Positions 1 through 64,000 of a stretch of DNA of 64,000 bases are shown here, piece by piece. Under the pieces are notes generated by a model that saw only the letters and a list, made by a program, of their open reading frames with translations, searched no databases and was not told the DNA's origin. Positions within the stretch are counted from its first letter, which is position 1, and every line of letters starts with the position of its first letter. Both the position numbers and the translations under genes were made by a program. This DNA comes from Larkinella humicola (GTDB taxonomy: Bacteria > Bacteroidota > Bacteroidia > Cytophagales > Spirosomataceae): contig NZ_VTWS01000001.1 of NCBI RefSeq assembly GCF_008727875.1, positions 1,178,001 through 1,242,000 on the forward strand, read 5' to 3'.

Positions 1-1160
1 CGCTGGGCAGCAACCGCTTCGCCGAATTTGCGGATGCCCCCACCCTTCTCCGTACCTGGCGGGAAATGGTGCAAGGGGCTGGCATCAAACAAATCCGGGG
101 TTCAGTCATTGGCGACGCCACGGTTATTCAGTCGCTTCCCGTACCCAACACCTGGGTGTGGGGCGACATCGGTAACTACTATGGGGCTGGCCTCTCCGGT
201 CTGAACTTCAACGAGAACTTGTACCGGGCGGTTTTTAAACCCGCCAAAACCGTGGGACAACCCGCCGGACTTCTGCGTACGGAACCCGCTACCCCTTTTC
301 TCCAGCTTCAGAACAACGTTCGGACCGGCCCCGCAGGCTCGGGCGACGAAGTGATTATCTACAACGCTCCGCCTTCATCCCAGGTTTTTCTGGAGGGTAC
401 TGTGCCGACGGGGGTCAACGAGTTTGGCGTGAAAGGCTCCCTGCCCGATCCGGCTTTTTTTACGGCTTTCTCCCTGCATGATCAGTTGACCCGAGCCGGT
501 ATTTTCGTCAATAGCCTGCCTCAATCCATCGGCCCCGGCCGAATTGGAGCGCCGGTCGCAGCCGGAACGCCACCGATCACCCCCGTAGCCAAGCGCCACC
601 CCTTGCACCTCCATACGTCGGTACCGCTCTCCGAAATTGCCCGACTCACCAACCACCAGAGCATCAATCTGTACGCGGAATCGCTGCTGATTCTGGCGGG
701 CAACGCGCTGGCGAAAACCCCCGTAAACACGGAACAGGCGGTTCAGCAACTGACCCGGTTCTGGCAGAGCAAGGGCGTCGACCTGAGCGGTTTTCGACCC
801 AAAGACGGCAGCGGGTTGTCGCCGGTTGGGGCACTTACGGCGGCTAACCTTTCCGGGATTCTGGCAGCCATGTCGAAGGAAAAAAGTTTTCTTCCGTTCT
901 ACGACAGCATTCCGGTGGTGGGCGAATCGGGAACGGTCAAAAGCCTGGCACGCGGCACGTCGGCCGTCGGGAACGTACGGGCCAAGAGCGGAACGATCGA
1001 GGGAGTACGGGCCTATGCCGGGTATGCCACCTCCGCCGACGGTGAACTCCTGAGTTTTACCATTCTGGTGAACAAATACAATCCCGGTTCTCTGAAGGGC
1101 GTCATGGGGTACCTGGAGCAGATCATGGCCCAGTTGACCACCCTGAAAGTCAATGAATAA
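1..1160 (+). CDS. dacB: D-alanyl-D-alanine carboxypeptidase/endopeptidase, PBP4 (DacB) family, 5' truncated by window
   Basis: The reading frame is open from base 3 (no start seen), so the gene begins outside the window; an internal ATG at 66 is not the true start. Visible penicillin-binding motifs are SxN (S-I-N in NHQSINLYAES), a DGSGLSP segment typical of PBP4 proteins, and KSGT (VRAKSGTIEGV), the KTG-box equivalent. The catalytic SxxK must lie upstream. Family role: periplasmic cleavage of D-Ala-D-Ala ends and cross-links in peptidoglycan. A response regulator gene ends convergently 10 bp downstream. Family assignment is confident; substrate preference is not visible. Confidence 0.9.
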   Translation, partial: LGSNRFAEFADAPTLLRTWREMVQGAGIKQIRGSVIGDATVIQSLPVPNTWVWGDIGNYYGAGLSGLNFNENLYRAVFKPAKTVGQPAGLLRTEPATPFLQLQNNVRTGPAGSGDEVIIYNAPPSSQVFLEGTVPTGVNEFGVKGSLPDPAFFTAFSLHDQLTRAGIFVNSLPQSIGPGRIGAPVAAGTPPITPVAKRHPLHLHTSVPLSEIARLTNHQSINLYAESLLILAGNALAKTPVNTEQAVQQLTRFWQSKGVDLSGFRPKDGSGLSPVGALTAANLSGILAAMSKEKSFLPFYDSIPVVGESGTVKSLARGTSAVGNVRAKSGTIEGVRAYAGYATSADGELLSFTILVNKYNPGSLKGVMGYLEQIMAQLTTLKVNE

Positions 1161-1169
1161 CCCCTTTTT

Positions 1170-1625
1170 TTAATTCCGTCCGCTCACTTTGACAACAGTG
1201 AACCAGTAGTCACCGATCGTCTGCGTAATGTCCATCAGCGTTTTAAAAGAAGACGGCTTGGTAATGAAGCTGTTGGCCCCCCACAGGTAGGAATTGTCGA
1301 TGTCGACACCAGCGTCGGAAGTGGTCAGAATCACAACAGGAATATGCCGGAGTTCACGGTCCGATTTGATTTCCTGCAAAGCCTCGCGGCCATCTTTCCG
1401 CGGCATGTTCAAATCCAGCAAAATCAACTCCGGCAACGAATGATTTGACAACGCATACCGGCCCGACCGACGCAAAAATTCCATCAGCTCTTCCCCATCT
1501 TCCACAATAGTCATTTCGGTCACCGGAAACTGCTGGCGAAAGGCTTCCTGCGTTAAAAAACGGTCGTCTTCGTCGTCATCAGCCAACAGGATATGTACTG
1601 GTTTCGTGGGTTGTTGCATTGTCAT
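1170..1625 (-). CDS. Single-domain response regulator (CheY/Rcp1-like)
   Basis: A stand-alone receiver domain of 151 residues. The acidic cluster is at residues 16-18 (LLADDDED), the phospho-acceptor Asp is D71 (LILLDLNMPR), the switch Thr is about T101-102 and the conserved Lys is K123 (ITKPSS). No output domain follows, so it likely signals by protein contact, as Rcp1-type regulators do. I chose ATG at 1625; the frame is open to 1679 but that extension lies inside the kinase gene. It overlaps the 3' end of the histidine kinase gene by about 47 bp, so the two are translationally linked and almost certainly a cognate pair. Confidence 0.9.
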   Translation of the reverse strand: MTMQQPTKPVHILLADDDEDDRFLTQEAFRQQFPVTEMTIVEDGEELMEFLRRSGRYALSNHSLPELILLDLNMPRKDGREALQEIKSDRELRHIPVVILTTSDAGVDIDNSYLWGANSFITKPSSFKTLMDITQTIGDYWFTVVKVSGRN

Positions 1626-3069
1626 GAATAGACTGCGTCTGCTTTTCGGGTAATAGAATAATAAAGGTCGTGCCCACACCGGGCTGGCTTCGGGCTGTAA
1701 TCAGGCCCTTGTGATTGGTAACGATGCGCTTGCAAATGGCCAGCCCGATTCCGGTTCCTTCGTAGGTGCTTTTTCCGTGCAGGCGCTGGAAAATTTTAAA
1801 AATATGATCGATGTATTTTTCGTTAAACCCGATTCCATTGTCGGCAACCGTGATTTGATAATATTTTTTGCCGGGGATCAGTTCGGGGTATAGTTCACCA
1901 TCCACTTCGGTTCCCTGGATCGTAATGACCGGCGGTTTATCAGGTTGCGTAAACTTCAGCGCATTCGAAATCAGGTTCGAAAAAAGGTGGTCCATCTGAC
2001 TCTGCACGGCTTCGATCACCGCCAGTTTATCGATGTGAAAGGTGGCCTCCGCAGCTTTTATTTTCAGTTCCTGATCCGACAGAACACCCTGCACTACATC
2101 GGCCAGCCGCACCGTCCGAAACGGTTCTTTTTTGCTGGAGATCCGGGAGAAATTGAGCAGGTCCTTGATCATTTTCGACATCCGCTCCGCCGATTGCAGA
2201 ATCTTGTTCAGATACATCACCCCGTCCGGCGTCAACCCATCTTCGTGCCGGTCACGCAGCAAATAGCCAAACGACTGAATTTTCCGCAACGGTTCCTGCA
2301 TATCGTGTGAAGCCACAAAGGCAAACCGTTCCAGTTCTTCGTTCGAGATTTCCAGCAACTGAATTTTATCCTGCAGCTCATCCTCGTAAGCCCGCAGTTG
2401 ATCTTCCGTTTTCTGCCGGGTATTCAGCTCATTTTCAAGCAGGTTATACGATACAATGAGGGTTACGAACGTTAGAAGCGATAACGTAAAAATAATAATC
2501 AGCGTGTTGCGAAATGAATTTTCGGCGGCTTCAGAGTAGGTTTCAAACCGGGCCTGCTCGATTTCATTCATGGTTTTCAGCAACTGACGAACCCGATCCA
2601 TGCGGGATTTGCCCAATAGCATATACGTCCGCGCAATGGAAATCGGCAATCTTTTTTTAACGGCATCGACCTGCTGATACGCCGTGGCTATTTTGGTGTT
2701 GATTCGGATCGATAATGAATCGACATTCCGGAGTTGCTGCGGATTGTCTGCGACGAGTATGCGAATTTCGTTTAGTTCCGGCGTAAACTGAGGCACAGCC
2801 TCTTCAAATGCTTCGAGGTAAATTCCATCCCCGGAAGAAGCCAGATACCCTCTCTCACCGGTTTCGACGTCCGTAATGAGCGACAGTATTCGCCCCAGCC
2901 GGTTGGTAACCTGCTGGCTGTGTTCAATCCGGTCGCTGGCTTTCCGGTACTGGTTGTAACTGTACAAGGTGAGACCGAACCCCAATGCAATCAGCAGCAA
3001 GGCCGTACCGAAACCGAAGGTAATTCGTTTCCTCACGGCTTTGGGCAGAACAGCGCGTAAACCTTTCAT
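1579..3069 (-). CDS. CHASE3-domain sensor histidine kinase
   Basis: 496 residues: membrane segment about 16-38, extracytoplasmic helical CHASE3-type sensor about 40-180, second membrane segment about 188-210, coiled coil 215-245, then HisKA with phospho-acceptor H255 (ASHDMQEPLRK) and HATPase_c with the N-box (NLISNALKF, about 365-373), DNGIGF (410-415) and GTGIGLAI (439-446). Family knowledge: such kinases are common in Bacteroidota and resemble phytochrome-type kinases paired with single-domain receivers. It is the first gene of a two-gene operon with the downstream receiver protein. The signal is unknown. The region upstream to hslV is filled by a palindromic repeat. Confidence 0.92.
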   Translation of the reverse strand: MKGLRAVLPKAVRKRITFGFGTALLLIALGFGLTLYSYNQYRKASDRIEHSQQVTNRLGRILSLITDVETGERGYLASSGDGIYLEAFEEAVPQFTPELNEIRILVADNPQQLRNVDSLSIRINTKIATAYQQVDAVKKRLPISIARTYMLLGKSRMDRVRQLLKTMNEIEQARFETYSEAAENSFRNTLIIIFTLSLLTFVTLIVSYNLLENELNTRQKTEDQLRAYEDELQDKIQLLEISNEELERFAFVASHDMQEPLRKIQSFGYLLRDRHEDGLTPDGVMYLNKILQSAERMSKMIKDLLNFSRISSKKEPFRTVRLADVVQGVLSDQELKIKAAEATFHIDKLAVIEAVQSQMDHLFSNLISNALKFTQPDKPPVITIQGTEVDGELYPELIPGKKYYQITVADNGIGFNEKYIDHIFKIFQRLHGKSTYEGTGIGLAICKRIVTNHKGLITARSQPGVGTTFIILLPEKQTQSIHDNATTHETSTYPVG

Positions 3070-3086
3070 AAACAGTTAGTCTGTTA

Positions 3087-3206
3087 ACGGTTTACGGTTT
3101 TCAGTTTACGGTCTACGAGTTACGGTCTGCGGCTGGTGGACGCAAGCCTTTTTTGAGTGCGTCAGCCAACCGTAAACCGTAAACCATACCCCGTAAACCT
3201 AAACCA
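3087..3206. repeat. GTTTACGG-type imperfect inverted repeat, copy 1
   Basis: Between the kinase and hslV genes, tracts of GGTTTACGG/CAGTTTACGG on the left are answered by CCGTAAACCGTAAACC on the right, around a middle containing GCGTCAGCCAACC. The same vocabulary recurs at 3758-3847, 7434-7511 and 9675-9755. A transcript would form a long imperfect hairpin; a terminator or mRNA-stability role is possible but unproven. Confidence 0.7.
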
Positions 3207-3211
3207 GGTAG

Positions 3212-3751
3212 TTACCGAATCGTTTCAACCACCAGATTGTGGTTGGTGTAAATGCAAATATCAGCCGCAATGTGCAGGCTTTCCCGAACCATTTCTTCCG
3301 CCGTCAATTGGGATGCGTGCTTTTTCAAGGCGATGGCGGCCGACTGGGCATACATGCTGCCGGAGCCAATGGCGGCAATCTGGTTATCCGGTTCCAGCAC
3401 ATCGCCGGTTCCGGAAATAACCAGCAGGTCGTCTTTGGATGCCACGATCAGCATGGCTTCCAATTTCCGCAAATACCGGTCGGTTCGCCAGTCCTTGGCC
3501 AGTTCGATGGCCGCCCGTTTCAGGTTGCCACCGTAGGCATTGAGTTTTTCTTCAAATCGTTCGATCAACGTAAAGGCATCGGCGGTGGAGCCGGCAAAAC
3601 CGGCCAGCACCTTGCCGTTCATCAGGCTGCGTACTTTTCGAACGTTACTTTTGGCAATGGTATTGCCCATCGTGGCCTGGCCGTCGGCTCCGAGCGCAAT
3701 CTCGCCATTGTGCAGAATGCCAATGACGGTTGTAGCGTGTATTTTTTGCAT
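3212..3751 (-). CDS. hslV: ATP-dependent protease peptidase subunit HslV (ClpQ)
   Basis: 179 residues, matching HslV along its length: GDGQAT-like [42 protein letters not shown] and a C-terminal DICIYTNH segment. HslV is the N-terminal-threonine peptidase of the HslUV protease; here the catalytic Thr would be exposed by trimming a short leader (MQKIHA before TTVIGI), longer than the single Met seen in E. coli. The HslU ATPase partner is not adjacent. Both sides are flanked by palindromic repeats of the GTTTACGG family. Confidence 0.96.
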
Positions 3752-3757
3752 TCGATT

Positions 3758-3847
3758 TTTTCAGTTTATGGCTTATGGTTTACAGTTTATGGAGTCTAGT
3801 CGGGAAAGGATGCCTAAACCATAAACCGTAAACTGTAAACCATAAAC
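3758..3847. repeat. GTTTATGG/GTTTACGG-type imperfect inverted repeat, copy 2
   Basis: Left arm contains GTTTATGG, GGTTTACAG and TTTATGG; right arm contains CCATAAACCGTAAACTG and TAAACCATAAAC, the near reverse complement. It fills the gap between the hslV start and the end of the pyruvate dehydrogenase E2 gene. A variant (T for C) of the copies at 3087, 7434 and 9675. Confidence 0.7.
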
Positions 3848-3852
3848 CCATT

Positions 3853-5526
3853 TTACACCAGCATCCCGAACGGATTTTCCAGCAGGCCTTTGAACGTCTG
3901 AAGGAACGACGCGCCCGTTGCGCCATCGACAGAACGGTGGTCACACGACAGGGTCACTTTCATGACATTGGTGGGCTTGGCCACTTCTCCTTCAAATTTG
4001 ACGGTTTGTTTGATCGAGCCAATCGCCAGAATACAGGAATCGGGCGGGTTGATGATGGCCGTAAATTCGTCGATGCCGAACATTCCCAGGTTGGAAATCG
4101 AGAATGTGCTGCCTTCCCAGTCTTTCGGCTGGAGTTTCTTATCTTTTGCCTTGCCGGCCAGGTCTTTCACCTCAGCGGCAATGGTCGACAGCGTTTTCTG
4201 ATCCGCGTTGCGAATCACCGGTACCAGCAACCCTTCATCGACGGCCACTGCAACGCCAATGTTGACGTACGAATACCGCCGGATTTTGTCGCCTAACCAC
4301 GAGGAGTTCACCGCCGGGTGTTTTTTCAGCGCCAGGGCTGCAGCTTTCAACACAAAATCGTTGAACGACACTTTCACCGCGCTCACCTCGTTGACTTTGC
4401 CGCGCAGATCCATCGCCTTGTCCATGTTGATTTCCATGGTCAGGTAGAAATGCGGAGCGGAAAACAGGCTTTCCGACAACCGGCGGGCAATGGTTTTCCG
4501 CATTTGGCTCAACGGAATGTCTTCGTAACCGCCTTCCTGAGCGGCTGGGGCAGTTTGCGCAACGGGAGCGGGAGCAGCCGGTTTGGCGGCTGGGGCCGGA
4601 GCTGGCGGTGCCGATGCCGGTTGAGCGGCAGGCTGGAAGGTTTCAACGTCGCGTTTGACAATGCGTCCGTCGGGACCAGAACCCTGCACCTGTGCCAGAT
4701 CAACGCCTTTTTCTTTGGCAATGGTCTTGGCCAGCGGAGAAGCCAGTACCCGGCTATCGTGTCCGTTGCCGGTCAATGCTTCGGCAGGAGCAGCCGCCGG
4801 TTGGGTTTCGGCTTTGGGAGCTTCCGGTTCCGGAGCAGCCGCAGCGGGTTGTCCACCACCTTGCAGCAGGGCCTGAAAATCGGCACCTTTTTCGCCAACG
4901 ACCGCAATTACATCATCGACGGCCACTGCCGTTCCTTCCTTCGCACCAATGTACAACAGGGTTCCTTCCTCGTAGGCTTCCAGATCCATCGTTGCCTTGT
5001 CGGTTTCGACTTCGGCCAGCACATCGCCCGATTTCACGGTATCACCTTCTTTTTTATGCCAGGCCACAATGGTCCCTTCGGTCATCGTATCGCTCATCTT
5101 CGGCATCCGGATGATCGATGCATTGATGTTGGCGGCCGGAGCCGCAGGTGCCGGGGCTTTGGCAGCCGGTTGTTGCGTTCCGTTGGAAGCGGGCGCGGGT
5201 GCGGGTTTTTCGGCGGGAGCTTCAGGCTTCGGTTCCGCAGAACCGTTCGAGGAGCCATTACCATCCAGCAAGCCCTTGAAATCTTCACCGGCTTTTCCTA
5301 CCACGGCCAGAATGCCATCGATTGGTACGGACTGGCCTTTTTCAACGCCAATGTATAACAACGTCCCTTCGTCGTAAGCCTCCAGATCCATCGTCGCCTT
5401 ATCGGTTTCGACCTCGGCCAGCACGTCGCCCGACTTGACGGTGTCGCCTACTTTCTTATGCCATTCAGCGATGACACCTTCGGTCATGGTGTCGCTCATC
5501 TTGGGCATTCGGATTAATTCTGCCAT
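3853..5526 (-). CDS. Pyruvate dehydrogenase complex E2, dihydrolipoamide acetyltransferase, two lipoyl domains
   Basis: 557 residues with the classical modular order: lipoyl domain 1 (lipoyl Lys K43 in ETDKATMDLEAY), Ala/Pro linker, lipoyl domain 2 (K177 in the same motif), linker, E3-binding domain about 260-297 (SPLAKTIAKEKGVDL...GPDGRIVKRDVE), linker and acetyltransferase domain with the active-site HRSVDG motif (H530, D534) near the C-terminus. It moves acetyl groups to CoA in the cytoplasm. The catalytic domain resembles eukaryotic/mitochondrial-type PDH E2 as usual in Bacteroidota. E1 and E3 genes are not adjacent. The two lipoyl domains are near-identical at protein level. Confidence 0.95.
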   Translation of the reverse strand: MAELIRMPKMSDTMTEGVIAEWHKKVGDTVKSGDVLAEVETDKATMDLEAYDEGTLLYIGVEKGQSVPIDGILAVVGKAGEDFKGLLDGNGSSNGSAEPKPEAPAEKPAPAPASNGTQQPAAKAPAPAAPAANINASIIRMPKMSDTMTEGTIVAWHKKEGDTVKSGDVLAEVETDKATMDLEAYEEGTLLYIGAKEGTAVAVDDVIAVVGEKGADFQALLQGGGQPAAAAPEPEAPKAETQPAAAPAEALTGNGHDSRVLASPLAKTIAKEKGVDLAQVQGSGPDGRIVKRDVETFQPAAQPASAPPAPAPAAKPAAPAPVAQTAPAAQEGGYEDIPLSQMRKTIARRLSESLFSAPHFYLTMEINMDKAMDLRGKVNEVSAVKVSFNDFVLKAAALALKKHPAVNSSWLGDKIRRYSYVNIGVAVAVDEGLLVPVIRNADQKTLSTIAAEVKDLAGKAKDKKLQPKDWEGSTFSISNLGMFGIDEFTAIINPPDSCILAIGSIKQTVKFEGEVAKPTNVMKVTLSCDHRSVDGATGASFLQTFKGLLENPFGMLV

Positions 5527-5690
5527 ATGCGGTTTTGTGCAAGTATATCAGTAGTTCTGCTTCGAGTGTTCAAAATTAGAAGAAAGCGGGGAAAGTTGGT
5601 TAATCTAAGGCGAAGTTTCCACTTATCCACTTTGATTTGCAAATTGCCGCCAAATAATGGTTCATCCCGACTTTTCCGGTTATCCTCCCT

Positions 5691-7427
5691 ATGAATCGCA
5701 GGAATTTCATTGAAACGGTTGCCGTTGGCGGTCTTGCGGCTGCCACTTCATCTTCTTTTTCCCCTTCAACTCCGGTCCAGACGCCAGCAGGCTGGTCTGC
5801 ACCGGCTAAACGTAGTAACGAATTTTCGGCCGATGTAGTTGTAGCCGGTGGCGGATTAGGCGGCTGTGCGGCCGCTTTGGCAGCTCTTCGAAACCATTTA
5901 CGGGTTATTCTGACGGAAGAAACCGATTGGATTGGCGGCCAGATTTCGCAGCAGGGCGTGCCACCCGATGAGCATCAGTGGATCGAAACCCACGGGGCCA
6001 CGCAGCTTTACCGGACCTTCCGCACCGCCGTTCGTGACTATTACATCCGGAATTACCCGCTGACCGACGAAGCCAGAAACCGCAAACACCTCAACCCGGG
6101 CGATGGAGCAGTTTCGCGGCTGTGTCACGAACCCCGGGTGGCCGTGGCGGTTTTGCAGGACATGCTGGCACCCTACCAGAGCTCCCAGCAGTTGATCGTG
6201 TTGCTGGAACACAAAATCACGGGGGCTGACACGTCCGGCGACCGGGTTCGGGCCTTGAAAGCGCTTAGTTACCGCAGCGGAAAAGAAGTGGTGCTGACGG
6301 CTCCGTATTTCGTCGACGCCACGGAACTGGGTGATTTGCTGCCGCTGACCGGCACCGAATTTGTTACCGGTACGGAGTCGAAAAAAGAAACCGGCGAATT
6401 ACATGCGCCCGAAAAAGCCGACCCGAATAACCAGCAGTCCTTTACGGTTTGTTTTGCGATGGATTATGTTCCCGAGATCAATCAAAAGAAAACGGAACAT
6501 CGGATCGAAAAACCCAAAGACTACGCTTTCTGGCAGAAGCTGGTTCCGAAACTAACGCCCGCCTGGTCGGGCAAATTGCTGGACCTCTCCTACTCGAACC
6601 CCTCGACGCTGGAACCGAAAAAGCTGGGTTTTCACCCGGAAGGCATTGCAACCGGCTCGGCGCTGAATCTGTGGAATTACCGTCGGCTGATCAACAAAAA
6701 CAATTTCAAATCGGGTACTTATCTCAGTGATATCACGGTGGTCAACTGGCCGCAGAACGATTATTTTCTGGGTAATCTGGTGGGCGTCAGCGAGAAGGAA
6801 TTCAAAAAGCACGTTGATGGTGGCAAGCAGCTTAGCCTTTCGCTTTTCTACTGGCTCCAGACCGAAGCGCCCCGGCCCGACGGTGGTCAGGGATGGCCCG
6901 GTTTGCGGCTTCGTCCCGACATCATGGGCACGGAAGACGGCATGGCGAAATATCCGTACGTCCGGGAATCGCGCCGGATCAAAGCGGTTTTCACCGTGTT
7001 GGAAGAACACGTCGGCGCGGCCAACCGGGCGTTGATTACCGGACAAAAAACCGGCAACACGGCGGCAGAATTTTACGACAGCGTAGGCACCGGCTATTAC
7101 CACATCGATTTACACCCCAGTAGCCGGGGCAACAATTACATCGATTTTGGTTCGCTGCCGTTTCAAATTCCCTTGGGTGCCCTACTTCCCCAACGGATGG
7201 AAAACCTGCTACCGGCCAATAAAAACATCGGGACGACGCACATCACCAACGGTTGCTACCGGCTGCATCCGGTGGAATGGAGCATTGGCGAAGCTGTCGG
7301 CCAACTGGTTGCTTTCTCGCACCGTAAAAACGTGATTCCCCGCGCGGTCCGGGCGCAAAAACCGCTGCTGGAAGAGTTTCAGAAGCAGGTGAGAAGTCAG
7401 GGGATCGAGACAGACTGGCCGAAATAA
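5691..7427 (+). CDS. Tat-exported FAD-dependent oxidoreductase
   Basis: 578 residues. The N-terminus NRRNFIETVAVGGLAAATSS is a twin-arginine signal. The dinucleotide-binding motif VVVAGGGLGGCAAALAAL lies near residue 47, followed by EETDWIGGQISQQGVPPDEH, typical of the 'FAD dependent oxidoreductase' family (PF12831-type) found near carbohydrate or xanthan lyase genes in Bacteroidota. The C-terminal NIGTTHITNGCYRLHPVEWSIGEA segment is also typical. A periplasmic oxidation of a carbohydrate-derived substrate is the family-based guess; the substrate is unknown. A palindromic repeat follows directly. Confidence 0.85.
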   Translation: MNRRNFIETVAVGGLAAATSSSFSPSTPVQTPAGWSAPAKRSNEFSADVVVAGGGLGGCAAALAALRNHLRVILTEETDWIGGQISQQGVPPDEHQWIETHGATQLYRTFRTAVRDYYIRNYPLTDEARNRKHLNPGDGAVSRLCHEPRVAVAVLQDMLAPYQSSQQLIVLLEHKITGADTSGDRVRALKALSYRSGKEVVLTAPYFVDATELGDLLPLTGTEFVTGTESKKETGELHAPEKADPNNQQSFTVCFAMDYVPEINQKKTEHRIEKPKDYAFWQKLVPKLTPAWSGKLLDLSYSNPSTLEPKKLGFHPEGIATGSALNLWNYRRLINKNNFKSGTYLSDITVVNWPQNDYFLGNLVGVSEKEFKKHVDGGKQLSLSLFYWLQTEAPRPDGGQGWPGLRLRPDIMGTEDGMAKYPYVRESRRIKAVFTVLEEHVGAANRALITGQKTGNTAAEFYDSVGTGYYHIDLHPSSRGNNYIDFGSLPFQIPLGALLPQRMENLLPANKNIGTTHITNGCYRLHPVEWSIGEAVGQLVAFSHRKNVIPRAVRAQKPLLEEFQKQVRSQGIETDWPK

Positions 7428-7433
7428 TTTGAC

Positions 7434-7511
7434 GGTTTTCGGTTTTCAGTTTACGGTGGATGACGGATTCGTCTTCTTGCGTCAGCCACCGTAAACTGAA
7501 AACCGAAAACC
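7434..7511. repeat. GTTTACGG-type inverted repeat, copy 3, perfect 26-bp arms
   Basis: Arms 7434-7459 (GGTTTTCGGTTTTCAGTTTA... ) and 7486-7511 are exact reverse complements, 26 bp each, around a 26-nt centre containing TGACG...GCGTCAG. It sits between two co-directional plus-strand genes and could stop or attenuate transcription; there is no clear U-tract. Confidence 0.85.
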
Positions 7512-7528
7512 ATAAACCCTTCAAAATC

Positions 7529-8020
7529 ATGAGTAAGGAAAAATTCGAAACGTCGAAAGAAACCGGTGTTCATCACCAGCTTGGTTTATTAACCGGCGAA
7601 TGGGAAGGCATGACCAAAACCTGGTTTGAAGCCGATCAACTGGCGGACGAGTCATCCATGCAGGGCACCATTCGACCGGTTCTGGACGGACGGTTTATAC
7701 TCCACGAATACCAGGGCAGTTTGAGTGGCGAACCGTTCGAAGGCATTGCGATATACGGATATGACCTTGGCAGCGGGAAATTTCAGAGCGCCTGGGTCGA
7801 TAGCTTCCACATGGGAACGGCAATCATGTTCTCCCAGGCCGAAAAAACCGGTTCAACTGTCAACGTTTTGGGGGGCTACGGTGCCGAAGGGCAGCAATGG
7901 GGCTGGCGAACCGAAATTGAAGGGATCAATCCCGATCAAATCGTGATCACCGCGTATAACATCTCTCCGGAGGGCGAAGAAGCCAAAGCGACGGAAACGA
8001 TGTATTTTCGAAAAAAGTAA
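7529..8020 (+). CDS. DUF1579 family protein
   Basis: 163 residues starting at ATG 7529 (MSKEKFETSKETG); the upstream open extension runs through the palindromic repeat and is rejected. The sequence HHQLGLLTGEWEGMTKTWFE, PVLDGRFILHEYQGSLSGEPFEGIAIYGYDLGSGKFQSAWVDS matches DUF1579 proteins, small single-domain beta-rich proteins of unknown function. No signal peptide. It ends directly against the convergent MpaB-like gene with no spacer. Confidence 0.85.
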   Translation: MSKEKFETSKETGVHHQLGLLTGEWEGMTKTWFEADQLADESSMQGTIRPVLDGRFILHEYQGSLSGEPFEGIAIYGYDLGSGKFQSAWVDSFHMGTAIMFSQAEKTGSTVNVLGGYGAEGQQWGWRTEIEGINPDQIVITAYNISPEGEEAKATETMYFRKK

Positions 8021-8791
8021 TTACACCGGCACCTTTTCCCGATCCAGCTCCCGCACCTGCTTCAGATAGGCCGGGGGCAGCAAAATCCGTTGGGTGACCG
8101 ACCGCAACTGCAGTCGTTCCAGAACCTTGTAAAGCCACAGCATCGAAGCCAGGACCGGCCGATCCGGTAAGGGGAGTCGTTCATGAACCGGTTTGGGAAC
8201 CAGCAACGATTGTGCCTGCAACAACAGGCCGTACCGCCAGTTGCCCAACTCCTCCCGATACCGTTCAAAAAGTTTATCCGTAAACGGGCTATGCGCCAGA
8301 TCCCGGTCCAGATGAAGCTGCCGGTCAAGTTGCCAGTCGGCATAATTTTGTGGAATTTCCGGAACGCCCATGCCCTCGCCCACGCGGAGAAAGGTATCGA
8401 ACAGTTCCTCGCGTTCCGGGTTGGTCAGCGGGCGGTGCAGGAGTTGAAAAGCCCGTTCGGAATAGTCGATCAGCATATACAGGACGTCGCGGTAGGCCCA
8501 GTCCGGAATTTGGTAGCCCCGGCTTTTTTCGACGCCCCCGTGAATCGCCCGCATCCGGTTGATGGCCGCCACAGCTCTTTCATTCGGCATGAACACAATT
8601 TCCTGGGCATATTTAACCGTTGAAAATAACCGGCCAATCGGATCAGCGGGCAGTTTTCCGGTATAAAACAGCCAGTCGACCGCCCGGTTGAGGGCAAATT
8701 CAGCAGCTCCACCCGCAAAAATGAGCAGGATTACATCGGCATCTCCCCAGATTTTTCGAACAATCGAATCTTCACGAACAAAGTAGCGCAT
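8021..8791 (-). CDS. Oxygenase MpaB family / DUF2236 protein
   Basis: 256 residues. The start VREDSIVRKIWGDADVILLIFAGGAAEFALNRAV and the central RAIHGGVEKSRGYQIPDWAYRDVLYMLIDYSERAF match the DUF2236 domain shared by the fungal MpaB oxygenase and bacterial latex-clearing protein Lcp, which bind heme b. The HGGV histidine is the candidate conserved residue. No signal peptide. Stop codons of this gene and the convergent DUF1579 gene are adjacent. Heme binding and oxygenase activity are inferred from family only. Confidence 0.75.
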   Translation of the reverse strand: MRYFVREDSIVRKIWGDADVILLIFAGGAAEFALNRAVDWLFYTGKLPADPIGRLFSTVKYAQEIVFMPNERAVAAINRMRAIHGGVEKSRGYQIPDWAYRDVLYMLIDYSERAFQLLHRPLTNPEREELFDTFLRVGEGMGVPEIPQNYADWQLDRQLHLDRDLAHSPFTDKLFERYREELGNWRYGLLLQAQSLLVPKPVHERLPLPDRPVLASMLWLYKVLERLQLRSVTQRILLPPAYLKQVRELDREKVPV

Positions 8792-8852
8792 CAGTACAGT
8801 CAGCAGTCAGTTGGTTTCTACCCTGATAACGTATTTTTTCTAAAAAAATGCC

Positions 8853-8907
8853 TCACCCTGTCAGCGCCGGGCCACCGTTGTGGTCGCAGACCCTGACTGC
8901 GGTGGCA
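8853..8907. repeat. CACCCTGTCAG-type imperfect palindrome
   Basis: CACCCTGTCAGCGCCGGGCC...GGTCGCAGACCCTGACTGCGGTG forms an imperfect stem and shares the words CACCCTGTCAG and GGTCGCAGACCCTGAC with the element at 11611-11679. It lies between two minus-strand genes. Confidence 0.5.
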
Positions 8908-8911
8908 AAGC

Positions 8912-9658
8912 TTATAATTTCAAAACCGTAAATTCAACCCGCCGGTTTAGCTTCTTATTGGCTTCATTGTCATTGGGAGCGGCCGGGCGGTTGTCACCGT
9001 AGCCCTGGTATTGAAGGCGGTTTTCGGGAATTCCCCGCTGAATGAGGTAGTTGGTGATAACCCGCGCCCGGTTTTCGGAAAGAGACTGGTTCAGTCGGCG
9101 GTCGCCCACGTTGTCGGTATGTCCCGCAATTTCGATGACCAGTTTCGGGTAACTTTTCAGCGTATTCAGCAGCATGTCCAATTGCGGATACGATTCCTTC
9201 CGCAGGATGTAACTGCTCTGGTCGAAATAGACGTTGTCGAGCCGGATTTTGTCGTTGACTTTTAAATCCCGGAAAACGCTGTCGGGTTTGCCGGTTTTTC
9301 CCGTTACGATTTTCTCCATCAACGCGAGGTGTTCATAATTCGCGCAGGTGTCACAAGGCACAAACAGCACTTCCTCCATCGCATAATACCCTTTTGCGGT
9401 TGTATTAATCACCACCGTATCACTCCGCCCCAGCGTAAAAGCAAACGCCCGACCCGGTTGGCTTCGTCCACTGAATTTCTTCTTCGAAAGAACCGCCTGC
9501 ACCTGGTAAGCAGCCGGAACCTCAACTTTCGTCTGTTCGTCAAACGCTTTGATCACGAAGTCCGTCGTATGGCTCTTCATCAGTTTGGCCCCGGATTGTG
9601 CCCGGCTAACCGAAACCGAAACCATGATTAGCCAAACAAGTATTGTACAACAACGCAT
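8912..9658 (-). CDS. Secreted OmpA-family protein
   Basis: 248 residues: signal peptide about 1-20 (ending VSRAQS), an N-terminal region of about 110 residues that I do not recognise, and a C-terminal OmpA-like peptidoglycan-binding domain from about 135 (YFDQSSYILRKES, IEIAGHTDNVGDRRLNQSLSENRARVITNYLIQRGIP, GYGDNRPAAPNDNEANKKLNRRVEFTV). The domain ties the outer membrane or a periplasmic protein to the wall. A CxxC pair (PCDTCANY) precedes the domain. Downstream of LepA with a palindromic repeat between. Confidence 0.9.
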   Translation of the reverse strand: MRCCTILVWLIMVSVSVSRAQSGAKLMKSHTTDFVIKAFDEQTKVEVPAAYQVQAVLSKKKFSGRSQPGRAFAFTLGRSDTVVINTTAKGYYAMEEVLFVPCDTCANYEHLALMEKIVTGKTGKPDSVFRDLKVNDKIRLDNVYFDQSSYILRKESYPQLDMLLNTLKSYPKLVIEIAGHTDNVGDRRLNQSLSENRARVITNYLIQRGIPENRLQYQGYGDNRPAAPNDNEANKKLNRRVEFTVLKL

Positions 9659-9674
9659 CGTGATTTTGCAAATT

Positions 9675-9755
9675 GGTTTACGGTTTTCCGTTTACGGTGG
9701 CTGACGAGAGAGAGATAGGCTTGTGTCAGCCACCGTAAACGGAAAACCGTAAACC
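9675..9755. repeat. GTTTACGG-type inverted repeat, copy 4, perfect 31-bp arms
   Basis: Arms 9675-9705 and 9725-9755 are exact reverse complements of 31 bp with a 19-nt loop. Left arm reads GGTTTACGGTTTTCCGTTTA then CGGTGGCTGAC. It lies 3 bp downstream of the lepA stop codon, so a hairpin would form at the 3' end of the lepA message. Confidence 0.88.
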
Positions 9756-9757
9756 GG

Positions 9758-11545
9758 TTAATTTATTTTCAAAACCGCCATAAACGCTTCCTGCGGAATT
9801 TCGACGTTTCCGACCTGGCGCATCCGTTTCTTTCCTTTTTTCTGTTTTTCCAACAGCTTCCGTTTCCGGCTGATGTCACCCCCGTAACATTTCGCCAAAA
9901 CGTCTTTCCGCAGGGCTTTTACGGTTTCGCGGGCAATGATTTTCTGGCCGATAGCCGCCTGAATCGCAATTTCGAACTGCTGACGGGGCAGTAATTCCCG
10001 CAATTTTTCGCAAAGTTTCTTGCCCCATTCATACGCTTTGTCGCGGTGAACGATGGCCGAAAGCGCATCGACCCCTTCGCCATTCAGCATGATGTCGAGC
10101 TTCACCATCGTCGACTCCCGGTTGCCCAGGAACTCATAATCAAGCGAAGCGTAGCCGCGTGAAATGGTCTTTAGCTTATCAAAAAAGTCAAAAACCACTT
10201 CCGCCAGTGGCATTTCAAACTGGAGTTCGACGCGGTCGGCGGTCAGATACACCTGATTTTTGAACAGACTGCGTTTGTCCATACACAAACCAATAATCGC
10301 GCCAACGTATTCCGCTTTGGTAATGATTTGTGCTTTGATAAACGGTTCTTCAATCCAGTCGATGCTGCTTGGATCGGGCATTTCGGCCGGGGCGCTGACC
10401 TGAAGCGTTTCTCCTTTTGTCGTAATCACTTCAAACCGCACGGACGGCACGGTGGTAATCACGGTCATATCGAATTCGCGCTCCAGACGCTCCTGCACAA
10501 TTTCCATGTGCAGCATACCCAGAAAACCACAACGGAATCCAAAACCGAGGGCTGCCGAGGTTTCCGGTTCCCAAACCAGCGACGCATCGTTGAGCTGGAG
10601 TTTTTCCATCGCTTCGCGAAGTTCTTCATACTCACTGGTATCGACGGGATAAATACCGGCAAAAACCATCGGCTTGACTTCTTCAAAGCCTTGGATAGGC
10701 GCGGCTGCCGGGGCAGCGAAACGGGTGATGGTATCCCCTACTTTTACCTCTTTGGCCACTTTAATCCCCGAAATCAGATACCCTACGTCGCCACACTCGA
10801 TGACCTCTTTGGGTACCTGACTCAATTTCAGCGTTCCGATTTCGTCGGCAAAATATTCTTTCCCGGTGGCCATAAACTTGACCTTATCACCCTTGCGAAT
10901 GCGGCCATTTTTAACCCGGAAAATAACTTCGATGCCCCGGTAGGAGTTGAACTGGGAGTCAAAAATCAGGGCCTGGAGTTCACCTTCGGGGTCTCCACTC
11001 GGTGGTGGTACGCGCTCGACGATGGCATTCAGTATGGCTTCAATTCCGATGCCTTCCTTGCCACTGGCCGGGATGATGTCTTCGCGTTCACAGCCAATCA
11101 GATCCACCATTTCGTCTTTTACCTCCTCCGGCATGGCACCGGGCAGGTCAATTTTATTCAGTACCGGAATGATAACCAAGTTGTTATTCATCGCCAGGTA
11201 GAGATTCGAAATGGTTTGGGCTTCAGTTCCCTGCGCGGCATCCACCAGCAACAAAGCGCCTTCACAGGCGGCAATGGACCGGGAAACTTCGTAGGAAAAA
11301 TCCACGTGACCCGGCGTATCGATCAGGTTCAGCGTGTATTTTTCACCTTTATAGAGGTAATCCATCTGGATGGCGTGGCTCTTGATGGTAATCCCACGCT
11401 CGCGCTCCAGATCCATGTCGTCCAGAAACTGGGCCTGCATGTCGCGCTCTCCAATGGTTTTTGTAAACTCGAGTAATCGGTCGGCCAGCGTGCTTTTGCC
11501 GTGGTCGATGTGGGCAATAATGCAAAAATTACGAATGTGCTTCAC
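9758..11545 (-). CDS. lepA: Elongation factor 4 (LepA), ribosome back-translocating GTPase
   Basis: 595 residues, full length for LepA. G1 motif [10 protein letters not shown]3 DTPGHVDF, G4 NKID, plus the LepA-specific C-terminal domain ending [22 protein letters not shown]. The start codon is GTG at 11545 ([16 protein letters not shown]). LepA binds ribosomes and affects translocation and initiation under stress. A dyad of the CCCTGTCAG family sits just upstream. Confidence 0.97.
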
Positions 11546-11610
11546 GCTGTGAAAACGGTTGTCTGTCTCGGTGTAAATGCAAAAATACTTAAAAAACCGC
11601 AGATTCTCGT

Positions 11611-11679
11611 CACCCTGTCAGCGGTCGCAGACCCTGACAGGGTGATGAATGTTGACTGGTACTTGACCCTGTCAGGGTC
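11611..11679. repeat. CACCCTGTCAG palindromes
   Basis: Two hairpin-capable units: CACCCTGTCAG (11611-11621) with CTGACAGGGTG (11634-11644), perfect 11-bp stem with a 12-nt loop; and GACCCTG (11665-11671) with CAGGGTC (11673-11679). They lie between the DUF819 gene and lepA, both on the minus strand. Shares words with 8853-8907. Confidence 0.7.
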
Positions 11680-11712
11680 TTTGACTGTATCGACAGCCCG
11701 GCGCTGGCAGGG

Positions 11713-12939
11713 TTAGGGTGATGCCAATTGCATCAGGATCCCGCAAAGATAGCCCATGTAGGTTCCAACGGCATAGCCTAAAATCGCCATCAACACCCCC
11801 ACCGGCGCCAGAACCGGGTGGAAAGCGGCCGCAATGATGGGGGCCGTGGCCGGGCCACCAATGCAGGCCTGACTGCCTACCGCCAGAAAGAAATACGGAG
11901 CACGGATCAACCGACTGAAACCGATCATCAGCAGCACATGAAAAAGCATCCAGACCACACCAACCAGAATCAAACCGGGGTGATCGGCAATGGCCAGAAT
12001 GTTCATTTTCAGGCCAATGGTAGCGATCATCAGGTACAGAAAAACCGTGGCCACTTTTGACGCACCCGCGCCTTCCAGATTCCGGGCTTTGGTGAAAGAA
12101 AGCCCAATGCCGATGGCCGTGGCCAGACCGACAATCCAGAAAAACGGCGCATTCAGGCTGAATTGACTCAAGAGTGGGGAATTCCGGTCAATATAGGGCG
12201 CAATCTGGTCGGCCAGCGCGTGAGCGACTGCCGTAGCGCCAAAACCGACCGCCAAAATCACGATCAGATCGGTGGCGGTGGGAATTCTCCGAATGGCATT
12301 GACCTGACTCTGAATCCGTTGCTTCACTTCCTCTACGGCGCTGGCGTCGGCACCCAGCCAGCGATCGATGGCAACGGAATGGGCTGCGCCGTACAGCAAC
12401 GCCCCCAACCAGAGATTGGATACAAATACATCAACGGTAACAATGGCGGAAAACAGATTGCTGCTTGGCTGAAACACTTCTTTCAAAGCGGTTTGATTGG
12501 CTCCGCCACCAATCCAGGTACCGGCCAGCGTGGCCAGTCCGCGCCAGACAGCCTCCGGCCCCTGTCCACCCACCAATTCCGGCGCAACCTGGGCGATAAC
12601 CCCAACCGCCAGCGGACCGCCGAGCATGATGCTGATGGCCGAAGCCGCAAACATCAGAATGGATTTGCGACCCAGCCGCCGAAAAGCTTTAAAATCGACA
12701 CTCAGTGTGAACAGAACCAGAGAAGCCGGTAGCAGGATGCGCGACACCACGGGGTATAATTCGGTGTTGTCGGCATCGACCAGGCCAAAGGTGTTTAATA
12801 AAGAAGGAATAAAGTAACAAAGAAGCGTAGCGGGAACGTAGTGGTAGAACTTCTGCCAGAACGGACGCGCACTGTCGGCGGTGGTCAGAACCGCTGCTAA
12901 AATCAGGAAAAGGGCGCCGAGGGTAATAGGGTCTGACAT
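11713..12939 (-). CDS. DUF819 family integral membrane protein
   Basis: 408 residues from ATG 12939 (MSDPITLGALFLILAAVLTTAD); the open extension to 12969 is less likely. About ten hydrophobic segments; conserved-looking GTWIGGGANQTALKEVF and ACIGGPATAPIIAAAFHPVLAPVG motifs match DUF819 (YjcL-like) proteins, putative transporters distantly related to the ESS glutamate/CPA fold. The substrate is unknown. The tRNA-like gene lies upstream on the same strand. Confidence 0.82.
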   Translation of the reverse strand: MSDPITLGALFLILAAVLTTADSARPFWQKFYHYVPATLLCYFIPSLLNTFGLVDADNTELYPVVSRILLPASLVLFTLSVDFKAFRRLGRKSILMFAASAISIMLGGPLAVGVIAQVAPELVGGQGPEAVWRGLATLAGTWIGGGANQTALKEVFQPSSNLFSAIVTVDVFVSNLWLGALLYGAAHSVAIDRWLGADASAVEEVKQRIQSQVNAIRRIPTATDLIVILAVGFGATAVAHALADQIAPYIDRNSPLLSQFSLNAPFFWIVGLATAIGIGLSFTKARNLEGAGASKVATVFLYLMIATIGLKMNILAIADHPGLILVGVVWMLFHVLLMIGFSRLIRAPYFFLAVGSQACIGGPATAPIIAAAFHPVLAPVGVLMAILGYAVGTYMGYLCGILMQLASP

Positions 12940-13096
12940 CTGAGCTATAACAAACAACGCCGGCCTCAACCTGAGCCGGCGTGTTAAGATTACACTTCAT
13001 CAACAAACTAAAAACCAATCGGAATGCAGCTACAGAAACCAAATTGAGCTGCCGAAGCCTTAATTATGTTGCGGCTGATTAAAATCAGGCCATAAG

Positions 13097-13256
13097 CTGT
13101 AGGAGGGGGACTCGAACCACCCACGGTGCGGTTAGCTACAGTACAACTTCTGGTGGTCAACCCCAGTCGCTTTTGCAAGCGGCATTATGCTGCGTTTATC
13201 CCGAACTCACCACCCCCGAGACAGGAGGGCACGTCTGCCAATTTCGACATCCTACA
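13097..13256 (-). tRNA. tRNA-like gene with giant variable arm (type II body, GUC anticodon loop)
   Basis: Read 5' to 3' on the minus strand from 13256. A perfect 7-bp acceptor stem pairs TGTAGGA (13256-13250) with TCCTACA (13104-13098); the discriminator is G (13097) and no CCA is encoded. The D-arm region CGAAATTGGCAGACG is leucine-type. The anticodon arm is CCCTC/GGGGG (13229-13225/13217-13213) with 7-nt loop CTGTCTC: U33 present, anticodon GUC, but U at 37. The T-arm is GGTGG-TTCGAGT-CCCCC (one U-C mismatch). Instead of 4-20 nt, the variable region is 91 nt (13212-13122), with TGGTG (13212-13208) pairing CACCA (13155-13151) around a GNRA-capped hairpin CGCTT-GCAA-AAGCG (13181-13168). It may be a functional, very unusual tRNA, a tRNA-derived ncRNA, or a decayed tRNA. 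tRNA-likeness is read directly; function is inference. Confidence 0.72.
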
Positions 13257-13313
13257 AGGTAAAAAGAACGCTGTCTAACCGGCCGCATGACCTTTCTGAC
13301 CGATTGAACAATA

Positions 13314-13346
13314 CAAAGTTAATGCAAAACCGTTGAAGTTTACAAA
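13314..13346 (-). promoter_or_regulatory. Bacteroidota-type promoter for the tRNA-like gene
   Basis: On the minus strand TTTG (13346-13343), 21 nt, then TAACTTTG (13321-13314) match the Bacteroidota sigma-A consensus TTTG / TAnnTTTG. Transcription would begin near 13308 and leave a leader of about 50 nt before the mature 5' end at 13256. Confidence 0.6.
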
Positions 13347-13430
13347 TTCTTTAGAAAAAAATTAGAAAAATTTCTGTTTTCTCAAAATATCACTTATTTT
13401 GTTGATGATATTAAAAATTTTACGGTTCAA

Positions 13431-13919
13431 ATGGAAAAAAATTTAGAGATTGACAATGTCGATCTCAAGATCCTCACGTTATTGATGGAAGATGCCAACA
13501 TGGCCTACACGGAAATCGGTAAACGGATTTTTGTTTCGGGTGGTACCGTTCACGTCCGGATGAAAAAAATGGAGCAGATGGGCATCGTTCGCGGCTCCCA
13601 ACTGGTCATCGATCACACCAAATTAGGCTGGGACATCAGCGGTTTTCTAGGCATCTATCTGGACAAAAGCTCCCTTTACGAAGATGTTGCTACTGAGTTA
13701 TTGAAAATTCCCGAAGTTGTCAACATTCATTATACGACCGGCATTTACAGCATTTTTGCCAAGATTGTCTGCCGGGACACCCAGCATCTGCGCGAAGTGT
13801 TACACGACAAAATCCAGAAAGTAAGCGGCATACAACGAACCGAGACGTTTATTTCGCTGGAAGAACGGATTTCCCGACCCATTCCGTTCGGCGTTAATGT
13901 ACCTGCCGACAAAGAATAA
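13431..13919 (+). CDS. Lrp/AsnC family transcriptional regulator
   Basis: 162 residues: N-terminal winged helix-turn-helix (DNVDLKILTLLMEDANMAYTEIGKRIFVSGGTVHVRMKKMEQMGIV, about 8-53) and a C-terminal RAM/AsnC ligand-binding ferredoxin-like domain. Members bind DNA as dimers to octamers in response to amino acids. It is transcribed divergently from the tRNA-like gene across an AT-rich 170-bp interval, so autoregulation or control of that gene is possible but not shown. It converges with the next gene, 4 bp between stops. Confidence 0.92.
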   Translation: MEKNLEIDNVDLKILTLLMEDANMAYTEIGKRIFVSGGTVHVRMKKMEQMGIVRGSQLVIDHTKLGWDISGFLGIYLDKSSLYEDVATELLKIPEVVNIHYTTGIYSIFAKIVCRDTQHLREVLHDKIQKVSGIQRTETFISLEERISRPIPFGVNVPADKE

Positions 13920-13923
13920 AGGC

Positions 13924-14481
13924 TCATTCCGGACAATCGCCCAGTCGGGTTACTTTCCCTCGATCAAGAAGCCAGCAATTTCCATAGACATCAGAATAGG
14001 TAATCTGAAACTGAAACGTTGAATCGCTGGTGACCTGTCCCAAAAAATCAGCCAGGTAGCTGCTGTTAGCCGTTTTATAGATCTCGATTTGATCACCGGC
14101 CTTAATAACGTCGCCCGGCACAACGGCATTCCAGAAGCGGCCGGCCTTCCTGACCGAATCCTGGATTGTCTCTGTATTTACCATGTGATTCAGCAATTTC
14201 GTATGAGAGAACTCGCTTTTCCCGTGGTAACGGAATTCAACTTTTTTGATTAATGCCGGGCCGACGCCGTTGTTTTTCAGAAGCAGTTCGAAATTGTTGT
14301 CAAGGTGAATGCTGGTAACCTGAATGTAGGGCCAAACAGAAGCCTGCTGTTGCTCCCGGGCAATGCGTGTCTGAAAAATAGAAACAATTAAAGCGGCAAC
14401 ACTCAAAAAAGTGGCTGACAAGCCAAGCAGCAGTTCGATGTTGATCGGTTTTCCGGGGTCAACCGGTTTGTCAGATTGCAT
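13924..14481 (-). CDS. Hypothetical protein with one N-terminal membrane segment
   Basis: 185 residues. One hydrophobic helix at about 17-38 (ELLLGLSATFLSVAALIVSIFQ) followed by TRIAREQQQASVWPYIQV and a beta-rich domain (FELLLKNNGVGPALIKKVEFRY). This layout, a helix then a single soluble domain with the 'LKNNGVGPA' motif, occurs in many uncharacterised bacterial membrane-anchored proteins. No function is assigned. It stands alone between the Lrp gene and sufB. Confidence 0.75.
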   Translation of the reverse strand: MQSDKPVDPGKPINIELLLGLSATFLSVAALIVSIFQTRIAREQQQASVWPYIQVTSIHLDNNFELLLKNNGVGPALIKKVEFRYHGKSEFSHTKLLNHMVNTETIQDSVRKAGRFWNAVVPGDVIKAGDQIEIYKTANSSYLADFLGQVTSDSTFQFQITYSDVYGNCWLLDRGKVTRLGDCPE

Positions 14482-14620
14482 AGAGAATAAACAGGCTTAG
14501 TTTAATCGGTTTTACCAAATAAAGGGAAACTTTCCGATATTTGCCTAACCAGAATGGAACAGACCCCCGGTCCGTTGTGTTATCCTGTAGACTTTTGCGT
14601 GTATTAGCCCGCAACCCATC

Positions 14621-16066
14621 ATGAGCAAAGACGTTGAAATTTTAGAGAGTATTACCAATTCCGAATACAAGTACGGTTTCGAAACGCTGATTGAAGCGGA
14701 TGAGGCACCGATTGGCCTGAGCGAAGACATCGTTCGGTTTATCTCTGCCAAGAAGAATGAACCGGAATGGATGCTGGAATGGCGGTTGAAAGCATATCGG
14801 CATTGGGTAACGCTGTCTGAACCCCACTGGCCTAACCTCAAATATCCCGCAATCGATTATCAGGGACTTAAATACTACTCGGCCCCGAAGCAGAAAAAAA
14901 CCATCAATAGCCTGGACGAAATCGACCCCGAACTGCGCGCGACCTTCGAGCGGTTGGGCATTTCGTTGCAGGAACAGGAACGGCTGTCGGGCGTTGCGGT
15001 CGATGCCGTGATCGACTCGGTTTCCATTGCCACTACATTCAAGGTGAAACTAAAAGAACTCGGCATCATTTTCTGTTCGATGACCGAAGCGGTGCAGGAA
15101 TACCCCGAACTGGTCAAGAAATATTTAGGCTCGGTGGTTCCGCCGAGAGACAATTACTTTGCCGCCCTCAACTCGGCGGTTTTTTCCGACGGTTCGTTCT
15201 GCTACATCCCTAAAGGCGTTCGTTGCCCGATGGAACTTTCAACCTATTTCCGGATCAACGCGGCCGGAACCGGGCAGTTCGAACGGACGCTGATCGTGGC
15301 CGACGAAGGCTCTTACGTGAGTTATCTGGAAGGTTGTACGGCCCCGATGCGCGACGAAAATCAGTTGCACGCGGCTGTCGTTGAGCTGGTTGCGGCTAAG
15401 GAAGCCCAGATCAAATACTCGACGGTTCAGAACTGGTATCCGGGCGACAAGGAAGGGAAAGGCGGTATTTACAACTTCGTGACTAAACGCGGTATTTGTG
15501 AAGGCGCTCACTCGAAAATCTCCTGGACCCAGGTAGAAACCGGTTCGGCCATCACCTGGAAATACCCGTCGGTGATCCTGAAAGGTGATTATTCGATCGG
15601 TGAGTTTTATTCGGTAGCGGTGACCAACAACTACCAGCAGGCCGACACTGGAACCAAAATGATTCACGTCGGCAAGAACACCAAAAGCCGGATTGTGTCG
15701 AAAGGGATTTCGGCGGGAAAAAGTCAGAACTCGTACCGGGGTCTGGTGCAGGTGTTCAAACGCGCTGAAAATGCCCGGAACCACTCCCAGTGCGACTCCC
15801 TCCTCTTGGGCGACCGCTGCGGAGCGCATACGTTCCCGTATATCGAGGTGAACAACCAGACGGCGACCGTCGAACACGAAGCGACGACATCCAAAATTGG
15901 CGAAGATCAACTGTTTTACTGCAACCAACGCGGTATTCCAACCGAACAGGCCGTGGCGCTAATCATCAATGGATACGCCAAAGAAGTGCTGAACCAGTTG
16001 CCGATGGAATTTGCGGTGGAAGCTCAGAAATTACTGGAAATCAGTTTGGAAGGAAGTGTGGGATAA
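14621..16066 (+). CDS. sufB: Fe-S cluster assembly scaffold SufB
   Basis: 481 residues, normal SufB length. Diagnostic segments include [74 protein letters not shown] and [28 protein letters not shown]. SufB forms the SufBC2D scaffold that builds Fe-S clusters. Start [13 protein letters not shown] at 14621. Unusually, sufC, sufD and sufS do not follow: a terminator-like hairpin and then an unrelated DUF1028 gene come next. Confidence 0.96.
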
Positions 16067-16092
16067 TCCTGCTTTCGACTATTCATACAAAA

Positions 16093-16116
16093 GGCAGGCT
16101 TCGGCTTGCCTTTTTT
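16093..16116 (+). terminator. Rho-independent terminator after sufB
   Basis: GGCAGGC (16093-16099), TTCG tetraloop, GCTTGCC (16104-16110) followed by six T. A 7-bp stem with one G-U pair. It lies 26 bp after the sufB stop and supports a monocistronic sufB transcript. Confidence 0.85.
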
Positions 16117-16125
16117 GTTTTAAGC

Positions 16126-16225
16126 TTTCGGATTGGAACGCGGATGAAACGGATTGAAGGGATCAAAACGGATTTTCATCTGCGCAAATCTGTACAATCC
16201 GCTACATCCGTGTTCCTATCCGAAA
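16126..16225. repeat. AACGCGGAT-type imperfect inverted repeat, copy 1
   Basis: TTTCGGATTGGAACGCGGAT on the left and ATCCGTGTTCCTATCCGAAA on the right are near reverse complements bounding about 100 bp with internal ACGGATT/AATCCG words. The same theme (CGCGGATTGAACGGAT) appears at 39716-39789. Such elements are common in Bacteroidota intergenic DNA. Confidence 0.7.
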
Positions 16226-16292
16226 ACTCATTTTTAAAACCGCAGGCAACTGAAACATCCTTTCGTGCATCTCTGATCAGAAACTAATCACG

Positions 16293-17003
16293 ATGAAATT
16301 CACCGGCACTTTCCTGATCCTTCTTTTCGTCTCTTTTTCTTCATTTGCCACCTGGTCGATCATTTTGGTAGATACAAAAACCGGCGAAATTGGCATTGCC
16401 GGGGCTTCGTGTTCCTACAATTGCTACGGAATCGGGCGAATTATTCCGGGAAAGGGAGCCGTCATTGTCCAGGCCATGAGTAATAACGACGCCCGGAAAA
16501 AAGGGTTGGAAATGCTGGAAGCCAATGCCTCGCCCGATCAAATCATCAAGGCACTTCGGGATCCTGAATTCGATCCGGAAGAGCAGCAATACGCGGTCGT
16601 CAGTCTCAACTATCTGAATGATTCCAAAACGTATACCGGTACTGCAACCCACACTTACCATGGCTCTTTAATTTCCCGGGGCGTTTCAGTTCAGGGGAAT
16701 ACGCTTACGAATAAGGATGAATTGAAAATCATTCTGGAAACGGTTTTGAAAGGACAAAAAGCGGGACTTCGCATCGATGACATCCTGATGCTGGCACTCG
16801 AAGCCGGTTCTATTGCCGGAGGAGACAAACGCTGTGGCGAACAGCGGGCAACCAGTGCTTTTATGATGGTAGCCCGGCCAACCGACAAACCCAGTAAACT
16901 GTATATGGAATTACAGTTTTTCGGTCAAAAACGGGGTGGCACGAACGCCGTCACGCTCTTAAAAGGGAAATACGAAAAGTGGAAAACCAACCATCCAAGG
17001 TAA
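16293..17003 (+). CDS. Secreted DUF1028 family protein (Ntn-hydrolase-like)
   Basis: 236 residues with a signal peptide about 1-19 (ILLFVSFSSFATWS). The mature start WSIILVDTKTGEIGIAGASC, then IVQAMSNNDARKKGLEML and AGSIAGGDKRCGEQRATSAFMMV match DUF1028, a family with an Ntn-hydrolase fold usually lacking proven activity. Monocistronic; the convergent gene downstream ends 39 bp away. Enzymatic role unknown. Confidence 0.88.
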   Translation: MKFTGTFLILLFVSFSSFATWSIILVDTKTGEIGIAGASCSYNCYGIGRIIPGKGAVIVQAMSNNDARKKGLEMLEANASPDQIIKALRDPEFDPEEQQYAVVSLNYLNDSKTYTGTATHTYHGSLISRGVSVQGNTLTNKDELKIILETVLKGQKAGLRIDDILMLALEAGSIAGGDKRCGEQRATSAFMMVARPTDKPSKLYMELQFFGQKRGGTNAVTLLKGKYEKWKTNHPR

Positions 17004-17041
17004 CTTTTCCGGGAACGAGTCGGTTTTTCTGCTCCACTTCG

Positions 17042-17788
17042 TTAAAACGATCGTTGAATCCCCATCGAAACACTTTGCCCTAACCAAAGAACCGACCGGG
17101 GTTGATCGTACCTGAAATAGTTCATCTGGTAACGACAGGTCGCCTGATACTTTTTACTGAATCGGTACTGATAACTGGCCTCCAAAGCCAGGATTGGACT
17201 TTTGCCTAACCAGCTTGCCGCCAGGTGTTCTTTGCCGTTGTAGTCGTAGTCGGGCCGATAAACCACGCTGACTACCGAAGCAAAAGCCTGAATCTGTAGC
17301 CGATGAACCGGATTAAGCCGATACGAAACCCTGGCCGAGGCTCCCAGCGAAATCGCAGCCGTAGCCTGAACCGTAGCAACTTCACTATCGGGTGAATAAT
17401 TCGTAGCGTTTCCAAAAAGCCGAAGTCCAACACCACCAAAATACTGAAGGCGGTTTTCAGGTTGGCTGGCCGGAAAAAGCCGCCAATGGTAATTCAGGAT
17501 CAGATCGAAGAGCCGGGTGGAGGCTTTTCTGGAAACCACGGACTGGGGATTGGCCTGCGTGTAACCGGCATCCAGTTGCCATTGCGTCTTTGTTCGTTCC
17601 TGCCCAAAGGTAGCCTGAAGATTCAGGCCCGTTCCCCGGTACGTGTAAGGCGAATGAAACTGATCCTTGATTTGCAGGGGAGCAACGCCAGCACTAATCC
17701 CCAAAAACCGGTTCTGCTGCGCTTCAACGCGGAAAAAACCGGTCATGGCTACAGCACAAAGCAGTGCTTTTAGCGACGCTTTCATCAT
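17042..17788 (-). CDS. Secreted outer-membrane beta-barrel-like protein
   Basis: 248 residues: signal peptide about 1-23 (LLCAVAMTGFFRVEAQ), then repeated amphipathic beta strands ending in an aromatic-rich C-terminus (GQSVSMGIQRSF) typical of outer-membrane barrels. I do not recognise a specific family; predicted 8-strand barrel by pattern only. It overlaps the upstream serine hydrolase stop by 4 bp (ATGA at 17785-17788), so the two are translationally coupled and may act together at the cell surface. Confidence 0.75.
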   Translation of the reverse strand: MMKASLKALLCAVAMTGFFRVEAQQNRFLGISAGVAPLQIKDQFHSPYTYRGTGLNLQATFGQERTKTQWQLDAGYTQANPQSVVSRKASTRLFDLILNYHWRLFPASQPENRLQYFGGVGLRLFGNATNYSPDSEVATVQATAAISLGASARVSYRLNPVHRLQIQAFASVVSVVYRPDYDYNGKEHLAASWLGKSPILALEASYQYRFSKKYQATCRYQMNYFRYDQPRSVLWLGQSVSMGIQRSF

Positions 17789-18891
17789 AATGCGGGAAGA
17801 ATACCGAAGCGAATCATACCAAAGATCTGGGCCGTGAGTCCGGAATTCAGGTTTCCAGCGGTTGAGACCATCACAAGATTCTCGCCCGGAATCACGACAA
17901 TGTAATGACCGCCATTGCCCGAGGCATAGTAAGCCGGATAGCTCTTTTCATCCACGGTAAACGATCTTCGCCACCATAAATAACCGTACTCCTGACCGCG
18001 CAACAGAACCTGGTTGCGGGTCGATTTATTTATCCAATCCGCCGAAATCAGTTGCTGGCCCTTCCACTGCCCTTTGTTCAGAAACAATTGACCAATCTTG
18101 GCCATGTCGCGGGGCCGAATGAATAACCTGCCGCTGGTATTGACCTGACCGGTTGGCATTCGATCCCAGCGGACGGGTTTGATCATCAACGGTCCCCATA
18201 AATACTGTTGGGCAAACTCATCCACGGTTTTTCCACTTGCCTGCTGAATAATACCGCCCAGAATAGCCACACCCCCGGTGCAATAGGCTGAGGTTGTACC
18301 GGAATTAGTTGCCATCGGAAGGCCCAGCGTGTAGCGAATCCAATCCGGAGACTGATACATCTTTCCCTCGCTCCCCGGCGATTGCGGATCGTCGTCATTG
18401 CATTCCAGTCCGGAGCGCATGGTCAGCAAATCGCGGATGGTCATCTGTTTTTTGGCCAGCGTCAGATTGGGGAAAGAATCCTGTGGGAAATAATCGACCA
18501 CTTTCTCATCCACACTTTTGATAAACCGTTTGTCTACTGCAATTCCGACCAGCGCAGAAGCAATACTCTTTGTTGCCGAGTAGATGTTTTCGGGAACGGT
18601 TTGCGTGTAGCCACCGAAATAGTTTTCGTATACCAGCTTGCCGTTTTTGATAATCAACAGGCTATGAATATTCCGGTACTGCTCAGTCGTGATCATATCC
18701 GTTAATTGCTCAATCGGTTTTGGATTTATTTGCTGGCTCTGTAGTGAAGCAACCGACCACCCATCCTCCAACTGATCAGGGAGTCGGTACGTATACGTAG
18801 CGGGCGCATCAGTGGTTAACTGACTACAGCCAAGCAAACCGGCTAAACTCACACTCAGTACGGAACGGCTTAATAACATCCAAGGTATCAT
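17785..18891 (-). CDS. Lipoprotein serine hydrolase, beta-lactamase/class C PBP family
   Basis: 368 residues. Lipobox LAGLLGC (C22) marks a lipoprotein. SxxK is S105-A-T-K108, with a YCTGG segment at the second motif position and GNGGHYIVV near the C-terminus as the third-box equivalent. Family members are esterases, D-amino peptidases or 6-aminohexanoate-dimer hydrolase-like enzymes rather than true beta-lactamases. First gene of a two-gene operon with the beta-barrel protein. A paralog lacking the lipobox lies at 49787-50851. Confidence 0.87.
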   Translation of the reverse strand: MIPWMLLSRSVLSVSLAGLLGCSQLTTDAPATYTYRLPDQLEDGWSVASLQSQQINPKPIEQLTDMITTEQYRNIHSLLIIKNGKLVYENYFGGYTQTVPENIYSATKSIASALVGIAVDKRFIKSVDEKVVDYFPQDSFPNLTLAKKQMTIRDLLTMRSGLECNDDDPQSPGSEGKMYQSPDWIRYTLGLPMATNSGTTSAYCTGGVAILGGIIQQASGKTVDEFAQQYLWGPLMIKPVRWDRMPTGQVNTSGRLFIRPRDMAKIGQLFLNKGQWKGQQLISADWINKSTRNQVLLRGQEYGYLWWRRSFTVDEKSYPAYYASGNGGHYIVVIPGENLVMVSTAGNLNSGLTAQIFGMIRFGILPAL

Positions 18892-19070
18892 TCTTCACTT
18901 CCGGTTTTGTCTTCAAAGGTGAGACGGTTGCTGAAGGTATCAAACAAAGCCGGGTTGACTTAACAAACTTTAACAGGAACGCGCGCGACATCCAAACGAC
19001 CAGGAGAAAGGAGGATACCAAATGCAGTGGCTAACCTTTTGATTTGCGAGGGTATTCAAAAATGCTGTCG

Positions 19071-19078
19071 TATGTTTG
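19071..19078 (+). promoter_or_regulatory. TAnnTTTG promoter box for the DUF3817 gene
   Basis: TATGTTTG 42 bp before the ATG at 19120, with a TTTG at 19043-19046 (24-nt spacing, longer than usual) as the possible upstream element. Confidence 0.4.
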
Positions 19079-19119
19079 CAAAACACCTGACTGGTTCCGT
19101 TTTCTGATTATTGAAATAT

Positions 19120-19434
19120 ATGTCCCTTTCCCTCAAAACCCCACTTGGTCGTTTCCGTTTCATTGGTATTCTGGAAGGTATTTCCTTTCTCGTTCTGCTG
19201 GGAATTGCCATGCCGTTAAAATACTGGGCGGGTTGGCCGCTGGCCGTTAAGTACGTTGGCTGGGCACACGGCGTTCTGTTTATCGCCTACCTCATCGCTC
19301 TGTTTGCCGTTGCTTTCGACCGTCGCTGGTCGTTCATCCGCGTGGTCGTGGCCTTTATTGCGTCTCTGGTTCCTTTCGGCACGTTCTGGCTGGAAAGCCG
19401 TCTCAAAAAAGAAGCGGAACAATCTGTCTCATAG
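19120..19434 (+). CDS. DUF3817 small integral membrane protein
   Basis: 104 residues from ATG 19120 (a TTG nine bases upstream is also possible). Three hydrophobic helices; GRFRFIGILEGISFLVLLGIAMPLKY, the AHGVLFIAYL histidine and PFGTFWLE are DUF3817 hallmarks (YdzA-type). Function unknown. A clear paralog with the same LEG, PLKY, HG and PFGTF landmarks is at 26777-27085. Confidence 0.87.
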   Translation: MSLSLKTPLGRFRFIGILEGISFLVLLGIAMPLKYWAGWPLAVKYVGWAHGVLFIAYLIALFAVAFDRRWSFIRVVVAFIASLVPFGTFWLESRLKKEAEQSVS

Positions 19435-19566
19435 TCAGAGCGAAACGCTTTTGCCAAAAAAATAGTCGGCACTTTGAATAACTTCCGGAGTTACCAACAA
19501 AACCTTTTGCGTATATTTCCCCGGACCAACTCCATTTCACCATCCAATTGTGTCGCCCGGAAGAAG

Positions 19567-20493
19567 ATGAGTATTACAAAGAGTGCCCTAGTACCCCTTG
19601 CCATTTCGCTATTGACTGCCGTTACCCTGGTTTCCTGCTCTCAAACAAAAGAAACCTCGCAAACCACTGATACTAATAGTGATAGCGCCACGGTAGCAAC
19701 CGCCATCCCGGTTTCATCGACCACAACAGAACCCGGAACCACACTCGACCCGGCAACGATTCCGGCTGGCAAGATCGCCGATGCCGCTACCATCCTGAGC
19801 CGCAAACAGGTGCCGATTCTGTGCTACCACCAAATTCGGGAATGGCGCGCCAAGGATTCGAAAAGTGCAAAAGATTACATCTGCCCCACCTCGGTCTTTG
19901 AAGCCCAGATCAAAATGCTGGCCGACAGCGGCTACCACGCCATTCTGCCGGATCAGTTGTATGCGTACCTGACCACCGGAGCCCCGCTGCCCAGCAAACC
20001 GGTCATGATTACGTTCGACGATGGGGACCTGGACCAATACGAAACCGCCGTTCCCATTCTGGAGAAGCACAACTACAAAGCCGCTTTTTTCATCATGACG
20101 GTGGCCATCGGACGACGCGGCTACCAGCCCTACATGGACAAACAGCAGATCAAGGACCTGGCCGACCGGGGGCATACCATCGGCTGTCATACCTGGGATC
20201 ACCACAACGTCAAAAAATACCAGGACCAGGACTGGGTGACGCAGATTGAAGAACCGACCAAAAAACTGGAAGCCATCACCGGAAAACCGGTCAAGCATTT
20301 TGCCTATCCGTTCGGTCTCTGGAACCACGAAGCCACCGTTGAACTGAAAAAACGGGGTTATCTGGGTGCCTATCAGCTCGCCGAAAAGAAACGCGACGAC
20401 GAAAATCCATTGCTGTCCGTCCGCCGGATCATCGCCAGCGGTTACTGGAGTCCCCGTACGTTGCACAACAGCATGGTGAATAGTTTCAAGTAG
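19567..20493 (+). CDS. Polysaccharide deacetylase family lipoprotein (NodB homology)
   Basis: 308 residues from ATG 19567, preceded by a GGAAGAAG ribosome-binding-like stretch; the open extension to 19474 would bury the signal and is rejected. Lipobox LVSC. After a Thr/Ser-rich linker comes the NodB domain: PILCYHQIREW, metal/catalytic motif TFDDGD, HTIGCHTWDHHN (H-x3-H) and HFAYPFGLWNHEA. Predicted to de-N-acetylate a surface or wall polysaccharide as an exported lipoprotein. A palindromic element follows immediately. Confidence 0.88.
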   Translation: MSITKSALVPLAISLLTAVTLVSCSQTKETSQTTDTNSDSATVATAIPVSSTTTEPGTTLDPATIPAGKIADAATILSRKQVPILCYHQIREWRAKDSKSAKDYICPTSVFEAQIKMLADSGYHAILPDQLYAYLTTGAPLPSKPVMITFDDGDLDQYETAVPILEKHNYKAAFFIMTVAIGRRGYQPYMDKQQIKDLADRGHTIGCHTWDHHNVKKYQDQDWVTQIEEPTKKLEAITGKPVKHFAYPFGLWNHEATVELKKRGYLGAYQLAEKKRDDENPLLSVRRIIASGYWSPRTLHNSMVNSFK

Positions 20494-20572
20494 TGTTTCG
20501 CCCCCAACCCCCTAAAGGGGACTTTTAACACCCGAGGAGGCAAAGCCCCTTTAGGGGGTCGGGGGCGAAACG
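20494..20572. repeat. CCCCTAAAGGGG-family palindrome, copy A1
   Basis: Left arm from TGTTTCGCCCCCAACCCCCT, right arm AGGGGGTCGGGGGCGAAACG, about 33-bp near-perfect arms with an 18-nt-class loop. It spans the 3' ends of two convergent genes and overlaps the last 22 bp of the acetyltransferase gene. Confidence 0.85.
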
Positions 20573-20976
20573 TTCAATGGTAACACGTATTTCGAATACG
20601 GTATTTCCCCTTTGTGAAACACTTCTCCTTCCGGCTGCATGCCAAACCGCCGGTAAAAATCGGCCGCCGAAAGCCGGGCATCGCACCAGAGCATGTGGAC
20701 ACCCAGCTTGCGGGCTTCATCAATGACCCGATTCAATAGGTGTGTACCAACGCCCTGCCGCTGGCAATCGGGGCGGGTGGCAAACTTCCGGAAACGGGCG
20801 ACCCCACTTTCTTCAAATAAAGAAATCACGGCTACCAGTTCGTCCTCCTGAAAGGCTCCAAAATGACGTCCGTCAGCATCTTCTTCCAGCATTACATAGT
20901 CAAGCGGTTTGTCGGGCCACAGCACCGCATGACGCAGGGCATACGTCTCCTCTGGTATTATTTGTCGAATCGTCAT
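20551..20976 (-). CDS. GNAT family N-acetyltransferase
   Basis: 141 residues. Acetyl-CoA motif A is seen at FRKFATRPDCQRQGVGTHLLNRVIDEARKLG (Q/RxxGxG/A = RQGVGT), followed by LWCDARLSAADFYRRFGMQPEGEVF, typical of ElaA/YjcF-like GNATs. Substrate unknown. The last codons (VSPPTP and the stop) are supplied by the palindromic repeat at 20494-20572, suggesting that insertion of the element changed the original C-terminus. Confidence 0.88.
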   Translation of the reverse strand: MTIRQIIPEETYALRHAVLWPDKPLDYVMLEEDADGRHFGAFQEDELVAVISLFEESGVARFRKFATRPDCQRQGVGTHLLNRVIDEARKLGVHMLWCDARLSAADFYRRFGMQPEGEVFHKGEIPYSKYVLPLNVSPPTP

Positions 20977-21037
20977 CGCAATACATCGGGTAAATTGCTA
21001 AGTTAGGGGTTCATTATTTTCCAGACCCCGTAAACGC

Positions 21038-22402
21038 ATGGCACAGAAAAAATTTATCCTGAGCGAAGCCGAAATTCCCGAAAAATGGTACAACATCGTG
21101 GCCGACATGCCCAACAAGCCGCTGCCTCCCCTACATCCCGGCACGAAAGAACCTATTGGTCCTGATATGCTGGCGCCGTTGTTTCCGATGGAATTGATCA
21201 AGCAGGAAGTCACGACTGACAAATGGGTCGATATTCCCGATGAAGTCCGCGAAATCTATAAAATCTGGCGTCCCACGCCCATGTTCCGGGCTTATGGTCT
21301 GGAAAAATTGCTGGACACACCCGCCAAAATTTACTACAAATACGAAGGGGGCAGCCCCGCCGGATCGCACAAACCCAACACGGCGGTTCCGCAGGCCTAT
21401 TACAACAAACAGGCTGGCGTTAAGCGCATTACGACCGAAACCGGCGCGGGTCAGTGGGGTAGCGCACTGAGTTTTGCCTGTCAACTGTTCGGTATCGAGT
21501 GTGAAGTCTACATGGTTCGGGCGAGTTACGACGGCAAACCGTACCGCAAAATCATGATGAACACCTGGGGCGCCACGGTATATCCCTCCCCCTCGAACCG
21601 CACCGAAGCCGGCAAGAAAATCCTGGCGGGCGACCCCCATTCGCCGGGCAGCCTGGGCATAGCAATTTCGGAAGCCGTCGAACTGGCGTTTCAGGACGAA
21701 AACACCAAATACGCCCTCGGCTCGGTGCTCAACCACGTGCTGATGCACCAAACGGTCATAGGTCTCGAAGCCATCAAGCAACTGGAGCAGGCTGGTGATT
21801 TCCCGGATGTTATTGTCGCTCCGTTTGGGGGCGGTTCCAACTTTGCCGGAATCACGTTTCCATTTCTGCGGTATAATCTGGAAGAAGGCAAAAAAATCCG
21901 CTGCATTGCCGCCGAACCGGCTTCGTGTCCCAAGCTGACGCGCGGGGTGTTCCGCTACGACCTGGGCGATACGGTGGGCATGACGCCCCTCCTGCCGATG
22001 TATACGCTTGGTCACAATTTCATTCCGGCCCCAATTCACGCGGGCGGTTTGCGGTACCACGGCGCGGGGGCCATCGTGAGCCAGTTGCTCAAGGACGGGC
22101 TGATCGAAGCGCAGGCACTCAAGCAGTTGGAGTGTTTCGAAGCGGGGATCAAATTCGCCAAAACCGAGGGCATCATTCCGGCACCGGAAGCCACCCACGC
22201 CATTGCGACGGCCATTCGGGAAGCGCAACGGGCCAAAGAAGAAGGAACCGCCAAAACGATTTTGTTCAACCTCTGCGGCCACGGCCACTTCGACATGAGT
22301 GCGTACGAGCAGTATCTGTCGGGCAAGCTGGTGGAACATGAAGTGACGCAGGAAGAAATTCTGGAGTCGCTGGCGGAATTGGATACGCCGTTGATTGCCT
22401 GA
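21038..22402 (+). CDS. TrpB2-type tryptophan synthase beta chain-like PLP enzyme
   Basis: 454 residues, the TrpB2 size class (longer than the about 400 of TrpB1) with the N-terminal extension [21 protein letters not shown]. The PLP lysine is in [13 protein letters not shown]; other signatures are [23 protein letters not shown] and LCGHGHFDM. It condenses serine or indole-type substrates with PLP. No trpA or other trp gene is adjacent, as often for TrpB2, so a salvage role is plausible. A 17-bp inverted repeat follows the stop. Confidence 0.92.
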
Positions 22403-22417
22403 TGGTTAAAAACTTCA

Positions 22418-22501
22418 ATATTCGTTATTCAATATTCATTGTTCGATGTTGTAAAGGTAAAATCAATAAATATCGAATAATAAGTATTGAATAACGAATA
22501 T
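22418..22501. repeat. AT-rich inverted repeat after trpB2
   Basis: ATATTCGTTATTCAATA (22418-22434) is exactly reverse-complemented at 22485-22501, with further partial symmetry inside (GTTCGAT/ATCGAAT). Unlike the GC-rich palindromes elsewhere in this window. Confidence 0.75.
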
Positions 22502-22535
22502 CGAACAGTAAGTGAAGGAAACCACATCTTGATTC

Positions 22536-23090
22536 ATGCTAACCGTAAATTTCGATCCTTTCCCCATCCTTTCTACCGACCGACTGCGAATCCGGCAATT
22601 GGTCGAAAGCGATGCGAATGATTTGTTTGCCCTTCGTTCTCATGAAACCCTGATGCGGTTTATTCCCCGCCCCCTGGCGAAATCCATGGACGATGCGGTT
22701 TTGTTGATCCGGGGATTTGACGAACTGATTCGGGCCGGTGAAAGCATTACGTGGGGAATCGCGCTAAAAAATGAACCCCAAGTGATCGGAACCATTGGTT
22801 TCGTTCGCTTTCAGAAAGAAAACTACCGGGCCGAAGTCGGCTATTTGCTGCATTCGGACTACCACGGCAGTGGACTGATGCAGGAAGCCCTGCTGGCGGT
22901 GGTTGACTACGGTTTTCGGGCACTACAACTCCATTCCATCGAAGCCATTGTCGACCCGGACAATACCGCTTCTGCCAACGTTCTGGAGCGAAGCGGTTTT
23001 CGGAAAGAGGGGCATTTCAAAGAAAATAAATTCTTCAACGGTCGCTTTCTCGATTCGGTTTATTACGCCCGATTAGCCCCGATTGAATAA
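22536..23090 (+). CDS. RimJ/RimL-type GNAT N-acetyltransferase
   Basis: 184 residues. STDRLRIRQLVESDANDLFALRSHE is the standard N-terminal signature of this subgroup; RAEVGYLLHSDYHGSGLMQEALLAVVDYGF carries the acetyl-CoA-binding loop and VDPDNTASANVLERSGFRKEGHF the C-terminal signature. These enzymes acetylate ribosomal protein N-termini or small amines; the substrate is not visible. Monocistronic between trpB2 and mqo. Confidence 0.9.
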   Translation: MLTVNFDPFPILSTDRLRIRQLVESDANDLFALRSHETLMRFIPRPLAKSMDDAVLLIRGFDELIRAGESITWGIALKNEPQVIGTIGFVRFQKENYRAEVGYLLHSDYHGSGLMQEALLAVVDYGFRALQLHSIEAIVDPDNTASANVLERSGFRKEGHFKENKFFNGRFLDSVYYARLAPIE

Positions 23091-23233
23091 ATACCGGCAT
23101 AAATTGTACTGGTCAAATGCACCCGGAAAATTGCCTGAAAAAACAACATACATTCCAAAGAAGTTACTAAAAAACAGTGAATTACATCGCAATAAATATA
23201 GTTTTATAGAATAGACCACGCGTTTTACTGATT

Positions 23234-24751
23234 ATGCCACAAAGTAGTCGATTTATACAGAAAGACCCGGACGTTGTGTTGATCGGAGCCGGAATCATGA
23301 GTGCCACGCTCGGCATGTTACTCAAGGAGCTGGACCCAACGCTGACCATCGAAGTGTTTGAACGGCTGGATGTGCTGGCCGCCGAAAGTTCGGATGCCTG
23401 GAACAACGCCGGAACCGGCCACTCCGCCTTTTGCGAATTAAACTATACTCCGGAAAAAGAAGACGGATCGGTTGATATTTCCAAAGCCGTTAAAATTGCC
23501 GAGTCGTTCGAGGTTTCCAAAGAATTCTGGGCCTATCTGGTTCAGCAAAACATTACGCCCTCGCCCGAAACATTTATCAACGAAATTCCCCATATGAGCT
23601 TCGTTTGGGGGGAAAAGAACGTCGACTATCTGAAAAAGCGGCACGACGCGCTGGATAATCACCACCTCTTCAAAGGAATGCTCTATTCCGAAGACCCGGC
23701 ACAATTGAAGCAGTGGATGCCGCTGGTGATGAATGAACGGGAACCGGATCAAAAAGTGGCTGCTACCCGCATGGACATTGGAACCGACGTCAATTTTGGT
23801 GCCCTGACCCGTGCGCTCTTCGAGCACCTCCGGAAAATGGACGGCGTTACCATCCGGCTCGCCCACGACGTTCGCGACCTGGAACAGGAGAAAGACGGCA
23901 CCTGGAAAATCACCGTAAAAAACTGGTCGACACGCAAGAAACGGGAACTGCGCACCCGGTTTATTTTCATCGGCGCGGGTGGTGGCTCTCTACCCCTGCT
24001 CGAAAAGGCCGACATCCCCGAAGGCAAAGGCTTTGGCGGTTTTCCGGTGAGCGGCCAGTGGCTGGTCTGCAACAACCCGGAGATCGTTGAACAGCACGAA
24101 GCGAAAGTCTACGGCAAAGCGGCTGTCGGCTCTCCCCCGATGTCGGTTCCGCACCTCGATACGCGGATGATCGACGGCAAAAAAGCCCTGCTATTTGGCC
24201 CCTACGCCGGTTTTTCAACAAAATTTCTCAAAAATGGCTCGTTTATGGACTTACCGTTGTCCATTAAAGCCAACAACCTGCTGCCCATGATGGCGGCCGG
24301 CATTCATAACATTCCGCTCACGAAATACCTCATCGATCAGGTGCGGCAATCACCGGAAGACCGGCTGGCGGCCCTGAAAGACTATTTCCCGGCGGCCAAA
24401 ATGGAAGACTGGGATCTGGAAACTGCCGGCCAGCGGGTTCAGGTCATCAAGAAAGACCCCGAAGAAGGCGGTATTCTGGAGTTCGGCACGGAAGTCGTTT
24501 GTGCGGCCGATGGTTCCATTGCGGCTCTTTTGGGGGCATCGCCTGGTGCTTCAACCTCCGTATCCATTATGCTCGATCTGCTGAACCGGTGTTTCCCCAC
24601 CCAACTTCGTACGGAAGCCTGGCAAACCAAATTGAAGCAGATGATTCCGTCATACGGACAATCGCTGGCGACCAATGCGGAACTGGCGCACCAGACCCGG
24701 GCCTGGACGAGTGAAGTGTTGGGGCTAAAGGAGACCGAACCGGTTCTTTAA
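23234..24751 (+). CDS. mqo: Malate:quinone oxidoreductase
   Basis: 505 residues. [24 protein letters not shown] is the FAD-binding motif; [32 protein letters not shown] is diagnostic for Mqo. [35 protein letters not shown] and the C-terminus complete the family pattern. It oxidises malate to oxaloacetate at the inner membrane and passes electrons to quinone in the TCA cycle. A YdeI-like gene follows 12 bp later and may be co-transcribed. Confidence 0.96.
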
Positions 24752-24763
24752 ATTAGTCAGATC

Positions 24764-25237
24764 ATGGCAGCACCCAACGATGCCGTCCGGTTTGACGCAG
24801 TGATCGAGCGATTTACAAACGCAATCGGAGCGCATTACATTGGTGTTCCGGACGAGGTGGTGCAGCAGTTTACGCAAAAGTCGGCAGTACGCGTCATGTG
24901 CCTGCTCAACAGCACCGTTGAATTTCACTGTGCCCTCCGGCCCAAAGGCGACGGGTCATTTATGATCAGCATCGGAACGCCCATCCGCCAGCAGCTCAAA
25001 GTGCGGTTGGGTGACACGGTGAAGGCGGTAATCTGGAAAGATGAAAGTGAATATGGCCGAAAAATGCCGGAAGAACTTCAGGAGTTGCTGGCGATCGACG
25101 AAGAGGGAAACCGGCATTTTCAGGCCCTCACGCCCGGCAAGCAACGCAGCATCATGTATTACATCGACGGAGCCAAAAACGTCCAGATCCGCGTGGATCG
25201 TGCCATTATGATGATCGACCGACTGAAAACGAAATAA
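24764..25237 (+). CDS. DUF1905 + YdeI/OmdA-type protein
   Basis: 157 residues: N-terminal DUF1905 beta-barrel-like half (VRFDAVIERFTN...YIGVPDEVVQQF...SVRVMCLLNSTVEFHCALRPKGDGSFMISIGTPIRQQLKVRLGDTVKAVIWKD shortened here by ellipsis) and a C-terminal bacteriocin-protection YdeI/OmpD-associated segment (MPEELQELLAIDEEGNRHFQALTPGKQRSIMYYIDGAK). Exact function unknown. It follows mqo closely and ends at an intrinsic terminator. Confidence 0.85.
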   Translation: MAAPNDAVRFDAVIERFTNAIGAHYIGVPDEVVQQFTQKSAVRVMCLLNSTVEFHCALRPKGDGSFMISIGTPIRQQLKVRLGDTVKAVIWKDESEYGRKMPEELQELLAIDEEGNRHFQALTPGKQRSIMYYIDGAKNVQIRVDRAIMMIDRLKTK

Positions 25238-25268
25238 TTTTACTACCAAATTTTGCAGTTTAATAAAG

Positions 25269-25300
25269 CCGTACCGTATTTCAGTACGGTTTTTATTTTT
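25269..25300 (+). terminator. Intrinsic terminator after the mqo operon
   Basis: CCGTAC (25269-25274), 9-nt loop, GTACGG (25284-25289), then a T-rich tract. It separates the mqo/YdeI unit from the AraC gene downstream. Confidence 0.8.
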
Positions 25301-25329
25301 ATCGGATTGCCGTTCTATTCCCAGGAATC

Positions 25330-26235
25330 ATGAGCGAAATAAAATTATACGATGCCCCCGAATTTACGGCGAAGTTCATGCCCTCGGAGAAATTAAATGC
25401 GATTTTAAAAGAGGATCGCAGCAAGTTTTTTATCGTACGGGTAGAAGAAATGTATCGCCATGTCAACCGACCGGTTCCGACTTCCCGATCGACGATTTAT
25501 TCCTGTTTATACCTCACCGAAGGCGCGGCAAGCATGAAAATCGGGAGTGAATTGTACACCATTCACTGCCATGAATTACTGATTGTACCCGCGGGCCAGG
25601 TTTTCTCGTTTCAGGAAAATGACGTTAACAAAGGCTATCTGTGCGGTTTTCACAGCGATTTTCTGGTGGGGAAATGGCTAAAAAACAACCTGTTAAAAGA
25701 ATTTGATTTTTTAAAGATCTGGGGCCATCCACTCATCAAACCGGACGCGCAATCCGCTCAGTTTATTCAGTCCCTGTACGAACGACTTCTGATTGATTAC
25801 TCCCAGAACGGCCTTCAAAACCCAGGCCTTCTGCAGTCCTATTTATTCGCGTTACTGTGTGAAGTAAACCGGGTTTACCAGTCCGTTTCACCCCCTGATC
25901 CCATCGCGGCAGTGACCCTGACGAACCGGTTTCGGGAGTTGGTATTCTCACTGTTCCGGACGAAACAGCGCGTGTCCGAGTATGCCGCCCTGCTCAATAT
26001 TACCCCCAATCATCTGAATAAAACCGTTCGGACCGTTTCCGGGAAATCTCCTACCAAATGGATCGACGAAGCCATTATGCTCGAAGCCAAAGTGCTGTTG
26101 TGCCAAACTGGTTTGTCCATCAATGAAGTTGCTACTCAAGTCGGTTTGGACGATCCTTCCTATTTCACCCGCCTGTTTAAAAATTTTGAAGGACAAACGC
26201 CAACCGAGTTCCGCAGAATGATTGAAAAGTCCTGA
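25330..26235 (+). CDS. AraC family transcriptional regulator
   Basis: 301 residues. N-terminal cupin-like half (YSCLYLTEGAASMKIGSELYTIHCHELLIVPAGQVFSF) and C-terminal pair of helix-turn-helices about 200-295 (YAALLNITPNHLNKTVRTVSGKSPTKWIDEAIMLEAKVLL, then INEVATQVGLDDPSYFTRLFKNFEGQTPTEFR). Effector unknown. It precedes two small membrane protein genes and may control them. Confidence 0.92.
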   Translation: MSEIKLYDAPEFTAKFMPSEKLNAILKEDRSKFFIVRVEEMYRHVNRPVPTSRSTIYSCLYLTEGAASMKIGSELYTIHCHELLIVPAGQVFSFQENDVNKGYLCGFHSDFLVGKWLKNNLLKEFDFLKIWGHPLIKPDAQSAQFIQSLYERLLIDYSQNGLQNPGLLQSYLFALLCEVNRVYQSVSPPDPIAAVTLTNRFRELVFSLFRTKQRVSEYAALLNITPNHLNKTVRTVSGKSPTKWIDEAIMLEAKVLLCQTGLSINEVATQVGLDDPSYFTRLFKNFEGQTPTEFRRMIEKS

Positions 26236-26309
26236 AACTCTCCTTATCCATCCTAACCCCCATTCTCCCAAAAACCGACCTTTGCATCATCAATAGATGC
26301 AATCGATCA

Positions 26310-26774
26310 ATGTATTCCTTTCTTTTAAGTGTTCACTCTGCCTTCCGATGGCTGGTTCTACTGAGTGTTTTGTACGGTATTTATCGGGGGTTCCGGGGCT
26401 GGTTTGGCAAGCGGTCGTTTACCCGAACCGATAACGCCACCCGCCACATTACCGCCACCATTTGCCATATTCAGCTCCTGATCGGCTACGTCCTCTATTT
26501 TAACAGCCCGTTGATTCAGTATTTCCGGCTCCACTACGACGAAGCCCGCAAGCAATTCGACCTGCTCTTTTTCGGACTGATCCATGTCATCTTAATGACT
26601 GTAGCGATCGTTTTGATCACAATTGGTTCATCGGCTTCGAAACGCATGAATTCCGATCGGGGGAAATTTAAAACCCTGACGATCTGGTTCTTCCTGGCCC
26701 TATTGATTCTGCTGTCGGCCATTCCCTGGCCTTTTTCACCACTGGCCAGCCGGCCTTACTTCCGCTCTTTTTAA
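26310..26774 (+). CDS. Four-helix integral membrane protein, unknown
   Basis: 154 residues with about four hydrophobic segments. Histidines at several helix faces (LLSVHSAFRWL, TATICHIQLLIGY, LIHVILMTVAI) would allow heme binding as in cytochrome-b-like small membrane proteins, but this is only a pattern. Similar proteins are widespread in Bacteroidota as hypothetical proteins. The stop is 2 bp before the DUF3817 start, so the two form an operon. Confidence 0.8.
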   Translation: MYSFLLSVHSAFRWLVLLSVLYGIYRGFRGWFGKRSFTRTDNATRHITATICHIQLLIGYVLYFNSPLIQYFRLHYDEARKQFDLLFFGLIHVILMTVAIVLITIGSSASKRMNSDRGKFKTLTIWFFLALLILLSAIPWPFSPLASRPYFRSF

Positions 26775-26776
26775 TC

Positions 26777-27085
26777 ATGAAATTTCTGACTACCAAAATC
26801 GGTCGTCTGCGGCTGATCGGCTTTTTAGAAGGCCTCTCTCTCCTCGTCTTAATCGGTATCGCGGTTCCTTTAAAATACGCCAAAGGGGATCCCACGCTGG
26901 TAAAAACCATGGGGCCGGTACACGGTTTATTATTCCTGCTTTTCATCCTGAATACCCTGAGTTTCGGAATCGAGCAGAAATGGAAATTTCAGGAAACAAC
27001 CTGGAAGGTATTAGTCGCCTGCCTGATCCCATTTGGCACGTTTTACGTAGATTATACAATTCTATCGCGACAGGATGTACAATAA
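26777..27085 (+). CDS. DUF3817 small integral membrane protein (paralog)
   Basis: 102 residues, three helices: GRLRLIGFLEGLSLLVLIGIAVPLKY, GPVHGLLFLLFIL, LIPFGTFYVDY. Same landmarks as the protein at 19120-19434 but diverged, so an older duplication or separate acquisition. Operon with the preceding four-helix protein. Ends just before a strong bidirectional terminator. Confidence 0.88.
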   Translation: MKFLTTKIGRLRLIGFLEGLSLLVLIGIAVPLKYAKGDPTLVKTMGPVHGLLFLLFILNTLSFGIEQKWKFQETTWKVLVACLIPFGTFYVDYTILSRQDVQ

Positions 27086-27087
27086 AA

Positions 27088-27128
27088 AAGCGGTCACGAA
27101 CCGTGCGTTAGACCGTTCGTGACCGCTT
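27088..27128. terminator. Bidirectional intrinsic terminator between convergent genes
   Basis: AAGCGGTCACGAAC (27088-27101) pairs perfectly over 14 bp with GTTCGTGACCGCTT (27115-27128). A-tract before and T-tract after (GTTTTTAATTTTA) make it suitable for both strands. Confidence 0.9.
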
Positions 27129-27145
27129 CGTAAGCGTTTTTAATT

Positions 27146-28492
27146 TTACTGCGGACCTCGACGGCCGCCACCGCCCTCACCCCGATTGGAAGAATTTTGA
27201 CGCTCCTGATACTGACGGGGTGGCCGGTCGGCAGACCGTTGCTGAAACTGGCCTCCCTGGCCCTGAGGCCGTTCTACCCGTTGCGGAGTGTTTTCACCTG
27301 CTCCGCCACCACCCGACCAACGGGAGCGTTGGCTGGACTGATCCGGCTGGGGATAACTCCGGCTTTCGGCCCGACGCTCGACCGACGGAGAGCCTGCGCC
27401 AGGATCGAAGCTGCGGTTCGTACGGTTTTCGGAGGGACTTTCTACCCGACCCGGACTGGTGCGATCCCAGGTGCTGCGATCCGGACGAGCAACGCCTTCA
27501 GAAGAACCGGTATTCGGGCGGCTGTTATAGTCTGGCCGATTATCATTTCCACTATTCGGGCGGTTTGAATAGTCCGGGCGGTTGGTATTATCCAAATCGG
27601 GCCGGTTATTGAAACCATCGTTGCGGTTCATCGAATTGTCACCCCGATTGGCTCTATTACGGCCATTGTCATAGCGGTTCGAACGGTTTGAGTTCGGGTA
27701 GTTTCCGGCTACCTCACCCCGGTTATTGCCGTTGTAATTTCCATTTCCGTTGTAACCACCCCGGCTATCACCCCGATTGGGATTCCCGTTTCCACCCCGG
27801 GCACCGTAGGCACCACGACTCGCAATGTCATTGGCCCGGTATACCGGTACACTCCGGCGGGTGTAGCGTTCCATCTCATCCCGACGCGGGCCGTAGCCAT
27901 ACGACCGGTTGTTGTACCGGTATACGTTGTTGATAATGGTCGTGTTATGATAGACATTGACGATCCGGGTTCTGGGAATGCAATAACTGTAAACGCGCGG
28001 ACTGGTAATGTACATCTGCGGAACAAACGTCCAGTAGTTGAACGGAAGATTGATGTTCACATTAATGCTCATCCCCGGTCCGAGCGGAGCCCAGCCGTAG
28101 TAGCCACCACCGGAACGCCAGCTCACCCAGGCCGGTCCCCATTCACTGTCCGGAACCCAGACCCAGCGTCCGTAATAGTCATCAAACAACCAGCGTCCGT
28201 AGTGAAAAGGTGCCCAGCCCCAGTCGTAATCCGACACCCAGGTGTTACCATATTCCGTTACCGCCCAATGTCCGTTGGTCGCATAGGGTTGAAAATCACC
28301 CGGCACATCCGGCATCCAGACCTGACCGTAGGTCGGGTTTCGGGTCCATTGTCCATAAGGAGCCAATTCGTCGTAAAAGGACTCCACTGGCATATCGACG
28401 CCGGGTTGTGCCATCGTTTTTTGAGGCATCGCCAGCGCGATTAAAAAGAATAGCATCAACCCAAAAACCGGTATGATTCGTCGTGTTTTCAT
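27146..28492 (-). CDS. Secreted DUF6600-like protein with low-complexity Asn/Arg/Gly/Pro tail
   Basis: 448 residues: signal peptide about 1-28 (ending KTMAQP). About 35-190 is a Trp/Tyr-rich domain of repeated units (APYGQWTRN, GHWAVTEYGNTWVSDYDWGWAPFHYGRWLFDDYYGRWVW cut here to short pieces, WGPAWVSWR, YYGWAPL) matching the YXWV-type DUF6600 family. From about 200 to the end the sequence is disordered and rich in Asn, Arg, Gly, Pro and Ser (NRPDYSNRPNSGNDNRPDYNSRPN). The tail may bind polymers or nucleic acid or be an envelope linker; function unknown. Monocistronic. Confidence 0.82.
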   Translation of the reverse strand: MKTRRIIPVFGLMLFFLIALAMPQKTMAQPGVDMPVESFYDELAPYGQWTRNPTYGQVWMPDVPGDFQPYATNGHWAVTEYGNTWVSDYDWGWAPFHYGRWLFDDYYGRWVWVPDSEWGPAWVSWRSGGGYYGWAPLGPGMSINVNINLPFNYWTFVPQMYITSPRVYSYCIPRTRIVNVYHNTTIINNVYRYNNRSYGYGPRRDEMERYTRRSVPVYRANDIASRGAYGARGGNGNPNRGDSRGGYNGNGNYNGNNRGEVAGNYPNSNRSNRYDNGRNRANRGDNSMNRNDGFNNRPDLDNTNRPDYSNRPNSGNDNRPDYNSRPNTGSSEGVARPDRSTWDRTSPGRVESPSENRTNRSFDPGAGSPSVERRAESRSYPQPDQSSQRSRWSGGGGAGENTPQRVERPQGQGGQFQQRSADRPPRQYQERQNSSNRGEGGGGRRGPQ

Positions 28493-28559
28493 GGCCCGTC
28501 GGACGTTAAAAGTAGAACTGCTCCTTTGATAAACGAAAGAGTCAAAGGTTTAATCTACT

Positions 28560-30791
28560 TTATAACAGTTTATCCAGCGTAATGGGCAAACTCCGAATCC
28601 GTTTTCCGGTGGCGTGAAAAACCGCATTGGCAATAGCCGCCGGCATGCCGACAATCCCGATTTCGCCCAATCCTTTTACCCCCAGCGGATTCACAATGGT
28701 GTCGGTTTCTTCCACAAATATCACATCAAGACCCTGAATATCAGCATTGACCGGAACATGGTATTCGGCCAGCGAATGGTTCATAAACCGACCAAACTGG
28801 TGGTCCATCACGCTTTCCTCCTCCAGTCCTTTGCTGATGCCCCACACCATGCCGCCGATGATCTGGCTCCGGGCGGTTTTCGGATTCAGGATTTGTCCGC
28901 CCGCTACGGCAGTCACCGCCCGCGTTACCCGAACCGTTCCGAAATCTTCATCGACCTCCACTTCCACAAAAACCGCCGAATGAACCGCCCGGGCGTATTT
29001 GCGTTGCTCCAGCATATTCGGCACCGACGTCGATGTTTCACTCACGGCCCGCCCGCCATTCGTTCCGACGATGTCCAGCAGCGAAACCGCTACAGACGAA
29101 TCCTTTTTGAGTCGGATGTGGGCATTCTCAAAAACAATCTCCTCCAGTTTCACATCAGCAAATGGCGAATGCGGCATTTTTTGAGCCATTTTGAAGAGCT
29201 TTTTCCCCAAATCCTCGCAAGCCACTTTCACGGCGGAACCTACCGTGGCTGCCGTCCAGGAACCGCCCTGAATGGGTGCCAGGGGCATATCCGTGTCCCC
29301 CAGTCGAAAAATGACGTCTTCGATGGGCATGCCGAGGGTGTCGGCGGCAATCTGGGTCATGATCGTATACGTGCCGGTTCCGATGTCGGCAGTGGCGCTG
29401 CTGACCCGGAGTTTTCCATTGACCGTCAGCACGGCTTCGGCCCGCGCGGGCATGTGCATCGACTCCCAAATACCGGTTGCCATGCCCCAGCCGACCAGCG
29501 TGTGTCCGTTCCGCATGGAGCGCGGTTCGGGGGTTCGGTTTGCCCAGCCAAACCGCTCGGCACCCTGCCGGAAACACTCCCGTAACTCCTTGCTCGAATA
29601 CGGCAGGTCTTCGTTCATGTCCCGTTCCGTGTAGTTTTTCAATCGAAATTCCACAGGGTCCAGGCCCACTTGATGCGCCAGTTCGTCGATGGCACATTCC
29701 AGAGCCGACAGGCCGGTTACCCCACCCGGCGCGCGCATGTCGATCGGGGTGTAGACATCCAGAGGCACCAGATTATAGGTCAACGTCACATTCTGAGCCG
29801 GATACAACATGCCCGCCCAGTTCACGACAATTTCGGTGTAATCCTCAAATTGAGAGGTTTCTCCCACGGCATCGTGCCGAATGGCCTCAAGCTTTCCATC
29901 CGCCGAAGCGCCGAGCGACACGTTCTGAACCGTAGCCGGGCGGTGTCCAAACGTAAACATCTGCTGGCGCGTGAGCGAAACCCGAACCGATCGTTTGAGT
30001 TCACGGGCGGCTAAAACCGCTAAGAATAACTGGTATTGCGGACGCAGACCGGCACCAAAACCGCCCCCGACGAAGGGCGAAATAACCCGGACGTCCTTAA
30101 AGGGAATGCCAAATACCTGCGAAACATACAATTGGCTGTTGGGTGCCCCCTGCGTTTTATCGTAAATCGTCAGCTTGTCGTTTTTTTCGTACACCACCGT
30201 CGTAGCAAACATCTCCATCGGGTTGTGATGCTCGGCAGAGTGGACATACGTTCCCGAAACCTGCACCGCTGCCCGCTGGAAAGCCTTTTCGAAATCACCG
30301 CGTGGTTTGGGCGGTGGCGGTTTGAGCAAACTGGCAACGCCCGATTTCGGTTCCCGCGCCCGGTGCAGGTTGTGCTCCAGCGCCGTTTCGTGTTCCTCCT
30401 CTTCGTACTCAATCCGGATCAGCGAAGCCGCGTACCGGGCCAGTTCCAGGCTTTCAGCCACGACCAAAGCCACCGGCTGGCCGCTGTATTTCACCGTCGC
30501 ATCTCGCAGCGGCCGGAACGGTGAACCGGGTGGCGCATCCTGGTCTTTGTAGCTCATATCGAACCAGGCCAGACCGGGGCGGTTTTCGTGCGAAAACACC
30601 TGAATAACCCCCGGCAGTTGAAGTGCGGCTTCTGCGTCGATGCGGGTGATTTTCCCTTTGGAAATGGAACTGGAAATTACCCAGCCATGCGCCAGATCCG
30701 CAGCTTTGTACTCAGCGGCATACTTTGCTTTTCCCGTGACTTTGGCTACACCGTCGACACGATTGATGGATTTTCCGATGTATTTGGTCAT
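28560..30791 (-). CDS. paoC: Aldehyde/xanthine dehydrogenase molybdenum-cofactor subunit (PaoC/YagR type)
   Basis: 743 residues, the size of the PaoC-type large subunit. YIGKSINRVDGVAKVTGKAKYAAEY at the N-terminus, VGGGFGAGLRPQYQ (moco loop), QGGSWTAATVGSA and VKGLGEIGIVGMPAAIANAV with the active-site Glu of the family. It oxidises aldehydes or N-heterocycles by hydroxylation at a molybdenum centre. Start overlaps the stop of the FAD subunit by 4 bp (ATGA). Third gene of the operon. Confidence 0.92.
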   Translation of the reverse strand: MTKYIGKSINRVDGVAKVTGKAKYAAEYKAADLAHGWVISSSISKGKITRIDAEAALQLPGVIQVFSHENRPGLAWFDMSYKDQDAPPGSPFRPLRDATVKYSGQPVALVVAESLELARYAASLIRIEYEEEEHETALEHNLHRAREPKSGVASLLKPPPPKPRGDFEKAFQRAAVQVSGTYVHSAEHHNPMEMFATTVVYEKNDKLTIYDKTQGAPNSQLYVSQVFGIPFKDVRVISPFVGGGFGAGLRPQYQLFLAVLAARELKRSVRVSLTRQQMFTFGHRPATVQNVSLGASADGKLEAIRHDAVGETSQFEDYTEIVVNWAGMLYPAQNVTLTYNLVPLDVYTPIDMRAPGGVTGLSALECAIDELAHQVGLDPVEFRLKNYTERDMNEDLPYSSKELRECFRQGAERFGWANRTPEPRSMRNGHTLVGWGMATGIWESMHMPARAEAVLTVNGKLRVSSATADIGTGTYTIMTQIAADTLGMPIEDVIFRLGDTDMPLAPIQGGSWTAATVGSAVKVACEDLGKKLFKMAQKMPHSPFADVKLEEIVFENAHIRLKKDSSVAVSLLDIVGTNGGRAVSETSTSVPNMLEQRKYARAVHSAVFVEVEVDEDFGTVRVTRAVTAVAGGQILNPKTARSQIIGGMVWGISKGLEEESVMDHQFGRFMNHSLAEYHVPVNADIQGLDVIFVEETDTIVNPLGVKGLGEIGIVGMPAAIANAVFHATGKRIRSLPITLDKLL

Positions 30792-31798
30792 GATGCGGGT
30801 TCAAGGTTAGCGGCCTGTTTCAGCGCCCGCACAATGGCGCGTTTGGCCAGTTCAATTTTAAACGTGTTGTGTCCATACCCTTTGGCACCGGCCAGAAGGG
30901 CTTCTGCCACCGATTGAAAATCTGCCTCAGACAGATTTTGCCCAACCAGCATCGCTTCTATCTCGGGCTTGCGCCAGGGTTTGTGCGCCACCCCGCCGAG
31001 CGCAATCCGGGCGTCGGTGATGCGGTTATTTTCAATCTCCAGACCCACCGCAACCGATACCAGTGCGAAGGCGTAGGATTGCCGGTCACGAATTTTGATA
31101 TAGGTATTATAGTCCGAAAATCCTTTGGCGGGCAGATCGATGGCCGTTACCAACTCACCCGGCTGAACGGTATGGTCAAGCCAGGGTTCATCACCGGGCA
31201 AACGGTGAAAATCCGCAAACGGAATGGTTCGATCCCCATTCGGTCCCGTCACCCGAACAACGGCGTCAAGGGCCGAAAGGGCCACGCAGAGATCCGATGG
31301 ATGGGTGGCAATGCAGGTCGTTTCAGGCTGCTGATCACTCGTGCCCAGAATGGCGTGAATCCGGTTGTAGCCATGAACTGCCCCACAGCCTGACCCCGGT
31401 TCACGCTTGTTGCAGGGCGTTGCCAGATCATAAAAGTAATAGCAGCGGGTCCGCTGGAAGAGGTTACCACCGTTGGTTGCCATGTTGCGCAACTGCGCCG
31501 ATGCTCCCGCCAAAATGGCCCGCGACAGCAGCGGATACCGGCTTTCGACAGCCGGATGATACGCCGTATCGGCATTCGTCACCAACGCACCAAGTCGAAG
31601 GCCACCGTCTTCGGTGTCGTCAATGGTGTTCAGTGTCAGCCGGTTAATGTCTACCAACCGGTTGGGCCGTTCGACGTTCTCCTTCATCAAATCGAGCAGG
31701 TTGGTTCCTCCTGCAATAAATTTGGCTCCCTCATGGGTTGCCAGTTCGCCTACGGCCATGCTGATGTCGCTGGGTCGGGCATACGAAAAACTATTCAT
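30788..31798 (-). CDS. paoB: Aldehyde/xanthine dehydrogenase FAD-binding subunit (PaoB/YagS type)
   Basis: 336 residues from ATG 31798 (MNSFSYARPSDIS); a TTG 21 bp earlier lies inside the preceding gene. KFIAGGTNLLDLMKENVERP is the FAD-binding loop and ATNGGNLFQRTRCYYF the second. The cysteines RTRCYYFYDLATPCNKREPGSGC plus TTCIATHPSDLC match the extra 4Fe-4S insertion characteristic of PaoB-like subunits. It passes electrons from the Fe-S subunit to an acceptor. Spaced 4 bp from the 2Fe-2S subunit gene. Confidence 0.92.
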   Translation of the reverse strand: MNSFSYARPSDISMAVGELATHEGAKFIAGGTNLLDLMKENVERPNRLVDINRLTLNTIDDTEDGGLRLGALVTNADTAYHPAVESRYPLLSRAILAGASAQLRNMATNGGNLFQRTRCYYFYDLATPCNKREPGSGCGAVHGYNRIHAILGTSDQQPETTCIATHPSDLCVALSALDAVVRVTGPNGDRTIPFADFHRLPGDEPWLDHTVQPGELVTAIDLPAKGFSDYNTYIKIRDRQSYAFALVSVAVGLEIENNRITDARIALGGVAHKPWRKPEIEAMLVGQNLSEADFQSVAEALLAGAKGYGHNTFKIELAKRAIVRALKQAANLEPAS

Positions 31799-31802
31799 AG
31801 CG

Positions 31803-32330
31803 TCAGGCGTTGGGGTCAAGTTGCATCACTTCCTGAATGGCATCGACAATGTGGGGATAGGCTCCACAGCGGCAGATGTTACCACTCATCAATTCCCGAA
31901 TGTCGTCGGCGGTTTTCGCACGGCCTTCCTGCATCAGTCCAACCGCCGAACAGATTTGACCGGGCGTACAGTAACCACATTGGTAAGCATCGTGTTCGAT
32001 AAAGGCGGTTTGCAACGGATGCAGGCCGTTTTCTCCGGCAAGTCCTTCTATGGTGGTGACGTCCGAACCATCCTTCATAACGGCCAGCGTCAGGCAGGAG
32101 TTGATCCGTTTGCCATCGACCAGCACCGTGCAGGCTCCGCACTGGCCATGATCGCAGCCTTTTTTCGTACCGGTTAGGTTGACGTATTCACGGAGGGCAT
32201 CGAGCAACGTCGTCCACGGTGCCAATTCCAGGTGGTGAACGGCGCCATTAATGGTGAGCTTGACGGCGTGTTTTTCCGGCAGCGAAGGTGCCCGGCTCGC
32301 TACAGAGCCGGGGGATAGGGTCGTTTGCAT
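31803..32330 (-). CDS. paoA: Aldehyde/xanthine dehydrogenase 2Fe-2S subunit (PaoA/YagT type)
   Basis: 175 residues. First cluster: GCDHGQCGACTVLVDGKRINSC; second: CGYCTPGQICSA...CRCGAYPHI. The N-terminal 25 residues lack the long Tat signal that E. coli PaoA carries, so this complex may stay in the cytoplasm. First gene of the three-gene operon paoA-paoB-paoC (minus strand). An accessory MocA/PaoD-type insertase is not present nearby. Confidence 0.93.
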   Translation of the reverse strand: MQTTLSPGSVASRAPSLPEKHAVKLTINGAVHHLELAPWTTLLDALREYVNLTGTKKGCDHGQCGACTVLVDGKRINSCLTLAVMKDGSDVTTIEGLAGENGLHPLQTAFIEHDAYQCGYCTPGQICSAVGLMQEGRAKTADDIRELMSGNICRCGAYPHIVDAIQEVMQLDPNA

Positions 32331-32523
32331 AGTGCGTGGTTCATAACGTACCAGGCTAAGCGACGGAAGCGGTTAAATGTTGAAGAATACAGTTATTTGT
32401 TAGGCTCCGGCCCAAGGAAGGCGCTGGCACCACCTTGCCCATTCTCGAAATATTAGCCGGTTTGATTGGTTTTCCGGTTATCGACGGCGTACTTCGTCGC
32501 AAACAAACTAAATCCGCGCCCTT

Positions 32524-33378
32524 ATGAAATTGGGATTAGTAGCTGCCCTTTTATTCTGTATGCTGTCAGGTGTTTCAGCCCAGACAGTTTCCCGGTTTCC
32601 GCTGAATGTGTTGTCGTTTAATATTCGGTACAACACGCCACAGGACGGGTTAAATGCCTGGCCGAACCGGAAAGAAATAGCCGCCAATGTGTTCACCGCT
32701 TATCAGGTCGATTTTGCCGGTTTGCAGGAAGCACTCGCCGGGCAGATCGCTGATTTACAGGATCAATTGCCAGCGTACGCCTGGATTGGCGTGGGTCGGG
32801 ACGACGGGAAAACCCAGGGCGAATTTTCGCCGATTTTCTACAACAAGCAGAAATTTGAGGTACTGAAACAGGGCACGTTCTGGCTCTCCGAAACACCCGG
32901 GGTGCCGGGCAGTAAATCCTGGGAGGCCGCTTTTCCCAGGATCGCCACCTATGCGGTTTTTCAGGACAAACGCAACGAAAGTCAAGTCTTTGTGATCAAT
33001 ACGCACTTCGACCACATCAGCGAAACCGCCCGCCAGAACAGTGCAAAACTGCTCATTGGCAAGATCAAAGAATTGAGCAACGATCTCCCGGTGATTCTGA
33101 CCGGCGATTTTAACACGCCCGACGCGTCGCCTTCCATCAAGACTTTGACGAGTGACCCGACATTCAAACTCACCAACTCGGAAAGCCTGTCGGAAAACCC
33201 GCATACCGGCGGCACCAGTACCTTCAACAACTTCAAAACCGACCAGCGCGGCCCGGTGATCGACTTCATCTTTGTCGGGCCGGACGTTGCGGTGCAACGC
33301 CATGATTACCTGCCCATTTTAAAAGATCAGGTTTTCATTTCCGACCACTGGCCGGTTTTGAGCAGGTTGATTTATTAA
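32524..33378 (+). CDS. Secreted endonuclease/exonuclease/phosphatase family protein
   Basis: 284 residues with signal peptide 1-19 (LLFCMLSGVSAQ). EEP-fold motifs: LSFNIRYNTPQDGLNAW, the Glu of FAGLQEAL, TGDFNTPDASPS and SDHWPVLSRL (terminal Asp-His). Bacteroidota members of this secreted subgroup are mostly uncharacterised phosphodiesterases or phosphatases. Monocistronic, divergent from the pao operon. Confidence 0.9.
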   Translation: MKLGLVAALLFCMLSGVSAQTVSRFPLNVLSFNIRYNTPQDGLNAWPNRKEIAANVFTAYQVDFAGLQEALAGQIADLQDQLPAYAWIGVGRDDGKTQGEFSPIFYNKQKFEVLKQGTFWLSETPGVPGSKSWEAAFPRIATYAVFQDKRNESQVFVINTHFDHISETARQNSAKLLIGKIKELSNDLPVILTGDFNTPDASPSIKTLTSDPTFKLTNSESLSENPHTGGTSTFNNFKTDQRGPVIDFIFVGPDVAVQRHDYLPILKDQVFISDHWPVLSRLIY

Positions 33379-33418
33379 AATTTTGGAATTGATCGATTGA
33401 TGCTGTGCCATCGGCATG

Positions 33419-33539
33419 GGATGTTTGTAGAAAAAGTAGCTCAACTAACCCTTCGCACGTGCCTCTGGGTACGTGACTCCTAACTTGCCTACTCAGAGGC
33501 ACGCGGGTGCATTAGTAGTTGCTTTTTCTACAAACATCC
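33419..33539. repeat. MITE-like imperfect inverted repeat (121 bp)
   Basis: GGATGTTTGTAGAAAAAG (33419-33436) is exactly answered at the right end by CTTTTTCTACAAACATCC (to 33539); inner CACGTGCCTCTG and CAGAGGCACG also pair. Middle parts are diverged. Lies between two convergent genes; could terminate both transcripts or be a transposition remnant. Confidence 0.75.
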
Positions 33540-33572
33540 GTCCGCTACGCGACCAAAAACGCCTAATGTGCG

Positions 33573-34418
33573 TTATTTCAGCTTGCCGACTGAGCTAAAA
33601 TCGCCAATCACCGTAACACTCGGTTCCGGCCCTTTGATGCCGTCTTTACCAAACTGGCGCGCGATGCCCTCGTGAACAAAATAGTAGGTGTCCCAATAGT
33701 CGGCACTGTTGCACCAGACCCGGACGTCGAAATGAAACGCCAGCTCGGTTAGTTTGGTCACCAGAATGTCGTGTTCCCGGTTTTTCAATCCAGTCGGACA
33801 GGCATCCACCACGCGTTTGATCGACGCCTTGACCGCATCGACGGCATTGGAATTCCCGGCGGCAAAAACCATGTCGACCCGGATCGTTCCTCTGCCGGAA
33901 ATGTTGGTTACCGGTGACGTTGACAGTGCTCCGTTGGGCAGAATGATTGTGCGGTTGTCGAGCGTTACCAGAATGGTGTTGAAAATGTGAATGGCTTCCA
34001 CATTACCCGTAAAGCCTTGAGCCGTAATCAGATCGCCCACCCGGAACGGTTTGAACGTCAGAATCAGCACGCCACCGGCAAAATTGGCCAAACTCCCCTG
34101 TAGCGCCAGACCCACCGCCAAACCGGCGGCACCGATGATGGCAACAAACGAGGTCGTTTCGACGCCCAGCGTACTGGCCACACTCAGCAACACCAGCACC
34201 TTCAAAATAGCACCCACCAGCGACAACAGAAAAGGCTGAACATCCCGGTCGACCTGCCGTTTGTTCATTACAGTGGAAAGCATTTTTACCACTTGATTGA
34301 CCAGCCACAGGCCGACAACCAGAATAACAATGGCTAACAGAATTTTGAAACCGTACAGTGTAGCAAACGCGACGATCTGGCCGAGAACGATTTGAAAGGA
34401 CGATTGGGTGGGTTCCAT
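33573..34418 (-). CDS. Small-conductance mechanosensitive channel, MscS family
   Basis: 281 residues. Three membrane segments about 13-38, 60-80 and 90-115; the pore-lining TM3 reads AAGLAVGLALQGSLANFAGGVLIL with the Ala/Gly packing pattern of MscS, followed by FKPFRVGDLITAQGFTGNVEAI (beta domain) and a C-terminal domain. It releases solutes on hypo-osmotic shock in the inner membrane. Followed upstream by corA on the same strand. Confidence 0.94.
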   Translation of the reverse strand: MEPTQSSFQIVLGQIVAFATLYGFKILLAIVILVVGLWLVNQVVKMLSTVMNKRQVDRDVQPFLLSLVGAILKVLVLLSVASTLGVETTSFVAIIGAAGLAVGLALQGSLANFAGGVLILTFKPFRVGDLITAQGFTGNVEAIHIFNTILVTLDNRTIILPNGALSTSPVTNISGRGTIRVDMVFAAGNSNAVDAVKASIKRVVDACPTGLKNREHDILVTKLTELAFHFDVRVWCNSADYWDTYYFVHEGIARQFGKDGIKGPEPSVTVIGDFSSVGKLK

Positions 34419-34504
34419 GCAGTTGTAGTTTTAGTTCCTACAGTTAAGAAGCAGGGAACCCCGAAAAGTAACGTATTCCTGACTATTTATTCGCTCTGGA
34501 TGAT

Positions 34505-35455
34505 TTAAAGCCAGTTTTTTCGTCTGAAAATCAATAAAGTTACCAGCGACGACAGGACGATGGAACCCAGCGCGATCGGATAGCCCAACTTCCAGCTCAG
34601 TTCCGGCATGTTGGTAAAGTTCATTCCCCAGATGCTCGCCAGCAAGGTCGGTGGCAGAAAAACCAGCGACACGACGGTAAAGATTTTGACGATCCGGTTT
34701 TGCTCCAGGTCGATCAAACCGAGGTACGTATTTTGCAAAAACTCCAGCCGTTCGAAGATGAAATTCGTGTGGTCGATCAGGGAGTTGATGTCTTTGATGA
34801 GCGTTCGAAGCCGCTGCTGTTCCTCGTCCGTAAACCAGCCGTCGCTGCGAATCATAGAAGTAATCACGCGCTGTTTATCGACCACGTTTTCCCGAATTGA
34901 CATCGTTAGCTCCTGATAATCGTTGATTTTCAGAAGCATTTCACGATCCAGGTTGGCTTCCAGATCCAGTTGGCGGTTGATGGATTTGATTTCCAGCGAC
35001 ACCACCTCGATCAAATCGGCGTCGTAATCGATCCGGGATTCGAAAATCGTGATCAGAATCTGCGCCCCGTCGTTGAACATCGACCGGCGCGACTTGATCC
35101 GCTTGACGGTATCGGCAAACGATTTCAGATCGGCGTTCCGGTACGTAAACAACGTCTCGTCTTTCAGCATGAAACTGACCGGCACCGTCACATACATCTG
35201 TTCCTTGTCGGGAACCATGAAGTTGGAGTTCGCAATCAGGAAATCGTCTTCCTCGATGTAGCGCGAACTGCTTTCGATCTCGGACTGCTCCTGCTGCGTC
35301 TGGAAATTAACGTCAAATTTATCTTCTACGCTCTTGGTTTCTTCGCGCGTCGGGTTCTGTAAATCAACCCAGAGGGTGCGCTCGGTATCGGAAAACGAGT
35401 CAATATCCCGAACCTTCCGAACTGCGGCTTCATCCTGTTGGAATATGCGAATCAT
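34505..35455 (-). CDS. corA: CorA family magnesium/cobalt transporter
   Basis: 316 residues. Large N-terminal cytoplasmic domain, long stalk helix (EEQQRLRTLIKDINSLIDHTNFIFERLEFL) and two C-terminal membrane helices with the signature GMN in SIWGMNFTNMPELSW. Forms a pentameric divalent-cation channel. The positively charged C-terminus RRKNWL is typical. Likely monocistronic or weakly linked with the mscS gene 86 bp downstream. Confidence 0.95.
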   Translation of the reverse strand: MIRIFQQDEAAVRKVRDIDSFSDTERTLWVDLQNPTREETKSVEDKFDVNFQTQQEQSEIESSSRYIEEDDFLIANSNFMVPDKEQMYVTVPVSFMLKDETLFTYRNADLKSFADTVKRIKSRRSMFNDGAQILITIFESRIDYDADLIEVVSLEIKSINRQLDLEANLDREMLLKINDYQELTMSIRENVVDKQRVITSMIRSDGWFTDEEQQRLRTLIKDINSLIDHTNFIFERLEFLQNTYLGLIDLEQNRIVKIFTVVSLVFLPPTLLASIWGMNFTNMPELSWKLGYPIALGSIVLSSLVTLLIFRRKNWL

Positions 35456-35484
35456 AGAATACGGTTACATCTCTAAACAATCAT

Positions 35485-37215
35485 TTAAGGAATCCGCTTG
35501 CCCGGAATGTCGCGTCCGTTCTGGTGAAGCACCAGTTGAGTCACCTGCCCTTTGTCGTCCTTCACGAACGTCACCTGCGCCGGAACCACTTTGAGGTAAA
35601 ACTTGGTTTCCGATTCCGGAAAAAGCTCAAAGCGGTCCTGACCGGTGGCCTGCGCAAACAGTTGCGTGTCCGTCCGGGTCACGGTAATGCTGAAAGTCGG
35701 CGCCAGCTCGTATTTACCGACGTATTTTTCAAGGATTTCGGCCGACACCGTCGCATCCTTCGGACCTGCTACCTTTTCGCCCAGCGTTTTCAGGACTTCA
35801 AGGCCATTGGTGTTGCGCGGATTCAGTTCCACCGACTTCGTATAATCCTTGATGGCCAGTTCTTTATCGCCGTTTTTCAGGTATGCCTCACCCCGGCTAT
35901 CATACACATTAAACGACTGGGGATAGGCTTCCACATTGAGATTAAAAACCGCCAGGGCTTCCTTCATTTTGCCTTCCCGCATTAAATCGTAGCCCAATTC
36001 GTTCATTTCGTCCTCGTTCAGGGAATACGCTTTGTCCGTTTTTAGCTGCGCAAATTGCTGGAGGGCTTTTTCCAGCGATGCCGTCGCAAGGGTTTGCCGG
36101 AGGGCCGTCGCAATGGATTTTTTCGGTTTCTCATAGGGCTGGTCGTACAGGATGTTCAGAATATTGGCCTGTATGGCACCCAAAACCGTTCCGCCGGTAT
36201 TGTTCAGCAAAATAACCGTGTGTTTGTCATTGGGAAGCCGGGTGAACTGGGTATTGAACCCGTTGATGCCTCCGCCGTGGGAAACGATCAGAACGCTGTC
36301 TTTCCGCTGCCCGATCTTCGCGTTACCCACGCCCCACCCATAGGCATAATGCGCCAGCGCGGGCGTAAAAAGAGCCTTTTTTGAAGCTGCTGACAGCAAT
36401 TTGTCCGTATACAAAAGCTGATCCCAGCGATACAGATCTTCCACGGTCGAATAGAGCGAACCGGCGGCATACGGAATTGTCATGTCCAGGTAGGGCGCAT
36501 TGACATAACCGCCCCCCCGTTTTTCGTAGGCTGCCGCCCGTTTGGGCAGAATCGGACCGGGCAAATCATAGCCCGTATCCTTCAGTTTCGCCGGGGTGAG
36601 AATACCCTCCTGCAAAACCGTCGCGTACGGTTTGCCGGTTACTTTTTCAATGAGAACGCCCAGCAGAAAATAGCCGGAATTGCTGTAGGAAAATTTGGAA
36701 CCGGGTTCAAAATCCAGCGGCAGATCGGAGAACTTCTTCACAAACGCTTCTGGCGCGTACGGGTCGCGGCTCATCGTTTCAAAAAACCGGGGAAAATTGG
36801 TATAGTTCGGAATGCCCGACGTGTGAGTGAGTAGGTGGTGAACGGTTATTTTATCGCCGGTCGCTTTGGGATAATCGGGCAGGTAGGTCGTGATTTTCTC
36901 ACTGACTTTCAATTTCCCCTGATCGACCAGTTGCATGATGAGAAAAGCCGTGAATTGCTTGGTGACCGATCCCAGCCGAAATTTGGTGTCGGGCGTGTTG
37001 GGAATGTTCCACTCCATGTTAGCCAGGCCGTAGCCTTTCTTCATAATTACCTTGCCGTTTTCGGCCACCAGCACCGTTCCGTTGAACTGCCGGTTTTCGA
37101 CGTACTGGCGCATGAGTTCCTCTATTTTCTCCGCCTTTTTCTGGGCAAAGGCGTACGGAACCATGAAAACCGTGAGAACAAATGCCAGGATTCGAGTGGT
37201 AAATCGTGTGTTCAT
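35485..37215 (-). CDS. Secreted serine hydrolase (beta-lactamase family) with TPR segment
   Basis: 576 residues: signal peptide 1-24; serine hydrolase domain with SVTK (S83-K86), YSNSGY and HGGGINGF motifs; then a TPR-like stretch about 400-465 (YDLMREGKMKEALAVFNLNVEAYPQ, SFNVYDSRGEAYLKNGDKELAIKDYTKSVELNP); then a C-terminal beta domain of the kind often appended to such proteins in Bacteroidota. Periplasmic; substrate unknown, probably a peptide or ester rather than a beta-lactam. Confidence 0.9.
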   Translation of the reverse strand: MNTRFTTRILAFVLTVFMVPYAFAQKKAEKIEELMRQYVENRQFNGTVLVAENGKVIMKKGYGLANMEWNIPNTPDTKFRLGSVTKQFTAFLIMQLVDQGKLKVSEKITTYLPDYPKATGDKITVHHLLTHTSGIPNYTNFPRFFETMSRDPYAPEAFVKKFSDLPLDFEPGSKFSYSNSGYFLLGVLIEKVTGKPYATVLQEGILTPAKLKDTGYDLPGPILPKRAAAYEKRGGGYVNAPYLDMTIPYAAGSLYSTVEDLYRWDQLLYTDKLLSAASKKALFTPALAHYAYGWGVGNAKIGQRKDSVLIVSHGGGINGFNTQFTRLPNDKHTVILLNNTGGTVLGAIQANILNILYDQPYEKPKKSIATALRQTLATASLEKALQQFAQLKTDKAYSLNEDEMNELGYDLMREGKMKEALAVFNLNVEAYPQSFNVYDSRGEAYLKNGDKELAIKDYTKSVELNPRNTNGLEVLKTLGEKVAGPKDATVSAEILEKYVGKYELAPTFSITVTRTDTQLFAQATGQDRFELFPESETKFYLKVVPAQVTFVKDDKGQVTQLVLHQNGRDIPGKRIP

Positions 37216-37422
37216 GAGCTTGTTGGGAAGCGGTTAAACTGAAGGAGGAAGGTCGCTACCGGAGCGATTGCCAAATCTACTCCATTCTGTTTGAATTTGA
37301 CAAAGTTACTCCACGGATGGCAAGCCTTTTATCCAAAATAACGCCCGGCAAAACCAACCGGTTGGGGCAAATAAAATCCCCGCCAACTTTCGTACATTTG
37401 AATTTCGCAAACGAGCAGGAAC

Positions 37423-38328
37423 ATGGAAACCACGACACTGGAAGAATTTTACAAGGAAACCGCTTCGTTGATCCCGGAAGGAATCAGCAAAGAGATCGGT
37501 CATTTCAATGTTTTCAAAATCGACGAGGTCGCGGCTCAGCTCAAAGTAAAACCGGTGATGCCCTACAACCGGCGAGCGTATTACAAAATCAGCCACATCA
37601 GCGGGCGTAACCGAGCCGAATACGCGGATAAAGTAATTCATATCGAGAAGAATGCTCTGCTCTTTGCCACCCCAAAAATACCGTATCACTGGGTTCCGCA
37701 GGACGAAAACCAGGCAGGTCACTTCTGCATTTTCACGGCCGATTTTCTGGTTCAGACCAAAAGCGGGGTGGTGTTGGACGATCTCCCGATCTTTCAACCC
37801 GGCGGTTATCCCATCTTTCAGCTTACCGACGAAGCGTCGGAAGACATCGCGTATATCTTCCGCAAGATGGACAAGGAACTGGCCTCCAATTATGCCTTCA
37901 AATACGACCTGCTGCGAAATTACGTCCTCGAACTAATTCATTACGGACAAAAGTTGCAACCCGAAACCGCCCTCTATCCGTCGCACACGGCCTCGGCCCG
38001 GGTGTCGTCTCTGTTCATCGAACTCCTGGAACGGCAGTTTCCGATCGAATCTCCGCACCAGAAACTCAGCCTGCGCACGGCCAGGGATTACGCAGAACGG
38101 CTGGCGGTTCACGTCAATCACCTGAACAAAGTGCTGAAAGAAAGTACCGGCAAAACCACCACCGACCTCATCAGCAGCCGGATCGTTCAGGAAGCCAAGA
38201 TCCTATTGAAGCAAACCGACTGGAACATTTCCGAAATTGCCTATTCGCTGGGATTCGAGGAAGTGGCTCACTTCTCTAATTTTTTCAAAAAACAGACCGC
38301 CTTCACTCCCATCGCCTTCCGGTCCTGA
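37423..38328 (+). CDS. AraC family transcriptional regulator
   Basis: 301 residues. N-terminal cupin-like sensor (YYKISHISGRNRAEYADKVIHIEKNALLFATPKIPYHW) and C-terminal HTH pair (YAERLAVHVNHLNKVLKESTGKTTTDLISSRIVQEAKILL; WNISEIAYSLGFEEVAHFSNFFKKQTAFTPIAFR). A TACATTTG promoter-like box lies 23 bp upstream at 37393-37400. Directly upstream of a co-directional short-chain dehydrogenase, its likely target. Confidence 0.92.
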   Translation: METTTLEEFYKETASLIPEGISKEIGHFNVFKIDEVAAQLKVKPVMPYNRRAYYKISHISGRNRAEYADKVIHIEKNALLFATPKIPYHWVPQDENQAGHFCIFTADFLVQTKSGVVLDDLPIFQPGGYPIFQLTDEASEDIAYIFRKMDKELASNYAFKYDLLRNYVLELIHYGQKLQPETALYPSHTASARVSSLFIELLERQFPIESPHQKLSLRTARDYAERLAVHVNHLNKVLKESTGKTTTDLISSRIVQEAKILLKQTDWNISEIAYSLGFEEVAHFSNFFKKQTAFTPIAFRS

Positions 38329-38394
38329 ACCGCCTGATTTGAATTTTGCAAAGGATGGATTGATGCTTGCAAACCGTACCCGACGTTGGCCCGC

Positions 38395-38402
38395 TACTTT
38401 TG
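38395..38402 (+). promoter_or_regulatory. TAnnTTTG promoter box before the SDR gene
   Basis: TACTTTTG 29 bp upstream of ATG 38431 fits TAnnTTTG; TTGC at 38367-38370 is a weak upstream element. Confidence 0.4.
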
Positions 38403-38430
38403 TTTCAGGCAATTGAAACAAAAAACAACC

Positions 38431-39195
38431 ATGGAATCACAACGTAAAATAGCCCTGGTCACGGGCGGAAGCCGGGGATTGGGTAAAAATATGGTCCTGC
38501 GTCTGGCTCAACAGGGAATCGACGTCATTCTGACGTACAACAGCAAAAAAGCAGAAGCCCTGGCGGTGGTAGCCGAAATTGAACAAACCGGTCGGAAGGC
38601 GGCCGCTCTTCAACTCAATACGGGCGACGTCAAAAGTTTCGACGGTTTTTTCACCGACTTATCGGCGGTTTTGCAAGACACGTTCAAAACGGATCACTTC
38701 GATTTTTTAATCAATAATGCCGGTATTGGACTCTACGGCTCGTTTGCCGAAACGACGGAAGAAGCCTTCGATCAATTGATGAACATCCACCTGAAAGGCG
38801 TCTATTTTCTGACCCAAAAAGCGTTGCCCCTGATCCAGGACGGAGGTCGCATTATCAACCTGTCAACGGGGCTGGCCCGGTTCAGCCTGCCCGGTTATTC
38901 GGCCTATGCGTCCATGAAAGGGGCCGTCGAGGTGCTGACGCGCTACCTGGCAAAAGAGTTGGGCGCACGCGGCATTGCCGTCAACACCGTAGCACCGGGA
39001 GCCATCGAAACCGATTTCGGCGGTGGCGTAACGCGCGACAACCCGCAGGTCAATCAGCACATTGCCGGTTTAACCGCCCTGGGCCGGGTTGGACTTCCGG
39101 ACGACATCGGCGGGGTTGTGGCCTTCCTCTGTACGGAAGAAGCCCGGTGGATCAATGCCCAGCGAATCGAAGTGTCGGGCGGTCAGAATCTTTGA
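38431..39195 (+). CDS. Short-chain dehydrogenase/reductase
   Basis: 254 residues from ATG 38431; the frame is open upstream but that part overlaps the promoter box. Classical SDR: LVTGGSRGLGKNM (TGxxxGxG), NNAGIG, active-site Ser in INLSTGLARF, YSAYASMKGA (YxxxK) and PGAIETDFGG. NAD(P)H-dependent carbonyl reductase of unknown substrate. Follows an AraC regulator gene; a convergent DMP19-type gene ends 11 bp later. Confidence 0.93.
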   Translation: MESQRKIALVTGGSRGLGKNMVLRLAQQGIDVILTYNSKKAEALAVVAEIEQTGRKAAALQLNTGDVKSFDGFFTDLSAVLQDTFKTDHFDFLINNAGIGLYGSFAETTEEAFDQLMNIHLKGVYFLTQKALPLIQDGGRIINLSTGLARFSLPGYSAYASMKGAVEVLTRYLAKELGARGIAVNTVAPGAIETDFGGGVTRDNPQVNQHIAGLTALGRVGLPDDIGGVVAFLCTEEARWINAQRIEVSGGQNL

Positions 39196-39206
39196 GGGGA
39201 TCGGGA

Positions 39207-39668
39207 TCAGTTTTCCCGCGTTTTCAGTCCACTTACACTCAGCTTTGTTTCGATGTGCAGAAGCAGTCGGTTTTCCAACGCTTTTTCTTTCTCGTAAAAC
39301 AATTGATCGAGTCGATCCAATAAGTCATCATATTTGCCCTCGGGCCAATGGTTGATCACCTCGTTTCGTTCTTCAATGTCTTTCGGTGGTTGTCCGCCTT
39401 GAAATAAGGTGTTGACTTGTACTAAAAGATCGGCGATATCCGGAAAACCGAGTGTGTGCAGATCCTGAATGGTCTCCTGATTATAGTCGGCGTCGGAATT
39501 GTAGTAGTGGCTGATTAACCCACCGTTATCTACCGCCCCGATCAGCGACTCAATCGTAAACCAAATTCGCTCATCTGCTGACAGCAAATCGATGTCTTCC
39601 AGTGCTTTATCGAAAAGTTTTTCCCGGTCTTGCTGGAAGTCTGCCAGCGTTTTGTTGGTTGCTTTCAT
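39207..39668 (-). CDS. DMP19/DUF4375-like protein
   Basis: 153 residues from ATG 39668; the longer open frame to 39836 runs through an inverted repeat and is rejected. The segment RIWFTIESLIGAVDNGGLISHYYNSDADY resembles the DMP19 (DUF4375) family, in which the best-known member is a Neisseria DNA-mimic. The protein is acidic (many Asp/Glu in the second half), which fits, but the DNA-mimic role is not established for this branch. Confidence 0.72.
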   Translation of the reverse strand: MKATNKTLADFQQDREKLFDKALEDIDLLSADERIWFTIESLIGAVDNGGLISHYYNSDADYNQETIQDLHTLGFPDIADLLVQVNTLFQGGQPPKDIEERNEVINHWPEGKYDDLLDRLDQLFYEKEKALENRLLLHIETKLSVSGLKTREN

Positions 39669-39715
39669 TTTACAGTATGACTTTTTCTTACTAGAATTTG
39701 CCTTTCGATTGGGAT

Positions 39716-39789
39716 AGCAACGCGGATTGAACGGATTTACACGGAGAATATCCGTTTTGATCTGCCCGATCCGTTGAATCCGCGCTGCT
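39716..39789. repeat. AACGCGGAT-type inverted repeat, copy 2
   Basis: AGCAACGCGGATTGAACGGAT (39716-39736) pairs with its near reverse complement at 39769-39789 (19 of 21 positions), around a core with ATATCCG/CGGAT words. Same theme as 16126-16225. Confidence 0.7.
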
Positions 39790-39870
39790 ATAAAAATCCT
39801 TTCCGCACGACAATCACATGGACGCCATTGGGCCATTGGGCCTGTTCATCGTTTTTAAGTTTAATTATGG

Positions 39871-40680
39871 TCACTTTTGCCCCAGCAAGGTGGTCGGCGC
39901 ATACCCAAAATGCTTTTTAAAGGCATACGAAAAGTGCGACAGGTTTTCGAACCCCACTTCGTAGCAGACATCGATCGGTTTCTTCTTTTTTTCGATAAAC
40001 TGGTAGTGTGCCAGTTCCAGCCGCTTTTGGGTAAGCCACCGCTGCGGTGTGACGTTGAACGCTTTGCCAAAATCCCGTTTGAAGGTGGTCAGGCTGCGGC
40101 CCGTCAGGTAGCCGAATTTTTCCAGCGGCAAATTGAACATAAAATTCTTTTCCATGTAGCTGACCAGATCGATTTTACCGGGTTCTTCGAAATTGGCCAA
40201 TACGGAATCGATTCCCGGGTCGATCGCCCGGAGAATGTGGATGGCTTCGGTGATTTTCAACGAGGCAATCGTTTCGGGAAGATCCGTCATGTCGAAATAC
40301 GGCACCAGGGAAGCCAGACAACTTTCCAGCAACGGGTGGTTGTTGAACCCATAGATTTTCTGCGATTCCGAAGCATTGGGTTTCACCGGCCGGTTGGCGT
40401 AAAAATCCCTCAATCTGGTGGTCGTCAAATGCATGACGACGGTTTTATGCGGCTGGCCGTCTTTCGGATAATTGATGATCGTTGCCAGTTGATTTCTGGG
40501 AATTAAAAAAATATCGCCTTTCTTAAAAAAGTAGGTGGCATCGGCCTGCACAATTTTGGTTTCCCCCGAAATAAACCAGATCAGCATGTGGTGGTCGAAC
40601 AAAATGTCCGATTTGAAAAACCGATCCTCGTACCAGGAAAGTTTGATGTCGTCGGTGATGTATTTGGCCTGATAGTCCAT
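39871..40680 (-). CDS. AraC family transcriptional regulator
   Basis: 269 residues with a cupin-type N-terminus (DHHMLIWFISGETKIVQADATYFFKKGDIFLIPRNQLA) and C-terminal HTH pair (KFGYLTGRSLTTFKRDFGKAFNVTPQRWLTQKRLELAHYQF, PIDVCYEVGFENLSHFSYAFKKHFGYAPTTL). Similar in type to AraC regulators that sit beside NAD(P)-dependent oxidoreductases. Two SDR genes lie upstream on the same strand across a 271-bp gap holding a perfect palindrome. Confidence 0.9.
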   Translation of the reverse strand: MDYQAKYITDDIKLSWYEDRFFKSDILFDHHMLIWFISGETKIVQADATYFFKKGDIFLIPRNQLATIINYPKDGQPHKTVVMHLTTTRLRDFYANRPVKPNASESQKIYGFNNHPLLESCLASLVPYFDMTDLPETIASLKITEAIHILRAIDPGIDSVLANFEEPGKIDLVSYMEKNFMFNLPLEKFGYLTGRSLTTFKRDFGKAFNVTPQRWLTQKRLELAHYQFIEKKKKPIDVCYEVGFENLSHFSYAFKKHFGYAPTTLLGQK

Positions 40681-40734
40681 GGTTTTTTTGCTTTAATTAA
40701 ATTACAGAAGCGATCCATTCCCGTATTGAATAAA

Positions 40735-40863
40735 CAGCGGAGCGTCGCCGGGCCGCCGGAGCGGTAGAAAAGAATGACCCGTTTTTCCAGCGTGCCTGGC
40801 GGCACGCCCGGTACGGAATGATCGTATTATCTACCGCTCCGGCGGCCCGGCGACGCTCCGCTG
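40735..40863. repeat. Perfect 34-bp inverted repeat with internal hairpin
   Basis: Arms 40735-40768 (CAGCGGAGCGTCGCCGGGCC...) and 40830-40863 are exact reverse complements. The loop contains a second hairpin GCGTGCC-TGGC-GGCACGC (40790-40807). The total is 129 bp, very GC-rich, located between an AraC gene and an SDR gene. Confidence 0.88.
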
Positions 40864-40951
40864 TGGAGCCCCCAATGGGGCAGCGAACGAATCGGTTGTC
40901 AACGAGATAATTGAATACTAGAAAAATCGATACAATGAAAAACGCTTCTGG

Positions 40952-41680
40952 CTATACGGATTGCCCACCGTCGATCAGAAAATTTGAACCGGTGATATAG
41001 GCGGATTCATCACTGGATAAATACGCAATCAAATCCGCTACCTCTTCAGCTTTGCCTAATCTTGACAGCGGGATACTGTTGACCAGTTGCTTTTCCAGCT
41101 GATCGTCCAGACCAATTTTATGCATGATCTCGGTAGCGATCGGTCCCGGACTGACGGTATTGACCCGGATTTTGCGGGGTGCTAGTTCGAGCGCGGCAAT
41201 TTTGGCAACTGCATTGATGGCTGCTTTACTTGCCGCATAGACCGATGCACTTGGCGGAGAAATGGTGGCCGATGTGGACGATAACAACACCACGGACGCG
41301 TTGTCATTCAGAACAGGAATAAATTTACTCAGCGTAAAATAGGCCCCCTTGAAATTTACATTCATGATTTCGTCGAACATCGTTTCAGTCATCTGTTCAA
41401 TAGGCGCAAACTTGGTGATGCCTGCATTGATAAGCAAAATATCGATTTTACCACATTGTTCGGCCACATCCGCTACCAGCTGGTCAATGTCGGCTAAACT
41501 GGATTGATCAGCCAGTAAACCGGTCACCTGTAAGGCTGCTGCCGCCTGTTCAACCGCTTCTCTTCGTCTACCGGTGATAATGACGTTGGCCCCTTTTCCA
41601 AGGAGTGTTTTTGCGGTGGCATACCCGATCCCGCTGTTGCCGCCCGTGATGACGGCAACTTTATCTGTTAACGTTTTCAT
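40952..41680 (-). CDS. Short-chain dehydrogenase/reductase
   Basis: 242 residues. TGGNSGIGYATAKTLLGKG (cofactor motif), NAGITKF, VVLLSSTSATISPPSASVYAASKAA (Ser and YxxxK) and NTVSPGPIATEIM. The acidic/basic pattern after the third strand (ITGRRREA) suggests NADP(H). Followed 19 bp upstream by the next SDR gene on the same strand; a two-gene SDR operon is likely. Confidence 0.93.
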   Translation of the reverse strand: MKTLTDKVAVITGGNSGIGYATAKTLLGKGANVIITGRRREAVEQAAAALQVTGLLADQSSLADIDQLVADVAEQCGKIDILLINAGITKFAPIEQMTETMFDEIMNVNFKGAYFTLSKFIPVLNDNASVVLLSSTSATISPPSASVYAASKAAINAVAKIAALELAPRKIRVNTVSPGPIATEIMHKIGLDDQLEKQLVNSIPLSRLGKAEEVADLIAYLSSDESAYITGSNFLIDGGQSV

Positions 41681-41699
41681 TGTACGATTTTTAATCTGA

Positions 41700-42695
41700 T
41701 TAGTTGATCTCGAAGGTGATTCCGCTCATTTCCTCGCTCCAGGTCCACAGGCGTTTTGCGTCGGCTTCATCGACTGAATACCGTTTCACGCCCGTTGACA
41801 TTTCGGTGTCGGAAGCCAGCCCGGCAACCTCAACATTTTCGCAGTATACCCCGCCGACCGCATCGAGCAAGGGACTGGTAGCACACCAAACCGTCGTGGC
41901 TGCGCCCTGGGGAATGGTTTTGAGGGAAGCAGCTACTTCCGGCAGCATATTCCCATCGGCATCCAGAAATCCCATTTGCTGAAACAGTACCAGGGGAGCT
42001 TCCCGGCCTAATTCCGTGCCGCCGATGGAACCGGGGTGCAACGAATACGCCCGAACGTGGAAGGCGCTGGCCCGGTTGTCGAGTTCAAGGGCGAATAAAT
42101 TGCTGGCGGTTTTCGATTGCCCGTAGGCTTGCAGCGTTTCGTAGTCCCGGTTCAGAAAATTGGGGTCATTGAAATCGAAGGGCGCGAATTGATGCCCGTG
42201 CGAGGACACGTTGATCACGCGGGCGCCATTGGCTTTTTTGAGGGCGGGCCATAGCCGGGCCGTGAGCTGAAATTGTGCCAGATAATTGGTTGCCAGTTGC
42301 GATTCGATACCCCGGCTATCCCGGCGCAGCGGCACCCACATGATGCCCGCATTGTTGATCAGCAGATGAAGCGGCCGACCCGATGCCCGGAATTTTTCGG
42401 CAAAGGCGTCGATGGAGGCCGGAGTCATCAAGTCCATCGTTTCCAGTTCGACGCGGGGAATGCCGGCCAGATTTCTCTTTGCTTTTTCGGTGTCCCGCGC
42501 CGGAACGATGACTGTGGCTCCGGCGGCTGCCAGTGTTTTGGTGGTTTCCAGACCGATGCCGGTGTTCCCCCCGGTTACGATGGCGATTTTGCCGGTCAGG
42601 TCAATGCCTTTGATGACGTCGCTGGTCGTGGTGCTAGCGTTGAATCCTGAACCGATCGGCTGCTGCAACGCGCCCTGATTATTTGTTTGTCCCAT
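41700..42695 (-). CDS. Short-chain dehydrogenase/oxidoreductase (retinol dehydrogenase-like)
   Basis: 331 residues, longer than classical SDRs. TGGNTGIGLETTKTLAAAG, LINNAGIMWVP, VINVSSHGHQFAPF and YGQSKTASNLFA (YxxxK) are visible; the C-terminus WTWSEEMSGITFE is typical of the WW-oxidoreductase/retinol-dehydrogenase-like subgroup. Substrate unknown. First gene of the pair with the SDR at 40952-41680; probably controlled by the neighbouring AraC regulator (inference from position). Confidence 0.9.
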   Translation of the reverse strand: MGQTNNQGALQQPIGSGFNASTTTSDVIKGIDLTGKIAIVTGGNTGIGLETTKTLAAAGATVIVPARDTEKAKRNLAGIPRVELETMDLMTPASIDAFAEKFRASGRPLHLLINNAGIMWVPLRRDSRGIESQLATNYLAQFQLTARLWPALKKANGARVINVSSHGHQFAPFDFNDPNFLNRDYETLQAYGQSKTASNLFALELDNRASAFHVRAYSLHPGSIGGTELGREAPLVLFQQMGFLDADGNMLPEVAASLKTIPQGAATTVWCATSPLLDAVGGVYCENVEVAGLASDTEMSTGVKRYSVDEADAKRLWTWSEEMSGITFEIN

Positions 42696-42877
42696 GATTT
42701 AAAACCGTTAATTGTTTTTGTTGGGACAAAATTAGGCAGGGCGGTTCTGAGCGACTTTGTTTAAACGTCCGAATATACTTTGTTTAAAAGGCCGGTTTGT
42801 TAAAAGATGTCCGTTTGTAGGACTTACGTTTGATAATTCTTTACACTTTCGCTTTTGCCCCTAAATCCCCTAAAGGG

Positions 42878-43017
42878 CAGGGTTGTTAAGTTCTTCCGCT
42901 TTTCGCCCCCAACCCCCTAAAGGGGGCTAAAACATCCGGATTTCGAAGCCCCCTTTAGGGGGTTGGGGGCGAAAAGCGGATCGATACGATCCTAATTTCC
43001 AGAACTTAACAGCCCTG
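42878..43017. mobile_element. MITE-like element with 17-bp TIRs and 10-bp target duplication
   Basis: 140 bp bounded by CAGGGTTGTTAAGTTCT (42878-42894) and AGAACTTAACAGCCCTG (43001-43017), reverse complements at 16 of 17 positions. Flanked by direct repeats CCCTAAAGGG (42868-42877; 43018-43027), which read as a target site duplication because a palindrome alone would give CCCTTTAGGG on the right. No ORF for a transposase; it would need one in trans. Confidence 0.75.
42895..42980. repeat. CCCCTAAAGGGG-family palindrome A2, perfect 34-bp arms, nested in the MITE
   Basis: Arms 42895-42928 and 42947-42980 are exact reverse complements (TCCGCTTTTCGCCCCCAACC ... ), loop 18 nt AAAACATCCGGATTTCGA. 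It makes up more than half of the MITE-like element. Confidence 0.9.
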
Positions 43018-43105
43018 CCCTAAAGGGGACTTTTAACATCCAGATTAAGCCGCGTCCAAGTCCCCTGTAGGAAATTTAGGGGCAAAAAGACGAGTTTGCG
43101 CTTTT

Positions 43106-43867
43106 CTACCAAATGTCATTCATTTCAGTCAGCACCAGTGGTTTGCCGTCCGTAACCACAATGGTATGCTCGTGTTGGGCCATAAAACCGCCCTTGTTTC
43201 CAACCATCGTCCAGCCGTCCTGCTGGGTTTCGGCATAGGTAGAAGTCGTTGAAATGAACGTTTCAATGGCAACGACCGAATTTTTCTTAAACCGGGTTGG
43301 ATTCGAGCGATCCCGGTAATTGGCTATTTCGCGGGGTTCTTCGTGCAGGCTTCTTCCGATGCCGTGTCCCGTCAAATTTTTGATGACTTTGTACCCCCGT
43401 TTTTTGGCTTCCGTTTCGATCAGATGCCCGATGTCGGCAACGCGAACCCCACCTTTGATCGTGTAGATGGCTTTCTGCAAAATCTGCTTCGAAGCGTCGA
43501 TCAGCTTCTGGTGTTGGTTGACATCTTCGCCCAACACAAAGGAGCCGCCGTTGTCCGACCAAAAACCGTTCAGTTCAGCGGAAACATCAATATTCACTAG
43601 ATCGCCCTCTTTCAGAATGGTGTTGTCGGACGGAAGACCGTGGCAAAAGGCGTGGTTCACACTAATGCAGGTCCAACCGGGAAATTGATAGGTTAAATAA
43701 GGGGCGGATTTGGCTCCAAAATCCGCCAGGATGGTTGCACCATAGTCGTCCAGTTGTTTGGTGGTCATACCGGGTTGCGCATAGTTTCGCATTGCTTTCA
43801 AGGTGTAAGCAACTGCTTCACTGGCTTTCTGCATTCCGATGAGTTCCGCTTCTTTCGTTATTGACAT
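43106..43867 (-). CDS. map: Methionine aminopeptidase, type I
   Basis: 253 residues. The metal ligands are in NIDVSAELNGFWSDNGGSFV (two Asp), LTGHGIGRSLHEEP (His), VVAIETFIST (Glu) and AQHEHTIVV (Glu); FCHGLP carries the substrate-side His. It removes initiator Met. The position away from the ribosomal-protein operon (where Bacteroidota map normally sits near secY/infA) suggests this is a second copy. Confidence 0.92.
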   Translation of the reverse strand: MSITKEAELIGMQKASEAVAYTLKAMRNYAQPGMTTKQLDDYGATILADFGAKSAPYLTYQFPGWTCISVNHAFCHGLPSDNTILKEGDLVNIDVSAELNGFWSDNGGSFVLGEDVNQHQKLIDASKQILQKAIYTIKGGVRVADIGHLIETEAKKRGYKVIKNLTGHGIGRSLHEEPREIANYRDRSNPTRFKKNSVVAIETFISTTSTYAETQQDGWTMVGNKGGFMAQHEHTIVVTDGKPLVLTEMNDIW

Positions 43868-43926
43868 CGTCGTTTGATTGGTCTGTTGATTTGGGAACGG
43901 CGTGCACTGCGATTACCAAACCGATG

Positions 43927-44664
43927 TTAACGGTGGTTTTTCTTTTCAAGTTCTTTGGCCATCTTCAGAGAATGCTTCAATGAATTCAGGTTGTTCCAAT
44001 CGCTATGAGCGATGATAATGTATTTTGGATTTCTGTATTTTTTCTGAACCTTTTCCAGCGTAGTCGCATATTCGGTGACACTTCCATCGTCTAAATAGCC
44101 CAAATTATCCGCATCAACCCCTTTGATTAAGCAGCCACCGTAGAGAATTTTTTCGTTTTTAAACCAGATGACAATATTGTCTTCGGTGTGGGCCGGTCCG
44201 GGGTAATACGTTTCAAAAGCATAGGGGCCGACCTGAAAAACCGTATCCTTGGTCATTAAAAATTCGGCCCTTTTTTTACCGTTCTTTTTACTTAATTCAT
44301 CGGTAAGAACCGTCGTATAGGTTTTTATGCCCTGCTGCCGGTAGTATTCGAGTCCAGCCGTTTTGTCGCTGTGCCAATGCGTTGCAAAACACATGATCAC
44401 GTTTTGGTTGTGCTTTATTTTTATGCTATCGAGCAAGGGTTGAAATTGCGTGGTGTCCCAGGGCGTATCAAACAGAACAACACCCTCTTTCGTGACCAGG
44501 TACATTCCGTTTGCCGGTACCTGAGAGTTTTGGTAGGTGTTGTAGGTTGTGTAAATATAAAAGTCTCCCGTCAGGTGCGCCATCTTAAGTTTTTCGGGTT
44601 TTGCCTGTCCAAACAGATTGATTAGCATGAAAAGGAAAGCGATGGTCAAGATACTTGTCCGCAT
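43927..44664 (-). CDS. Subclass B1 metallo-beta-lactamase
   Basis: 245 residues with signal peptide 1-19. The full B1 zinc set is present: H96-x-H98-x-D100 (ATHWHSDKTAG), H159 (GPAHTEDN), C178 (YGGCLIKG) and H220 (IIAHSDW). The substrate-binding Lys (K181) and Asn (N187, DADNLGYLDDG) of B1 enzymes are also there. Position after D100 is Lys rather than the common Arg or Cys. Hydrolysis of beta-lactams including carbapenems is the family activity, in the periplasm; activity here is untested. No mobility genes flank it. Confidence 0.9.
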   Translation of the reverse strand: MRTSILTIAFLFMLINLFGQAKPEKLKMAHLTGDFYIYTTYNTYQNSQVPANGMYLVTKEGVVLFDTPWDTTQFQPLLDSIKIKHNQNVIMCFATHWHSDKTAGLEYYRQQGIKTYTTVLTDELSKKNGKKRAEFLMTKDTVFQVGPYAFETYYPGPAHTEDNIVIWFKNEKILYGGCLIKGVDADNLGYLDDGSVTEYATTLEKVQKKYRNPKYIIIAHSDWNNLNSLKHSLKMAKELEKKNHR

Positions 44665-44773
44665 GTTGCTCGTATAAATTAGTTGTTGATGGTTTGTAAA
44701 ATTACCACGATCTGGTAACTAGACGAAGTTTGGGTTGGTTTCCTTCGGACAAACAAAAGGTAATTTTGCCAAC

Positions 44774-44802
44774 AAAAAAAGGAACCCCATTCCCGGAGTT
44801 CC
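44774..44802 (-). terminator. Intrinsic terminator downstream of the GH43-like gene
   Basis: On the minus strand GGAACTCC...GGGGTTCC is followed by seven T. It lies about 50 bp after the stop of the GH43-like gene and before the beta-lactamase promoter region. Confidence 0.65.
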
Positions 44803-44854
44803 CTCATGTATCAACAAATCCGTTTTAGGTTTCACAGGCCTTTCGCTTTTGCCC

Positions 44855-45934
44855 CTAGTTTTTACCGGCATACGCCTTCCGCAAGGTCTCGGCTTCCGCG
44901 GCTGTTACGAGCGAAACACAGCCATGCCGCGCTTCCGACGGAAAACTGACGTCCTCTTCCACCGTCCAGTGAATCAAATCCGGCGAGGACGAAGCCCCAA
45001 AGCGGTTTGTCATGCAATAATCGTAGAGCAACAACCAGCCGGGTTTACGGGGATCTTCCATGACGGTGGGGCCTTCGGTGATGACCGGAACGATTTGTCC
45101 TTTGTTCATCGGGCCTTCCACCACGATATAAGGCCCTTCCAGGTTCTTCGAGGTGGCCACTCGAATCGCCCTGCGCTCACCGGTTTTGGCCCCAAATTCT
45201 TCTTCTTTGTGATAAAGATAGTAGGTGCCTTGGTGTTCCAGCAAGGTGCCGTCGATCACGGAATAGGGCGGCTCAAACAGGACTTTGGCCGGGGTGAAGG
45301 TCTTCCAGTCCCGCGTCCGGCAATACCAGAGACGACTCTCTTTCCAGCCCGCATCCTGGTAAGACGACGACCAGAACAGGACATACTCCCCGGTTTTGGC
45401 GTCATAAAACCATTCGGGTGCCCAGATGTTGCGGGCCAACGCGCCGGATGCATTCCGCACGTCCTTCATCAACGGCAACGGCCCTTCCACCTGCCAGTGA
45501 ATCAGGTCCTTCGAGGTGGCATATTGACAACTTGGCCCCACTTTCTCCCGGTCTTTGCCGCCCCCTCCGGTTGTCAAAACGCGCCAAATCCCGTTTGGCC
45601 CCCGCCGAACGTACGGGTCGCGCATGGGTTGCTCCCAGACCGGATTGTTGTCGTTCAACGGCGTCCAGTGCCGCCCATCGGTCGACAAGGCAATGTGCAG
45701 TTTGTTGATCAGCATCGGGTTTTCCAGCGGCACCTCCACGGTTTTTCCCTGCGCATCGATCTCAATCCGGGTCGGATACCGCTGCCGGAAGTACGTTAGC
45801 ATCCAGACCTTTTGATCTTTCCTGATGTTGAGGGGTTGGTCGATCCCAAAACCGTCGGAGGTAGCTTTTTTTTCAGGTTGTGGCAACGCTCCCGACAGGG
45901 AGAGAAACAGGGTTAACCATCCGATAAATGTCAT
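44855..45934 (-). CDS. Secreted glycoside hydrolase family 43-like five-bladed beta-propeller protein
   Basis: 359 residues from ATG 45934 with signal peptide (FIGWLTLFLSLSGALPQ). Repeating propeller phrases HIALSTDGRHWTPL, DPYVRRGPNGIWRVL, YATSKDLIHWQVEGPL, NIWAPEWFYDAKTGEYVLFWSS, VIDGTLLEHQGTYYLYHKEE match GH43/GH117-type folds: D in RDPYV, D in VIDGT and E in ITEGPTV are candidate catalytic residues. Arabinan, xylan or related substrate; not determinable. Preceded by a TAACTTTG promoter box. Confidence 0.82.
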   Translation of the reverse strand: MTFIGWLTLFLSLSGALPQPEKKATSDGFGIDQPLNIRKDQKVWMLTYFRQRYPTRIEIDAQGKTVEVPLENPMLINKLHIALSTDGRHWTPLNDNNPVWEQPMRDPYVRRGPNGIWRVLTTGGGGKDREKVGPSCQYATSKDLIHWQVEGPLPLMKDVRNASGALARNIWAPEWFYDAKTGEYVLFWSSSYQDAGWKESRLWYCRTRDWKTFTPAKVLFEPPYSVIDGTLLEHQGTYYLYHKEEEFGAKTGERRAIRVATSKNLEGPYIVVEGPMNKGQIVPVITEGPTVMEDPRKPGWLLLYDYCMTNRFGASSSPDLIHWTVEEDVSFPSEARHGCVSLVTAAEAETLRKAYAGKN

Positions 45935-45974
45935 AACTGCGTTATTTTTGGCCAAAAATAAGGGATATTTCTGT

Positions 45975-45982
45975 CAAAGTTA
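45975..45982 (-). promoter_or_regulatory. TAnnTTTG promoter box for the GH43-like gene
   Basis: Minus-strand TAACTTTG, 41 bp before the ATG at 45934, with TTTA 21 nt further upstream. The box is identical to that of the tRNA-like gene. Confidence 0.5.
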
Positions 45983-45998
45983 GCCGGGCTTTTGTCAA

Positions 45999-46907
45999 TC
46001 AATTAAACGAAGCCCTGAATTCCAACGGGCTTTGCTTCGTTTTTGTCTTGAATAATTTGCTGAACGACTGCGAATGTTCGAACCCCAATTCATAAGCGAT
46101 TTCACTGACCGACAATTCAGTCGTGGAGAGTTTTTCTTTGGCTTTCCCGATCAGTTTTTCGTGGATGTGCTGCTGGGTCGTTAGCCCGGTTAGTTGTTTC
46201 AGCAAACTGCCTAAATATTTGCTGGAAATGTTAAGACGATCCGCAACATATTGCACGGTGGGCAACCCTTTCGAGAGTAATTCTTGCTGGTTAAAATAGT
46301 CATCCAATACGTCTTCCAATCGGGTTAAAATCCGGCTGTTGGTCATTTTACGGGTGATGAACTGACGTTCATAAAACCGCTCGGCATATGTAAACAGAAG
46401 CTCCAACTGGGCAATGATGACATCCTGGCTAAATTTATCGATCGGTGCGTTGTACTCCTGTTTAATGTTGTCGATGATTCCATTCATCAGCGTTTCTTCC
46501 CGATCGGAAAGAAACAACGCTTCGTTGGTAGCATACCCAAAATAGTCGTACTTCTTTATTTTTTTAGCCAGGGACGTATTCCATAAAAAGTCGGGATGGA
46601 TAAACAGCATCCATCCCTGGAGGTTGGGTGGACGACCGTTTTCTTCACCCCGCAGAATCTGTCCGGGTGCCATAAACGCCATCAGGCCTTCGTCAAAATC
46701 GTATTTCTGCTGCCCGTACAACAGGTTGTCGCAGCCCCGCTTCAGCGATACAACATAGAAGTCAAAAATAACCGCCTGAATATCAGAATGACTTTTAAAT
46801 TGAGACACATCCACCACACTGATCAGCGGATGATGCGGTTTTTCAAGTCCCGTTAAGCGATGCCCTTCTGGTATGGTTTTTATTCGGCGTGGCGTTGTCT
46901 TCAACAT
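45999..46907 (-). CDS. AraC family transcriptional regulator
   Basis: 302 residues: cupin-like N-terminus (LLYGQQKYDFDEGLMAFMAPGQIL) and C-terminal HTH pair (YVADRLNISSKYLGSLLKQLTGLTTQQHIHEKLIGKAKEKL; LSVSEIAYELGFEHSQSFSKLFKTKTKQSPLEFR). Co-directional with the DoxX-like gene 16 bp upstream, which may be in the same transcript. Effector unknown. Confidence 0.92.
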   Translation of the reverse strand: MLKTTPRRIKTIPEGHRLTGLEKPHHPLISVVDVSQFKSHSDIQAVIFDFYVVSLKRGCDNLLYGQQKYDFDEGLMAFMAPGQILRGEENGRPPNLQGWMLFIHPDFLWNTSLAKKIKKYDYFGYATNEALFLSDREETLMNGIIDNIKQEYNAPIDKFSQDVIIAQLELLFTYAERFYERQFITRKMTNSRILTRLEDVLDDYFNQQELLSKGLPTVQYVADRLNISSKYLGSLLKQLTGLTTQQHIHEKLIGKAKEKLSTTELSVSEIAYELGFEHSQSFSKLFKTKTKQSPLEFRASFN

Positions 46908-46923
46908 CGTGCAAAAGTGGTTT

Positions 46924-47268
46924 TTAAAATTTAAACGGATATTTCAGCCAAATCAACAGCAGGGGAATGGCCAGAAACGGAATTTCCAGCAAGGCCATTT
47001 TATAATCCCCTGCCCGCAACGCCAATGCCATGATCAGAACAATGGAAAAGGCGTTGAGCAAATTGGCCGCGAAAAAGGTCTGTGGGAACAGCAATAGCAA
47101 ACCCGCTGCAATGGAAGCCACGCCAAAATAGGGTAAAACGGCTTGGGAAATACCCAGGGTTGCCATCATTTTTGCCTGTTCGGCGTTGCCGGGCTGGAAG
47201 GCGTCCCAACCGTGTTTGATACCCAGAAAAGCGGATACCAGAAGAAGAATTAGGCTGATGATTTTCAT
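46924..47268 (-). CDS. DoxX-like small membrane protein
   Basis: 114 residues, four hydrophobic helices. ISLILLLVSAFLGIKHGWDAFQPGN and AVLPYFGVASIAAGLLLLFPQTFFAANLLNAF recall the DoxX/DoxD-like family often encoded near AraC regulators and oxidoreductases. Function unknown. Its upstream side is bounded by palindrome A4. Confidence 0.75.
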   Translation of the reverse strand: MKIISLILLLVSAFLGIKHGWDAFQPGNAEQAKMMATLGISQAVLPYFGVASIAAGLLLLFPQTFFAANLLNAFSIVLIMALALRAGDYKMALLEIPFLAIPLLLIWLKYPFKF

Positions 47269-47285
47269 TTTATTAATTTAAACAG

Positions 47286-47392
47286 AGGACTTTTGCTTTT
47301 GCCCCTAAATCCCCTAAAGGGGACTTTACGCATCCGGATATTGCCGCGTCCAAGTCCCCTTTAGGGGATTTAGGGGCAAAAGCAAAAGTCCT
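47286..47392. repeat. CCCCTAAAGGGG-family palindrome A4, perfect 41-bp arms
   Basis: Arms 47286-47326 and 47352-47392 are exact reverse complements. Outer ends AGGACTT/AAGTCCT, then TTTGCCCCTAAATCCCCTAA and AGGGGACTT; 25-nt loop TACGCATCCGGATATTGCCG CGTCC. The longest perfect copy in the window. Confidence 0.92.
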
Positions 47393-47404
47393 ACATAAGA
47401 AAAA

Positions 47405-48181
47405 TTATTTCCCGTACATCGTCGAAGCGCCCATTTTCCCGGCTTGAGCGATCAAAAAGCGGGGTGCAATTCGGCTCATCACCCGCATGACTTTCGCCAG
47501 TCCCGGATAGATTTCGTCTTTATCATTTTCCATGCCTTTGAGGGCGGCATCCACAATTTTTTCGGGAGCCATCAAGGCACTGGCACTAAATCCGTCTTCA
47601 TTCCTGAATTTATCATTCAAGGGTGTGGAACTTCCCGGCGCCACCAATTCGATTACCTGAATGTCCGTGTTTTTGAGTTGCACCCGTAAAGCCTGTGTAT
47701 ACGCCCGCAACCCCGATTTACTGCCGCTGTAAATGGGTGAAATCGGAAAAGGCGACAGCGCAATACCCGAGGTGACATTCACAATGGCCGCGTTTTTCTG
47801 TTTTTTCAGGTGGGGCAGAAATTGTTGCACCATTCGGATCGGTCCCATCAGGTTGATTTCAATTTCGCGGGTGATTTCGGTCAGTTCATGTGGCTGGTGC
47901 AGACTGATTTTCCGCATTTCACCGGCATTGTTGATGATGATATTCAGGTCGGGAAATTGCCGGGTTACCTGATTGTATAGCCTGATGATGTCGTCGGCAT
48001 TGCTCACATCGCTCTGGATGGTGTGGACGGCTGGCAGTTGGTGTTTCGTTTCCTGCAATTTTTCCGCGTTCCGGCCGGTGATAATGACGGTGTTGCCCAG
48101 CGCAAGCAATCTGGCGGCAAATTCGATGCCGAAACCGCTGGTTCCGCCGGTCACTAAAATGGTGTTGTTCTGTAAGTTCAT
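47405..48181 (-). CDS. Short-chain dehydrogenase (DltE-like)
   Basis: 258 residues from ATG 48181 (MNLQNNTILVTGG); a TTG 24 bp upstream is less likely. VTGGTSGFGIEFAARLLALG, INNAGEMRKI, AIVNVTSGIAL and YSGSKSGLRAYT (YxxxK) are visible. Closest in pattern to DltE/SDR family 5 proteins. Fourth SDR in the 38-48 kb block. Confidence 0.92.
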   Translation of the reverse strand: MNLQNNTILVTGGTSGFGIEFAARLLALGNTVIITGRNAEKLQETKHQLPAVHTIQSDVSNADDIIRLYNQVTRQFPDLNIIINNAGEMRKISLHQPHELTEITREIEINLMGPIRMVQQFLPHLKKQKNAAIVNVTSGIALSPFPISPIYSGSKSGLRAYTQALRVQLKNTDIQVIELVAPGSSTPLNDKFRNEDGFSASALMAPEKIVDAALKGMENDKDEIYPGLAKVMRVMSRIAPRFLIAQAGKMGASTMYGK

Positions 48182-48267
48182 CGTTCTGATCGTTTGTTGC
48201 TGCAAAGTTCAGCAGGGATCAGAAAACCGCTGTAGCCAAAAGTCGCAATGTTGTAGCTGAAAGGGCG

Positions 48268-48906
48268 TTACCGGTTCGTCGTCGGTATGGTTTGCCCATC
48301 CGGTTTACGTTGAATGAAGTCTTCCTTTTTGGTAAAATACTCCATTCCTAACACCAGCAGCGTTGAACCGATGAACGATACCTTCTGCATGATGGCCAAT
48401 AATCCCCAATCGCCGGAACCATACAAGTAGAGGGTATAGTAAAAAATCAACAGGCAGATGACACAGGCGAATTTTAAGACGTGAAGTTTTGACTTCAGAA
48501 TAAAAACCGTACAATAAAAAAGACCCAGCAACGACAACGTACTCGATACCATCACCATCACGTCGTGCAAGGAAGTGACGATCAGGACATCAAGTGCGAT
48601 GCTGGCAATCCCTACGGATTTTAAAACCGTAGCCGCATGGCGATTCGTCATCTTTTTTGACATATGGAGAAAGAAAATCCCAGACCCAACCGAGTGGAAT
48701 GCCACGCCAAGAATGGCCCAGATTCGGGATGGATTGTCTGAACCGTTGATTGCTTTTGCCGCAAAGAGATTGCTGATGAAGTTTTTAGTCCAGTCAAATC
48801 CGACCGAATTTTTATCAAACAAGGAACCTCCGGGATAGAGCATGGTTGCGGTGATGATTAAAATCACCGAAATGCCAATGCAGAGTAAGACGGCATGTTT
48901 CTTCAT
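48268..48906 (-). CDS. DUF998-like integral membrane protein
   Basis: 212 residues with six hydrophobic segments. DWTKNFISNLFAA near the first loop and spaced helices resemble DUF998-type proteins. No catalytic motif that I recognise. Small charged C-terminus (FTKKEDFIQRKPDGQ). Function unknown. Confidence 0.72.
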   Translation of the reverse strand: MKKHAVLLCIGISVILIITATMLYPGGSLFDKNSVGFDWTKNFISNLFAAKAINGSDNPSRIWAILGVAFHSVGSGIFFLHMSKKMTNRHAATVLKSVGIASIALDVLIVTSLHDVMVMVSSTLSLLGLFYCTVFILKSKLHVLKFACVICLLIFYYTLYLYGSGDWGLLAIMQKVSFIGSTLLVLGMEYFTKKEDFIQRKPDGQTIPTTNR

Positions 48907-48941
48907 TGGTTTGCTTCCTCGTTGTTTTCAGTTCGGCTTTT

Positions 48942-49490
48942 TCAAGTCGTCTTTCTTTTTTGCAAAATGAGAATTGAAATTGCATATACGATTACTATTG
49001 CCATAGGAATATAAACAAATCTTTCCGATGGAAACAGATACCAAAGAACTAAAATTGAGATTGTTCTTGTCAATGTATGAAACAGACCAATCCAATGGTC
49101 AATTATCCAACTCAAAGGTATCCACATTAAACCGGTCAAGATACCAACAGACAGCGGAAGGGATGTATAATCGAGCATGAAAAATGGTATTGCTATTGAA
49201 TATACTAAAACAGATTGAGCTACAGTATAAAAAAATAGTCTATCAAAAGTATTTGTAGGTTTGGTTTTGTCAAGATAATCTTCACCTGTAAATTTTGAAA
49301 TACCCATCGCTAAATAAACTATCGAGCCAGTTGCAATAAATAAAACCCACACAGTTATCAGGTCAGGGAAAAAAAGTCCTGAAACAGCTACTGTCAACCA
49401 AGCAATTAAGCCCGCAATTGGAGAGGCTAAAAGTTTCTTTTGTTTAAATTCTTCTTTTTGTTGTTCAAGAGATCTTTTATTATCTGTCAT
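48942..49490 (-). CDS. AT-rich membrane protein, DUF7010-like
   Basis: 182 residues from ATG 49490 (MTDNKRSLEQQKEEFKQKK); about five hydrophobic segments (LIAWLTVAVSGLFFPDLITVWVLFIATGSIVYLAMGI, cut in reading, and IPLSWIIDHWIGLFHTLTRTISILVLW). Possibly the DUF7010 family. The gene and its upstream 250 bp are visibly poorer in G+C than neighbours (runs of A/T, AAA/TTT/ATA codons), which points to horizontal gain. Confidence 0.72.
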   Translation of the reverse strand: MTDNKRSLEQQKEEFKQKKLLASPIAGLIAWLTVAVSGLFFPDLITVWVLFIATGSIVYLAMGISKFTGEDYLDKTKPTNTFDRLFFYTVAQSVLVYSIAIPFFMLDYTSLPLSVGILTGLMWIPLSWIIDHWIGLFHTLTRTISILVLWYLFPSERFVYIPMAIVIVYAISILILQKRKTT

Positions 49491-49786
49491 AGTGTGCAGG
49501 ATTGATTTCGTAAGATCGTTTTGTTTTAAGCTAACCGCCAACGGTTTGGAGGTTGCCGATGGCGCGAATTTTTAGTACTAAAGTTCAATCGAATTTGGTT
49601 TGTTTGTAGATTACCTTATTAATCACAAATAACTAAATATTAAAAACCTATTCACAGATCAATAAATACTTCTTCAGCTTTAATTTCTTGGTCAGTAACA
49701 TCCATAGGAAGTAAGAATACTAGCGGGCAAATACTCTTTGTTCTTATATCCCCTCACTTGCGCAAAACCGTTTGCCGGTAGCCGAG

Positions 49787-50851
49787 CTATTTCTTAGCAA
49801 AATAGGGTAAAATGTATTTGATCAGGATATCAAAAGGCAGTTTTGATTTGGCAGAATTGTAGCTATTGCCCGTAAAGGTTACCACCAAATCCAGATCTCT
49901 GATCACCATAATATACTGCCCGCCATTCCCGGAAGCAAAAACAACCGTGTGCTTCCATTGATCCGTCTTTATTTCTTCCGTATACCAGGCATACCCATAA
50001 TAAGTAGGTTGCGGAATAGCGGTTTTATTTCTGGAAATCCGCACGTTTGAAAAGTCTTCAATTTTTATACGACTTTCTGTCATGGTTTTAACCCATTCGC
50101 CGGAAACAATCCTTCGGTTGTTATAAACGCCGTCATTTAAAACCACCTGCCCAATTTTGTTCATATCGCCCGGAGAAATGTAAAAAGAACCCGCCGTCGT
50201 TTCGTGACCAAGCGGATCTTTTGTCCACCGGTACTGGGTAATTCCCAACGGTTTGAAGAGATACTGATCGGCAAACTCCGAAACCGACCTATGGGAAGCA
50301 TGCGCAAGGATGCCGCCCAATAGCATGGCATTGATCGACGTATAATCCCAATGTGTTCCCGGTTTATTTTTTAAGGGCAGGTCCAGGCAAAACCTGATCC
50401 AATCCTGCGTATTTTCCATGTCGTCTTCACAATCCTTGCTTCCATCCCATTCTTCGCAGTCAAAACCGGATTTCATTTCCAGCAAATGTTCAATGGTCAT
50501 GCTGTCTTTTAAACTAGCCCAGTTTCCGTAGGGCTTATACTTCGGAAAAAAAGAATATACGTTTTGATGTACATTTTTAATGAACCCTTTGTCGATCGCA
50601 ATGCCCATCAAGAGCGCCGTCACGGACTTCAAAGCAGAACGCGTATCGTGCAGATCACCCTTCCGTAACCCATGAAGATAGGTTTCAAAAACAAGCTTGC
50701 CACCTTTGGTTATGGTAACGCCTTCCAGGTTGGGATAGGTGCCATTGTTCGCTGCAATCGTAATGCTATCCAGGAGGTTGGCAGGCATTTTCTGTGCAGT
50801 TCCGGAAGCGCAAAAGAATAGGAATACAACCAGCGTTGCGAACCGCTTCAT
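49787..50851 (-). CDS. Secreted serine hydrolase, beta-lactamase family
   Basis: 354 residues with signal peptide 1-19. SALKSVTALL gives S72-x-x-K75; DYTSINAMLLGGIL holds the second motif and GNGGQYIMVI the third. Clear paralog of the lipoprotein at 17785-18891 (shared ...IAIDKGFIK, QDWIRF, GDMNKIGQ-type segments) but without lipobox. Start overlaps the DUF4287 stop by 4 bp. Confidence 0.87.
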   Translation of the reverse strand: MKRFATLVVFLFFCASGTAQKMPANLLDSITIAANNGTYPNLEGVTITKGGKLVFETYLHGLRKGDLHDTRSALKSVTALLMGIAIDKGFIKNVHQNVYSFFPKYKPYGNWASLKDSMTIEHLLEMKSGFDCEEWDGSKDCEDDMENTQDWIRFCLDLPLKNKPGTHWDYTSINAMLLGGILAHASHRSVSEFADQYLFKPLGITQYRWTKDPLGHETTAGSFYISPGDMNKIGQVVLNDGVYNNRRIVSGEWVKTMTESRIKIEDFSNVRISRNKTAIPQPTYYGYAWYTEEIKTDQWKHTVVFASGNGGQYIMVIRDLDLVVTFTGNSYNSAKSKLPFDILIKYILPYFAKK

Positions 50852-51066
50852 TCCGTTTTTCCTTTGAAGGTCGCATAAATGGCCATGGCGTGGCCGTGTC
50901 CCAATGCAAAATCCTCTTTCAGCCAGTTTGTTATTTCTGTCGCTTTTACTTTTGGATTAAGTTTTCCATCAATGATAAATTCTTTTTCTTCCGCTAATTT
51001 TTTAAAGTCCGCCGGTGTTTTTCCGGTCTTGGCTTTGATGTTGTCTATGTAGGCTTGAAAAGACAT
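50848..51066 (-). CDS. DUF4287 domain protein
   Basis: 72 residues from ATG 51066 (MSFQAYIDNIKAKTGKTPADFKKLAEEKEF). DUF4287 proteins are small, all-helical, of unknown function, often encoded near DUF5655 or other resistance-type proteins. The longer open frame to 51123 lies partly in a repeat and is rejected. Coupled to the serine hydrolase by a 4-bp overlap. Confidence 0.85.
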   Translation of the reverse strand: MSFQAYIDNIKAKTGKTPADFKKLAEEKEFIIDGKLNPKVKATEITNWLKEDFALGHGHAMAIYATFKGKTE

Positions 51067-51124
51067 ACTGATTTGCGTTTTTTTAGAGTTTACTTTAAGA
51101 CTTACGTCTGATAATTCTATCAAA

Positions 51125-51223
51125 CTTTCGCTTTTGCCCCTAAATCCCCTAAAGGGGACTTGGACGCGGCTTAATCCGGATCCTATAAGTCCCCTTTAGG
51201 GGATTTAGGGGCAAAAGCGAAAG
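51125..51223. repeat. CCCCTAAAGGGG-family palindrome A5, perfect 37-bp arms
   Basis: Arms 51125-51161 and 51187-51223 are exact reverse complements; loop GGACGCGGCTTAATCCGGAT then CCTAT. The flank GACTTACGTCTGATAATTCT (about 51099-51118) also precedes copy A3 (about 42831-42850) in the form GACTTACGTTTGATAATTCT, so the mobile unit is longer than the palindrome alone. Confidence 0.92.
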
Positions 51224-51325
51224 TCCTATACTTTAAGATAGTAAATGGTTGAAACGGCTAATATGACAAAACAATCAATGGGATTGCTGACTTCCATCGG
51301 CCATGCTGCACGCGAACCTGCCTTT

Positions 51326-51364
51326 AATAAAAAGGGAGCCCAACCTCCTGACGGTTGAACTCCC
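51326..51364 (-). terminator. Intrinsic terminator after the amidohydrolase gene
   Basis: Minus strand: GGGAGTTCAACC, 7-nt loop, GGTTGGGCTCCC (12 bp with two G-U pairs), then TTTTTATT. It lies 22 bp past the stop at 51386. Confidence 0.88.
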
Positions 51365-51385
51365 CAATTCTACAAAAAATTCCAG

Positions 51386-52690
51386 TTATTTCCCTAAATC
51401 CGGCTGTCCATACTTCTCGCGGTACATGTGGTACAACCGCTTGTGTTTATCATCCAGATTGATGTGACGGCCCTGGATATACGCGTGTTCGATGACGTTG
51501 GTGCGCATGTCGAGCAAATCACCTTTCGAGACAACCAGCGTCGCGTGTTTGCCTTTTTCGAGCGTGCCCACCACGTTGTCGATGCCCATGATTTTGGCGG
51601 TCGTGGAGGTGATCATTTTCAGCGCGTCCTCTTTGTCGATGCCCCCGAAACCGGCGGCTGTTCCGGCCTGAAACGGCAGGTTTCGCGTCCGCCAGTAGGC
51701 TCCGTCGTAGCTCAAACTCACCGCAATACCGGCTTTCTGGAGCATTCCCGGCAGTTTATACGGCAAATACACGTCTTCGTCCTGGAGGTTGGGCAGGCGG
51801 TGCATCGGCCCCAGAATCACGGCGACGTTGTTCTCTTTCAGAAAATCGATCACCCGACCGGCGTCTTCTCCGCCCACAATCACCGGTTTCCGAATGCCCA
51901 TCTGCTTCGCAAATTTGATGGCTTCGATGATGTCCTTGCCGTAATCGGCGCGGATGTACAGGTTTTTCGTGCCGTCGAACAGGCCCTTCATCGACTCAAA
52001 TTTGAGGTTTTTCGGAGCCGGATTTTTCAGGGCGGCATAGGCCACCGCATCGGAAAACGTCGCTTTCAGGGCGTTGATGCTTTCCTGCCGCTGTTCGCTC
52101 TTTTTTAAACTGACCGAAAAATCCTCAAAATCGAAGCTGCGGGCGAAATACCCCGGCCAAGTTAGCCAGATGCCGTCGTCGGCTTTCAGCACGGCATCTT
52201 CCCAGTTCCAGGCGTCTGACTGCACCACGGACGAGCTCCCCGAAATGACCCCGCCCATCGGCATCACCTGCGTTAGCAGCAGGCCGTTGTTCCGGATGGT
52301 CGGAATCACCTCCGAATCGGTGTTGTAGGCAATCAAAGACCGGATGTTCGGGTTGATGTAACCGGTTTCCTGAAAATCGACCGTGGCCCGAACCGCGCTG
52401 ATTTCCTGCAACCCCACCGTCGAAGCGGGCGAAATGATGCTCGGATAGACGTGTTTTCCGGCCACATTGATCACTTCCGCACCGTTGGTGGGCGTGTTGC
52501 CGTCGCCGACGGCGGTGATGATTCCTTTATCGAAAAGAATCACCCCGTTATTGATTACCTGCCCGTTGCCAACGTGAATCGTCGCGCCCGTCAGGGCAAT
52601 GGCCCGCGTCTGTGGCCCCGCCGGAGCCGGATTCTGGGCAAAACCGCTGAGCGATGCCAGCAGGAGTATGGAGAGTGTTAATTTTTTCAT
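51386..52690 (-). CDS. Secreted amidohydrolase family protein
   Basis: 434 residues from ATG 52690 with signal peptide (LTLSILLLASLSGFAQ). N-terminal composite domain LTGATIHVGNGQVINNGVILFDKG, AGKHVYPSIISPAS and a C-terminal TTSTAKIMGIDNVVGTLEKGKHATLVV as in imidazolonepropionase-like amidohydrolases. The HxH metal motif is replaced here by ISPAS, and ligands are hard to locate, so catalysis is uncertain. Same strand as the larger amidohydrolase, with palindrome A6 in the 138-bp gap. Confidence 0.85.
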   Translation of the reverse strand: MKKLTLSILLLASLSGFAQNPAPAGPQTRAIALTGATIHVGNGQVINNGVILFDKGIITAVGDGNTPTNGAEVINVAGKHVYPSIISPASTVGLQEISAVRATVDFQETGYINPNIRSLIAYNTDSEVIPTIRNNGLLLTQVMPMGGVISGSSSVVQSDAWNWEDAVLKADDGIWLTWPGYFARSFDFEDFSVSLKKSEQRQESINALKATFSDAVAYAALKNPAPKNLKFESMKGLFDGTKNLYIRADYGKDIIEAIKFAKQMGIRKPVIVGGEDAGRVIDFLKENNVAVILGPMHRLPNLQDEDVYLPYKLPGMLQKAGIAVSLSYDGAYWRTRNLPFQAGTAAGFGGIDKEDALKMITSTTAKIMGIDNVVGTLEKGKHATLVVSKGDLLDMRTNVIEHAYIQGRHINLDDKHKRLYHMYREKYGQPDLGK

Positions 52691-52718
52691 GATTTTATAG
52701 TTTGCATTTTGCCCCATT

Positions 52719-52817
52719 CCCCTGCATTTGCCCCTAAATCCCCTAAAGGGGACTTTACGCGTCCGGAAGATGCTGCGTCCAAGTCCCCTTTAGGGGATTT
52801 AGGGGCAAATGCAGGGG
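52719..52817. repeat. CCCCTAAAGGGG-family palindrome A6, perfect 37-bp arms
   Basis: Arms 52719-52755 and 52781-52817 are exact reverse complements, loop TACGCGTCCGGAAGATGCTG CGTCC. Located between two amidohydrolase genes of one strand. Translation of the element gives SPLGDLGA/SPKGDF peptides, which are spurious. Confidence 0.92.
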
Positions 52818-52828
52818 TTCTGGGACAG

Positions 52829-55800
52829 TTATTTTTCTGCTTCCCGTTCCTCCCCTTCCGCCATGACGCCTTCCACGTCTTCGCAGTGCCACATCCGCTG
52901 ACGGCGGAAGGTGGGCCGTTGGGTCGAGGCACCACCGGTTTTAGCCGATAACATCTTCTGAATCAGCCGGGCGCGTTCTTTTTGCAGGTCATCGCGCTTG
53001 CGGTCTTCGTCCTGCAGGTCGAAATAAACCGTGCCATCGATGATGGTTTTTTCGGGCCGGGCATAAATCGCCAGCGGATTGTTGTTCCAGAGCACCAGGT
53101 CGGCGTCTTTACCGGCCCGGATGCTGCCCAGCTTGCTGTCGAGGTGCAGGAGTTTCGCCGGATTGAGGGTCACCATTTTCCAGGCATCTTCCTCCGACAT
53201 CGCGCCGTATTCAACCGCTTTGGCGGCTTCCTGATTCAGTCGGCGCGCCATTTCGGCATCATCCGAGTTGATCGAAACCAGCACACCCGCCCGTGCCATC
53301 AGGGCGGCATTGTACGGAATGGCGTCTTTCACCTCCATTTTGTAGGCCCACCAGTCGGAAAACGTCGAGCCGCCGACACCGTGTTTCGCCATCTTGTCGG
53401 CCACTTTGTAGCCTTCCAGAATGTGTGTAAACGTGTTGACTTTGAAGCCCAGCGAATCCGCCACTTTCATCAGCATGTTGATTTCGGATTGCACGTAGCT
53501 GTGGCAGGTGATAAACCGCTTCTTGTTCAGGATTTCGGCCAGCGCATCCAGTTCCACATCCCGGCGGGGCGGCACGGCTTTGGCTTTCTCCTTGGCGTTC
53601 ATCGAGTTATACGCTTTCCAGGCGCTGTCATACTCGCGGGCGCGGGTGAAATGATCGAAGTAGACCTGCTCCACCCCCATCCGGGTTTGCGGAAACCGAA
53701 TCCGGACACCATCGCCCCAGTTGGCCTGTTTGACGTTTTCGCCGAGGGCAAATTTGATAAAACCGTCGGCTCCTTTCACGAGCATTTCCTGCGGAGCTTC
53801 GCCCCATTTCAGTTTCACAATCGCCGACTGCCCGCCGATGGAGTTGGCCGAACCGTGGAGCAGTTGCGAGGTCGTGACGCCCCCGGCCAGTTGGCGGTAA
53901 ATGTTGATGTCTTCCGAGTTGATGACGTCGCTCATCCGCACCTCCGCCGAACTCGTCTGTCCGCCTTCGTTGATGGAATAGAGCGCGATGTGCGAGTGTT
54001 CGTCGATGATGCCGTTGGTCAGGTGTTTGCCCGTTCCGTCGATCACCTGCGCACCCGCCGGTGCTGCCAGACTTTTGCCCACCTGCGCAATTTTTCCGTT
54101 CTGCACCAGCACATCCGCATTGGGCATCACGCCGTCTTTCTCGTTGGTCCATACCGTCGCATTCCGGATCAGCAGGGTCTGCGCTTTGGGTTTTTCGAGG
54201 TTCCCCATACCAATAAATGGATACAGCAACTTCCCGAACTGCGGGGCGGTTTTCTTCGCGGTATCCGCTTTAGCAATGGCCGTTGAAGAGAACGGTTGCG
54301 CCAAAACCGCCGTCCATTTTACAAGCTTGCCATCCGGCATTTCGCCTTCGCCTTTCAGCGTCGTACCGTCGCGGTAGCCGGTTAAGCGGGTGGTTCCCGG
54401 TTGTTTCTTATCAAGTTGAAGTTGCAACGAAATCAGGTCGTTCGTCAGGGCCACTTTCGGCGTCAGTTTCACAGTATCGGCCATCACGGCATAGTCCGGT
54501 TTTCCCGGTTTTCCGGTAATGTTCAGCTTCAGGTTGCTGCGGTCGCCGATGGTCAGGTTGTAGGTTCCGCGCAAATCAGCCGCATTTTTATCCGTATACA
54601 CATACTGCTTTCCCCGAATCCAGTTTTCCAGAACCACATTATCGGCGCTGAACAGGTTGTCGGACGTGATGATGAAGTTCGCCAGCAAACCCGGTTTCAG
54701 GCTACCGACTTCATTGTCTATTTTCAGGAGTTGGGCGGGCGTCGTCGTCAGTGCCGCCAGTGCCTGTTGCTCGGTGAGGCCGTAGTCGATGGCTTTGCGG
54801 AGGTTCGCCCAGAAGTCGGTTTTGTTCTTGAGGTTGGCCGTCGTCAGCGCAAACGGCACCCCGGCTTTCGCCAGCATCGCCGGATTGGCCGGGGCCATTT
54901 CCCAGTGTTTCAGTTCGGCCAGCGTCACGTTATCGGCATCCCAGACGTCCTCTACGTCGTAGGCTTGCGGAAAGTTCAGCGGAACAATCAGCGAGGCTCC
55001 CGTGGCTTTCACTTCTTCAATTCGCTGGTATTCGTCCCCGGCACTTTTGATAATATACTGAATTCCAAATTCTTCACCGATCTTATCAGCCCGCAGAACA
55101 CCCAGTTTGTCGGGTACTTCAAAAACAGAGGGGACGGTTTGCAACTGGTTGAAGGCGTCGAGTGACAGGTTGGACTCGGTCGTTTTCCCGGCTTTCTTGT
55201 ACCAGTCGGCGTCGTAATACGTTTGTCGCAACAGCGCCACCGCACCCATCGGCGAGTTCGGGTAGGTTTGGGTCGAGGTGCCTTTGCTAAATGAATAATG
55301 GCCCGAAACCCGGTCGCGGATCACGACGTTGTTTTCCCGGTCATCGGCGAGCGTTACCAGCACCGAATTACCCCGGGCAATGCCGTCGTGCGGGTGCGTT
55401 ACCACCGCCCCGAAGCCCAGTTTCCGAAGTTCATTGGCCTGAGCGACATTAGCTTTGAAAATTGTTCCGGCGTCGGTTTCGGGCTGAATGGCCTGGTTCC
55501 AGTTGAAAGCTCCTTTTTTGTTGGAGTCGTATTGCGGCACACCCCGGCCACCGGCTGGCGGAGTTCGCCGGAGTTCGGGCATCCCGTAGTCCGAGTCGAT
55601 GTCGACCAGGGCCGGATAAATGCGTTTCCCTTTCAAATCGGCCACCACGGTTCCCGCCGGAATGCTGACGGTTTTTCCAACGGCTTCGATGCGCCCGTTG
55701 CGGATGAGTAAGGTGGCCCCTTCAAGGGTGGTTTTTGAATCGACAATCAGGGTAGCGTTGGTGAAGGCATAAAGCCCCGGTCGTTCGTCGTAGACGCCAT

Positions 55801-55879
55801 TCCGGGGAAAGGTAACCTGCGACCAGCCGATCTGGGCAAGGCCCCAGGTCAGTATACCAGTCAGGAAAATTTTCCTCAT
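52829..55879 (-). CDS. Secreted amidohydrolase with two amidohydrolase modules
   Basis: 1016 residues with a signal peptide 1-20. First module about 20-430 (AFTNATLIVDSKTTLEGATLLIRNG... LTTTPAQLLKIDNEVGSLKPGLLANFIITSD), a lipid-binding-like beta insert about 450-560, and second module about 575-975 with TGKHLTNGIIDEHSHIAL (HxH metal motif), ITCHSYVQSEINMLM and SINSDDAEMARRLNQEA (Asp ligand). Only the second module keeps the full metal set. Likely periplasmic peptidase- or imidazolone-type hydrolase. Upstream gene of the pair with 51386-52690. Confidence 0.88.
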   Translation of the reverse strand: MRKIFLTGILTWGLAQIGWSQVTFPRNGVYDERPGLYAFTNATLIVDSKTTLEGATLLIRNGRIEAVGKTVSIPAGTVVADLKGKRIYPALVDIDSDYGMPELRRTPPAGGRGVPQYDSNKKGAFNWNQAIQPETDAGTIFKANVAQANELRKLGFGAVVTHPHDGIARGNSVLVTLADDRENNVVIRDRVSGHYSFSKGTSTQTYPNSPMGAVALLRQTYYDADWYKKAGKTTESNLSLDAFNQLQTVPSVFEVPDKLGVLRADKIGEEFGIQYIIKSAGDEYQRIEEVKATGASLIVPLNFPQAYDVEDVWDADNVTLAELKHWEMAPANPAMLAKAGVPFALTTANLKNKTDFWANLRKAIDYGLTEQQALAALTTTPAQLLKIDNEVGSLKPGLLANFIITSDNLFSADNVVLENWIRGKQYVYTDKNAADLRGTYNLTIGDRSNLKLNITGKPGKPDYAVMADTVKLTPKVALTNDLISLQLQLDKKQPGTTRLTGYRDGTTLKGEGEMPDGKLVKWTAVLAQPFSSTAIAKADTAKKTAPQFGKLLYPFIGMGNLEKPKAQTLLIRNATVWTNEKDGVMPNADVLVQNGKIAQVGKSLAAPAGAQVIDGTGKHLTNGIIDEHSHIALYSINEGGQTSSAEVRMSDVINSEDINIYRQLAGGVTTSQLLHGSANSIGGQSAIVKLKWGEAPQEMLVKGADGFIKFALGENVKQANWGDGVRIRFPQTRMGVEQVYFDHFTRAREYDSAWKAYNSMNAKEKAKAVPPRRDVELDALAEILNKKRFITCHSYVQSEINMLMKVADSLGFKVNTFTHILEGYKVADKMAKHGVGGSTFSDWWAYKMEVKDAIPYNAALMARAGVLVSINSDDAEMARRLNQEAAKAVEYGAMSEEDAWKMVTLNPAKLLHLDSKLGSIRAGKDADLVLWNNNPLAIYARPEKTIIDGTVYFDLQDEDRKRDDLQKERARLIQKMLSAKTGGASTQRPTFRRQRMWHCEDVEGVMAEGEEREAEK

Positions 55880-56414
55880 GAGGGGAATTAGTTAGGTGAT
55901 GAGAAAGGAAGTCAATGTTACAAATCTACGAAAGGAGTAACGTCATCGACCTATCAAATCAAACTAAATCCCCGCAATTTCCTTCCAGAATCAACTTTTT
56001 TACTCAGAAAACAAACGACTTATGATGAAAACAGGAAGCTTTAGGGACAAAACCGGATTCAGAAAACCACCTTTAAAAAAAACGAAGAAAAGCAATACCC
56101 TGATGATCATCTAATGTGTTTACAAATCGCCCCTAAATCCCCTAATTGATTGAAACAAAATACCCGCCGAAATGAATGTTTATCAGCCCACTGCTTTAGC
56201 TGTGGGTAAATTGAAACGAAACCGAATCATTCCGAAACCGTTTTAACGGTTTACCGGACGATGAAACCGTTAAAACGGTTCTGGTAGTGGGGGGGTACTT
56301 GTCGCTTTACCCACAGCTAAAGCAGTGGGCTATAAGCCGAAATAGCAATTCGGTGGTTTTTATGTTTCAATCAATTAGGGGATTTAGGGGCGATTTGCGA
56401 AGGTTACTTATCCC
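55880..56414. other. 535-bp gap without genes; right half filled by nested palindromes
   Basis: 55880-56122 is AT-rich and shows no ORF, RNA or clear promoter that I can support. 56123-56397 holds three palindromes stacked inside one another (separate entry). Confidence 0.7.
56123..56397. repeat. Three-level nested palindrome (A7 outer)
   Basis: Outer arms 56123-56156 / 56364-56397 (34 bp, exact, CAAATCGCCCCTAAATCCCC TAATTGATTGAAAC). Middle arms 56185-56210 / 56306-56331 (26 bp, exact, AGCCCACTGCTTTAGCTGTG GGTAAA). Inner pair 56235-56252 / 56264-56280 (AAACCGTTTTAACGGTTT and AAACCGTTAAAACGGTT), each also self-complementary. Confidence 0.9.
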
Positions 56415-57620
56415 TCAGCTTTTTTCTTTTTTCCTACCAATCACCGGGCACCGTTTAAACGGTTTGGTTCGATCGAACAGGTAGCGATACGTCACATGGG
56501 TTTTGACAATGGTCGAGCCGAGCTGGCTGACAAACCGCACCATGATGGGGTTGAAATCGCCTACCCAGTTCATTTCCAGCTCAGTATATTGAAAGGCCGG
56601 ATTGTGATCGGCTTCGTGGGGCATGCGGAGGGCGATGGCCGCTTCGAGTCCTTTGCCCTGGTGGGCGGGCGCAACGCCAAAAACGACCCCGAACGCTTTC
56701 CGGTTGGTTTTCCGGATCATGTGCCACAAAAACTTCAGCTTGCCGATCAGATCGAGCTTGCCGTTGACGTGCTTGAACACCTGGTTGAGTTCGGGCAGGC
56801 AAACGAAAAAGGCGACGGGTTCATCGCCGTAGTAAGCAAAGTAAATGATGTTCTCGTCGATGACCGGTTTCAGTTTCTGCATCAGCATTTGGGCCTGAGC
56901 CGCCGTCATTTCCTTGACGCCACTGTGGCCACCCCAGGCCGCGTTGTAGATGTGCCGGAATTGCTCAGCCGCTGCGGGCAGTTGCTGCTTGTCAATCGTT
57001 CGAAAGCTGTAGTCGGGGTTTTCGTAAATACGCCGGGCGCGGTCTTTCACGGCCTGCGACATCCCGGTCAGCTTGGACCAGGTAGTGGGAATCCCGAACG
57101 TAAACTGTTTGAAGTAATCCTGAAAACCGTACTCCTCGAAGAAAGCAATGTAATACGGTTTGGTGTAAGGCATGCAGTAATTCGGCTCCCGGTCGAAGCC
57201 ATCGACCAGCAAACCCCACCAGCGGTCGCGGTCGCCGAAGTTGATGGGGCCGTCCATCGCTTCCATCCCCCGGTTTTGGAGCCAGGTCCGGGCCGTGTCG
57301 AAGAGCAAAAACGCGGCCGCCCGGTTGTCGATGCACTCGAAGAAACCCAGTCCGCCCGTTGGTTGGTCATTATCAAGATTCGCAATGTCCCGGTCTACGA
57401 ATGCCGCGACCCGCCCGATGGTTTCCTGCTGGTCGTTCAGCAACACATACCGGACACATTCGCCGTTTTCGAACCGCTTGTTGCGGGCCGGATCAAAAAC
57501 TTCCTCGACATCCGTGTCCAGCGGCCGGATCCACTTGGGGTCGTTGCGGTATAAGCGCACCGGAAACCGGATAAACTCCTTCTGGTATGTTGCGTTTTGG
57601 CCAACCTCAATTACCTGCAT
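56415..57620 (-). CDS. GNAT-superfamily-like protein (large, two-domain)
   Basis: 401 residues. RFPVRLYRNDPKWIRPLDTDVEEVFDP and GRVAAFVDRDIAN in the first half and a second half with PVAFFVCLPELNQVF, FGVAPAHQGKGLEAAIALRM resembling an acetyl-CoA-binding loop (QGKGLE). Such proteins are common in Bacteroidota as uncharacterised GNAT-like proteins; substrate unknown. Monocistronic. Confidence 0.75.
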   Translation of the reverse strand: MQVIEVGQNATYQKEFIRFPVRLYRNDPKWIRPLDTDVEEVFDPARNKRFENGECVRYVLLNDQQETIGRVAAFVDRDIANLDNDQPTGGLGFFECIDNRAAAFLLFDTARTWLQNRGMEAMDGPINFGDRDRWWGLLVDGFDREPNYCMPYTKPYYIAFFEEYGFQDYFKQFTFGIPTTWSKLTGMSQAVKDRARRIYENPDYSFRTIDKQQLPAAAEQFRHIYNAAWGGHSGVKEMTAAQAQMLMQKLKPVIDENIIYFAYYGDEPVAFFVCLPELNQVFKHVNGKLDLIGKLKFLWHMIRKTNRKAFGVVFGVAPAHQGKGLEAAIALRMPHEADHNPAFQYTELEMNWVGDFNPIMVRFVSQLGSTIVKTHVTYRYLFDRTKPFKRCPVIGRKKEKS

Positions 57621-57702
57621 TCAGACGTCGCATAATGGGCTGCAAAGGTAGGTATAAAACGGAGAAATGCCACCGACCGATCAATGTGATTGGCATCGCT
57701 TT

Positions 57703-58506
57703 TCAATACCGCTCTTTCAACAAATTCATCATGAACACATTGACTTCCCACTGATTCACGACCGGCATTTGGGTATACGGCAGCGTGGGCAAATATGGCG
57801 CGGGGCCAAACTCGGTGGTGACGGTCAGGACGGTTTGGTTTTCGCGGTGTATGCCCACAACCTGATCCCACCAGTTCAGGTGTGCCTGCAACGCATCGGC
57901 CCATTCCGGGGCGCGGGGGTCGTTGACCTGCGGCCCTTCGGGATGCCCCACCCGGCTGTGAATGTGGTCAGTATGCCGAATGGCGAGTTTAACGGCGTCC
58001 TCCTGGTTTTCGAGCAGCGATTCGTGGACGTTGCACCAGTGGGAAATGTCGAGGGCAAGCCGGATGTCAGGGAGTTTTTGCAGGTAATCCCGGGCAATGT
58101 GAGCCGCAAACAGGGCTTTTCCCCGGTGGGTTTCGTGCGTGATCCGAACACCGGTTTCCGCCGTAATCCGGTCGGCGAGTTCAAAGAGCCGACGGTTCTG
58201 TTCGAAGGCAAAAAAGTCTTTCCCCGTCTGGCAATTGATGAATACCGGCCGGGCGTCGATCAGGTGGCGCAGGTACTTTTCGTAATTGGCCGCGTGCGTG
58301 TCCAGATCGGATTCCAACGATTGCCAGTATTGCCCGATCAAGGCCAAACCGTGTTTCGCCAGACTATCGAGAATGGCGTTTTTCTCGCCGGTTTCGAATG
58401 GCAGCGCCATTTCGACACCGGCGTATCCCGCGGCTTTCACGTTCCGGCAAAACTGATCGAAGGGCAGTGTATTTCCCCAGGCAGGGGCAAAAAATTGGAG
58501 GGTCAT
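57703..58506 (-). CDS. Sugar phosphate isomerase/epimerase (xylose isomerase-like TIM barrel)
   Basis: 267 residues from ATG 58506 (MTLQFFAPAWGN); a TTG 12 bp upstream is less likely. AAGYAGVEMALPFE, INCQTGKDFF, THRGKALFAAHIARDYLQKLPDIRLALDISHWCNVHE and HSRVGHPEGPQVNDPRAP are typical AP endonuclease 2-fold motifs with metal-binding Glu/Asp/His. Likely isomerises a keto sugar. The cluster context (Gfo/Idh, DUF1080, phytanoyl dioxygenase) supports carbohydrate catabolism. Confidence 0.87.
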   Translation of the reverse strand: MTLQFFAPAWGNTLPFDQFCRNVKAAGYAGVEMALPFETGEKNAILDSLAKHGLALIGQYWQSLESDLDTHAANYEKYLRHLIDARPVFINCQTGKDFFAFEQNRRLFELADRITAETGVRITHETHRGKALFAAHIARDYLQKLPDIRLALDISHWCNVHESLLENQEDAVKLAIRHTDHIHSRVGHPEGPQVNDPRAPEWADALQAHLNWWDQVVGIHRENQTVLTVTTEFGPAPYLPTLPYTQMPVVNQWEVNVFMMNLLKERY

Positions 58507-58536
58507 TTTTTTAGACAAGAGACGTTAGAGTAGCCA

Positions 58537-58623
58537 CTTTCGCCCCTAAATCCCCTGAAGGGGACTTGGACGCAGCTTAATCTGGATGCTGAAAGTCCCC
58601 TTCAGGGGATTTAGGGGCGAAAG
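58537..58623. repeat. CCCCTAAAGGGG-family palindrome A8, perfect 31-bp arms
   Basis: Arms 58537-58567 and 58593-58623 exact reverse complements (CTTTCGCCCCTAAATCCCCT GAAGGGGACTT), the core changed to CCCCTGAAGGGG; paired changes in both arms keep the stem intact. Confidence 0.92.
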
Positions 58624-58638
58624 CGATGAAATAATTAC

Positions 58639-59430
58639 CTATCTTTTCACCAAAAAATCCGCCGTTTCCGAAATACCGGCTTCGGTTTCGGCCAGCAGAT
58701 CGCCGTCGAAAGACTCGATGGGTATGTAGCTGCTTTCGTGAACGTCCTTATACGGTTTGTTACTCGCGAGGTTATACGCCGTGATGATCGACCAGCGGGG
58801 TTTGTCGGACAAGTTGGCCGCTGACGCGTGCAGCGTGTTGCAGTGAAAAAACGCCGTGTCGCCGGGCTCCATTTCCAGGTATTCCAGCGGCATGATTTTC
58901 AACGCTTCGTTCACTTTTTCCATGTCTGCGCCTACCTGCTCACCGGAAAAACCGTGTTCGACCCGGCCCATTTTGTGCGAGCCTTTGATCATCTGCAAGC
59001 AGCCGTTTTCCTTCGTCGCGGGTGTCAGTGCCGTCAGCACGGAGAGCATGTCGGGAAACAGAAATCCGTTGTTTTTATACCAGTAACCATAATCCTGGTG
59101 CCACTCCCACGCCCCGCCGGTTCGCGGTTCTTTCTGCATCAGTTTGGAGTGGTAATGGGCCGCCCGCCCGCCCAGAATCTGCTCCACGCCTTCCACAATC
59201 CGTGCCGACCGGGCAAACTTGCTGTATAAACTCTCATCGAGCGCATACCACAACGCCAGTTTGGTTTTCATGCCCGAGGCATCGACGCGGTCGTAGGTCT
59301 TGGTACTCAACACCGTATCGCCCACGGCCAGGCTGTAAAGCCGTTCCACTTCGGCTTCGGTAAACAGATTTCGTACGACCACGTAGCCGTCGCGCTGGTA
59401 AGTCTGGAGGTGTTCGCTGGTAAAAGGCAT
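58639..59430 (-). CDS. Phytanoyl-CoA dioxygenase family protein
   Basis: 263 residues. Iron ligands: HxD in EWHQDYGYW and the distal His in FFHCNTLHASAANLSDKPRW, with the 2-oxoglutarate-binding Arg (PRWSIITAYN). These non-heme Fe(II)/2OG oxygenases hydroxylate small organics; in this gene neighbourhood a sugar- or osmolyte-like substrate is conceivable. Same strand as its neighbours, 61-bp gap to the next gene upstream. Confidence 0.88.
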   Translation of the reverse strand: MPFTSEHLQTYQRDGYVVVRNLFTEAEVERLYSLAVGDTVLSTKTYDRVDASGMKTKLALWYALDESLYSKFARSARIVEGVEQILGGRAAHYHSKLMQKEPRTGGAWEWHQDYGYWYKNNGFLFPDMLSVLTALTPATKENGCLQMIKGSHKMGRVEHGFSGEQVGADMEKVNEALKIMPLEYLEMEPGDTAFFHCNTLHASAANLSDKPRWSIITAYNLASNKPYKDVHESSYIPIESFDGDLLAETEAGISETADFLVKR

Positions 59431-59491
59431 GGTTGTATGGGTGATGATAGAGATGAGAAAAGAGAGAAAAGACTAAAAATCGGAGACGGTT

Positions 59492-60397
59492 TCAGCGCCG
59501 GGCCATACGGGATTGAAACTGCTGCCAGGCCGCCATCGTATTCCGCAGGTTGGTGGGTTTGTCGCCTTTCATGGCGTAACACTGCACACCGATCGGTCCG
59601 CGAAAACCCAGTTCCTGAACCGCATACCGAACCAGTTCGTAGGTATCGAAACTACCCGTTCCCAGCGGCAGAATGTACTGATTCCAGACGCCCGTTGGGC
59701 CGTTGTCCATGCCGGCGGCATCCACATCGTTTGCTCCGCTGATGGTGATCATTTTCAGGTGCGGTTTCAGGGTCGTCAGCAAGCCTTTCCAGTCGCTCCG
59801 ACTGGCTTTGGGCGTCGTGGCCAGCCAGTGGCAGAGGTTGAACGTCAGCCCGACGTTGGGCCGGTCGATCTGCTGAACCAGCCGCAGTGCGTGGTCGATT
59901 TTTTCGACATAAAAGCTGACGTGCGGATAAACCGCCACCTGCAAGTTGGCCGCTTTGGCCCACTCACCCATCTGCCGCAGTTGACTGACCACGATGGAGT
60001 CTGCGGTAGCGGATGGCGACGTAAACCGCTTGCTGTCACTGACAATAAACGGGGCCAGAATTGTTTTGGAGCCTTTCAACGCCCGGATATACGGTTCGAT
60101 GCGCGGGTCCAGCGTCGGCGAATCGAGGTTGATTTTGATGTAGAAATACGAGCCGGTAAAGTGGTGTTTGTCCAGCGCGGCTTTCATGCCTTCGAATGAA
60201 TCCAGGAGGTTGATTTCGACGCCGTCGTAGCCCAGACTCTTGATGAAAGCCACCTGCTGATCGAAGGTTTTATAGGTTGAATCGCCCCGGATGGCGTTGT
60301 GCAACACAAAGAAAGAATTCTGAATTTTCGAACCCTTCTGCGCCAGCACAAAACCGCTCAGCAATACCGCAGCGAAAAAAAACGCCAGTTTTTTCAT
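59492..60397 (-). CDS. Secreted sugar phosphate isomerase/epimerase
   Basis: 301 residues with signal peptide (FFAAVLLSGFVLAQ), unusual for a fold better known from cytoplasmic enzymes but common in Bacteroidota keto-sugar clusters. IKSLGYDGVEINLLDS, VYPHVSFYVEKIDHAL, LTFNLCHWL and GPIGVQCYAMKGD carry the acidic and histidine positions of the AP2 barrel. Probably a periplasmic isomerase or lyase acting on oxidised glycosides. 18 bp from the Gfo/Idh gene upstream, so the same operon. Confidence 0.87.
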   Translation of the reverse strand: MKKLAFFFAAVLLSGFVLAQKGSKIQNSFFVLHNAIRGDSTYKTFDQQVAFIKSLGYDGVEINLLDSFEGMKAALDKHHFTGSYFYIKINLDSPTLDPRIEPYIRALKGSKTILAPFIVSDSKRFTSPSATADSIVVSQLRQMGEWAKAANLQVAVYPHVSFYVEKIDHALRLVQQIDRPNVGLTFNLCHWLATTPKASRSDWKGLLTTLKPHLKMITISGANDVDAAGMDNGPTGVWNQYILPLGTGSFDTYELVRYAVQELGFRGPIGVQCYAMKGDKPTNLRNTMAAWQQFQSRMARR

Positions 60398-60415
60398 AAG
60401 TTCCTTCTGATGAGT

Positions 60416-61786
60416 TTACATCGCCCACTCTTTCCGCGCCAGCGGAGCCGCCAGTAGCGCATTGGCGGCATTGTTTCCGACAAACAACTCCTTCTCCGGA
60501 TTCCAGGTCAGTTTTTCGCCGATCTGACAGGCAATCAGGCCAATTTGCGAAATCGAAATCGTGCGGTGACCCACTTCAATCGGTTCCAGGGTTTTGCGAC
60601 CGGTTTTGACGGCATCCACAAAATCCACCTTGTCCCAGAGCGTTTTCGACAAATCCAGTTCACTCCCGGTCGGCTTCGATGTTAGTAAAGCGGGATTGCT
60701 GCTGCTGATGACACCGGGATAATTATCGACCAGAATCCAGCCTTCTGACCCGATGTATTTGATGGACGGTTTGCTCGTCGGGCTTTGCACACAGGTCATT
60801 TCAACGCCGTTGGCATAGCGGTACGTCACGGTGAAGTTGATCATCGAATTCCAGAGGCTCTTCGGAAATTCGCCCTTCCCCTCCACTTCCACCGGCCCCG
60901 AATATTCGCTGTTGTTGGCCCATTGCGCCACATCGAAATAATGCGCCCCCCAGTTGGCAATCATTCCCTGTGCGTAAGTATCGACGCGCATCCAGTTCGG
61001 TCGTTTCTGAAGATCGAAGGGTGTGTGTACCCGCATGTCGGTGTACGGCACGAAGGGCATCGGTCCCAGCCACAATTCATAATCCAGTTCTTTCGGGACG
61101 GGCATATCGGCCTGCGCCGGAACGGGGTCGGGGTCCGACGGAAACGAGATTTCGATTTTCCGGAGCTTGCCGATGCGCCCGTTCCGAACCAGTTCAACCG
61201 CCTGATTCTGGGGGCGAACCGACCGAAATTCGCTATCAGTACGGTTCACGACACCGTATTTTTTCAACGCATCGACCAGCGATCGGCCCTGATGCACACT
61301 CATGCTGAGCGGTTTTTCGCAACTGATGTGTTTTTTGGCTTTGGCCGCCAGAATCCCCATCGGCACGTGCCAGTAGTCGGGCGTCGAAATCATCACCGCG
61401 TCGATGTCCTTACGGGCAATGATCTCCCGAAAATCACGGTGGGTCGAACAGCCTTTGTAGGTCCCGCTGGCGGTTTTTTGGGCGTAATGGCTTTCAATGG
61501 CCGTTTTGGCTTTGCCCATCCGCCAGCTATCCACGTCACAAACCGCCACCACCTGCGCGTCGGCCACATCGAGCAGGCCCGGAATCCGCGCCCCGATGGT
61601 TTTGAGATCGGAACCCTGGAGGTTCTGTCCGTAGCCCTGGCGACCGGTTCCGATCAGGCCTACCGCAATGCGGTTGGAAGGGGCGTTTTTGCCAAACACC
61701 GAAGCCGGTACGATGGTTGGAATACCCACCGCTGACACGGCACTGGCCGCAACGGCACTATTTTTCAGAAAATGACGTCGGTTCAT
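60416..61786 (-). CDS. Tat-exported Gfo/Idh/MocA family oxidoreductase
   Basis: 456 residues. Twin-arginine signal NRRHFLKNSAVAASAVSAVG; Rossmann motif VGLIGTGRQGYG near residue 43; EKPLSMS (the EKP motif) and the C-terminal substrate-binding domain. Tat export of a folded NAD(P)-bound enzyme is typical for this family in Bacteroidota, where members oxidise C3 of glycosides. Overlaps the DUF1080 stop by 4 bp (ATGA). Central gene of the cluster. Confidence 0.93.
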   Translation of the reverse strand: MNRRHFLKNSAVAASAVSAVGIPTIVPASVFGKNAPSNRIAVGLIGTGRQGYGQNLQGSDLKTIGARIPGLLDVADAQVVAVCDVDSWRMGKAKTAIESHYAQKTASGTYKGCSTHRDFREIIARKDIDAVMISTPDYWHVPMGILAAKAKKHISCEKPLSMSVHQGRSLVDALKKYGVVNRTDSEFRSVRPQNQAVELVRNGRIGKLRKIEISFPSDPDPVPAQADMPVPKELDYELWLGPMPFVPYTDMRVHTPFDLQKRPNWMRVDTYAQGMIANWGAHYFDVAQWANNSEYSGPVEVEGKGEFPKSLWNSMINFTVTYRYANGVEMTCVQSPTSKPSIKYIGSEGWILVDNYPGVISSSNPALLTSKPTGSELDLSKTLWDKVDFVDAVKTGRKTLEPIEVGHRTISISQIGLIACQIGEKLTWNPEKELFVGNNAANALLAAPLARKEWAM

Positions 61787-62517
61787 GGCAAGGGTTTGAT
61801 TTTGATGGTCCGAAACGCGACACTGTGGCCGTGATCCTGGAGCAGAATGTGGCCTTCCGGAATGTCGGCGAAACCCGCATAGCTGTTAAATTTGCTATCG
61901 GTCACCCCCTGCCGGAACGCATCGGAGGTTCGGTTGGTGGTCAGGACTTTCACACCATCGAGCCAGTGTTCGATCTGATTGGAGTTGACGACAATGCGCG
62001 ACCGGTGCCAGACATCCATTTTCACGTCCGGTTTGGTCGCGGCCACCACATCGTAGATGGATGCGGTTTTCAAATCCTGGGGCAGCTTTTTACCGTTATA
62101 AATATAGTCGGCATCGTCGATAAGCTGGTATTCGTACCCCGCCTGTGAGCCAATGGCGGGCTTGGGCAGTCGTTCCTCGATGAAATACTTCACCCCGCTG
62201 TTGCCGCCTTTGCCCAGTTTCCACTCGAACACCAGCTCGAAATGGCGGTATTTTTTCAGGGTGACAATGTCTCCGGCGTCGCCGGATTCGGCACCATCCT
62301 GGAGTTCCCCGCGCAGCTCACCGTCTTTCACAACCCAGCCTTTGGCAGGAAACCGGTCGGCGTAAGCCCCCCGCCAGCCGGTGGTGGTTTTGCCGTCGAA
62401 GAGCAATTGCCAACCGGCTTTCTTCTCGGCCGGGCTGAGGGTATTGGCTGGTTGTGCGAGGGCCAGCGATGACAGGCTGATACCAACCGTAATGAGTTTT
62501 AGGGCGATTCCATTCAT
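61783..62517 (-). CDS. DUF1080 protein (3-keto-disaccharide hydrolase domain)
   Basis: 244 residues with a signal peptide (LITVGISLSSLALAQ). LSPAEKKAGWQLLFDGKTTTGWRG, YRHFELVFEWKLGKGGNSGVKYFIEE, NRIVVNSNQIEHWLDGVKV-type stretches and FADIPEGHILLQDHGHSVAFRTIKIK are the DUF1080 signature. Members cleave 3-keto-glycosides in concert with a Gfo/Idh 3-dehydrogenase. Translationally coupled to the Gfo/Idh gene, first gene of this operon, divergent from the AraC gene. Confidence 0.92.
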   Translation of the reverse strand: MNGIALKLITVGISLSSLALAQPANTLSPAEKKAGWQLLFDGKTTTGWRGAYADRFPAKGWVVKDGELRGELQDGAESGDAGDIVTLKKYRHFELVFEWKLGKGGNSGVKYFIEERLPKPAIGSQAGYEYQLIDDADYIYNGKKLPQDLKTASIYDVVAATKPDVKMDVWHRSRIVVNSNQIEHWLDGVKVLTTNRTSDAFRQGVTDSKFNSYAGFADIPEGHILLQDHGHSVAFRTIKIKPLP

Positions 62518-62556
62518 AGCAGCAAAATTCTGCTATTTAATTTCATTTTTTTGACA

Positions 62557-62620
62557 GCAAATTTGCAAATACTATCACAAAATTTGCATCTTATCCCTTG
62601 TTCTGATTAAAACTGCAAAT
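62557..62620. promoter_or_regulatory. TTTGCA/TGCAAA cluster, candidate operator
   Basis: GCAAATTTGC (62557-62566) is a perfect 10-bp palindrome; AAAATTTGCA follows at 62579-62588 and CTGCAAAT at 62613-62620. They lie between the divergent DUF1080 operon and the AraC gene; probable binding sites of that regulator (inference). Confidence 0.4.
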
Positions 62621-62640
62621 CGTACCTCATTCATCAGCCG

Positions 62641-63510
62641 ATGCGCCCCGATCGTCTCCTGGTTCCGCAACAACCCCACCGCTCGTTCGACTTACGGCAC
62701 GAGCGGCTGCCGTTTTTTACCAATCCGTGGCATTTTCACCCGGAAATCGAATTAAACTTCGTCGTAAACAGTACCGGTATGCGGTTTATCGGACACACCA
62801 TCGAGCGGTTTTCCGGCGGTGAAATTGTGTTGCTGGGGTCTAACCTGCCGCACTACTGGAAGAATGATGTGGTGCATCCGGAAGCGGAAAATCCGGCTTC
62901 GGCCGAAGCCATTGTCGCCCGGTTTGCGCCCCAGTTTGCGGGCGAACCCTTCTGGGAACTCCCCGAAACCAAACCGATTCAACGGCTCCTCAACCGGGCC
63001 GGCATCGGTCTGAAACTGCTGGAACCGCTTCGGACAGACGTGGCCCGCCAGCTCGTGGCCTTGCTGGAGAACGAAGGGCTGACGCAACTGACCGCCCTGC
63101 TGCACATTCTCGACCAGATTGCCCACTCCGAAGCCGTGCTGCCCATCGCTCCGGGCTACGTTCCCAATCAGCAGGTCACGCGGCAAAGCGAGCGGCTCAG
63201 CCGGGTGATCGGCCACCTCATGCAACAGGTCGAAGCGCCCGTTTCGCTGGTGGAAATCGCCGAATTAGCCAACATGAATCCGGCCGCGTTCTGCCGGTAT
63301 TTCAAATCGCAAATGGGGCAAACCCTTACGCAGTTTGTCACCGATCTGCGCATCCGCTACGCCTGTGACCTCCTGACCCGAACCGACGAAAGCATTACGT
63401 TCATCAGCGAACAGTCTGGTTTTGAGAACATTTCCTATTTTGTCCAGGCGTTTCGAAAGAAGCAGGGCGTTACGCCCGCCCGGTTTCGGCAACGGTTACG
63501 CGGGGTGTAA
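62641..63510 (+). CDS. AraC family transcriptional regulator
   Basis: 289 residues. Cupin N-terminus with a HPEIELNFV metal-like histidine segment (PWHFHPEIELNFVVNSTGMRF) and HTH pair (VEIAELANMNPAAFCRYFKSQMGQTLTQFVTDLRIRYACDLL; ITFISEQSGFENISYFVQAFRKKQGVTPARFR). Divergent from the DUF1080-Gfo/Idh operon and probably its sugar-responsive activator. Confidence 0.92.
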   Translation: MRPDRLLVPQQPHRSFDLRHERLPFFTNPWHFHPEIELNFVVNSTGMRFIGHTIERFSGGEIVLLGSNLPHYWKNDVVHPEAENPASAEAIVARFAPQFAGEPFWELPETKPIQRLLNRAGIGLKLLEPLRTDVARQLVALLENEGLTQLTALLHILDQIAHSEAVLPIAPGYVPNQQVTRQSERLSRVIGHLMQQVEAPVSLVEIAELANMNPAAFCRYFKSQMGQTLTQFVTDLRIRYACDLLTRTDESITFISEQSGFENISYFVQAFRKKQGVTPARFRQRLRGV

Positions 63511-63545
63511 CCCTTGCCGATCGAACCAATACTGCTTCAGCAGCC

Positions 63546-64000
63546 TTACAGACTTTTCAGGTAGGCGATACTCTGCGGCACCTGGGTGGCAATGCTGGGG
63601 CTCTCATCTTCAATGTAATAGTGTTCGACACCCGCTTTTTTGGCAGCTTTCAGAACGGCCGGCAGGTCGATTTGTCCCGTTCCCAGGGCCACGTCGTTTT
63701 CCACCGGCGTGCCGCCCGACAGGTTGCCGACAATTCCTTTGCGCAGGTCTTTCAGGTGCATCAGCTTGAACCGTTTGCCGTATTTGTTCAACAGAGCAAC
63801 GGGGTCATGGCCCGGAAAAACCGTCCACAGAATGTCCATTTCGAAGCCCACATACTTCGGGTCGGTTTGCTGCACGATGTAATCGAACAGGGTTCCGTTC
63901 TCGTGTTGCTGAAACTCAAATCCGTGGTTGTGGTAACAGAACATGATCCCGAAGTCGTCTTTCAGTTTCTTGCCAATCTGGTTGAAATCGGCGACGGTTT
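63546..64000 (-). CDS. Sugar phosphate isomerase/epimerase, 5' end outside window
   Basis: 151 codons visible, open to the window edge, so the N-terminal part is missing. FGIMFCYHNHGFEF, YVGFEMDILWTVFPGHDPVALLNKYGKRFKLMHLKDL, GTGQIDLPAVLKAAKKAGVEHYYIEDESPS are AP2-barrel metal-ligand motifs (Glu/Asp/His). Third member of this family in the cluster; the convergent AraC gene ends 35 bp away. Confidence 0.9.
   Translation of the reverse strand, partial: TVADFNQIGKKLKDDFGIMFCYHNHGFEFQQHENGTLFDYIVQQTDPKYVGFEMDILWTVFPGHDPVALLNKYGKRFKLMHLKDLRKGIVGNLSGGTPVENDVALGTGQIDLPAVLKAAKKAGVEHYYIEDESPSIATQVPQSIAYLKSL

Follow-up and report, generated by a model that had tools for sequence, protein, structure and literature searches.

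A conserved giant tRNA-like RNA of Bacteroidota and phages, possibly a non-decoding tRNA for asparagine synthesis

The window analyzed here, a stretch of 64,000 nucleotides from Larkinella humicola, encodes on its minus strand a giant tRNA-like RNA of 160 nt, UGUAGGA...UCCUACA-G, that runs from U1 at 13256 to G73 at 13097 and is followed by a genome-encoded and conserved C74 at 13096 (whole element, 13096 to 13256). Conservation and covariation support the element, which adopts a full tRNA cloverleaf. The 7-bp acceptor stem (UGUAGGA/UCCUACA; 5' side 13250 to 13256, 3' side 13098 to 13104) pairs U1 with A72, the amidotransferase signal, and G2 with C71, and six of its seven pairs changed on both sides in the 129-row alignment described below. 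The D arm (13231 to 13247) has a covarying 3-bp stem, with an outer pair that is T.T in the window copy, and a loop GGCAG lacking a 20a base. In the anticodon arm (13213 to 13229), a 5-bp stem whose fourth pair covaries holds the 7-nt loop CUGUCUC (13224 to 13218), with GUC at 13222 to 13220, U37 at 13219, and C38 at 13218. The T arm (13105 to 13122) consists, according to the comparative alignment, of 5 bp with a bulged pyrimidine and the loop UUCGAGU. About 90 nt separate the anticodon stem from the T stem, and a giant variable arm (13125 to 13211) lies between them. An earlier note on this DNA had described the same acceptor stem, a Leu-style D-loop, the anticodon stem with its 7-nt loop, a TTCGA T-loop, and an oversized variable region, and all of these parts were recovered on the minus strand. 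The elbow bases G18, G19, and UUCGA are conserved as well; with its acceptor, D, anticodon, and T arms, the element has the structure of a tRNA.

ARAGORN made no call in the window, and Rfam 15 gave no match at the element, even at an E value of ≤10 on 13000 to 13350. Similarly, Rfam at its gathering score had no match in 10 loci of relatives, and ARAGORN, run on 40 such loci, called nothing at the element and one ordinary tRNA elsewhere. The earlier note had allowed that a covariance model might place the RNA in another known family; no Rfam family fits, and dedicated models find relatives. BLAST against the L. humicola genome found a single copy. Identity as a tmRNA was rejected, there being no Rfam match at the element and a separate canonical tmRNA in 19 of the 19 relatives searched. 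A small reading frame in the arm of the window copy (ATG..TAA) was rejected by eye from the alignment of relatives, because length changes break the frame, and so was mimicry of an anti-Shine-Dalgarno sequence (CCUCCU in the stem), because compensatory changes occur at the fourth pair of the stem.

Since folding of the single sequence was no better than that of shuffles (z = -0.73; 38 of 200 shuffles were equally good), the evidence for structure is comparative. For 40 Spirosomataceae copies, 98.1% of the cells were paired and both-side changes occurred at 15 pairs, a level that none of 500 shuffles reached. A wider alignment of 129 distinct rows from the order, the class, and phages, for which 98 loci were searched and which was fitted to a covariance model and therefore leans towards the structure, was 97.4% paired and contained 750 double-changed cells (0 of 500 shuffles); 32 of its 40 pairs changed on both sides, and its covariation score was 0.388, compared to 0.136 in shuffles. 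Each of the four cloverleaf stems shows compensatory variation, that of the anticodon arm being confined to one pair of five. Homologues with covarying stems, on which the earlier note had made its proposal depend, do exist, and every arm covaries.

In the variable arm, the closing helix GGTG/CACC leads through a step of 2 bp into a conserved internal loop, in which AUAAA faces CUAA, and beyond this loop stands a long helix (13192 to 13185 with 13146 to 13139, minus strand) that covaries, with changes on both sides at eight of eight pairs. Its apical motif CUGGGGUUGACCACCA (13151 to 13166, minus strand) is near-invariant in Spirosomataceae and has a relative in 68 of 79 phage copies; it would allow a hairpin reading, UGGGG-UUGA-CC(A)CCA, in which one A is bulged. 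The previously proposed closing helix TGGTG/CACCA showed no compensatory change and was broken in 8 of 200 cells. The true partner of GGTG (13211 to 13208) is CACC (13128 to 13125), with both-side changes at three of four pairs. A GCAA-capped hairpin had also been proposed; it is real, and its stem covaries in Spirosomataceae, but the apical part differs in other families. In the T stem, a bulged pyrimidine is a better description than the U-C mismatch reported earlier. Across 224 distinct host copies, a set that includes copies fetched by a pattern fixing C32, U35, C36, C38, and GGCAG, this stem was a bulged 5-bp helix in 42, straight in 147, unparsed in 30, and of another form in 5.

The RNA was present in nine of nine Larkinella genomes (that of the window included), with 97 to 100% identity, and BLAST matches were found in 183 of 200 Spirosomataceae genomes and 29 of 36 genera of this family. 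To gather copies beyond the family, we used a covariance model, R1, built on 40 Spirosomataceae copies chosen from 51 that had been filtered for the loop CTGTCTC, an input that biases the model towards this loop. In the order Cytophagales, R1 matched 222 of 241 genomes at an E value of ≤0.01, a count that includes weak matches to ordinary type II tRNAs; about 170 of the 241, counted by eye, had a match with an E value below 1e-14. In the class (395 genomes), the matches listed fell into one group with E values of ≤2.7e-15 and lengths of 108 to 196 nt and another with E values of ≥1.5e-12 and lengths of 81 to 85 nt, the latter being taken to be ordinary type II tRNAs. Among these listed matches, the giant group comprised, by eye, about 68 of the 395 genomes, from 19 families. 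A second model, R2, applied to a phylum sample of 395 genomes, gave giants at 93 bits or more and other matches at 71 bits or less among those listed, and one family outside the class (f133) had the giant RNA in three genomes, with triples in two of them. A 77-nt R2 match at 71 bits (G210:C23:55337-55413) lies between the giants and the ordinary tRNAs and perhaps represents a copy whose variable arm has collapsed.

Tandem arrays were present in the fetched loci, with six copies in L106 and L107 and five in L109, L117, and L229, spaced by about 130 to 210 nt. An exact-pattern scan of named genomes returned at least 80 loci, and those listed include Hymenobacter, Dyadobacter, Algoriphagus, Cyclobacterium, Pontibacter, Fulvivirga, Phaeodactylibacter, and Saprospiraceae bins, together with one bin named merely as a bacterium and one Streptomyces locus that had no model match. 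A search of plasmids with one window query found no match.

Bacteroidota-type promoters have the consensus TTG, 18 to 23 nt, TAnnTTTG. Upstream of the giant RNA, on the minus strand, we found a -7 element, TAACTTTG (13314 to 13321; consensus TAnnTTTG), and, 21 nt from it, a -33 element, TTTG (13343 to 13346). The arrangement TTG-N18..23-TAnnTTTG occurred within 220 nt upstream of 88 of 167 host elements, compared to a mean of 3.2 in shuffles and 6 on the reverse strand. The promoter assumed in the earlier note can be specified as a predicted Bacteroidota-type element that recurs across host loci. None of 19 phage upstream regions contained this promoter type.

On the plus strand, a divergent gene (13431 to 13919) encodes an AsnC-type transcriptional regulator of 162 amino acids with Pfam AsnC_trans_reg and HTH_AsnC-type domains, and its best sequence match in the PDB is E. 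coli AsnC (2cg4; 117 bits, the next chain reaching 85). Clustering of the neighboring proteins of 182 host loci showed that 126 of them have a gene of the Lrp/AsnC family upstream, on the other strand and at a median distance of 153 nt; within the 25 largest clusters, the others of which were judged by eye, it was the sole widely recurring neighbor. A profile search, in which 7 loci were set aside, found the divergent AsnC gene in 129 of 175 testable loci; the other 46 have a flank of 700 nt or more and no such gene. After identical upstream sequences were merged, 120 of 163 testable groups had it. In no locus did AsnC lie upstream on the same strand. The partner was found in 16 of 19 sampled families; it was absent from the sampled loci of f18 (seven), f24 (four), and f83 (three testable) and from all 94 viral loci. 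A gene downstream of the AsnC-type gene (14621 to 16066 in the window, with relatives elsewhere), which we presume from its sequence to be sufB, belongs to a neighbor cluster that is present in 49 of 182 loci; because of this recurrence, the AsnC-sufB gene order may be old.

The pattern also matched 94 stretches of viral contigs, and, of 80 viral contigs examined, R1 recovered a complete or almost complete element in 79; in the remaining one it is cut by the contig end. These copies comprise 64 distinct sequences. Eight of 10 proteins from the viral contigs matched phage protein families, which include those of the terminase large subunit, a primase, an RNA ligase, and an exonuclease. ARAGORN found 1 to 25 tRNAs at each of 31 viral loci and a tmRNA as well at 11. 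Three phage-copy queries found no relative in cultured phages, and an origin of the RNA from plasmids or cultured phages was rejected, since neither these queries nor the window query had a match.

Several features are peculiar to the phage copies. The giant RNA lies 4 nt downstream of a tRNA-Ser in L294, L296, L297, L305, L311, L328, L339, and L349, and the same 4-nt spacing to an upstream tRNA-Ser is seen in L355, L367, and L291, as if the two were cotranscribed. Perfect palindromes of at least 8 nt were present in 37 of 48 distinct phage apices, compared to 11% in shuffles; at many of the variable-arm tips of loci L291 to L370 they measure 8 to 12 nt and differ in sequence, as in GCCGGCCGGC, GCATGCATGC, and GCTAGCTAGC. 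Such palindromes may allow kissing-loop homodimers, for which the dimer loops of the HIV type offer a comparison. A hairpin-like insertion in the D-loop was seen in L297:1473-1643, L333:2552-2723, L340:814-984, L357:7142-7311, and L337:1316-1485. Finally, tmRNA genes in the same phage tRNA clusters (L320:5143-5517, L308:1341-1732, L349:1840-2225, L357:9574-9957, and L321:3393-3776) have unusually long predicted tags of 24 residues, e.g., AVELSTMTFEDAMAFVGADYAVAA.

Bacterial aspartate identity resides mainly in G73, G34, U35, C36, and C38, and also in G10, and amidation depends on U1-A72, whereas G1-C72 and U20a prevent it in tRNA-Asp (PMC9976931, in part); U1-A72 is the pair recognized by GatCAB (PMC4206432, in part). 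We counted these bases in two separate sets of distinct copies: 95 copies that came from 57 loci outside Spirosomataceae and had been retrieved with a covariance model rather than by their loop sequence, and 58 full copies from Spirosomataceae, gathered by BLAST (of 59, one being cut by a contig end). Outside Spirosomataceae, U35, C36, C38, G73, and C74 were each present in 95 of 95 copies, G34 in 91, and U33 in 85; the five Asp determinants occurred together in 91. The share of G34 was thus 96%, compared to 97% in wider counts that include loop-selected copies. All 95 copies also had U1-A72, G2-C71, the D-loop GGCA, and no 20a base. Within Spirosomataceae, all 58 copies had CUGUCUC, U1-A72, G73, C74, and GGCA. 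The sequence expected of an AspRS substrate (G73, G34, U35, C36, and C38) was therefore found in 91 of 95 and 58 of 58 copies and that expected for amidation to Asn by GatCAB (U1-A72 without U20a) in 95 of 95 and 58 of 58. The window copy has U10 and hence lacks the G10 of the Asp set.

Position 37 told a different story from an ordinary tRNA-Asp: outside Spirosomataceae it was U in 89 copies, C in 6, and a purine in none. U33 together with a purine at position 37, as a decoding tRNA-Asp should have, was found in 0 of 95 copies outside and 0 of 58 inside Spirosomataceae, whereas both were present in all 36 ordinary tRNAs examined from the same genome. Among these 36, only Asn and Gln tRNAs start with U. 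The ordinary tRNA-Asp of the host has the loop CUGUCAC and the 5' end GGA; the giant loop is identical to this loop except at position 37, and the giant first base is that of tRNA-Asn. The ordinary tRNA-Asn of the genome has a 20a base (GGTTAG), which the giant D-loop GGCAG lacks.

The view that G73 and GUC serve as Asp identity elements gains support from these counts, since the determinants are kept across copies. U37 and U1, which the earlier note had listed as oddities, are not local peculiarities and look central. As both the AspRS identity set and the amidation signal are conserved, selection appears to keep the charging and amidation set, and the purine at position 37 needed for decoding is missing. 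Decoding by a GUC tRNA charged with Asn would presumably do harm, and the loss of purine 37 fits this expectation. Because U33 is kept in 85 of 95 copies, only position 37 is consistently nondecoding. A decaying gene, one of the options considered earlier, is excluded by conservation and covariation, and the option of a new class of giant tRNA is supported by conservation, by covariation in every arm, by the recurrent promoter, and by the kept Asp determinants. We have almost no doubt that the RNA represents a conserved and unannotated family built on a tRNA body.

We then compared gene content in 80 genomes picked from the giant RNA survey, 50 giant-positive and 30 giant-negative, the negative status resting on Infernal's stricter filters. 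Fisher P values are given as a guide only, since the genomes are related and the values overstate. AsnRS was present in 80 of 80 genomes. GatB, by which we judged GatCAB, was found in 50 of 50 giant-positive but 22 of 30 giant-negative genomes (P = 0.0002, genomes related), and in family f61 it was present in the two giant-positive genomes and absent from the two giant-negative ones; this result fits a required enzyme. AsnA was found in 4 of 50 giant-positive and 1 of 30 giant-negative genomes and AsnB, above the cutoff, in 43 of 50 and 30 of 30, respectively (P = 0.04, genomes related). The seven genomes without AsnB above the cutoff were all giant-positive and had no AsnA; by E value, four had no AsnB match at all and three had one below the cutoff. 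With AsnA and AsnB both absent from just 7 of the 50 giant-positive genomes, the giant RNA is in general not the only asparagine source. In 18 surveyed genera, including some Bacteroidetes, AsnRS, GlnRS, and GatCAB all occur without an asparagine synthetase (PMC4206432, in part).

Our main reading, to which we give a probability of about 0.45, is that the giant RNA is a dedicated nondecoding tRNA on which AspRS and GatCAB would make asparagine under the control of AsnC. The RNA would be processed and CCA tailed, AspRS would load aspartate onto it, and GatCAB would convert the bound aspartate into asparagine, which would then be released; the loop and the arm would keep the RNA out of the ribosome. 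AsnC would tune its transcription to the supply of asparagine, as in E. coli, where AsnC activates asnA and asparagine dampens this activation (PMC8707732, in part). The variable arm might serve as a scaffold for the enzymes or prevent access of elongation factor and the ribosome, and phages might carry the RNA to sustain asparagine supply during infection. The parts of this reading differ in strength. It is likely that the RNA does not decode. Judging from its identity bases, we lean slightly towards its being aspartylated, we see an even chance that the aspartate is then amidated, and we put asparagine supply as the purpose a little short of even. Tentatively, it may be pictured as a reusable RNA cofactor for free asparagine under an asparagine-sensing regulator, spread across Bacteroidota and phages, with phage copies that may dimerize via their arm-tip palindromes.

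Several observations stand against the asparagine reading. GatB also occurs in 22 of 30 giant-negative genomes, and its presence may be explained by Gln-tRNA instead; AsnA is as rare in the negatives, and asparagine need not come from the giant RNA, because 43 of 50 giant-positive genomes have AsnB above the cutoff. Additionally, G34 is missing in 4 of 95 copies and G10 in the window copy, AsnC is absent from f18, f24, f83, and the viral loci, and the reading explains neither the conserved motif of the variable arm nor the palindromes of the phage copies.

The same identity elements and the lack of purine 37 would also suit a charged nondecoding carrier that passes Asp or Asn to a lipid, wall, or peptide acceptor. 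Nonproteinogenic tRNAs do exist, for example, the wall-synthesis tRNA-Gly of staphylococci. However, no transferase gene recurrently adjoins the element in the 25 largest neighbor clusters, the only widespread neighbor being the AsnC-type regulator, and we consider such a carrier unlikely. An equally doubtful candidate is a regulatory or sensor RNA whose charging state, or whose binding by AspRS, GatCAB, or AsnC, would report Asp/Asn supply without being a biosynthetic intermediate. It would account for the divergent AsnC-type gene and the strongly conserved apical motif, and the tandem arrays suggest dosage, but the U1-A72 of all 95 copies from outside Spirosomataceae and the link with GatB point to amidation over sensing alone. 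The tRNA-derived regulatory RNA envisaged in the earlier note is possible but less favored than the asparagine reading.

We regard it as very unlikely that the RNA is an oddly shaped tRNA-Asp that decodes or a tRNA dedicated to some special codon context. The cloverleaf is indeed intact, GUC is present in 91 and U33 in 85 of 95 copies, and phage copies lie in clusters of up to 25 tRNAs, some of them 4 nt from a tRNA-Ser. Against this, position 37 is a pyrimidine in 95 of 95 copies, U33 is lost in 10 of 95, and an ordinary tRNA-Asp is present in the host and in 7 of the 31 phage loci scanned, so that the giant RNA is not needed for Asp codons. Still less do we expect a seryl-tRNA-like RNA charged by SerRS through the long arm and G73. 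Its type II body, G73, G2-C71, and R4-Y69 (in 217 of 224 distinct host copies) agree with bacterial Ser identity as tabulated in PMC9976931 (in part), and positions 2-71 and 73 together with the long arm also fit SerRS; yet position 72 is A rather than C, and the conservation of U35, C36, and C38 would be left unexplained, since recognition by SerRS is expected to bypass the anticodon loop. A decoy or replacement RNA in phage-host conflict, e.g., against anticodon nucleases, is hardly credible even though many uncultivated viral contigs carry the giant RNA, because its chromosomal presence in 183 of 200 Spirosomataceae genomes, usually with the same regulator and often with the same promoter type, makes it housekeeping-like.

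We found no earlier report of a giant tRNA family in the literature within our scope, which excluded subscription papers and preprints, and the part of the review of noncanonical tRNAs PMC7609411 considered here contains no mention of "Bacteroid" and no arm this large. A housekeeping-like RNA of most sampled Cytophagales genomes, which extends beyond this order and into phages, has no Rfam 15 or ARAGORN match. If the asparagine reading is true, amino acid biosynthesis would take place on a dedicated nontranslating RNA that sits where E. coli has asparagine synthetase A, which would help to explain why GatCAB is retained in bacteria with AsnRS. Even if the function differs, the limits of variable-arm growth and the uses of an apparently nondecoding tRNA become testable questions.

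Compared to known systems, the giant RNA resembles the tRNA-Asn of the indirect AspRS/GatCAB route in its U1-A72, its G73, and the proposed aspartyl and then asparaginyl ester, but it has a GUC instead of a GUU loop, a pyrimidine at position 37, a giant variable arm, and a divergent regulator. With tRNA-Asp it shares G73, G34, U35, C36, C38, and the loop except for position 37; unlike tRNA-Asp, it has U1-A72 rather than G1-C72, no 20a base, and a type II body of about 160 nt. As in the type II tRNAs (Leu, Ser, and Tyr), a long variable arm occupies the same place, and the D arm resembles that of tRNA-Leu. However, class II variable arms are defined by 10 or more nt (PMC7609411, in part), the arm of the window copy has about 90, and the model matches listed form two separate groups. 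The tmRNA (RF00023) likewise combines tRNA-like ends with a large extra domain, whereas the giant RNA has a complete anticodon arm and no conserved reading frame was seen in it. Finally, the asnC and asnA genes of E. coli are divergent, and there, as at the giant locus, an AsnC-type regulator adjoins a gene for asparagine supply, a role that is proposed for the giant RNA; the partner in Bacteroidota is an RNA and not asparagine synthetase A.
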